From Heterotrichella gracilis (Eukaryota > Sar > Xanthophyceae > Tribonematales > Xanthonemataceae): DNA of 45,133 nucleotides. Within the stretch, counting starts at the first letter, position 1. Each line of letters begins with the position of its first letter. Below the pieces are notes generated by a model. The model ran no database searches. It was not told where the DNA came from and saw nothing but the letters and a program-made list of their open reading frames with translations. The stretch is taken from NCBI GenBank assembly GCA_032358255.1, contig JAULBX010026641.1:1-45133 (forward strand), written 5' to 3'. Shown one piece after another: positions 1 to 45,133 of the stretch. Position numbers and translations under genes: made by a program.

Positions 1-529
1 GGGGGGGGGGTTAAACAACACAAAAATAATTCTGACAAGCAAAGGATACATTTCTAGTCGAGTGACCTTGTTGCAACGACTTCCAAAAGTCGGGATTTCG
101 TCAGAAATCGAGACCATGGTCCTCGGCCCCAAAGTGGGAAATTACAGTGCCATTACTAGGGTAAAAACTCATGGTATGGGACCCAAAAGAGTTTTTTTGT
201 GGGATAACATAACAAATAAAATGTGGATCAAGATTTGATGTTTGCTGCAAGGCTGTTTAGCCGAGCTTCATAGCCTCCCAGCAACCCCCTAGCCTTTGTA
301 GCCATGTTGGGCACTGTGGAGCGTACATTAACCCTAAATTCCACAATCAACCAACCGTTGGCAACTCGATGGAAGTCAAAGCAGGAGGGAGGTCCACAAA
401 ATACAACATCAACTTGAGCTTGCATACTGCATCATGCACGCCCACTGCATAATGCACAGGGACGAACCATAAATTTTAAACCCATTCAACCATAACCTAC
501 GTGCTCAACGTGGCATTATAACCTTCCAG
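1..529. other. Contig edge, no gene recognised
   Basis: The window opens with a run of ten G, probably an assembly or gap artefact. The rest is moderately AT-rich. A minus-strand open frame at 228-425 gives a 65-residue peptide with no motif I recognise and no clear splice sites. Earlier exons of the plus-strand coiled-coil gene that follows could lie here or off the window, but I cannot identify them. Confidence 0.5.
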
Positions 530-2148
530 GTTTCACGAAGTTGACCTTGCTGCGGCTGCTGGCAACCGGCGGGCTGCCGCGGCAGACACCCAGCAGCAAG
601 CAATTTATGAACAGCTAGCAGCAACAGAGAAGCACGCAAAGGATCTTTCGTGGCAGATGAGCATGCTTGCTAGGTCACAAGCGGTTGGTGGTGAGTGGTC
701 ATGGGCACTTTCGACATGTTTGGCTGTGGCGCAAGTTTCACTCGAAGACAGACAGGGATGCAGGTTCAATACCCGCACCGGGGGTAAATATTTTGTGAAA
801 CATAAAGAATGTGGAGGGCCCCGAAAGCATTTTGGGGAATTTTTTAACATTTTTTGGGCGGCCGCAGGCCGAATTTTCTGAATTTTGTGAGGGTCAAAAT
901 AAGGCCCAAACCGAGCAAAACCGAGCCAAAACCCCCAAATTTCGACAAATTTGACATTTCGAAGGGTTTTAAACTTTTTGTGGTGCCCCTTGCATCATTT
1001 TCTAAACTTATATGGAACCAAAATAATTTAATAAAATATATACCCCCGGTACGGTATTGAATTCCCATGGGCCCCAGGGAAGGGTGCATCAGGCACCGGA
1101 GAGTGACTCTGTACTGGCCTGCTAGCAGTGGTACACTTATTGTTACCTTGTGTATATGCTTGTACATTCGGAGTGCACCTGGCCACATCTCCTGCCAGGT
1201 TACTTGTTGTGTTTTGGGCAATCGTAAACATTGGTGTTGCTATTGCCATTGGTGCACAATAGAATAACATTGATTCAAAATATGTGATACGTAATACGTG
1301 ATGTGCAATACAGAATACATGGTATTGCGTATTTTTTTATCTGCATGTATTTAAAACATTGAAAAAGCGTCGTCTATTACCACTGAACTGACACGATTGT
1401 GACGCCCTTTCACGTTGAGAATCCAACGATTTGACCTGAATAATATCTCACAAGGTCACACGCAACTCACAACTACCAACACAACACAATTTTCCTGTCT
1501 AAGGGCACATACTTGCCTATAATAGGAAATTCGCTGGAAGTTGACATCTAATCCATCATTGATGCGGCCTGTTTTGCAAGCAAAATGGTTGCATGAAGTC
1601 TTGTAAGCCAGCATGTATCAATATCGTGACTCCTGTGCCGAAATATGTACTTGGAAATTTACAAGTGGATTCAATAAAATAAATTTTGCAATTCAAATAT
1701 TATAGTATTTTCATGTTATTAATGAAGTGGGTAGACTCCCTTTGCGATTTTACTGGCAGAAACAAATTTTGAAGTTTCACAACCGTATGTTTGAGGCTGC
1801 TAGTAGCAGCTTATGAATGGGCAGTACACCAGCAAGAGAAGCACACGTGGGCAGCACAACTGCAGAACTGGGTCACAGCCAACACCGTGGAGATGATGAT
1901 GGGGACGCAGGGGGAACCAGATGCACTAGCGAACGGGGAAGGCGGCGGCAGCTCGGCGGGGGCAAATGTATATGAGCACGCACACTCTCAAGTTCATGGG
2001 GCCTCACCTTTGGGCGGGGGGGCGCCCCATGACAGTGCGGCAGCCGACCAACCCCGGGATGCGAATGCAATCTTGGCAACCCCTGTGTCACCTATGGAGG
2101 GCTGGACAGCGAGGAACTACTTGAAAAAGTATTATTTATATATCAGAG
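530..2148 (+). CDS. Partial coiled-coil protein gene (two exons visible)
   Basis: Exon A is 530-690, between an acceptor ending CCAG and the donor GTGAGT. Exon B starts at 1810 after a TAGCAG acceptor and runs to about 2148 (donor GTATAA), or to the stop at 2234 if unspliced. Both exons use the same reading phase: one leftover G completes an Ala codon. Exon A is rich in Ala, Gln and Glu with heptad-like spacing (AIYEQLAATEKHAKDL), which suggests a coiled coil. Exon B continues with EWAVHQQEKHTWAAQLQNW and then becomes low-complexity and Gly/Ala-rich. The 1.1-kb intron carries a MITE-like element. Start and end are not resolved. I recognise no family, so the function is unknown. It may be a fragment of a larger cytoskeletal or scaffold-type gene running off the left edge. 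Confidence 0.5.
763..1066. mobile_element. MITE-like element with imperfect terminal inverted repeats
   Basis: The left end (about 763-797) reads GGTTCAATACCCGCACCGGG followed by GGTAAATATTTTG. The right end (about 1032-1066), read on the other strand, is AATTCAATACCGTACCGGG followed by GGTATATATTTTA. These match over roughly 33 bases with a few mismatches. The interior is AT-rich and non-coding, about 300 bases in total. This is the structure of a small non-autonomous DNA transposon. It sits in an intron of the coiled-coil gene. I could not define a target-site duplication. Confidence 0.6.
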
Positions 2149-2240
2149 GTATAATACCATGGGTGCAAGTAAAAAAATGCACACATATGTCAGTATACAT
2201 GGTGGCGAGTGGGACGAAATCGCACAGTATTTAACGTTGA

Positions 2241-2612
2241 ATATTTCCAAAGGCAAACAGGGTAGAAAACACTAGGTTTAGAATGGGGGCCCATGTGTTA
2301 GAGGTTGAACTTGGTAGGTGGCGTAGACCAACAACTCCATTTCAAGATAGATGCTGCAGGTACTGTTGCAGCATTGGACAACAACAAGTAGAAGATGAAA
2401 TGCATTTCCTTTTCGACTGTCCTCTTTATGGGGACATTAGAGAACAACACCAGAGTCTCTATATTGACATTCAAAGAAACTTGTTTAGCATATTTAGTAG
2501 CAAAAGTGGAGCCCTTTTGGACTCACTAATTCATAGTTGTTTCAGTAAGCGAGGTGACTTCTTGCAACAACACCTCCAACAGTCTAATGAGCCCGGGTTG
2601 GCTCCCTCATGA
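2241..2612 (+). mobile_element. LINE-type retrotransposon, 3' end of ORF2
   Basis: An open frame from about 2241 to the stop at 2612 encodes a peptide with the signature of the C-terminal zinc-binding region of non-LTR reverse transcriptases: AHVLEVELGRWRRP, then a Cys pair (CCRYCC), then VEDEMHFLFDCPLY and DIR. These match the usual pattern of AH-x-L-x-VE-x-GRW, C-x2-C and VEDE-H-x4-CP-x-Y. Only this end is present; the reverse transcriptase domain is missing, as expected for a 5'-truncated insertion. It lies just downstream of, and in the same orientation as, the coiled-coil exons. Confidence 0.75.
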
Positions 2613-2756
2613 CTGTCTCAAAATTCCTGTAGAATTCCTGTAATTATAGACTTATTTCTCACGTATTATGGGAATTAAATAAATATACGTGGTATCTCCT
2701 TTCCTCTTGCTCCCTGTTTAATGAGAACGGGTTGGCTCCCTCATGACTGTTTCAAA
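2585..2756 (+). repeat. Duplicated 38-bp LINE tail segment
   Basis: Positions 2585-2622, which contain the end of the LINE open frame, are repeated at 2719-2756 with three mismatches, at a spacing of 134 bases. The shared core is GGGTTGGCTCCCTCATGACT. The second copy lies in the element's 3' untranslated region, so either the tail is internally duplicated or two truncated copies inserted in tandem. Confidence 0.75.
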
Positions 2757-4159
2757 TTAGTGTTTTTTTCCCGGCAATACGTGGTAATTTGAATGCCTAC
2801 AGAATACGTATGGTACCATACTTAAAAGGCATGCTCGGACAGCACGCTCTCCCCGGTTCCCCACCAAAGGGCTTCCAAAGTCCCTGCATTCTGTTAAAAA
2901 ACCCTAAGTAAAGGTATACATTAGATTTTCTAGTTTCCCCCCCTCCCATATTGAGTTTTGATGTTAAATTTAAGGTGATAGCAGCCAAGTTCAGATGTCA
3001 GCACTGTGCTCCCAAATGACACTATCTAACTAAAAGTTGTACTATGCTTAAAACAATTGTTTAGATTAAAAGAAAATTTGCCTTATAGTTTAAGAAGATG
3101 TACGGTACAAAAATACGAAACTGATATTTGAAATACAATGGTCACCTATTGAAAGTGCTAGAAAATATATAAATGTTAGTTGTCCCCTTCCTCCTTTTAA
3201 AGCATTATGAAAGTGATAGAATTACTTTAGAAGCTTTACCTTTGTAAAAATAGTTCTAGCACCAAAAGTCAGTAGAAAAACCTGCCATTTGTTTTATCAA
3301 TACTGACCCTCCCCTCCTTGCCTCACAGAATGGGACAAATAGGGTGGCAAAGGACCTTTGCACACTCCCCAATCCAACCAAATACTTGACGGTCGCGAGG
3401 ACAAATATAAGAAAATTTTATAGATTGGAAGCGTACAACCATTCCAATAGCTGTTCAACAAGGTCGTAACATCCGCAATTGCTTCTGGCATTGCCCAAGC
3501 TGATGTAACAACCCCATAAAAATCTGTATTACCCTCAACAGGGGCAAAATGATGCCTATATGACTGTCTTATTGCCTCTGTGTGGAACAGGGGAAGGCAT
3601 TTTAAGCCAAAATTGTTGCTTAAATGTGAGTGGGATAGTATCTGCATTGTACATATACAAGGTTGTGAGCCATGCGCAGTGAGTTGCTGCAGTGGCCTGC
3701 CCAGCTGCGTCAAGGTCCCTAGAATTCCACAACGTTAGCAAGTCTTGCCCTCTTTTACCATAGCCCACTTTTGCGTGCATTCGCGTTTTCCCCCCCAAAT
3801 TGGATATTGAATACAACCTAGGTGATGTGCATGCGGTATGCGCTATGGTGCTAGGTGGGTAGGTGCATGGTGTGCGGTAGCTGCATACAGCAAGCACCAC
3901 TTTCTTGCTGTCCGCCGTCGCTTCCTAGTAGCTCCTACACATGCATCGCACCCTGTGCTAGACGGAGCTTCACCCCTTATAAGTGGACAATTGTTTGTCA
4001 CCACGGGGTGTCGAGGGTTGTCGAACATTACGAAATTATAAATGCGTCAATGTAATCTCCTATATTTTTTTAAACAAGTTGTCAATCACTCGGGCAATAA
4101 ATGTTGTCGTTTGATAGTATTTTTACAAAACAAGACAGCGTCATCAACTGCATCAACAC
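2757..4159. other. AT-rich intergenic stretch
   Basis: This stretch has low GC content and many stops. Apart from the minus-strand open frame at 3297-3713, listed separately, I see no exon with matching splice sites, no RNA gene and no clear transposon. Confidence 0.4.
3297..3713 (-). CDS. Unrecognised open frame
   Basis: This 138-codon open frame on the minus strand ends in TGA at 3297. The part after roughly residue 40 reads like a folded protein: mixed hydrophobic and polar, with segments such as DFYGVVTSAWAMPEAIADV. It is AT-richer than the main genes of the window. No motif identifies it. It could be a decayed transposon gene or chance. The start is unknown, because the first codons look like intron. 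Confidence 0.25.
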   Translation of the reverse strand: MTQLGRPLQQLTAHGSQPCICTMQILSHSHLSNNFGLKCLPLFHTEAIRQSYRHHFAPVEGNTDFYGVVTSAWAMPEAIADVTTLLNSYWNGCTLPIYKIFLYLSSRPSSIWLDWGVCKGPLPPYLSHSVRQGGEGQY

Positions 4160-4501
4160 ATGCATAGTACAAGTAAAAAACCAAGTTTGCGCCAGCTGTT
4201 GCGCCATCCGATGCCGGGCAAAAGGGTGTTGTGTACATCGGATGGAAGAGGTGGGCGACGCATCCACGGGGCTCCTCAAGGCACGAATAGTCCGCAACAT
4301 GTCGTGAACCTGCGCGAGTTTGCAACATGCAGGTTGTATGCGGGATATGCACCGCGTACAAAAAGAGAATGCAAAGGTGCAGAGCGGATGGTTGCGGCCG
4401 CTGCATTGGATGTGAATACGTCTGAAATGTTTGATTTTCAGACTTTGCATGCATATGCAGCTTCATCGTTGGTTTTGAAAGAATGTCATCAAATTATATA
4501 G
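4160..4501 (+). CDS. Unrecognised open frame, possible last exon
   Basis: The frame is open for about 114 codons and ends at TAG, 4499-4501. The C-terminal half has a plausible protein composition, for example NLREFATCRLYAGYAPRTK and ALDVNTSEMFDFQTL. It could be a terminal exon of the plus-strand coiled-coil gene upstream or an independent remnant. No family is recognised and the frame has no convincing start. Confidence 0.25.
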   Translation: MHSTSKKPSLRQLLRHPMPGKRVLCTSDGRGGRRIHGAPQGTNSPQHVVNLREFATCRLYAGYAPRTKRECKGAERMVAAAALDVNTSEMFDFQTLHAYAASSLVLKECHQII

Positions 4502-4895
4502 GGGGATATTTCTTTTTCGTTTTAGGTATGGGACTGTGTAACGGCCAGCACTTCCGGCATGTTGCGGCAGTCTGAGCAGAACAACATAATGCAGTGCACT
4601 CAATGGGCGCTCTGAAGGAGGTGACCCATTGTTTCAGGGTAGCCTGCTATTGCAAAAGATGATCGACCCTTGGTTGCTACGCTTGAATTTTGGAGAAAAT
4701 GTCTGGCCGCATATTTGACATGTTACAGAAGGGTTTTCACTCTACATTGAGGGAAGGAAAAACATAAGATCATACCAAGTATACTAAGGCGCAAGTGAAG
4801 GGAACACAACAACAACGGTACATAGATAGACCGCATAATGGTAAAGAATCCCTTGCAGTGTATAAGTGTATAAGAGCAAAGAATGGTGGAGGGGG

Positions 4896-4954
4896 TAACA
4901 TTTGCTGGGTAAGAGGGGGTAGCACCTGCTGGGCAAAAGATAACACCTGTTGGA
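4896..4954 (+). repeat. Short degenerate minisatellite
   Basis: There are three units of the pattern TAACACCTGCTGGGCAA, starting near 4896, 4920 and 4941, with spacings of 24 and 21 bases and a few substitutions. The translated opposite strand shows a repeating Gln-Gln-Val/Met-Leu. Confidence 0.6.
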
Positions 4955-5370
4955 AGACCTTTGAGAAGGATATATTGCGCACTGGCGGTGAAAGTATACT
5001 GGCCATGGGGGAAGGTTGAAAGCAGTACACACTAGTCCAGTGGCGATGGTCGGATGGTGGTGGTATGTGTTGGTGGTGGTCCTCCTTAAAAAAAGCTGTG
5101 AGAAGGCCTGTGTGGGTCCCCAGACAATCCTGACATTGCCCAGACCAAAACTGTAACATTATATTTTTTGCCCGCAGCGTTAGTCGCAGGTCGCCCACTA
5201 GTACTTGTACATAAGGAAGACCAAGGTGAGGCGAGGCGAAGTTGATGTCGTGTTTCCGGGGGAAACCCTCCCTGCTCCAAGGTTGCACCTCCACTTGGTT
5301 CATCAGTTTAAAGTTTAGGGCCTACACATCGTGTGGGATCAATAAATAGTTCATAAAATCAGGATACAGC

Positions 5371-5445
5371 TGCGTGGTGCCACATGTTCAAGACTGATTG
5401 CTAATCTGGTTGTATTGTTGGAATACATGTAAATAATTACCTAAC
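5371..5445 (+). mobile_element. LINE 3'-tail remnant (copy D)
   Basis: The segment around 5388-5440 contains GACTGATTGCTAATCTGGTT and then a TAAATAATTA-type end. It resembles the tail of the LINE copy at 16850-17082 (GGTTGATTGCTGATCTGGCT, then TAATAATAATAATT). It is short and diverged. Confidence 0.4.
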
Positions 5446-5728
5446 TAACCAACATCGCTAGGCATTTCTCAACCGTGGCTACAAATTGCGAGGGCGTTGC
5501 TGCAAGGGCCTAGTGGCATGCAAATGTGATGAGTTAGGCGCAGGTGCCCAGTGACATCACCCAGGGCAGCAGCAAGGACCCACAGTGGCATGTACTTGAT
5601 TGTGCCTACCAATTGCTACTGCTAAGACATGGACAGGACACTGGCGCGAGCATGTGCAACCCACCTCTGCATTCTCCGCATCCACGCTTGCACCGGACCC
5701 AGCCGCCGCCACTGGTGGGGTGGGCGCC

Positions 5729-7838
5729 TCACACTCTCTGAAATGCCGCCTCGACCCTCTTGCCCTTGCCCACCGCGCGCCTAACCTTCTCCACGAACTG
5801 GTCCCGCTCACAGGTGCGCTCCGCCACTGCCTCATGGGACTCTTCAAGCTCTACAAGCACCGGCAGCCTGACAGTGCCAGGAGACGCTGTAATATATTCA
5901 CAATTTGGGTTGCCTAATCCCATGGTTTGTGAAACTGCTCCAGAGTTGCTATATGTTCTCCTCTACAATTCCACAACCACCACCACCCAACAACATGCCT
6001 AGGGATGAGCTATGCGTTACATGGGCCGTTGTCAAATAATATGTTAAATGGTGATGGTGATATCAAGCCTGTTCAAGCTGATATAAAACGCCTCATTAAT
6101 GCCTCCTTACTTTACAGCACATCTTGATCACGCATGCAGGTTTTTTTCTCAACAAAAATGTGCATGAGGTACTGTAAGTGGAGAGTTAGGCAGTTGCATT
6201 TATTGGTGCACTCCATGCAGCTTTTCCAGGCCCGCATCTCAATCCACTGCCAGAGAGCAACAATCTGCCACATCGCGCTGCTACCATATTCAGCACCAGT
6301 ACATCACGGGGTTGAGCGAGAAACTCCACATCATAGAAGGCAACCATGGAACAAAACATCCAAACTTCCTAACACACATCACATGGACCTCGCAAGCCCT
6401 TACCATCTCCACTGCCTTGAGCCTCTGCTTCAGAGCAGCATTCTCCTCGCGCAGGGCTGCAGCGCTGCGCGAACCGTCAGCATCAGCAAGGCTTACATCC
6501 TCCATTAAATCTGAAGCTGCGCAGTGGAGCATAACGAAGCGGTTGGCACTGGCAACAGCTGTATCCAGTTCTCGCTTGTTGGTACCACAGCGTTGACAGG
6601 CAGGAAAGCTGCCATCAAGGAGTGTGCACACCAGCACAGCAGACAGGACATTGCATCCTACTAGGGTAAAAACAACCAGCATAAGCGTGTCCACCCCGGC
6701 AGAAGTGTCTTTGAGGGTGAGCCGCACCACGCAGTCAAAACCGACGGCTTATCTAACCGTTGAGGCCAAGCCTGCCAGAGGCGGACGTACCAGTAGCTAA
6801 ACAACATGTCCCATGCAACACAGCTGTTCCAGTGTCAGCGCGCACCCGCATGGAAATGGTGGCTGCCAGCAGATGCAATCGCCAATTGCAAATCACTGCC
6901 AACCCCAAGCAAATTGTTGGGATTCATGATCATTGGGGTCTCGAGGAGCTCCCTTTACAAGTGTGACTCAACTGGTGCGGTGCACCGTACGCCCTTATGC
7001 TGCTCAATGGAAACGCCATTTCGCTTGGCTTACCTGGGAGCACGGCTCGCCCAGCGCTGCTGACGGTGCTGCTGACCGCCTCCTGTGGTTCAAGGGGAGC
7101 TTGAAGCCTCAGGCAAACGGGACACTGTACTGGCAAGGACTGGTCCAAGTACTGGCAAGGACGCCAAAAGTAGCAGCACATTGCAAGGGCCGCGATGCTT
7201 GCACATGTCTCCCCCCGCAGGCACAAAGAGAATACAAGTCCTGGCTGAAGCATACAAAAGACAACCTGGTGCATCTTCAATAGCATGTGTGCACAAGTGA
7301 AGCAGTGAGTGGGTCACCCGATGCTGGCATACCCCTTGATTGGCCCCCTCAAAGGTGAGCACGCTGCTTGCAAATTGGTCCACCTGGCTACGAGCAACCT
7401 CCTGCGTGGCATGGAGACATAGTACACAACCTGACGTTTTGCTGAAGGAGGTGTGGACTACTGTGAGGACAGAGGTGCAGGTAGTGAGCAAGCCCAAGTG
7501 CGTTGGGGCAACCAGGGTTGACGTGTACAAGCACAGCAAAGTGAAACACTTGCAGGTTGACTACTGTGAGGACAAAAGGTTGAACACAGGGTGTGCTTGA
7601 CAGCTGTATAAGCGCAAAATGAAGGATGACCCGGGACCTCAGGGCGGTGATTAAGCGCCCTGGTTGTCGAGGGTTGGCCATGGGCATGTGCATGCAACGA
7701 GAGGTTGGTAGCGATGAAAGAGTCTCTGGATCTGTGTACACAGATGCGCACCAGATGCTCATCCAGCCCAACCTCTCTGGCCAAGGTATCAGCCTGCTCC
7801 CGCAGAGTCTGTGTCAAGTTGCTAATTTGGCTCCACAT
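5729..7838 (-). CDS. Coiled-coil protein gene with very short exons
   Basis: Exons read right to left on the minus strand. The first is 7752-7838, starting at an ATG: MWSQISNLTQTLREQADTL, a clean heptad pattern. It is followed in phase by 7333-7401 (EVARSQVDQFASSVLTFEG) and 7034-7082. Then comes a larger exon whose donor end is at 6404, with its 5' edge near 6590-6612, encoding ALREENAALKQRLKAVEM. The last is near 5729-5889 (VELEESHEAVAERTCERDQF) and ends in TGA at 5729. The first three exons are phase-consistent. The joins to the last two are not resolved, and a small exon may be missing between 5,890 and 6,400. The product is predicted to be largely alpha-helical coiled coil. No named family is recognised. 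The ATG at 7838 may be internal if more exons lie upstream. Confidence 0.5.
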
Positions 7839-8871
7839 CCTGCAGTGGAGGCTAGTCCATAACCAATCTATGTGTTGACCTTGACCTGACCCAAATTCTT
7901 AATATTGGCAGGCAGAATTAGCACTGTTTAACCGACTTGTTAGCCACATTTTGCCGTTGTAAACATTTGGCTCGGTGTTTTACCAAACTCTGCAACAAGA
8001 GCAGACAGCAATTGATATGAGATTCAGATACCTTAGGGCAACCAAGTCCTGACAGCTAGCCAGAGTAGCCTTAGTCACAGTGATATAAGGTACAGCTTAC
8101 ACGTATGCTACAGCCAGTAAGTACAGGACCCTCCACCCTACCTTCACCAATATAAAACGTATAGATACCCAAAACGACTTATATTGGAGTTCAACCCATC
8201 AAGACTATCGTACGCTGCCAGAAGGGTAATCCACAACAAGGGGAAAATAAGGTGTGTGAGCAAGTGTGTGCTGACTGGTAAAGTATTGACCTGGGTCACT
8301 GTGTTGTTGGGCGATGATCATCGATATCGGCATATGCATGCTTAAACATGCGCTGTGATAATCGATATCGGCATATGCATGCATAAACATGGGTTTCATT
8401 CCCTTATCGATGCCCTCATCTGCCTTATCGATTTGCCCTTTACTCCCCCACCTCGACTCGAATTCCAAGAGTTGTGGAACCAATACGCCGTATCCCAACG
8501 GGTTTCTAAGACGAATAGGCGCTTGTTAAGGTTGGCAGGCATGGCAGCATTGGGTGGTGCCCGGTGGCTGCTGCCTTGTAATTATCTCATCCACCTGTGG
8601 CACTGGCCCATTGGGAATAGGGCTGGGTGGGGTTGGGGGTAGTCTGGAGGCACCCTGCGCACACCACATCTATAGACTTGCCTGCTGTACTCTCCCTGTG
8701 ATGAACCTGCATGAACAATAGTGGCCATCAATTTCTGCAGGATCCAAGGGAGAGCGGCTTATCACTCAGTTTGAACTATACAGCCATATCTCACCGACTG
8801 GTACTGAACAAGCAAGGGCTACCTGCGCTGGGTGTGTTGGCTCCTGCCCAGAACATACCACACAGCCCACC
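7839..8871. other. Intergenic region between divergent genes
   Basis: This region lies between the minus-strand coiled-coil gene and SAL1 on the plus strand, so it probably holds promoters for both. A TATAAAA sequence lies at 8151-8157, and a direct repeat built from palindromic ATCGAT and GCATATGC motifs at 8320-8391. No exon or RNA gene was recognised. Confidence 0.4.
8320..8391 (+). repeat. 31-bp direct repeat with palindromic core
   Basis: 8320-8350 and 8361-8391 are identical except for one base and lie 41 bases apart. Each unit holds ATCGATATCGGCATATGCAT followed by GC(T/A)TAAACATG. The unit is made of the overlapping palindromes ATCGAT, GATATC and GCATATGC/ATGCAT. Its location upstream of SAL1 makes a regulatory role possible but unproven. 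Confidence 0.8.
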
Positions 8872-11800
8872 ATGAAGGCGATCAATGCAGCATCGCCTCT
8901 CATTCAGCGCCAGCTGCACCACCATGCAGCCACTCCACCGCCAACTGTGGGCAACACAGCCCCGCCACAGCGCCACCAGCTCGCAGGCCCTCGCCGCACC
9001 GCCGCCGCCTTCCGCCCCCCGCCCAGCCGCAGTTGCTCCACTAGGGCTGCAGCGGGCGCCCCGGCTGCACCAACGCAGGGGGTGTGGGGCAAGTATGCCG
9101 CGCAAGTGGAGGCAGCGTGCGAAGCAGTGCGCCTGGCGTCAAAGCTGTGTATGGTGCGTGGAATTGATGCCTGGTCCGGCCACTGGGTCAGTGCCTCTGT
9201 GCTTATGCACGTTGTGTCAGGGTATCTACCACGTTTGACAGGGGTGCAGTGAGCACGGCCATTGTGGGTGGTGTCCCAAAGTTTGGCACGGTGGCATGCA
9301 GTTTAACCAGTGTGAATATTGCGTGTTGAGCAGCATCTGCAAGGGTCGTGCCCAGGGTGGGTGGGACTTGTGGTGCTAGAAGGGAATTCATGGGTGGCAC
9401 CCCTGCACCAAAAAACAGCGACAGGGGTGCAGCAACAACTGACTTTGCACCTTGCCATGCAGATATTCTGTAAAGTTGTAATTGCATTTTGGTACTACAC
9501 TTGAGCTGCAATTGTTGCGGGTCTCAAAATTGTGTGTCAAGTGGCAAGGCCATATATGTAGGGTACATACAAACATACACATGTAGGGTACATACATTGC
9601 TGCAGTTTTTTTATGTTCCTTGCCTGTACCACAAGCAACAGGTCACGCTGTTGCATTGCTACATGGATTTTTTTTGTCTGGTGCAGTCAGTTCAACTACA
9701 GCTGCAAGACCAAGAGAATGTGGAGAAAAGCGATGACTCCCCCGTCACAGTCGCAGACTATGGTAAGTTCCATAGCAGCCCTGGGGATTGTCTAAGAAAC
9801 TGCTGTGCACGGAGTAGAGTGTGTAAATCAGTAGTGCCGGCTGGATGTGCTGGGACCAGCTTTCAGCCAAGCGCGACATCTCTTGTCCTACCTACATGGA
9901 TGGATGTTATTCCTCAATTTTTTTGGAAAGTGTACATGCAACGTAAACAAACAGGACTCTGGTGCCATTTATCGTTGTTGCATTTTGTTGCCAAGGTGTC
10001 AGCAATGACCTTTGTGTACAACATGCCGAAATGCCCATGCACAACTAGCGTTGTGGCTACTGCCTGTATTACAACTGGTAACAAAAGGGTGGCTCTTGCC
10101 GGTGCAGGTGCGCAGGCGCTGGTTGCCTGGAGCTTGCATCGCTCCTTCCCAGGCGTGGCGCTGTCGCTGGTGGCGGAGGAGGACGCCGTGCAGCTGAGGT
10201 ACTGCACTCGGGTGGCCGCGCTGCAGGAGTTGTGCGCGGCTGCATGTGTGCCATAGGCGGGGATGCATGGGTACCACAATTGACCCCCAAGGGCTGTTGT
10301 ATATATGCAACTATGTTGGGTAGTACCTTAATTACTATACTTTTACTTTTCAAAAGCTTGATAAGTGGAAGTATCTTACTATCTTCAAGAAGTTTGTAGA
10401 TAGTAAGAAACATCAAGTTTTTAAATGGCCCATTATTGATTTCTTTCTTTTTAAAATGGGAACGTACAGTTGCAGTTATTGCAATTGCATAAAACTGTCA
10501 TCGCAATGCAATTGGCAGCTTGCGTCTAGCTAGCCACCAGGGCAAGTTTAAACATTCCCCTTTCTACAGGCAGCCTGAGAGCGCAGCCATGCTTGAGCGC
10601 ATCACACAGCTTGTCAATGACGCCATCTGCACCGCGCCGGGCGTCTCCCCGCTGACTCCTGGTGAGGTGGCGGGCCTGATTGACCAGGGTGGGTCCCAGG
10701 GTGGGCCTGCGGGTAGGCACTGGGTGCTGGATCCCATCGACGGCACGCGGGGGTTTGTCAACATGCGACAGTATGCGGTGTGCTTAGGGGTTCTGGAGGA
10801 TGGCAAGGTAGGGGGGTTATGCCATTGCAGGTCCTGCATGTTAGGGGATGGGGTGTGCCTGTACTATGCTGCACCAGCTTGCTGGGTATCTGTGTGTATC
10901 GCAAAAGGCAACCTGGTCAAGTTGAGACAATAAGAGCTTTTTTTATATGATTTTCAACTTTGATTATGCAGGTTAGGTATGGTAATGATATCCTACTGAA
11001 TGCAACCATTGTGGCATTGTGCACTACATGAGTGGTCAATGGCCACGGGGTACCGCACACTTGAGACGATATGAAGTCCGATTGAAATGGTTGGCTAACT
11101 TGCACCCATATATGCTTGTGGGCAATTCATCGGGATGATTGTGGTTTGGAAGCCACAGCTGATCATCTTGTTGGTTGTTTGCCCTCAGGTTGTGGCAGGT
11201 GTGCTAGGGTGCCCCAACCTTCTAAGGGAGGGGATGCGCGACGAGGATGGTGGCGGTGGGGCCGCTCTGCAGGTTGGGGCGCCAGGCACTGGAGCCATCT
11301 TTGCAGCAGAAGTTGGGCGAGGCACCTACACAGGCGGTCTGTTTGTAAGTATGCACAAAAGCCATGTCCGCCTTCAATGATGGCATCGTGTAACCAGCTG
11401 AAGTCACATGCACTGTCTCAACTGAAACACATGTGATCACAGTGGAGTCAATCGAGGTTAAAAACCCCTCAACAGTGGTTGCAAGTAGGTGCCCCATGCA
11501 CAACCCTCCGTGGGGCACATGGGCGAGCGCCTGACGTTGTTGATGTTGACGTGTTGATGTTGACCCTTGCAGGAAGGCGTGCCCACCACCCGTTGCCATG
11601 TGCGTGACCTAACAGACTTTGCCAGCTGTCGGTACATGGAGAGCGTTGAGAAGCGCCACTCCAACCACGGTGTCAGCGCACAGATTGCACAGAAGCTGGG
11701 TATTGGGGGAGCACCACTGCGTGTTGACAGTCAGGTACGTTGGAACGGAGTGTGCTGGGGTAGCAAGACGGTCATGTCATGAAATCGCACTTCACTAGGG

Positions 11801-12275
11801 CGTTGGTATTGTGGCCATGGGTAGATTTAGAATGTGCAGTGTGGCGGGCGTTCCTTGCTGTGACCTTGACGGGTGTAGACACCTGGCGTTGCTCCTGGTG
11901 GCCTGCATGTTGCACTGCAATCCAGTGGCTTATCAGGCATCGCACTGCGAGAAAAGATAGGGTGGGCAATGCATGTGATGTGTGTGCTTTGGGAATGACG
12001 CTTATGATATACACTTGCAGGTGAAATACGGTATTCTGTCCCGTGGCGATGCCTCCATTTTCATGCGGTTTCCCCCCACCACTTACCGCGAGAAAATCTG
12101 GGACCACTGTGCTGGGGCCGTAGTGGTGACGGAAGCGGGGGGCAGGATAACCGACTCAAATGGGTTGGAGCTAGATTTCTCAAAAGGCAGATACTTGGCC
12201 GTTGAAAGAGGCATTGTTGCTGCCACGCCCAAGGTGCATGCTGCCATTATTGAAGCGCTGGTAGACATTCAATAA
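8872..12275 (+). CDS. SAL1: SAL1/HAL2-type 3'(2'),5'-bisphosphate nucleotidase
   Basis: The enzyme hydrolyses 3'-phosphoadenosine 5'-phosphate (PAP) to AMP, clearing the by-product of sulfation; plant SAL1 is a stress and retrograde-signalling regulator. Exons: 8872-9153, 9687-9762, 10108-10198, 10570-10807, 11189-11344, 11573-11734, 12021-12275. All join in phase to give 419 residues. Residues 1-75 are rich in Ala, Pro, His, Arg and Ser with no acidic residue, consistent with a plastid or mitochondrial leader. The catalytic signatures of the inositol-monophosphatase fold are intact: KSDDSPVTVADYG (about 108-120), the EED metal ligands (143-145), DPIDGTRGF (204-212), and WDHCAGAVVVTEAGG (362-376) with its metal-binding Asp. 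LSRGDASIF and FSKGRYL are also typical of SAL1. The start is the first ATG before the leader. The 3' end faces ECM29. I infer plastid targeting; the family assignment is firm. Confidence 0.95.
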
Positions 12276-12395
12276 TGGCAATGTCGTTAGCAAAGTATGT
12301 TGCGCAACACTTTGTGCAATACATACTATGATACAGCAACATTTTGCCATGCGGCATTGCGTGGCGGAATTCTTGACAAGAATCAATGTGATAAA

Positions 12396-12400
12396 TGTAA
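12396..12400 (+). terminator. Poly(A) signal TGTAA for SAL1
   Basis: TGTAA lies 121 bases after the SAL1 stop. It is the characteristic polyadenylation signal of many green algae, and the spacing is normal for a 3' UTR. Confidence 0.55.
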
Positions 12401-12597
12401 CATCGTTATAAAAATTCTTACGTTATTAAAAAACGCACATCCATGGACACATGTCATGTGATGGCCCACTGCAGCATGATATGCGTTGCAGATGGCATCG
12501 ATTTGACGTCAACTTGGCAGCATTGGGCAGCATTGCCGTCAAACAATAATTATTATTGACAGTCCATGCGATATTAACCAGGAGTGTTATAATATCC

Positions 12598-12643
12598 TAG
12601 GACCTTGTACCAGTAGGACCTTGTACCTATAGGACCTGGTACC
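12598..12643 (+). repeat. Triple 16-bp tandem repeat
   Basis: TAGGACCTTGTACC occurs at 12598 and 12614 and, as TAGGACCTGGTACC, at 12630. The period is exactly 16 bases. It lies between the convergent 3' ends of SAL1 and ECM29. Confidence 0.85.
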
Positions 12644-12674
12644 TGCCAGTGGACGTGTGTATTCTTTTCCTTTT

Positions 12675-12679
12675 TTACA
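12675..12679 (-). terminator. Poly(A) signal TGTAA for ECM29
   Basis: TTACA on the plus strand reads TGTAA on the minus strand, about 225 bases beyond the ECM29 stop at 12904-12906. Confidence 0.5.
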
Positions 12680-12903
12680 TCGGCCGCCAACCCCTCTTCA
12701 GGTTTCCTCTGAGATCCGGGTTTTAGCAAATGTTGCAGGCATTGTGCCACACACTCCATGAAGTTTTGAGCAGGCCAGCAAAGCACAACGTCCATGCCAA
12801 AGTGACTGGGGGCTAGGCGTAGTTGCTGGCTCAGGGCTGAAATCGGCATGCCATTGTTGTTCTCTTATTTTCTGGCCTGGCCCAACCTGTACACCTTGGA
12901 GGT

Positions 12904-15900
12904 TCACCCCATGAGGGCCAGCACCGCAGCTGCCTGCGCCTTGACCACACTACTACGGTCCCCCTCCGCAGCCGCAGCCAGCGCCATACGCAAACCCCCC
13001 TGCACCCCCCCCGGTAGCGTGGCAGCAGCCGTAGTTGTGGCTTTGATGGCTGCCGCCAGTGCATCCAGCGCGTCCGTTCTCACCGCCACGTAGCGCTGCT
13101 CCTCAAGGCACGCAAGCAAACCTGAGGGCGGCAACCGGGGGTGGGGATAGGACATGGCAGTGGTTGGCCATATGAAATATGCATTCTGTCCCCTTCCAGG
13201 CCAGGTTTCATGGCACAGCTCCGCCACGGTGCACTCCTTCCAGCTGCAGGCTAGGAGGCAAACCTGGCACATGATCTGCATGATCCACGATCACCGCATG
13301 CTCCACATACAATCCGCATACACCATGCATCAAATGCACAACAGACACCACATACACCACCACGCAGAAAATGTCCACGTCACCCACATGCCCCCCCATG
13401 CTTCCACCCCCACGCACCAGGGGCCACCGCCGACACACACTCGGCCACGGTATCCGCCTGCGCGTGTCCCGCCATGCCCCCCTCGCCCCCGCCCAGCCGC
13501 TCCATGAGTGTGGTCACCCCCCTCACCACCACCACCCGCCGCTGCCAGGCACCAGAGGCGGCGGTGAGGGCCAGGGACAGGGCGCGGGCGATGGGAGGCC
13601 CTGGGGGAGGGGGAAATACCATCAAATGGGGGGGTTGCTATTCGGCATATTAATTGCAGGGCAAAAGGAGAAGATGGGTTGGGGACGCTGGGGTTGAGCC
13701 AGTGAATTGCCACCCTATGCTGATTATTATAATACGTCCCTCTACAACCCGTAGTGTATGAAACAACCCTGGTCTGGGAACTTGAACCAAGCTGCCATTG
13801 TGCATGTGGGCAGCATGGGTTCACCTTTGCTGTAAGGCTGGATATACGTCTCAACCTGATACCAGGTAGACCCCTTTGTAAAACGACATTTCTTAGGAAT
13901 GGTCAGGAATTTTCCCGTGGGTGTCTAGGTCGCATGGGTGATGGAGACCGGGTGGGGTGAGGCCAGTGATGCACACAACAAGAGTGGGCAACCCAGCAGC
14001 GTGAAGCAGCAGTACCATGGGGTGTGCCCTGTGGGCGCAGTGGTGCAAGGGTGGCGGTGGCGGGGAAGCGGCGCATGCCCAGGAGAAGGCATCTCAACCG
14101 ACCACCGCCACATTGTCCTGGCTTTGCGTGTACATGACCGACAGGATGCCACCCTACTACCACCACCCCTCCCAGCCACTGGCGCTCCCTTCCTACCATG
14201 TGTGTCGATGTTGGCTACCCCCCCCACCGCCGCCGCCAAGCAGCGCACGCACTCAACCAGAGGCCAGGGTCGCTCACTGACAGTGCCGCCCTCGCCACCT
14301 GGCTCGCCTGGGGAGGATGAGGTTAGGTTTTGTGAGTGGACTAGATAGTGGGTGGGGTGCAGGGAGGTACATGTGCGGGTGTGCCCCCAAAGAAAGTGCT
14401 ACAAATTGGTCCAGTCCCGGTGATTCGTCCAGCTCCGCCATCAGCTCAGCCAATCCCACTGGTAGGTTTAACAGTGACACGCATGGGCAGCAGGGGGAAC
14501 CGGGGTGGAAGGGGGGGCCGCCCATAATTTGCCCTGGTGGTTGCCCCGGTCATCCACCTCGTCAGCCCCAGGGGATGAGTGCGGGGATCCAGCACAAGGT
14601 GTTTCTGCTGAGCTCCTCATTGCGAGGGTGAACCACAACACACAAAACGCCACCAGCCTCCATCACTGACTACGACCTTTGACCACCAGCAGCCCCAGCT
14701 CCCAGACCCCACCTTCCGCCTCGCCCACAGCCTCCCCCGCTGCAGCCGCTCCCTCGCAGCGCGCCACCAGCACATCCCCCACCACCCCCCAGTAGTCCCC
14801 ACCCTTCAGCGCCTCCAGGGCCTGCACAAGGGGAGGAAGCAGGCATATCAATCAGCAGAAACAGATAGGATCCCACCCCCCGCCTGCATGTCATCCATGG
14901 TGTTTCATGAGGGCCGTAATCCGAAGTGCCTGCGCCCACACAGGTGTGGGTACTGCATGCAGGTGACGGGGCACGGGAACCTCTGCCAGCCTGGGCAAAG
15001 CTGTTGGTTTACTTTTGCAATCGCGCAAATTTCGATTTTCCTGAGCAAATGTGCATACCTATTTTCAGCGGGCTTTGAGGAAAGCAGGTCCTTCCAGGCA
15101 TTGTCTGCTATACAACATTCTTCCATAGTGTGTAATGCAAGAATTCCACCTTTGCCTGTGACCCAACCCACTAGCATCGGTCATGGCTTTATAGATTGCA
15201 GGCATGTGTGATGAGCAATGCGTGGCTTGAGTGGTCCATCCACCACTAACACCCCCACACACACCTGCGCCAGTGCCCCCAGTGCCGCGGTCCGGTACTC
15301 CCTCTTCCCCCTCCCCGCCTCTGCAAGCAGTGCCCCCACCACCCCCTCCGCCCCCGGCCCCCCACCCTCCGGCGCCAGCGCGGGGGCACCAGCAGCAGCC
15401 AGCGCAGCCAGCCCCACCAGCAGCGCCTCCTTGCCCTCCCACACACGACCGGGCAACTCCTGCAAGAGGGCGAATTTGCAGGTTCACGTGTGTGCAAATT
15501 GGGGCAGTTTCAAAATCAATCAAAGGGGTGCTGTTGGGTCAGGGGTTTACTGAGCCAGGAGTGAACTTGCACCCACAAGGAGCACCCCACCCCACCCCTG
15601 CCCCACCTTGAGGAGTGCAGCCGCCAACCTGCCAGCTACACCCTGCACCCCATCCGGCGCAGCTCCCGCCCACCCCGCAACCGCCGCTGCAGCTGTGCGC
15701 TTGCGAGCCCACTGCCCTGAGGACAGACCTGTAGGGGCAGGGGAGGAAGCGGGGTGCATTTGTGTGGGGAAGTACTAGCAACGGCATATCACTGGTGTTG
15801 CCGTACAAGTAGCGGCATACTACTTGTCGAAGGTAGTATGTTTTAAGTCACCATGAGCAAACACCATGGACAGGCAGAACACCGTGCGCTTGCTCCTCTT

Positions 15901-18900
15901 TTTGGCAGACCAAAAACAAATGTACAGATGTAGTCAGGGGATTATTCCCGTTCAGACTTAGATTAAAGATCCCAGAGCCTGGCCACGGGACCAACTTTAC
16001 CTACAAGTATGCGCAACGGTGGCACCCAGGCAGCAAGACAGTGCCTCCAGTTCTGGAGCAGTGCGTGCCCACCCCTGCCCCTCTCCCCCTCTCCCCACAT
16101 ACATGCGCATATGCGGCACACTGAGCCCTTGGCGCTCTACAACCACAGCCAAGCTGCGCCCCTGCCACATGTCGGTGGCCAAAGGCAGCGATGTCAGCTA
16201 CAGCCCCCACCCCACCCCACCCCCCACCTGTGAGCAGTAGCGGCAGTATGTCCCCCCCGTACAACCTCAGCAGCGCCCCGCTGCTCCCCCCCTCCTCCCA
16301 CACCTCCCGCCACACTTCCGCCACCTCCGCCCCCCCCTGGTCGTGCCCCGCCACAAACGCTGTTGGCAGGGCGGAGGGCGCCACTGCTCCCCACGCATCA
16401 CCGCCGCCGCGGGACAGCTCCCGCAGAACGAGGCCTAGATGGCGCAAAGGGGGAGGGGAAATCATAAAGGAGTGCACCCAACTACATATGGTAGGAAAAG
16501 CAGTGGACAGCCATTCTCTTTGCTGATTCCTCTTCCTTACCCAACGCGCCTGTTCAAGGACGTGCTGGATAGATATTTGCTGGGTTTTTTGGGCCTGATC
16601 CAGCCTGATCATGAATTTTTTGCAAGGTGCAGCCTTTCCGCTCACCTGCTGAGTACCTATCCCTGTCCCTGTCCTCCGCCTCCCCACCCCAGTACCACCC
16701 CACCGCCGTGGCCACCAGCGCGTCCAATCGCGCGGGGGGTGCGGTGCGCGCCACCTGTGCCAGCGCCTGAGCCAGCCCTAGGCGCACTGCGGGGGAGCGC
16801 TCAGACTTGACCGCAGGGAGGAGGGCCTGGGGGGAAAGGGACGATCAGGATTGGTTATTACTAATGAGAGGAACCGTATGGTTTTTGGGCAACTAATTGG
16901 GAAGCGGTATAGGGGAGCACCTAGGGCCACATGGGCTGCTCACGTTACTAAGGACCTGCAGGCTAGGCACATTAAAAAATGGTACAAACAATGCCAGGAC
17001 AGGACTGAGTGGCGCATGCTTGTGCAAGGTTGATTGCTGATCTGGCTTTTGTGGCTGGTTTGCGTGTAATAATAATAATTAGAAAAACCAGTTCATAGCT
17101 TGGCAACATACTCTCCATACGGCACACAAACCTTCAGGATCCCTCAAAATCAACAGGAAACAGTTTGACAATATTCTGCAGCACCAAGGGCCGCACACCA
17201 CACACCTTTATGAGCCCTCCCGAGTGCGGCCCCATTTCCGACCCCGCCTCCCTCGCCAGCGTGGCTATGAACCATGCAGTGCCTGCGCGCGTGGGCAGGC
17301 CTACCCCTGTGCGCACAAGGGAGGACAAGCAGGGGACGAGCCTGGAGGGTGGGAGGGGAGTTGGCACAGTAAGGGGGATACAGGGCATGCTGGTATGAAT
17401 GGTCACCATGGAGTTGTGGGTGCGAGTATAGGACGGGGTTTGTGTGTGGGGAGGGAGTTACATGGCAGGTAAAAAATGTGGGGTGTGAGCAAAGGCAGTG
17501 TCGCTTTAAACCAATACACCTAGGCGTTTTCAGGGATGCACAGATTGACCAAAAGTCGCCTGATCCAGATCACCATTCTGCCTGTGCCTTTCCATGCAAC
17601 ACCCACACATACATATAGGTACAAATAATGGAATATGATGACCAAAACTTGATGTTCTAACTTTCTTTTAGATTTCTATAATTTCTAGTTTAATAGACCC
17701 ACCCACCTGCCCAGCGCCTCCCCGCGAGCATATCTTGCGCATACACCCAGCGTCTCCCCCAGCGCACCCCCCCTTGCAGCCGCCACCCTGGCCGCATCCA
17801 GCGCCCCCGCTGACACACCCACCCGTTCCACATGCTGCTCAAGGTAGTTCAAGCGGCTGTCCTCAAGACCTGGTCAGAATGTAAAAAGGGTTTCAAGGGT
17901 GAATGAGCGGTAGGTATAAAATAGGTGATCAAATTAACGTTTCAAAAACACCTGTTTTGAGCCAAATCTTGCACTCCACCTGGCTGTTACCTGATTTCAG
18001 GTCCCGGCAGATGCAACCACAGCAGCGCATTCCAGCAGCGCATGGACAACCCTCCTCCAAAGCAAACCAATCACACCGTGACCACCACCACCACCACCCA
18101 CCCGACAACGCCTCCAGCAGCCGCGGCACCAGCCTGTCAAGTTGCGGCCCCACCGCCCGCCCCCCCGCACCCACCACCACCTTGGACAGCGTGGCCAGGC
18201 ACAGGCCACGCACCTCGGCAACGCCGCTGGGCAAGCCTGCAGGGTGAGGGTAGTGGGGGGTGGGGGTAGGGGGTGGGGGCGGGATGTTTGCTGGGGGTTG
18301 GAGGGGAGGGTTGCTCAGGCAGGGACTCGTCGAGGCAGTTGCAACAGGAGGTAACAGGAGGCGGGGTGTGTCAAGAGGCCGCGCCACGCACCCGCCACCA
18401 TGAAACCATGTGAGCTTTTGGCATGTGCGTTCTTCCCCTGGGCCCCCTGCTCACCTGTGTCCAGCATTACGGGCAGCAGCTCCGCCACCACCTCCCCTGC
18501 CTGCCGCTCACTCCCCTGGGCACAGTCCGCCAGGCGCACAGTCAGACTGCGCAGGCTCCCCCCAAGGGCTGCGGGGATGGGGAGGGAGGATGGTAGAAAA
18601 GGGGGGCATGGTACAGTTGTAACAAGGAGTTATGGCATGGAATACCCCGCACTGTTATGGTACTGGTCATCCTTTGCAAAGCAGGGTGGGTGCTCAAATT
18701 TTACTGCCCATTTGTTGTCACTGTGCATGCAGAGTACCCCTTCCATTCGTCACCCAGCTGCTGGTGCACCCTTAACCAGATTAGCATCAGCAACATGCAC
18801 AACCACCCTCCTAGCAATGGGGCTGAACTGACTATGACAGCATCCATGATGCACTGCCTCGCAGCCACCCCACTCATCCACATGAATGCCCAATCCCCCA

Positions 18901-21900
18901 TGCGCCCCCACCACTTTCCTGCATGCTCCATCCCGCCACCCCAACCCCTCTACATCCCGCCACCCCAACCCCCACCTGCCGCCGCCTTTCTCACGCTGTC
19001 CTTGATGTCGTCTTGTGCGCGTAGCGTCATTGCCCACAGGGATGAGAAGTGGGGGCGCAGGGGGGCCCAGGGGCGGCCCTGGGGTGGGTGGGTGGGGGTT
19101 AGTACGTGGCACTGGGGTACTGTGCACTACTGGGGTAGTGTAACCAGGAAAATCAGTTCGCAAACTGCACTAACCCCTCGCAACATCAGCTGGCAGGATT
19201 TCGCCGCAGACATATGAAATTGCACGTGCCCCCATGCCCTGCCAACTAAAGCAATCACACTTCGCTCACCCACTACCACCCTCTCACCCCACCTTCCGCC
19301 CTAATCAGGTACGCCACAGTCACCAACAGCACTCTCCCCCCCCCTTCCACAGCCCCGCCACCCACCACCCACCCCTATGAGGTCTGCCAGTGCCCCGCAC
19401 GCCCCCTCCCTGCTCCGCCACAGGCTCCCCCCCACGTCACGCAGCAGCTCGGCCATGATTGCGTCAAAGTGCTGCTCAAGCGCCTTGTTGGTGTCCGGCA
19501 CCAGTGCACCCCAGATGTGGCGCATGGTGTCTCGGGTGCGCGGGTCTGGGTCGTGCTGGCCGCGGTACAGGCGGGGCAGCAGGCGGGGCAGCAGGGGGGC
19601 TAGGGCGGGGCCAGCGGACTGGGCAATCGACGCGAGTCTGCGTGGGAAGGGTTGGTGGGCGGGTGGGTGGATCCATCCCCTAGTGTGGTGTTTGTATTGC
19701 ACCCAGCAGTATTTAATGCATCCAGTGGTATTTAATTAAGTAAACAACTCACAGGTATTGAATTTCTTCAGTTCACATGAACATATTGCATTCCAGGAAA
19801 TCCATCAACCGTATTTACCCTCTTCCAGAAGCTCACCCGTTATCACCATCCTCTACCCGTTCCCACTAGTACACTGCAACCCCTTCACCCCCATCCCTAC
19901 CACCACCACCCCTCACACTCACCCGTACGCCGCCCCCCTTGCCTCCGCCGCCGCCGCCCCGGTGTTTGCCAGCGCCATGAAGCGGTACACTAGCTCGGGC
20001 TGCCCCACCTCCGTGGCCATGGCGCACAGGTCGCGGTAGGTGCTCAGGCGGCCACCACCGGGCGCGGCGCCCACCTCGTTCTGCCCAAACACCGCGCTGT
20101 CGCCTGCGAGCTTCACGGCGCGGCGCTTGCGGGGCCCGCCTGTGGGCGGGATACAGCAGTGTGGTGTGGGGGCTGTCTTTAAGGTGTGGGGGGGGGTTGG
20201 GGGGGTTGTATGGTGTTTCATGTTGAGGGGTGGGTGGGTGAGGGTTCCAGCTGTGGGTTTGGGTGTGGCTGGCACAAAGCAAGCACATGCATGGCGTCGC
20301 CCCATCATGAGGCTGGATGACGTAGACAAAGAAGGGGGTGGCAGGAAGACAGGCTATGACCCACGCCCCACCCATCCCAACAGGCCTCTCCATGCGGCAT
20401 TTCCAGCATGTTTTCCAGCAGCCCCCTGCGCCCACCCAGTGGCACCCACCTTGCAGCAGCCCCACCAGGTTTGCCATCAGCTCCTGGCGCACATTGGGCC
20501 CAGCCACAGCGTACACAGCAGACATGCCGCGGGAGGCAAGCTCCTGCGGGGGGAGGGGGAAGGGGGGTCTCTCAACCGAGGTATGATGTGCCATACCTAT
20601 CTGACTAGCATATTATAACTACGCAGCCTGTCCTTGAACGGGTGCGTTGGTGAAGGGAGAAGAGTCAGCAGAGAGGACAGGCATTGCCCTCGTGCCCACT
20701 AAACTTCCCCTACCATGATCTGCCTAGCACTGTGTAATAGGGGCATCACCACTATTCTCCACTCAGTTTACTCAGGGGCCAAGACATACCCACCGTCTCC
20801 ACTTGAAATGCCCTCCCCACACCACCCTAGCACTTTTCACTCCCTTGGAACCCATACCCTCCCCCCACCCTATCTGCGTCATCTCCAACATACCCCTCCC
20901 AAGGTGCCCATCCCCACCAACAACCCACCTGCGTCAGCTCCTCCGTGTCCCCCAGCAGTTGTGAGAATGTGTCCTGCAGCGCAGCCAGGCCCTGGGCCAG
21001 GCGGGGCGATGAGGGGCACAACTGAACCAGGCACAGAAGCCACGCGCAGGCCGAGAGGCGCACCTGAGGGAAGAGGGGGAGGGGGGTAGGTATAAAGGGG
21101 GGGAAGAGGCACCTATTACACCACCAACATCTGGGTGGCATTGGGTCGATGATGTGGGTGATGGTGGTGGGTGGTGGGGTGACTGCCTGTCCCGTAGGTG
21201 TGGGTGGCACGCGTGGCAACATGCCACTGGTGAGTTGGGGCGTGGTAAGGTCTGTGTGCGCCCACATGCATGCGTGCATGGCTGTATGTGCGTGCGTGTG
21301 TGCCTCACCTCCTTGCGCGTGCTCACTGCGTACTCCTCCATGAGGGTGGACAGGATGAGCGACTGCACAGGTGAGCGGGGAGACTGGGGGAGGGAACACA
21401 GGCTCGTTAGTGGTGTGTGAGGTACTGCGCGGCGCAATCACCGTGTTGTCCATCATGCAACAACCACGCCCCATCCGCCACCACCACATGCAATGGTACA
21501 GTATGCTTGTATGTTTTAACCAGCACAGGAAGCACTTGCCCCTCTACCTGCCATGGTGTGCCTGGCCCCATGTTGCCCGGCCCCCCACCCCCCACCCACC
21601 CACCCACATGATCCAGGCCCGCTCATCGCGGGGTTCAGCAAATCAGCCATGGGTACCACTGGGGATGGTGGTGGCGGCAGCGGTTTGCGTGTGAGGGGAA
21701 TAATTTGCGCACCTGTGCCGCAACCGTGCCACCCCCCACGGCCTCCTCCACCACCCCTTCCATCGGGGATGCATCACCACCCTCCACAGCAGCAGCAGCA
21801 GCACCAGCAGCAGCAACACCACCACCCTCTGCAGCGCCATCAGTGGCGCCACCACCCTGTGCAGTACCACCCTCCCCAGCACCCTCCGCAGCCGCAGCCG

Positions 21901-24900
21901 CCTCCTTGATGTGCCCCAGTGATGAGAACGGCTGCGTGAGGATGGCTTGGGTGGTGATGGAGGGGTGAAGGTCTGGGGGAAGAAAAGGGAGGGGGTGTAG
22001 GTGAATATGGATGGGGCAGGGTTATGCAATGGGGTGGGGTGCAGAGCACCTACCGCCCCCACCTATTGATGGCATATGCCTAGTCGGGTACCGGGGGCAG
22101 CAACCCATGCGCTGTCCGCACCGACATCGACAATGAGCACAAGGTGCGGGGCCTGTGGTGCAGCAGTGCAAAAGCAACCCCTTATGGGGCCTGCTCCCTG
22201 TACGACCCATGGGAAACATACGAACACATGTAACTCCCGCAGTGTTGGCTCCATACGATTAAGCACCCGCATGGCAATGAGGTATATACAGGCAAATCCC
22301 CACCACCACCACCACGCTTCCGCCCCACCTCCGAAAATGACCGCCAGCGCCTCCCCCGCTGTGAACACCAGGTCCTCGCCCCCCTTGCGGCAAGACAGCT
22401 TGCTGAACACACCACGGGCAGCAGCGGTGGCCAGGGGGGGTGAGGGGTTGCCGTGGACAAGGTACGACGTGCAGCGAAGGGCGGCGCTCACAACCTGGGT
22501 GGGAGGGTTGGGAGAGGGTGGGAGGGGTTAAAAGAGGTGGGGTGGGACCCGGTGTGATTGGATGGATTGGAAGCATCATGCTGGCATTGAACTGGACTCA
22601 GAGGTGCAATTCAATTGTGCAATGGACTGAGCAGGTTGGGCGCCCCATTGTGTTGTGGCCATCAGGATGCCCCATGTGATGTGGGCAGGTCCAGGCTGGT
22701 GGGCAATGTGCTTTCAAGCACGAGGGTTGTGCGCGTGTGTTGCTGGCCTTTGAGAGGGAGCGCACAGTAACGCATGGGGCACACAGACAAGACCCAAGGG
22801 GGAAGACATGCCAGTGGGAAGTGATGCACAGGAAAAGAATGTTTGGGACTGACAACCATCCTGGCACACCTCCCACCCTTGCATCCCCCACCCACCCCAA
22901 CCCCACCTTGGCGTCTGTATGGCCCATGAGCTCCACCACCTTGGCAACCACTGCCTCCCCCTCCTCCTCCCCCCCACCCCACGGCAGGGCCCCCACCAGC
23001 CCCACATGCCCCAGTGCCAGCGCCGCACAGGCTGACAGGGAGGGCGGTGTGGGGGGAGACAGCAGCGCAGCCAGGACGGACAAGGCGGGGGCAACGTCTT
23101 CAGGGGACAGCTGTGGGGAGATAGAGAAATAAGAAATATCGTCTTTTAAACAAAAGGTAACAAATGAATGGAGGGGAGGGGCAAAGGGTTGTTGGTGGAG
23201 GTAGGGCAGGGGTGGGTTGTCACATGCTTCCAGGTTCAATTTCACGGGAATGTCTCTGCGGCTACCGTGACTGGGCCAGGGTGTGCAGTGCGGGCATATG
23301 TACATCCCATGCAGCGGCTGGCGATTGCAGGATAATGAACACCTTCCATTAGGGATGATTATAAGACCAGGCCAGCCAGTCAGCACCGGATTGGCTGGCC
23401 GGACCACCCAACACATGTCCTGACACACACGCACCACTCCCGCCACCCTCCCCTGCGCCAGCACGAAGCCCATTGCTGTGACCGCCCCCTCGCGCTGCGC
23501 GTACTGTGATGCACCCACATGGCTGGTGGCAGTAGTGGTCAGCTGGAGGAGGAGGGGTTGGGCGGAGGAAGGGGGGGACTGCATGAGAAAGGGAGAGCGT
23601 CAGGCATGTGGCTCAAATCTACGAGGAATTTTGCATGGGTACCAGGGGGACTGTAGGTATCACATGTACAAGAACAGGTGCCGGGTTGAGGGCCTTGGGG
23701 GTGAGCTGGAGTGGGGTAGCTTCCCACCCACGCTCCCACTTAAATGCCAGCACTGCGGCTTCAATACTGGCCAACTGTGGGGCAGGAGATGAAGGGAAAC
23801 CACCTGGCCTGCACACTCCCCCACCCACTCTCCCTGTACGCCCCTCCCACCCTCCACCCCACCGCCACCCAGTGCCCGCGCACCTGCCCTGCCGCCAACC
23901 CCATGAGCCTCCCCGCCGCCTCCCGCACCCCCTCGTCAACACCCCCCGACCACCCCGCCAGCCACCCCAGGCGCCCCGCGTAGCGCCCCCCCACCAGTGC
24001 CCCCCACCCCTCGCCCGCGGCCACCGCCAGCAGGCAGTGGAGTGCGGCGCGGCTGAGGGAGGCGGGGGCTGCGGTCACCAGCGCGTGCTCTAGCAGGGCT
24101 GCAGGGTGGGGCAAGGGGAGGATGAGAGTCGGATGTACGTAAGAAGATAGGCAAATGACTCGTGGCATTGCCCTCGAAAGCAAACGGAGGATGCGGGAGT
24201 GACACGATAGGGAGGAGCCATGTGCCTGTGCGCCTACTGGGCAGTTGCATGCACCCAGCTTATAAGACTTGTTTGCTCAACCACATGAGTTGTGGGTGGT
24301 GCATTGCATGTGCTGAGGCAGTACCATGGTACCTCTCATTAACCTAGCTATTTACGAATTTACAGGAGGTAAATCACCAGACTGGGTATTTTCATATCCT
24401 GTGATAGTGACCTTCCCAGTTGTAGGTCACTATACGGGATTGAAACTTTCTGAATCCACAACCCCCTCCACCTATTCTGGCTCCGGTCACACCTGCCATG
24501 TTGTCTACCAAGCGCACCGCCCCCTCCCCATCCCCAGCGGGTGGGGTGTGGTGGAAGCAGCGCTGGAGGAAGGAAACCAGGTGGCGGAAGGACTGCGGAT
24601 GGGTGGGGTGGGGGTCAGGAGGGGTCACAAGCAGATAGATACTCACAACCAGTAGGGCATACAGATGCATTTTTGCACAGGCTGCGCCACCCAGGTGTGC
24701 TACAGGCCTGTCACCCTGAACGTGAATGAACGTTTTTCTTGAACGTGAAGAAGTCCAAGAACCTTCATGGCAGTGCAGCCCAGTGTGCGGAGTGCAACAG
24801 CAGTGGCAGGACCGCAAAGCCAACCACATCCACCCCCACACCCCTATTGCTCCCTCACCTCCGCAGGCAGCGCAAGCTCCTCCCCTGCTGCGGCCTTCTC

Positions 24901-27900
24901 CGCCAGCCGCGGGTGACGCCCCACCACCCACTCCACCACATCCCCCACCGGCGGCCACGCCCCCGCCGCCCCCCCGCCCTGCACACCCGCCAGCTTTTCC
25001 GGTCCCAGCCCTGCCACTGCCGCATCCCTGACCTCCGCCCGCACGTCTCCTGCCCCCATAATGCAGATGTAGCGCGAAGGGATGTGGGGGAAGGGGAAGA
25101 TGGTGGTGGCCCACTTGACTGCCGCCAGGCGGGCGGAGGAGTGGGGGCTGGCGATGGCGGCCAGTACCCACTCCTCAACCTGGCGCAGCTGCTCGCCTGC
25201 GGGGGGGTGGGAGGGTGGGTGAGTGGGAGGTAACAGGGTGGGTGCCAACTATCGGTTCTGATCACTTTTACGGAACGAGACGCCACTTCCGCACAGGAGG
25301 TCAACCCCTGTGCATGCAACCCCACCTGCCTACCCACCCACGCTGCATGGCCCCTTCAGATACACACACTGGGGGCCTCTGGCGAGGTCCCACCTCACCC
25401 CCAAGGTCTCCCAACCATCACCACCAGCATGCCATCATCGGCCCCTTGACACCCACGCACCTTCACACCCCTTGTATGCCCCCGCCAGAGAGGCCAGCGC
25501 CTCAGCCAAGCCTCCCTCCCCTCCGCCCCCCTCCGCCCCCACCGCCTGCCACAGCGCCGCCCCCACTGTGGGCGAGGCCACCACCAGCGCAGGCGCCCGC
25601 CCTGCCAGCTGTCCAATGGCCTGGTAGGTGAAGGCGCGCAGGGGGGCAGGGCCGGGGCCGGCTGCAGGGGAGGGAGGGGGATTCAATCTTGATTAGAAAT
25701 GCATTTGAACTTATGTATAGATAAAGGCTGCATTTTGTCTATTTGCAGCGACCTCCAGTCAGGCGGCAGGGCGCATGCGGTCACATGTAAACGATATTGT
25801 ATTCTATTTTATATTATATCGGGTTATTTTCGTTGATTTTAATTTGTTTTATTTCATTTATAAAAGTAAGTAAACTAAATAGATGATACAAACTGCCCCA
25901 GGGTCACATGGCCACAGGCTGGATCCCCTCCACCACGGCAATGGTGTACGCACAGCAACCGACCTGCACCCCCTTCCCCCACCACCCACCTTCCTCCAGC
26001 GTGCCCATGAGTGCCTTGAGCACCAGCGGCGCCACCGGCATCAGCGCCTCCTCGCGCGCGTGCCTGAACACCCATACGGCAAACTCCATGCCCTGCTGCG
26101 CCAGGCGGCGAGCCTGGCCCTGGCCGTGGACGCACTCAAAGATGACCTGGTGATGATGCGGGGAGCACAGCATGGGTAGGTCGCTGTTCATAACACCATT
26201 CCTGGTCTATAGTACTTACCTGCAACAGAGGTTCACCCCTAACAAGTACCCCGTATAATAGGGCGAGAGTTTATAATAGAACATCTACCCAAGGGGGATA
26301 TAATAATACTTTGCTCCTGAAGTGCAAGACTGCATTAGCCACGCCCACAACCCACCCCCCTACTCTCCGATCCCAAACCATTGGGCCACGCTGGTGCACC
26401 CACATCCCCTTGCCGCACCTGCAGCGTGAGCGGGAACTGGTTGGCTGCCGCCGCCGAGCGCACCAGCAGCCCCATGATGCGGGTGCGCAGCGCGGGGGAT
26501 GCGGGGGTGGTGGGTGGTGAGCCCAGGAACAGGGCCATCAGGCGGCGGACCTGGGGAGGGGGTACCAGGGGGTTGGTGGTGGTACAGCCCACAAGACTGG
26601 TAGTGAGAATTGACATTGCATGCCAGTGCCTGGAAAGAACTGCTTGGCGCCGCGTATGGAATGCTGACTGCTACTATGGCTGCATTCCTCGATGCATGCA
26701 TAGTAGCAAGCATTGTTCCTGTGTTATTGGTACCACAGCGCAGTCAGAGCATCTGAGCGCATGCCCCTCACCACAAACCCACGCCCCCTCCCCCCTCTCC
26801 GCCTCACCAGCGCCACATTCTCCAGGTCCACCCCCGGCTTGACGTTGTACACACCCAGGCGCGTCCGCAGCCCCTCCTCCCCTTTACTCGACACCGCCTC
26901 CTCCCCCTGAGCAGCCGCGCACAGCAGCAGGGGGAGCAGCTCCTCAGCGGGGAGGTCAGCAGCCAGAGCCAGAGCCAGTACCCCCAGCTTGCGCTGCGTG
27001 AGGGTGGGGGCGTCCGGGGGGGTGCGGCCGCCCAGGGCGGGGGGATCGGCGGGGGACAGGCCGGGTGTGGTAGGGGCGTCGGCGGCCTGAGGGGTGTGGG
27101 TGCTCATGTGGGTGGTGGGGTGTGCGGCCAGGTGTGGGGAGCATGCCAGCAAGGGGTGGGGGTGGCAGGTAAATGGGGCTGGAGGAGGCAGTGGGTGTAT
27201 ACAATGCAATTAGCATGACACACAGGCGCAGGCACAGGACACAAGGCTTTTAGCAGATAACCCACGCACTGTCGCAATACACCACCCTCCTCGACATTGC
27301 GCCTAATCCACACACAAACATACACACATTCCAAGATGCTTACATGTACACAACGCGATTGGATCCCATCCCCCACACTGTCCCTCCTTGTAAATCATCA
27401 CCCTTCCTTTACCATGCCACCACGCCACACACAACTGCCATCCCGGGACAATGAACTCCCCCTCTTTACACACACCACCCTGCACCCACCTGCGGCCCCC
27501 TGTACATCATGAACCTTGCCGCCCACCCTAGCCAGGCAGCGCGGTCAGGAGCGTTGGTGAGGAAGGGGTAGCGCTGGGCCACCTCGGAGGGGGTCAGGCG
27601 GGCAGGCCTGGGGACAGGGAGTGCTGGGTGTGTGTTTGCTTGCCACATGCAATACTGTCGTCAGCTGCTGAAATGCAATATTGTTGTGTACAAGTTATAT
27701 GTATTCAAGTTTGGGTGATTCCTGCAGTGTACCACAGTTGGCAGTGCGGGTTCATTGTGTTGCGCATGTCGATTAGTGGAAGGGGTTCATCAGCCCATCT
27801 TCCTGCAAGCACCCCATCCCCACTACCACCACCCTGACAAGCGACACAGGCAACTCTTCCCCCGCAAACAGCACTTATTATTTGCTATCCCCCACCACCT

Positions 27901-29417
27901 ACCTCCCCCCTCCCGGGCCCAGTGATTGCGTGCACACAGCCCCCAGCCGCAGCAGCACGTCCCGCTGGGCGGGGGGGCGGGAGGACACGCCGGACAGGAG
28001 CAGGCCAACCTGCAGGGGGGGAAGGTAGGTTGTGTGTGTCAAGGGGATGCCAAGTGAAGCTTGGTAGGCCCCAGGCAGTGACCGCATGGCCAGGGCGATG
28101 GTGCTGGTGGTGCTGCTGCTGCTGCTGGCAACGTGTCTTACAGTGCATTTGCACAGATACAGATATGTGGTGTGCATGCTTCAATGCAGCCCTGCTGGTG
28201 GGTGGCTACAGGTGCACGCCCCATACCCACCCGCATGGCACGGGTGGCACCTCAACCCACACCAATGGGCCAAGGCCAGCTAGGCCAGCGCACCACGCAT
28301 GCACATGCACAAGCAATGCCTGAAGGTATTGGGGAGTAGCCTCCCCAGACACACAGTATGCTCGGCAGGTGCATATACAACAGCAACCCCCCCTCCACCC
28401 CCACACCCCCTCCACTCACCGCCTCCAGTGCCTCCTCCGCCCCCGCCCTCCCCACCCCCCCCTCCACATACACCAGCGCCATGTTGCGCACCAGTGGCGA
28501 GGGGGTGTCTGCATACAGCCGCAGTAGCGCCATCAGCGGCAGGCGCAGGGCGGGCAGGGAGGACAGGCGGCGGTTCACATGCGTCAGGAGCTGCAGGGCC
28601 TGCGTGGGGTGCGGGAGGGGGAGGTGGGCCAGGCGGTGTTTTGCTTGGCTGGGTGGGGCATGAGGACGGGTGGGAGGTGGTGGTGGTGGCAATGGGTGTG
28701 GGCAGGGGCAGGTTGGCGTTGGTGACGAGTGCCCATGAACGTCACGTGCACATCACCCTATCTGCGCCCCCTCCACCGCTCCGCCATACCGTGTACTAGT
28801 GCAGCTGGGTGGCGAGGGAAAGTGTGCATGTGGTGCTACATGTGGTGGGTACTGGATGGAACCTCCTATGCCCTGGCGTGTAACTGGCCAAAGGGGTCAT
28901 GTTGTGTGCTGGTTTGTGAGCTAGAGTGTGTGTCAGGGTGCCCTGCGTGTACCTTTGCCCTGACTGCCTCGTGTGGTGTCTCCAGCTGGGCCAGCACCAG
29001 CGGAAGGAGCTTGGATAGGACCTGGGGAGGGAGAGGGGGAAGGTCATGAGGCGCCAGAGGCAGCACGGGAGTGACAAGAGTGTGCATGTGTATGATATAC
29101 AGCCCACCTTGCAGTCGAGGGCGTGGGTGTGTTAGCTACCCCGCGGCAGGTGCATGCATGCACACTAGGGCCCTAATGAGGCTGCACATCCAATACCCAA
29201 CACCAACACCTAGGTAACCCCTGCCAGGGCCAGCGCAGCGCTTGCCAAGTGCATACCCTAGGCTAGGGTTTGGAAGGGTTTTGTAGAGTGCGCATAGGCT
29301 CTCCTTCACCCCCACCTTTTCAAGCCCTTCGTCTGTGGTCAGGGCCAGGCGAGTCAGCACCCGGTCTAGGCTGGCAACCTCCGAGGCCCCAGGTGCAGAG
29401 GGGGCGGGGGTGGCCAT
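12904..29417 (-). CDS. ECM29: Proteasome adaptor and scaffold ECM29
   Basis: HEAT-repeat protein that tethers the 19S and 20S proteasome particles. My model has 35 phase-consistent exons and 1,855 residues, matching the family size of about 1,830-1,870. Exons, 5' to 3': 29316-29417, 28953-29021, 28420-28599, 27903-28009, 27490-27607, 26808-27086, 26419-26550, 25990-26146, 25461-25661, 24859-25196, 24493-24592, 23884-24098, 23435-23542, 22907-23110, 22329-22494, 21713-21972, 21309-21383, 20929-21063, 20450-20543, 19923-20139, 19373-19637, 18976-19078, 18455-18568, 18102-18236, 17707-17869, 17206-17341, 16646-16826, 16228-16434, 15607-15728, 15265-15459, 14677-14821, 14219-14307, 14099-14153, 13418-13600, 12904-13121. 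Family hallmarks: QLETPHEAVRAK, LTHVNRRL, LTNAPDR, QQGMEFAVWVFRHA (near 345), LRAFTYQAIGQLA, AAVKWATTIF with PSRYICIMGA, RLSTYRDLCAMATEVGQPEL (near 1040), LYRGQHDPDPRTRDTM with HIWGALVP, and ELPGRVWEGKEALL (near 1562). An Ala/Gly-rich insert (about 850-900) is lineage-specific. The C-terminal 250 residues are less conserved, so exons there are less certain. Confidence 0.93.
14403..14458 (-). other. Possible alternative (frame-breaking) ECM29 exon
   Basis: This 56-base segment is flanked by an acceptor ending CTACCAG and a donor GTAGCA. In phase with the preceding ECM29 exon it encodes GLAELMAELDESPGLDQF, which looks like real protein. Because 56 is not a multiple of three, including it puts the next exon out of frame and gives an early stop, whereas skipping it restores the conserved reading frame. 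It may be a regulated exon, a recently degenerated exon, or a sequencing error; a weak alternative donor near 14341 would also restore the frame. Confidence 0.4.
16850..17082 (+). mobile_element. LINE 3'-end fragment (copy A)
   Basis: An open frame to TGA at 17031-17033 encodes a peptide ending with YRGAPRATWAAHVTKDL, KKWYKQCQDRTEWRMLV and a stop. This matches the C-terminal pattern of non-LTR retrotransposon proteins (GxPR-x-TW, DL, W-x5-DR-x2-WR). It is followed by a short tail ending in TAATAATAATAATT. It lies in the ECM29 intron between the exons at 17206 and 16826, antisense to ECM29. Confidence 0.7.
23370..23400. repeat. Strong intronic hairpin
   Basis: GGCCAGCCAGTC (23370-23381) and GATTGGCTGGCC (23389-23400) form a 12-bp stem with one G-T type mismatch and a 7-base loop, in the ECM29 intron just downstream of the exon at 23435-23542. 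It may be the stem of a tiny transposon end or a chance palindrome. Confidence 0.6.
24405..24432. repeat. Small perfect hairpin in an AT-rich intron patch
   Basis: TAGTGACCT (24405-24413) pairs perfectly with AGGTCACTA (24424-24432) across a 10-base loop. The surrounding patch, 24330-24480, is clearly more AT-rich than the rest of the ECM29 intron, which suggests inserted sequence. Confidence 0.5.
26616..26700 (+). mobile_element. LINE 3'-tail fragment (copy B)
   Basis: The segment contains TGGAAAGAACTGCTTGGCGC and then CTGACTGCTACTATGGCTG. It is nearly the same as copy C at 34258-34352 read on the minus strand. In translation it gives a CQ-ER-AAWRR-like string as in copy A. It lies in an ECM29 intron (between the exons at 26808 and 26550), antisense to ECM29. 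Confidence 0.65.
29255..29269. repeat. Palindrome ACCCTAG-G-CTAGGGT
   Basis: This is a perfect palindrome with 7-bp arms around a single central base, in the first intron of ECM29. Similar ACCCTA/TAGGGT palindromes recur at five other places in the window. Confidence 0.75.
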
Positions 29418-30630
29418 GGTGGAGGGCCAACTGGGGAGGAACGATTACCACCACCGCCACTGCTGCTGTTAAGGGCTTGCTTGGGTGGGCGTGGTGCAGG
29501 TGGGTGGGCGGTACCAGCCCAGTGCGTGGTGGTGACTGGTGGCGCTTCACACCTGCTGCACGAAGGGGGCTGGTGTGTGTGGTGTGGTGGGGTGGGGTGG
29601 GGACTTTACTTGGCAGATGACGGGCTTTGGGGAGGGCATGCGAAGGAGGGTGCAAATGGGGAGTGTTATTTGATCCGTTTGCAGAGCTGCGCAGTCAGTG
29701 CACGGAGAGGACCCGTTACAGGCTGGGAGTGGGGGGATATGCCTGGGAGTGAGGGGTTGCCTAGGTGTGTTGATGTGCTTGGACAGGCAACACAGAATCA
29801 AATTGCAGCGAGCGCGTATAATAACAGCAGACAGTGCAGCTGGGCGGCGGTCGGCCAAGGATTGGGCCCCACCCCAGGCACCCCACCCGCCCGGTGTGAT
29901 GGGGGCCCTGCAGGCTGGAACGGCATGTGGGCGCCAGAAAACGGGACCAGGTCGCAGAGGTGGGTTGGCGCGGGTTCTAGTGTGCTACTCCTTGGGCCGG
30001 TCGCCTTGTATCGGTGGTGGTGTCTGGCTGGGCACGGCTATGCAGAAGGCACTGCAATGCATGCTTATGGGGCACGATGCGTATGCATGCACCACATGTG
30101 AACACCGCTGGGTGCAACTGCTGACAGGCATTGGGGTAGCCATATGCTGCCGGTTGTGCTGTATCCGATGGTATATTCACCTTGGTTGATGGGGCGAATG
30201 CGACGTTTTGACAGTGCACCCGTCGCGAACAGCGGACTGGTGCCGTGCTTTGGCTGCGTGGAGGGTGCTGCTTTGCCACTGCGTCACGTTTGGAGAGTCG
30301 ACTGTAGACAGGGTGACACCCACGTCAACAAGAGTGGCGCATGTGGTCGTCAAGCACCTCGGAAATACCAATAGTTTTGCAGTGTTTCGTTGAGGCGTTT
30401 GGGGACCGCATGGATTCCGTCAGGGGCCTTACGTTTTCCAGTCAGTCCCCAGCCCCGCAGGTCGTTCCAACACCAGCAGTCAGTATTACACACATCCAAC
30501 CCCACCCCCCACGCCACTTTGTGCTCCAGTTGCAAGTCGCAGCGTGACCGACAGCTCACAACAGCCTCCAGGAGCAGCAGGCACCACCAAGTGCCCACCT
30601 TGCTCGACGCCCAGGAGGGGGCGGGGGGCG
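29418..30630. other. Divergent promoter region of ECM29 and the caprin-like gene
   Basis: These 1.2 kb separate two genes transcribed away from each other, so the regulatory sequence is probably shared or adjacent. It contains G/C-rich low-complexity sequence and open frames on both strands (one of 206 codons at 29481-30101) that show no protein-like composition or family motif. I recognise no TATA box or RNA gene. Confidence 0.5.
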
Positions 30631-33600
30631 ATGGCAGACAGCGGTGACAACAAGGGCGGGGCGGTGGTGGTGGCGGTACAGAAGAGGCTGCGCGCCGCCA
30701 AGAAAAAGCTCGCGCGAATCGAAGGCATTGAGGCGTCCCGGGCAGCGGGCAAGGCGCTCAATGCCGACCAGGTACGTGCTGCCATGCGGCACCACGTCTG
30801 GGCTGTGCACCAAACTGCTGAGAGTGGTCTGTGCTTGATGGTGAACCAAGCAGGTGGTGTGATTTGGCAAGCTGGGTTATGGGGGCGGGGAGACCCCGAG
30901 TTCGGATGGTGGGGTGATGATGATGCACGGCATCCGCTGGATGGTGCCGACTCACTACTGCACCAGGCGTATCATCTATTTGACAAGCCGTTTGATTGCA
31001 GCTAAACTTGACCACTATTGCTGTTTGCAACTTGTTGAGGTGTCCCCGAAGGTCTGGTAGCACTGATTGTGTATGCATGCATTGTTAAGGTGTAACCTGG
31101 GCGTTAGAGTTGCAACCTTGGTGGTGTCACTGCCCTGGCCGTCCCCCCATCACCCCTCTGCACGAGGTCCATACAGTGGCAACACTGCTGGGTGCACAGC
31201 TGTGCCGCCTGCCCCTACGCTGTGCTGGTGGCGACAGGAGGCAAGGGGCCCACCACGACACACACAGCCTAGAGCATCAAATTAACTCCCCAGCACACAG
31301 CGCACAGCCACCCCACACACACATACACGTGACCTACAATCTCTGCCCGTGTGCAACACACACACATACACACGGCCTCCGCCAACATGTTCTTCCCTCT
31401 CAGCACCAAACCCTACTCCACCGTTGCATGGCTGAATGCACTCACGGGGTAGCGGTCAGCCTTGCAAGCGCTGTTGCAGTGCCACCTCACCCCAAACATT
31501 TCTTGGGCGCCATCCCGTGTGCCAACCACATGCACCACTCCACTACCGCCGCTTGTTCCACCGTAAACCACCATCACTGTGCGCCAGTGTTTACACCGAC
31601 AGAGCCAACAGAACAGGGTGGGCAACAAAACGTGTGGCCAAAGGCAGCTGCTCACCTCGCCCTGCTGCCACTCAGCCTGCGGGCCCAGCTGCGAAGCGTG
31701 TTGAGATCCCATTAATACCCTAGCCAGGGTTTTGCCCCCCACGCAAGTGGGGCCCACCGTGCCGGGTTGGTGGCCCTGCTCACCCACCCACTTACTCCTA
31801 ACCCCTTTCGTTCTTCCACAGGAGGAGGTGCTGAAGGGCAAGGTGGGCACGGTGGCGGTGATAGACGAGCTGGAAAGGCTGCTGCCGCTGGTCAGGGAGG
31901 CGGCAGAGGAGGAGGCAAAGGCAGGACAGGCGGCGGCGGCTGCGGCGGCAGCGGCGGCGGCGGTGGCCGCAACTGAGGCTGCTGCGGCGGCGGCGGCTGC
32001 AGCTAAGGCTGAGGCTGAGGCTGCGGAGCCCCCGGCTGTGGTAGAGGAGGAGAAGGAGGAGGAGGAGGTGGGTGGTGCAGTTGTCCACAGCTGCTCTGGT
32101 GTAATACTGTGGGAATGGAGGAGGAGATGGACCATACGCCACATCCATCCACGCACGCCCATCTGGATCCATCCACGCACTGCGTCCCCTTATTCCAAGT
32201 GCATCTCCAACTGCATCCCCAAAGGCATCCCCGCGTGCGCCAACGTGGATGCAGTTGGGGATGCAGGGGATGCAATCCTGGTGGAGGGATGCAGAGCAGA
32301 TGTGGCAGAGCGTGGGATTGGTGGAGGTTTAGCATGCGGCCCCCACAGAAATGCATGCATCATATTGCTGGTGGGGTGTTGTTGTGCACTGGCTGGGTCT
32401 GGGGTGCCACGTGCCTGCTGACATGGTTGGCCAGGGCGACTGGGACCCCAAGGATGGGTAAAAAGGGGGGGGTAACATCATGTGGCGCTGCTCTTTCCCA
32501 CCGCCACCACCAGCACCCTGCCCACCTACGCTTGGCTGAGTGCTGCCTTCCGTCTGGCGTGCATGTACTCACCTTGCGTGTGTGTGTGTGTGCACAGGCC
32601 CCCCCGCAGGTGGATGTGTCTGCGCTTCAGGAGCAGGTGGTGCGGGCGCTGATCAGGGCGCTCTACTTTGGTCAGGTGGGGGTTGGTAGGGGGTGGTATG
32701 GAGGGGGGGAAGGAGGCTGCTTTTGGGGCAATGCTGGTGTGTCAGAAGTGTGCTTGCTTGTGCGATGGGGGTGAAGACCTCGCTGGTATTGCTGGGGGTG
32801 GTGTGGGGGGGTGAGGATGTGGGGAGGGGACCATTGGGGGCGAACGGAGCATTGGGGGCCAGGTCTGAGAGGAGGGTAGTGACAGTTATGGGTGGGTTAG
32901 TTTGTGCTTTTGCCAATCCTTTTGTGGCCTAACCCCTCTGGCTCTCATGTACTGCCCCCTCACCGCCACCTCCCCATCTCACACTGGCGACGCTCCCATC
33001 TCCGCTTGCCACTCAAAACCATCACCGCCCTAACATGTGCCCCCGTCCTCCACCCAACCACAGGCCTTTGACCCCGCGCACGTTTCCCCCAGCGGCCTCA
33101 ACCTGGGGCTGGCTGAGAGGCGCGCATGCGCATCGTACGACGGTCTTGGTGGGGAAGAGGTGGGTGGATGGGGTGGGCAGGGGTCCAGCTGTGATCCACG
33201 CTGGGGTATTCTTCCAATCTGCCATGATTTGCACCATCCATGCCTGTGACACACATGCCCTCAACCCATGTGCTGGGCACACCCCTTACCCTCCTTGTGC
33301 CTGGTGCAGGAGCCTCGTTTGAGTGACGCGGACTTCAACGCACTGACTGACCTGGCCCGACTCATGACCCGGCGGGGCGAGGGGGAGTGCGTGAGCCACA
33401 AGGTGGGGGGATATGGGCCCGGTGGGGTGTATGGTGTCGGTTCACATGATCATCCTTTCACATCATCAGATACGAATGAGGAGGCCACCCCCAACCATGC
33501 TGGGGGCATGCCCCTGTTTTGACTGTTCTCCACTCCCTGCTGCAGGATGCTCTTGCGCGCTGCACCTCCCTTGGCCTGGCGCTGGTGCAGGGGGCGGAGG

Positions 33601-35714
33601 ACAAGCTGGAGGGGAGCGGGGCAACACGTACGTACACACACACACCACGCCATTGCCACCTGCCAATTGCCCTGGCACAACTCTGCACCACTAGGGCAGC
33701 GCTCGGGTTTGTGTGTGCTGCAGTGCATGCGATGCACATTTTGTCCACGTGGCGAAGCGCTCACCATGCCCCTACCCCCTGCCGCCACTGCTGCCTCCCC
33801 CTGCCGTGCATGAGGCACATGCATACGGCCTGCCCCCCCGATGACGTTCGCCAGGATATGCATGCACCCCCCGGCGCCATTCCACGGCACACATGCATGC
33901 ATGCAGGAGCACCCTCCCCCGCACACCTAGCACCCACACATTACCCATCTCCCCCCTCCCTTTGCCGCAGTCCCCTCCCTGTCCCTGCTCGTGGACCGCA
34001 TCTGCTCCCTTGGCTACTACACAGTGGTGCCGGACCTGCGCCCACCACCACCACCACAGCACCAGCCACCACCACAACACCAGCCACTACTCCCACCGCA
34101 CCACCAGCCGGAGGAGGAGCCGCAGCCACAGGCGCCACCCGCACACGCCCACTTCCCCACCATCCAGCAGAGTGGGTCATTTGACGGGGTGGTGCCGCTG
34201 CCCCTGTTCCCTCCCCAGGTGTGCTGCCCCTCCCCCTGTCCCATCAGTTACAGTTACATGCATGCCAGCAAAACAGCCAGAGTAGCAGTCAGTCGTGCAC
34301 ATGCGGCGCCAAGCAGCTCTTTCCTGGCACTGTTTGTACCACCTCCTGATCCTACGCGACTGTCTGCTATACACCCTCCTAAGGCCCATAACCTGCACCC
34401 AAGCCCATGCACCTCCTCCCTTGACTGGCCAACTGGCACATGCGCAATCCACCGCCATCACCGCCGTGCACAAGCACACGCACACCACCCGCTCACCACC
34501 TGCAGAAGCGGGAGGTTCATCACCTCTCTACTGACAGCAACGCACCCCTGCGCCACTCACCCGCTCACTCCCCCCGCAGGTCCAGCTTCCCCCCGCCGCA
34601 GCCTTGGCAGGTGCGGTGAGTGAGGCTGCGCCTCCCCCACCCCTCACCGCACCCACATCTGACCTCCCACATGGCACCCTGCCCGCACAGCCACAGCACC
34701 AGCACCCACACCAGCAGCAGCAGCACGGGTACTACCCCCCCTTCCCCAACACCTTTGTTCCCCTGGGGCCAAATGCGCCACTGCCGCCAGTGACAGGTGG
34801 GTGGGTGGGGGGTGGGTTCACCTGCGATGTGGTGGGTGCAGGGCTGTTGAGTAGAGGTCATACCGGGGCTGGGTAACCTCCCAAATGGGGTGGTTGGCCA
34901 CTAGACCCCTGCTGAGTGGCTGTATTGAGTGTGCGCTGGGGGTCAAAGGGGAGGGACCGCTCGGGGTCAATGGGGACGGAATCTCAAAAGCAAGTGGTGA
35001 AAGAGGGTTTTTTGTCTAGGCCATTATGGCCTTTTGTGTTATTGTGGACGGAGGAAACTTGTCTGACAATCCTTTCTGGAGTTCATGTCGAGTCGCATGC
35101 GCCCACAGTTGCCTGAGGGCTCATGCACCACACCTTGGCACCTTCCACCCACTTTCCCCTGAGATCCACCCTCCATCCCATCCTGCAGGTGGCTGGCCTG
35201 ACGCCGTGGCCCCACTGGGGTACGGCTACGGGCACGAAACAGGGGTTGAGGCAGAGGGGGGCGGGGAGGGGGCCACACACCACGATTTCGGCAATGGTGT
35301 TCACCACGAGTACGGCAGTGGAGGGCGGGGACCGGGCGGCTATTCCAGGTAGGGTGCCAAGGATGGCATTTATGTGGGATGGGAGCTGCCCAGTGTGTAT
35401 GTGCCATATGCATGTCGGATGGGGTGGGAAGCAGAGAGGGCCTCAGCCTGACACTGGACATGGATATAAGTGCATGGGTCTGAGCTGCATCCCCGACACC
35501 CACACATAAGCTGGCACATGTGATTTGCTTGATGCATCACCCACCGCAATCCATCCTCCGCAGGGGCCGTGGCGCCCCCCGGGGTCGCACCACCCCTGGA
35601 GGCCGCCGTGGTGGGTACTTTCCCCCCCATCGTGGAGGCAGGGGGCCCCCACGGGGCGGGCGTGGGCGCAGCAACGTGCCACCGCCACCACCCAACGTGC
35701 CGCTCCAGATCTAG
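30631..35714 (+). CDS. Caprin-like coiled-coil protein with C-terminal RGG box
   Basis: Ten phase-consistent exons: 30631-30771, 31822-32067, 32598-32675, 33064-33159, 33310-33402, 33546-33627, 33971-34218, 34580-34796, 35189-35348, 35564-35714, giving 503 residues. Residues 1-75 (VQKRLRAAKKKLARIE, GKALNADQEEVLKGK, VIDELERLLPLV) resemble the N-terminal helical region of caprin-type proteins, including their uncharacterised plant relatives. Next come a poly-Ala/acidic stretch (about 78-129), a helical middle (about 130-270) and a Pro/Gln/His-rich region with PPPPQ and QHQ runs (about 270-400). The C-terminus is an RGG box (about 455-492: RGRGAPRGR, RRGGYFPPHRGG, RGGRGR). Caprins and RGG proteins bind RNA and join ribonucleoprotein granules; an mRNA-handling role in the cytoplasm is inference. 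The start is the first ATG in the coding exon, and the 1-kb first intron follows it. The alternative reading is a generic plant/algal RGG protein not orthologous to caprin. Confidence 0.75.
31717..31730. repeat. Palindrome ACCCT-AGCC-AGGGT
   Basis: It has 5-bp perfect arms in the first intron of the caprin-like gene. It is a looser member of the ACCCTA/TAGGGT set. Confidence 0.55.
32200..32265. repeat. 21-bp inverted repeat in intron
   Basis: The arms 32200-32220 and 32245-32265 are complementary at 19 of 21 positions, with a 24-base loop. They read TGCATCTCCAACTGCATCCC(C) against the complement of GTGGATGCAGTTGGGGATGC(A). This sits in the second intron of the caprin-like gene, so a transcribed hairpin is expected. 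The flanks repeat CATCCACGCAC and GGGGATGCA motifs. Confidence 0.7.
34258..34352 (-). mobile_element. LINE 3'-tail fragment (copy C)
   Basis: Read on the minus strand, it gives GGTGGTACAAACAGTGCCAG, GAAAGAGCTGCTTGGCGCCG and then CTGACTGCTACTCTGGCTG. This matches copies A and B, and translates to RRWYKQCQERAAWRRM. It lies in the seventh intron of the caprin-like gene, antisense to it. Confidence 0.7.
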
Positions 35715-36202
35715 CGCACCCCACTGAGAACACCACGACTGGAATGTGAGCTTGCATGGGTGCTTGGCGCGTCCATTCCACGAGCTATAATATGGCTAGG
35801 GAGTGATGGGGGCTAGGCAGCGGGAATACAACCTTGCCAATCCAGTTGGTCCAGGACCCTAATTGGAAGCCTGTGTGAACAGCGTGGCGTGCAGTGAACA
35901 CCATCTACGGCGTTGGAGATGGTACAAGGTGGAAATAAAATTCACAATAAACCACGGTGTTGTGACGCGTGGAACTAACCAGTTGTGCAATGGACCAATT
36001 GTCCAAATTGGATGCCATTTGATCAATTGTCCATTGGCCTTTGAGTCGGGGCATCTAGCTGTATCTTCCAACTGCGCACGTCGTATAAAGTGTCTCACAG
36101 CCTGTGCTATCTGCTGGCTTTGATCCGGCAGTGGGGACCTAGCCATCTATCACCAGGAGCACCACCTCAACTGCACGTGCTATTTTAAAAGCGCGGGAAA
36201 GT

Positions 36203-36700
36203 ATGCATGCACACATGACCCCACGATATACAGACAACGCTCGTAACAGACAAGTCGCAACCTGGTATACACACCAGTACGTAAAGCACGTTGTCCTAAC
36301 AACAGCCTGTGCCATACCCCAACGCCGCTGGCTCATCCGCGTAGGCGAGGCCTTCACAATATTCCCTGTTGGACAACGTTATGCAACGTTATGGCGCGCC
36401 AACAACGTTCTGCGCACCCATAGTACAACAGTTGTAACTGCCCAAGGCACAGTAACACTGGAACCTGTATATGGATTAAAAGCTCTTCGTCTTGGAAATA
36501 GGCCTCAGAGATACACTATAGAACCGTTTACGAGTTGGGTCCCCACCATCAGTACAGTTGGCCTCACAAAATGCACTCGCCTGCTCGCCCTCCTCTGCAG
36601 AGGTGAAATGCAACGTAAACGTTGTTGCTTACCCTCTGCCAAAGCGCTGTTCTTACTTGACAATCTCTGCCTTGGTCTACACCCTCTGCCTTGGTGGTGA
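36203..36700 (+). CDS. Unrecognised 165-residue open frame
   Basis: Starts at ATG 36203 and ends at TGA 36698-36700, uninterrupted. The product is basic and looks like folded protein, for example PQRRWLIRVGEAFTIFPVG and GTVTLEPVYGLKALRLG. Unlike the surrounding genes there is no sign of introns and the base composition is more balanced, which suggests a mobile-element or otherwise transferred origin. From about residue 130 (after a CTCTGCAG acceptor-like sequence near 36601) another frame also stays open, so the C-terminus is uncertain. I cannot assign a family. Confidence 0.35.
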   Translation: MHAHMTPRYTDNARNRQVATWYTHQYVKHVVLTTACAIPQRRWLIRVGEAFTIFPVGQRYATLWRANNVLRTHSTTVVTAQGTVTLEPVYGLKALRLGNRPQRYTIEPFTSWVPTISTVGLTKCTRLLALLCRGEMQRKRCCLPSAKALFLLDNLCLGLHPLPWW

Positions 36701-37053
36701 CTGGGGGAAACTTCCCTGCTACTCCGTTACTGGGTTGCCCGGTTTGGCCTCGGTGTAGGTGGGGCGACACACTCGGTGAGCATCTGGCGACCAACCTCGA
36801 TGGTGCTTTTAAGGCCAGCCTGAACACAATCAGGGACAAACGAATCCAAAGGCAAAAGGTAGGGAGGGTAGATCAAACCTGGGCGGAGGTGACATGGGGC
36901 TTTGGGTCCATACCAGACAACCTGCCACCCCATGCCCCATACCACTCCTACGGGCCACGCAAAACCCGCATAGTTACCACCACGCCACTTGCAACTCTGC
37001 CACTGAATGAAACTCCAGCTTTTGCTGCCTTGCTCAAAGAGTCCCAGGGTTAG
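36691..37053 (+). CDS. Unrecognised open frame following the 36.2-kb frame
   Basis: The frame is open to TAG at 37051-37053. Residues from about 35 onward look protein-like: LNTIRDKRIQRQKVGRVDQTW, then WGFGSIPDNLPPHAPYHSYG and a C-terminus ATLPLNETPAFAALLKESQG. It overlaps the end of the 36203-36700 frame in a different phase, so the two could be one protein split by an intron or frameshift. The minus strand is also open here, which lowers confidence. No family is recognised. Confidence 0.3.
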   Translation: MVVTGGNFPATPLLGCPVWPRCRWGDTLGEHLATNLDGAFKASLNTIRDKRIQRQKVGRVDQTWAEVTWGFGSIPDNLPPHAPYHSYGPRKTRIVTTTPLATLPLNETPAFAALLKESQG

Positions 37054-37661
37054 CGGGTGAGTGCATGTGGTGCCATGCGCAACGAGGGGTAGGCATACCT
37101 CCGACTTTTCTCCGACACCAACCGATAGCACGCGGCACAGCCACAACGTGTGTATCCTCTTGCTTCTATTCCGGGGTTTACTTTCGCACCTGAGTCTTCA
37201 CGCATCAATACGAGCGGCGCTAGGCCTGAGGTACCGGTATTGCATGCACATCCAGTGCCGCGGCATGGGGGCACTGGTGCCGCTGCATTGGGGTCTGGTG
37301 GGTGCTGCACAAGGTTCGCCTGACCCTCAGACCACTGGTCTGCAACCACTCCTTTGCAATAGGTTGCCCCGGGTCTGGTACTGCTGCTCCCTAAGCAGCA
37401 TCCGGTTCTATTGGGCGTGGTGGTGAGGGAGACGGTCTGACCTCTACCCTTGCTGTGCCCTTGAGTGGCCTCAGAGCGTTGCAAGACTCGCACACCAACT
37501 GCTATACGTGAGCTGGGTTATAACGGAACCTTGCCTACTTTTTTTGCAGTGAGCAACTTTGCAAACACAGCTCAGCTCTCTGGAGAGGGCTCTCTAGACC
37601 TGCTGGGAGGGCTCGCTTATCCCAGGCCTGGAATATGGGCAGTGAGAGGTGAAGCTGCGGG

Positions 37662-40600
37662 ATGCTGCTGGAAGTACTGTCTCAGCTGCCAGAATATGTG
37701 CACAGAGCAAACGACGCGCTAGAGGTGCGCCCCCCCCAACCCCAAACCGCCAAAGGTTCACAGTGCGCACATTAACGCATGTTTCCAAGTTGATATATCA
37801 CCCTCCACACACACCAACTGCCATATGTACCGAGAAATGTACAGATATAGCCCTTGTGAAGGGTTTACTCTTGATCTTCGCTGCCCCACCCCCCCACCCC
37901 AAGCACCTTGCACAAGCCTCTCAAGCACCCCTTGGTACAGGCGCTGCTGCTTTGGTTCCTCCTGGTGGGAGCGGCAGTGGCGCTGCTATGCCGACAGCCA
38001 AAGGGCCAAGAAGAGGACACAAGTGAGAGGGGGGTAAAGGCAGGTGAGTGTATATCTGCAAATGGTGTCTGCACCACAAACAGGGGCCCTCAGTAGGGTC
38101 TTGGAAGGGCCTTGGCACTGGTGCCGGCCGGTGCTGGATTGCAAATGGAAAGGCGAGCATGGTGTCATCAGCTTTGCCACTCAAGTAGGCTACCATACCG
38201 CATACGCCACGTGTTGATGAGCTTTGCCAGGAGCCTTGCTAGGTTTCCCAACCACCATTACCGGCGCATATGCCCAACCTGCAGCACCTCGCAATGCCCC
38301 AACCTACCATGCAAGATGCACCAACAATGGGGCGCATAGCCCCACCCACCCTACCCACTTAACCTCTATCTGCGCATTGCATAAATCATGGCCTGGACGA
38401 TGGATGGACTACCCACCCTCGCTGTTCGCACATGCCCGTGCATTGCAACACCCATCCGCCGCCCACTCCCTCCCAACCTCCACCACCCTACCCTGCAGCC
38501 CCCACCCGCGCTACCTGGTTTGAGGCACCCTACGACTCCTTCACCAGCCACTTGGGAGTAAACAAGGGTTCCAGCTCCACTCTCACCACCCCCACCACGT
38601 CTCTGGATGTACCCTTAGGGTTATGGGGACCCAGGGACACCCAAGGGGAGTTTTCCAAGCGGGGTAGTGTGGGGAGGACGCTGTCTGGGGGGAGGGTGGC
38701 ATCACATGCAGCAGGAGGGCCCGGGGCATCAACGCAGAGGAATGTGGAGAGTGTTGGGGAGAGTGGCGCGCCCACACCCGCCCCACGGGCAGCGTGTGAG
38801 GGTGAGGCAGGGATGTTGATGACTGCTCCGGGGCATATCAGTGGGGAGGCTGGTGTGGGTGGGGAAGAGCTGGAGGCTTTCCCGCGCACACAGTCCGCCC
38901 TTACGCGCTCGCTCAACATGGTGGGTGGGGGTGGGGGCTTTTGGGGGAGGGGCACAAAGGGGTGAAGGCGATTGGTGGGATGCTACATGTGCCACTGGCT
39001 TGTCATATGTGCTTGCTGGTGACGATGTGCATTTGGTAAGATTTGATTATGCTCTGTGCTATGGTTTGACTGTGGTTTGACCATGGTTCTGGTTTGGCAT
39101 TTGGGTTTTCATATACTGGTGTGTGCTGCCATGTGCTGTGCAATCCTCCTCGTCCTTGCAGCCTGCCCTGCCCGCATGTGAATTGCCGCTGAACCCTTTC
39201 TGCCCCCCCTGCCGCAGCTGACCACCAGCATGGGCGTGGACCATAGCGTGATCCAGCCCGAAGCAATTGAGTGGGACACCAACCCTGATGGGAGCCAGGT
39301 GCAGCTGGGGTGCGGAGCATACGGGAAGGTAAGCAAACCCTACCGTAGGGTAAACCCTGGAATCCTCAACCCCCTACGAATATTTGTAGCACATCAAGTG
39401 AGGTGGAGGAGGGTTGTTGCGCACCCAGAAAGCTCAAGGTTGGAGACATCCAGCATCATATCCACCACCACCACCCTGGATATGTAGTCATGGTAGTGGG
39501 TCCTTCAGATCCCAGGTGGTGGGGTCCACCTCGTCCTTCACCTGGTACGTACTGGGGTGTGCCTCTGTGCCTTGTGTGCACTGCCTGTTCCCATGCTCCT
39601 GCATTTGCAAGTGTGATATGATGTCACATAATATCACATGCACGCCAAGTATAACATAAACCCCCTGTGCAGGTTATCCGCGCCATCTACTGCGGCACGC
39701 TGCCTGTGGCCGTGAAGGTGATGCTTGCGCGCGATCCGCAGGCTCTGGCCGCATTCATGAGGGAGATCACGCTGATGAGACACCTGCACTGCCCGCACAT
39801 AGTCCAGGTGAGGATCCCTGGGGGTTCCTGGGTGGACGCTGGTCGTGCCCATTGTGCATTTACATGTTTATTGTATAATATATTATTGTTCATTGTCTTA
39901 TTTTAAATCAAGCTATTAATGTATCTACTGTGCCCCAGCCCACAAACCCTCCATGTGATCACCTTCCCCCGCACACTATAAACGGTGTGAAACTCCCTGA
40001 ACTATCCAAATGACCGGTTCTTCACACACATGTAAACGTCACTCATCCGTCCCCCACAGTTCATTGGCGCTGGGCTGACCCACCAAGGGGAGCTGATGCT
40101 GGTGACCGAGCTGATGGGGGGCGGGGACCTGCGCGCAGCCATCGACGCGGGGAGAATGCGGTGGGCGAACTCACGGTGAGTGGCTGGGCACAGGTGCCAC
40201 ACACAATCAAATAAGAGCTGATATAGATAGATATATTGATGCCTGCAACGACCTTGTCCCCGTATGTCCATCATTGCTCCACCTATCTGATATTCAGTGG
40301 GCCAACGCCTGCCCTTTCCCTTTTCCTGGGCCTGCACTCCATATTACAGGCCAATGAAAGCAAGCAGCAGGCCATTTATCAATATCTGCACCTCAGCCCT
40401 CATGCCCCACCTCCTTGCCCTCACCCCGCCCCCTCTCCCGCCTCATTTCCCACAGCGGCAAGCGCGCCGCCCTGGACGTTGCCCTTGGCCTTCACTTCCT
40501 TCACGCGCGCCGGATTGTGCATTTTGACATCAAGTCCGGCAACGTGCTGCTGACAGGAGTGGGGTCGGCAAAGATTGCTGACCTGGGGCTGGCAAAGGTG

Positions 40601-43600
40601 AGGGGGAACCCTAGAACCCTAAACAAACAGTAAGCCTTGTGCATATCCTGGCCGCCAGTAAGTCAAGTAGTATATAGTGTGAGAATCAGAGGTTGTGTGT
40701 TGCTCTGGCCATTCCATATTGTACCACTGCTTACTCCACCCTTGTTGCGCGCATCCTGCTGACCGCCCCAACACCCACGCACTTGGCCCCCACCCACACA
40801 GGCGCAGCTGTCCAGTGATAGCGGCTCCTTCATCCCTGGCACCTACAGCTACGCCGCCCCCGAGGTGCTGCAGGGGGGGCAGGTTGACGAGCGTGTGGAC
40901 ATCTACGCGTATGGCATAGTGCTGTGGGAGCTGGTCACGGGGGAGGTGCCGGGCACAAGGGGGGGGCTGCGGCCCATAAGGTGGGGGTGGAAGGCAGAAC
41001 CCTAGGGAGTGGTGGGTATGGCTGTGGGGGCAGGGGGCATGTATTCCACTACCTGAGATGTTTACCTACCTATGTGTCAAACCCTAGATCAGGGTTTGTG
41101 TGCGGCGGTCGGTCCCAAGGCCACCGCCTTCCCTGCCTTCCGCCATCTGCCACCTGCTGGCCGTGTGTTTGCAGATGGCTCACCACCTGCAAGCCACGTG
41201 CATGTGCATGTGCATGGCCATGGGCCACCACAGGCAAGCTACTGCAGTGGGCAGCAGCGCAGCATGGCAGCCATAGAAAATAGGCCAGATCCGCCAGATT
41301 CCCACCCTGTGTTGGACAGCCCAACATGGGGTAAGGGCAGCCGCACCACCACATCCCCTGCGCACGCGCACACACACACACGCACACGATTGCACTCTAT
41401 GCCACCCACAACACAAACCCAAATTACCCTAGGGTTCCCGAAGAGTGCGATGCTGTCATCGCTGAGCTCACCGCGCGCTGCACCGCCGCACACCCGAAAA
41501 ATCGCCCCGCTGCCAAGGAGATTGTGGACACACTCAAACCCTATCTGCGCCAGGTGAGAAACCCCTAGGTCAAACCCCAAGGACGTGGTGAGCACCGTCA
41601 TCCCTGCCTGCGCCAAGTGTGCATGTGTGTATGGAAAGCACCCTGCAACCCTACACTGCCAATGCTCAAACCAGGAGACATTAGGCGCATGGTTTGGGTG
41701 CCAGCAATGCACCCACTCACACACTCACTATGGCGGGAGTGTGTGCCCTCACCACATGTGTACACTCATAGGGTGCTGTATGCTCTCACTTCGCCTCATC
41801 TTGTTCATTGATTGCCCCTTCTTTCCCGCAGGACACCCTCCGTCGGCGCAGCATCAAGGGTTCCAGCCAGGCAAGCATGGGGGGCCGGGGGCGCGGGTAC
41901 GGTCGGAGTGTGAGTGTGGACGGCGGATTGGCCAAGGGGAAGGCAGGTGAGGGGAGGGCGCAAGGGGGTAGGGGCCACAGGTACATGTGCATGTAGCAGC
42001 CTCCTGGCAGTGCATGTATTGGGGGTGCGTGCACGGGCATGGATGGAATGTGCAGGTACTCACATGTGCACAATGTTGAGTGTACACTGCGCATCTCAAA
42101 TCCTGTCTAGAAATATAAGAGGTCGTGATCACAATATTTTGACAGTATTTTGTATTGGTTGCAAATAAATTATGTGGCGTTATTACTAGTTAGTTGGTGC
42201 TTGGCATAAAAACTTTTCTTGTGATCGTAATTGTAGCTCCAATTACCCTAAGGTAGGGTGATTATGACCTGCTGGTTTCTACATGCATGCACATGAATAT
42301 GGAGCCCTCCACTCCATATTCCCCCATAGCACCACCCTCCACTTGCAGGCCAATCTGAGTGCACCTTGGTCTCAGCGGTGCACTTGTGGCGCAACTCAGA
42401 GGCAGCGCTGCAGGGACAAGGGGGCAGCACAGATGTGGAAGATTTAGGGGTAGAGCCACAACAATTATCCGCCAAACTGCCCCTCGCGACTGCGCACCTG
42501 CCCTTCATCACCAGTGATGGCAAACCCCCAACTACCACCAGTGCCGCGAGTATGGTCCCCAATCCTCGGCCACTCGCTAGCAGAGCCAGATCTGGCCGCA
42601 ATATTGTCTCGCCGTTTGGATCCCCTAGGTCACCGATGCCAGTGCCGACAACCACAGAGGAGGCAGGTCCGTCTCCTGAGAGGCAGGGTATGACCTCAGG
42701 CTCTGCGCCCGGGGCATGCCCAATGACGTTTGCCTGCCCCACTCACACGCCCACCTCCCCAGAAGGTACGGTCATCCAAAATTTGTTGCATGGATTTTGT
42801 TTGTAGATGTTGATCCCAATTGATGAATCACAGTTGGCATCTGCAATGCCCACAAGTCATGGACAATTATCATCTGGCCCCTCAATGCCATCCAACCCAG
42901 TGTACCCTTCCGCCCGCAGCCCCCTCCACGGCCCCACACCCCATCCCACCCGACCCCCCTCCGGGTACCCCGCTCCTCAAGTGCCCCAGCCGCCGCGCCC
43001 TCCTCCAGCGCATGGGGGGCATTCGAGTGGCGGACGCCGTCATGACTAACTTCCTCGACCGCATGTTGGTGGACGACAGGGTCATGCGCTTCTTCGACGG
43101 CATGGATAGGCGCAAGTTTGCGTCCTACAAGGTGGGGAATGCCAAGCAGGCAGGCCATGCTGGGGCCGCGGAATTATGCATATGATGCATTGCATGCAAT
43201 TCATTTCAATTTGATACAAGTGTATAATGCATTGCAGCTAGCGCGTGGCATCGATGGATATCTTTGTGCTGCAGCTGTTTTGAGCATGTTATGTTTGCTG
43301 TCGGGGAAGTCTGGGATCAATCCACATTGCGGCATGCGACCAACGTGCTCGAGTGACCTACAACTGGTGGTAACAAATAGCAGCACTACTGTGTTAAATG
43401 GCGGGCAGGCAGCCGCTTCCCATTGTGACTGGATGCACCATGTAAGATCATGCAGCCACCCACCATGCACATTCTGGTACCACCATGCTCTATTCTGTCT
43501 GGGCAACCTCGTTACGTCCCTAACCGCGTCCCCGCCTGCAGTGCAACTGGATGCACTATGTGTTTGAGGGGCCCGGGCAGTACAGTGGTCCCGACCTGCC

Positions 43601-44138
43601 CACCATCCACCAGCGGGCGGTGCAGGAGCAGGGCGCATCACGTGACCACTGGCGTGCGCTGGCCAACCACATGGTGGCGGCCCTGGTGGAGGAGTGGGTG
43701 CCCATGGTGAGTGGTGCACCATGGTGCAGCTCCCGGCACGCTCGGTGAAGCTGCGTGTAGGGCCCTGGGTTGCACTTAGGGCTAATGGAGTGCATGCAAT
43801 ATATGCAAGCATATGGTAGACCCGGTACACATTATCTGTGCACCCACATACCCTTTTGGCTCCTCACCCCTCTCACATCCCCTCCTCTGCAGGGGCCAGG
43901 TCCCATTCCACTAACCGCATCTTCTGACTTTGCCCCTCCATCGCTTTTGCATCCCTGTTCAAACCTCCCTCACCCGGTAATCCTCTTGTGCAATTTTCAG
44001 GATCTGATACAGGAGGCGTATGTCAACCTGCAAGCCTCCCAAGACATGTTCCCGGAGCCTTCACAGCAACACGTGGCACTGTGCCTGCCATGGGGGGGGG
44101 TGAGCGGGCCAGGACTGCTGGCGCCGGTGGTGGAGTAG
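37662..44138 (+). CDS. Transmembrane TKL-type kinase with C-terminal truncated globin domain
   Basis: Fourteen exons join in phase to 812 residues: 37662-37724, 37941-38043, 38499-38920, 39218-39328, 39673-39807, 40060-40175, 40456-40597, 40802-40980, 41433-41553, 41832-41946, 42349-42765, 42920-43131, 43542-43706, 44001-44138. A hydrophobic segment (about 22-40, ALLLWFLLVGAAVALLC) predicts one membrane helix. The kinase domain (about 215-462) has LGCGAYGKV (226-234), Lys248, Glu264, HFDIKSGN (339-346, HFD replacing HRD), DLG (359-361, replacing DFG), and APE (383-385). Catalytic residues are kept, so it is probably active. A Ser/Pro-rich linker (465-660) leads to a 2/2 globin (about 667-790): ALLQRMGG, FLDRMLVDDRVMRFFDGMD, QYSGPDLPTIH with proximal His735. 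Position B10 is Leu rather than the usual Tyr. The first exon and start are uncertain. An alternative is two adjacent genes. Kinase and globin calls are firm; the fusion is likely. Confidence 0.8.
39337..39351. repeat. Palindrome ACCCTAC-C-GTAGGGT
   Basis: It has 7-bp perfect arms and lies eight bases downstream of the donor of the fourth coding exon of the kinase-globin gene. Confidence 0.75.
41078..41098. repeat. Palindrome CAAACCCT-AGATC-AGGGTTTG
   Basis: It has 8-bp perfect arms in a kinase-globin intron. The arm AAACCCTA equals the plant telo-box and telomere-type motif. Confidence 0.75.
41426..41435. repeat. Palindrome ACCCTAGGGT at a splice acceptor
   Basis: This perfect 10-bp palindrome overlaps the acceptor (CCCTAG) of the last kinase-domain exon, which starts at 41433. 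Confidence 0.7.
42245..42259. repeat. Palindrome ACCCTA-AGG-TAGGGT
   Basis: It has 6-bp perfect arms in the intron before the linker exon of the kinase-globin gene. Confidence 0.7.
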
Positions 44139-45133
44139 TTAAGGGAAAGGAGGGAGCATGGGACGGCAGGCAGGAAGGCAGGTGATGGTGGAGGGGCAGG
44201 GGACTAACAGGACAGGGCAAACAAGACAACTGTGTGTACGTTGATATAGGGGAGGGGAGGTTCAGAGGCTCCTGAAACTAATCATGTAGTTATTAACGGA
44301 TCGCGTAGTCCATTAGTTATTTACATGCGTTCCAGCAGTTCAGCCAGATTGTGTAGTTACACTCATTTTGATTGCTTCTTTTTCATCACTAAACCAGCTA
44401 GTGTTTACCTTCAGTAGCTACTGGAGGTTTGAAATACTGTGCTCCCAATTTGAGCAGGCTTACATCACATGCATGTAAAGGAATACATACTGAACAAGTA
44501 AAGTACTACTGATAGTGTTGTTTTCAAGCAAAGCTTTTGAGTGCAAGGTGTTATCAGCCATGCTACTTTTGTCTCCCCCTAGTCTGTTCAATTTTGATGC
44601 TCTATCCTATTATTGCTCAACCGCCAGACTGTGTTGATTTCATTCTTGAGATTTAAGACTGCTTTTCCTGGATTTCAGGGATTTTCCCCACCCAGTATAC
44701 TGGTTTGCCAATAAACATTCCCTTTGTGGGCAAGCAGATGGCATTTCCTTGGCAATTTCAATGCCTGCGTTCGTTTTTATATCCTCCAAATAATCAATTT
44801 ACTCTGTCCGGCAGCTGTGAAAGGCTCAGTTTCCATGCCTCAGGCTGTTATTTTGCTTCTGTTGAATCCAGCATCATCAGTGTTTGCACGAATATGGCCC
44901 TGCCCAGGAAGTCATTCAGGGGTGCTGCCTGACATTACTGGGGCACTCTGCTGAAGGTCTCCAAGTCTCTTTGCAACTAGTCAGCTGAACCAAGGATCTG
45001 ATGAACATTCACTCATGCCACGCTTGCAGCATCCCTCTCAGGCCAGCAAGATCCCACTCCCCTCCAACGGTCGACCCAGCCGTTGGCTCAGCACCTGAGT
45101 TTGAGTTGAGTCTTGAGTTCAACTAAGCAAGGG
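44139..45133. other. 3' flank of the kinase-globin gene
   Basis: The first part, to about 44,500, is probably the 3' UTR. The rest is AT-richer, with only short open frames that show no protein-like composition or paired splice sites. I recognise nothing in it. Confidence 0.45.
44474..44478 (+). terminator. Poly(A) signal TGTAA for the kinase-globin gene
   Basis: This is the first TGTAA after the stop at 44136-44138, 336 bases downstream, a normal 3' UTR length for algae. Confidence 0.45.

Follow-up and report, generated by a model that had tools for sequence, protein, structure and literature searches.

Globin-coupled sensors, in which an N-terminal 3/3 sensor globin drives a signalling output, are one known way of tying a globin to a signalling protein. 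Other arrangements are known from genomes. The passage on fusions in PMC7082302 reports 2/2 globins joined to a protein kinase or to a nitrate reductase, as well as polypeptides carrying multiple 2/2 globins. The corresponding part of PMC8728061 describes NOS-globin fusions in several green algae and charophytes. Because of these two reports, globins on algal signalling proteins are not new. Chlamydomonas has twelve 2/2 globins, according to the section of PMC4620153 that deals with them. Oxygen and NO sensing in algae is still an open question, and globins tied to kinases would offer a direct handle on the roles of the algal 2/2 globins, with ligand going in and phosphorylation coming out.

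The DNA analysed here, referred to as the window, is a stretch of 45,133 nucleotides of Heterotrichella gracilis and constitutes contig C413 of the 68.5 Mb assembly that was searched. An initial annotation had read in it a membrane kinase fused to a truncated globin. The splicing it proposed could be rebuilt: fourteen exons at 37662..44138 on the + strand join into a single frame of 812 codons plus a stop, with no internal stop, and 13 of 13 introns are GT-AG. Its claim of a complete set of kinase catalytic residues was borne out, and so was its description of the kinase-globin junction, which is in phase 1 on both sides, with the donor GTACGG of exon 11, an intron of 154 nt and the globin exon starting at 42920 after CCCGCAG. 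The profile search that it recommended for the 812-residue model returned a clear kinase and a globin just over the cut-off (PF01152 in Pfam, residues 671–771 of the whole protein, 23 bits against 21). The features of the gene are given below.

37662..37724, + strand: exon 1, start codon and 21 N-terminal residues; open frame with a GT donor
37941..38043, + strand: exon 2, likely transmembrane helix ALLLWFLLVGAAVALLC, then RQPKGQ; by hydropathy
38499..38920, + strand: exon 3, low-complexity juxtamembrane region; open frame in phase, little codon-position signal
39218..39328, + strand: exon 4, start of the kinase domain with the glycine-rich loop; Pfam (225–458) and spliced alignment
39673..39807, + strand: exon 5, kinase with catalytic Lys248 and Glu264; Pfam and alignment
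40060..40175, + strand: exon 6, kinase; Pfam and alignment
40456..40597, + strand: exon 7, kinase catalytic loop HFDIKSGN and DLG motif; Pfam and alignment
40802..40980, + strand: exon 8, kinase activation segment and C-lobe; Pfam and alignment
41433..41553, + strand: exon 9, end of the kinase C-lobe; Pfam and alignment
41832..41946, + strand: exon 10, basic and glycine-rich linker; open frame in phase
42349..42765, + strand: exon 11, long linker of 417 nt with phase 1 at both ends; possibly optional
42766..42919, + strand: linker-globin intron, 154 nt, donor GTACGG and acceptor CCCGCAG
42920..43131, + strand: exon 12, a proline-rich lead, then globin helices A–E, with Leu687 (B10), Phe699-700 (CD1 region), Tyr711 (E10) and Lys712 (E11); Pfam and alignment
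43542..43706, + strand: exon 13, the middle exon of the globin, carrying proximal His735 (F8); Pfam and alignment
44001..44138, + strand: exon 14, end of the globin (DLIQEAYVNLQASQDMFPEP), followed by a tail and the stop codon; paralogues have a similar last exon

The support for this model varies along its length. Exon 1, at 63 nt, is the weakest exon and has no homologue or other independent support. Exons 3 and 11 carry little coding signal, unlike the kinase and globin exons, their GC by codon position being 0.60/0.65/0.67 and 0.58/0.64/0.60, respectively. Open frames at 31–38 kb, judged by eye, offered nothing convincing as a larger N-terminal part 5′ of 37662. Pfam scans of ten of the longer open frames of the window gave no matches, and neither did Rfam and tRNA scans of the whole window.

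The kinase occupies residues 225–458 (PF07714, E 2.6e-43; PF00069, E 1.3e-41). Its catalytic residues K248, E264, H339/D341, N346 and D359 (of DLG) are all present, with HFD in place of HRD and DLG in place of DFG. The PF07714 match and the nearest solved kinases place it in the TKL type: when profile A2, built from the kinase alignment, was run against solved kinases, an EGFR entry came first and CTR1 next, with BRI1, IRAK4 and RAF among the best 60. The predicted transmembrane helix reaches a hydropathy of 2.45 over 19 residues of the spliced protein, and insertion of the protein into a membrane through this single helix is likely.

Scored alone, the globin reaches 26.9 and 28.3 bits against the same PF01152 cut-off of 21, and is thus a divergent member. 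Among PDB sequences it matches cyanoglobin (E 1.7e-15, 106 residues without a gap in the shown alignment) as well as THB1 of Chlamydomonas (E 5.4e-15), and because of the PF01152 score and these two matches it is classed as a group-1 2/2 globin. The names of the helix positions B10, CD1, E10, E11 and F8 are our own assignments from known globin structures. In the alignment the proximal His735 (F8) and the CD1 Phe699-700 are kept, and the usual Tyr B10 and Gln E11, which are common but not required, are replaced by Leu687 and Lys712. From His735 and the CD1 Phe, binding of haem by this globin is likely, and the altered distal pocket predicted for it argues against simple storage of O2. A foreign origin of the globin was considered and rejected, since its second and third exons (165 and 57 nt) match other globins of the genome.

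Two adjacent genes, one for a membrane kinase and one for a globin, could in principle have been misread as one. The donor GTACGG is weak, as is the coding signal of exon 11, and in the unspliced frame in-frame ATG codons lie upstream of the globin from 42823; all of these would suit such a misreading. Exon 10 nevertheless joins the globin in frame too: when exon 11 is skipped, the exon 10 donor GTGAGG leads straight to the globin exon, the frame is kept and the product has 673 residues. Exon 11 may thus be optional, and because the exon 10-globin join is in frame and the arrangement recurs in paralogues, the weak donor is not essential to the fusion. A minor point against two genes is that TGTAA, the algal poly(A) signal, does not occur on the + strand at 42349–43131; the motif stands at chance frequency in the window, hence the evidence is weak. 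More weighty is that the order recurs elsewhere in the genome.

The assembly was searched with a globin profile, with the window globin and with a globin of contig C150. Globin matches were obtained on 13 contigs after that on C760 (E 0.034, one stop inside) had been dropped, and from each of the remaining 12 contigs a stretch of about 10–20 kb was fetched, in which both kinase and globin queries were run. Globin exons are preceded on the same strand by kinase exons in C749, C150, C272, C427 (two genes), C277, C106, C270 and C376. With the window gene and a second C376 gene included, the kinase-before-globin order is found in 11 of 15 globin genes, where chance would give 0.1–0.2 such neighbours among 15, an estimate that counts all 641 first-look kinase candidates as genes. 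A strict count leaves out C270 and the second C376 gene and gives 9 of 13. The genome-wide globin match of C270 is as weak as that of the dropped C760 (E 0.04 at best, 0.14 in one search), and it was kept as its fetched locus gives a tblastn E of 1.4e-4 and a three-exon globin. The second C376 gene consists of exon matches only, with the kinase at 58024–59611 and globin exons from 60644 (E 0.19); its first significant globin exon, at 63494, lies 3.9 kb past the last kinase match, and a weaker one lies at 1.0 kb. In the fetched stretches of C556, C161, C141 and C306 no kinase was found upstream of the globin. The C306 globin was matched by the Pfam profile only, not by the window or C150 globin queries.

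The distance from kinase core to first globin is 387 nt in C272 and 0.8–1.2 kb in the other fetched genes; in C277 a weak partial globin follows after 0.8 kb and the first clear globin after 1.3 kb. Start codons were looked for in seven genes, C277, C270 and C376 being left out because a later or partial globin exon is viewed there. In five of the seven (C272, C427a, C427b, C106 and C150) the first globin exon has no in-frame ATG ahead of the globin, and therefore must be spliced to upstream sequence, which is where the kinase sits; C749 and the window gene do have in-frame ATGs. The globin of C556, which has no kinase, starts with a leader, MASAVATVES. Given the recurrence of the order and the missing start codons, the reading as two genes, to which the ATGs of the window and C749 lend some colour, is very improbable. 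The claim that one gene encodes a membrane anchor, a TKL kinase and a 2/2 globin is strongly supported by the same kinase-globin order in its paralogues, and we consider it nearly certain that the window gene is a real kinase-globin fusion, predicted to be transcribed as one mRNA.

A purpose-written spliced aligner, which reproduced the window exons, recovered the kinase core of ten genes, along with 16 kinase-linked globin domains. These 16 are among the 19 globins of alignment A1, which excludes one weak C277 piece (score 66). A single open exon of C150 runs from the end of globin 1 into the start of globin 2, so that its tandem globins belong to a single chain. In 11 of the 16 kinase-linked domains the middle globin exon measures 165 or 171 nt, and in C556 and C161 it has 165 nt; its length deviates in C277 and in two C376 domains, and C141 lacks the first intron. 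In kinase alignment A2 the catalytic residues are invariant wherever the rows cover them, the C270 row being without the N-lobe. A helix upstream of the kinase was sought with a crude test (hydropathy threshold 2.2, within 2.6 kb) and was above threshold in three of the ten genes, namely the window gene, C427a and C427b, with C272 just under it at 2.18. The membrane anchor is for this reason not put forward as a trait of the family. On the predicted gene structures, the family comprises some eleven kinase-(2/2 globin)n genes, a few of them with tandem globins.

The distal residues vary within this family. Of the 19 globins, 16 have Tyr at B10, where the window globin has Leu. At E10, 8 of 19 have Lys and the window globin has Tyr, with Gln, Met and others elsewhere; at E11, 11 of 19 have Gln and the window globin has Lys, with Arg and others elsewhere. 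The F8 His is found in 17 of 19 globins and in 14 of the 16 kinase-linked domains, being replaced by Tyr in C106 and by Val in the first C376 domain. Haem binding, to judge from these two domains, need not take place in every kinase-linked globin. The globin might then be a structural or protein-binding module, poor in haem or free of it, that has lost gas sensing and serves dimerisation or docking. The absence of the proximal His from two kinase-linked domains would fit such a role, as would the distal pocket of the window globin, which with Leu B10, Tyr E10 and Lys E11 is unlike that of its relatives. The window gene, however, keeps the proximal His and the CD1 Phe pair, the His persists in 14 of 16 kinase-linked domains, and the match to cyanoglobin is ungapped; a module of this kind is unlikely on balance.

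Alternatively, the globin might work as an enzyme, an NO dioxygenase or nitrite reductase, placed beside the kinase at the membrane, with a kinase that does not respond to it. Five kinase-linked domains (two in C749, two in C150, and C272) have Lys at E10, which we take to be the position of the distal ligand in THB1, and this would be in keeping with an enzyme. Chlamydomonas THB1 offers a precedent, as it is described as an NO dioxygenase that works with nitrate reductase (PMC4620153, in the section on this globin). The window globin itself lacks Lys E10, however, and a joint function is suggested by the repeated retention of the kinase alongside the globin (11 of 15 globin genes). An enzyme next to an indifferent kinase is accordingly quite improbable, more so than a haem-poor module.

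The history of the fusion was traced in a tree of 31 kinases, including ten fused ones and ten globin-free ones sampled from many in the same genome; the contigs of the latter gave no globin match in the genome-wide globin searches. One group (97/89) unites all ten fused kinases with seven of the globin-free kinases of the genome. Within it six globin-free kinases cluster (89/87) and join seven fused kinases (89/90), the window kinase is the earliest of the fused ones to diverge, and the fused kinases form a single clade in 0% of 200 bootstrap trees. The tree fits one early fusion with later loss, or more than one event. Most simply, the family arose by one ancestral fusion that was followed by duplication, multiplication of globins and some loss of globin. 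Kinase and globin distances of the ten genes are correlated (r 0.42, a value reached in 259 of 20,000 permutations; when C427b is left out, r is 0.37, reached in 751 of 20,000), as expected if both domains travel together. Since six closely related globin-free kinases group with the fused ones, the function of the kinase does not need a globin.

The reading that we favour is a haem-governed kinase, which the initial annotation had also suggested as possible. The window protein would be a single-pass membrane protein, the cytoplasmic part of which comprises an active-looking TKL-type kinase and a C-terminal group-1 2/2 globin. The globin would bind haem through His735, and the trigger would be a change of ligand or iron state, through O2, NO, CO, sulphide or an internal ligation by the distal Lys or Tyr. 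Such a change might shift the globin-kinase contact and, through it, alter phosphorylation. A haem-type domain and a kinase on one polypeptide, as in a haem-sensor kinase, are predicted by the gene model and by the paralogues. Control of the kinase by a haem ligand is, we infer, the most economical reason for the pairing in about eleven genes. We lean slightly towards the haem-sensor mechanism, and the whole explanation, a one-gene membrane kinase-globin family with a haem-governed kinase, appears reasonably probable. A wider picture is more tentative: the eleven or so genes may be lineage-specific eukaryotic haem-sensor kinases with one to several 2/2 globins, tuned by their distal residues, that provide a direct pathway from haem to phosphorylation for O2, NO or redox, the members without His being insensitive or regulatory partners. 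Since a single genome holds genes that differ in distal residues and in the number of globins, a natural comparison set is at hand.

Outside this genome, the window globin had no match at E ≤ 1 among 332 candidate proteins of 447–1421 aa. The C150 globins, compared with candidates of 400–1272 aa from a database of 5.8 billion proteins, gave 27 matches, among which only P0014 has a Ser/Thr-type kinase domain according to the domain lists. For window residues 200–812, the 8000 candidates sharing most words were scored and 120 of 153 matches were listed. Among these 120 are kinases of Parachlorella, Elliptochloris, Auxenochlorella and Apatococcus, 43–47% identical over the kinase, and none of the 120 has a globin by Pfam lists or by profile A1 at E ≤ 10. 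Together with the gene structure, these matches suggest a green-algal genome. No kinase-globin fusion was found in other algae among the candidates searched (447–1421 aa with the window globin, 400–1272 aa with the C150 globins, and the listed kinase relatives), a thin coverage. A family of membrane TKL kinases with 2/2 globins was not found described in the open-access literature searched, and an earlier account of the same order may exist. The initial annotation had known of no established family of this order. That view holds in part: no such family was found in algae among the candidates searched, but a pairing of kinase and 2/2 globin as such is known from the fusions in the cited passage of PMC7082302 and from the bacterial P0014. 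It had also named relatives with kinase and globin always in separate genes as evidence against a fusion. In this genome the two are not always separate, whereas outside it kinases without a globin and Astrephomene globins without a kinase were found.

Among known systems, the fusions of PMC7082302 likewise have a 2/2 globin and a kinase, or multiple globins, on one polypeptide; the passage in question gives no organism, order, anchor or family with which to compare. P0014, from a deltaproteobacterial metagenome-assembled genome, comes close, with Pkinase at 20–280 and Bac_globin at 404–519, so that the kinase is first, the globin last and the spacing similar. It differs in that its kinase is bacterial, the best NCBIfam model being the PknB family, below cut-off. 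When P0014 was used as query and 79 loci were kept (from the best 80 of 528), its globin part was matched in its own locus only. Bacterial CheA-type histidine kinases with PF01152 (P0012, P0013 and P0020, the globin being inside in P0012) and chemoreceptors with PF01152 (P0016–P0019 and P0021–P0026, methyl-accepting proteins with an N-terminal globin) resemble the window protein in having a 2/2 globin on a signalling module. The window protein is not a globin-coupled sensor, its globin being a C-terminal 2/2 globin of PF01152. Chlamydomonas THB1, THB4 and THB11 and the cyanobacterial GlbN are group-1 2/2 globins among the closest solved sequences; their entries have no kinase, and their distal residues are unlike those of the window globin as far as aligned. 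Agub_g5719 of Astrephomene gubernaculifera (P0001), the only named alga among the 27 matches of the C150 globins, has five tandem 2/2 globins without a kinase. The NOS-globin fusions likewise join an algal signalling enzyme to a C-terminal globin; they differ in that the enzyme is an NO synthase and the Klebsormidium globin is of the M family, not 2/2, as described in the relevant part of PMC8728061. Beside these systems, the new part of the locus described here is the expanded family of predicted kinase-(2/2 globin)n genes.

The kinase gene can be followed by more than one globin in this genome. At least three tandem globins lie after the kinase gene both at L038 (contig C376) and at L032/L033 (contig C277), and in these globins the distal helix position E11 is occupied by Arg or Lys. 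Exon matches on contig C376 also place a second kinase and more globin exons at 58024–67104. At L020 on contig C150, the kinase-to-globin linker frame is made up of repeats of RRDSNPRNDESFG-like units.

A globin on contig C161 (L024, 7138–9800) has the same exon lengths as kinase-linked globins, and no kinase was found in about 9 kb upstream of it. One upstream frame appears armadillo-like by eye; Pfam gave no significant match for it. In the tree, six globin-free kinases of the same subfamily (L041, L044, L045, L046, L047 and L048) group among those fused to globins, and no globin match was obtained on their contigs. These six kinases may have lost the globin.

Among database proteins related to the C150 globins, the domain lists place the truncated globin PF01152 in bacterial CheA-type kinases and chemoreceptors (P0012, P0013 and P0016–P0026).
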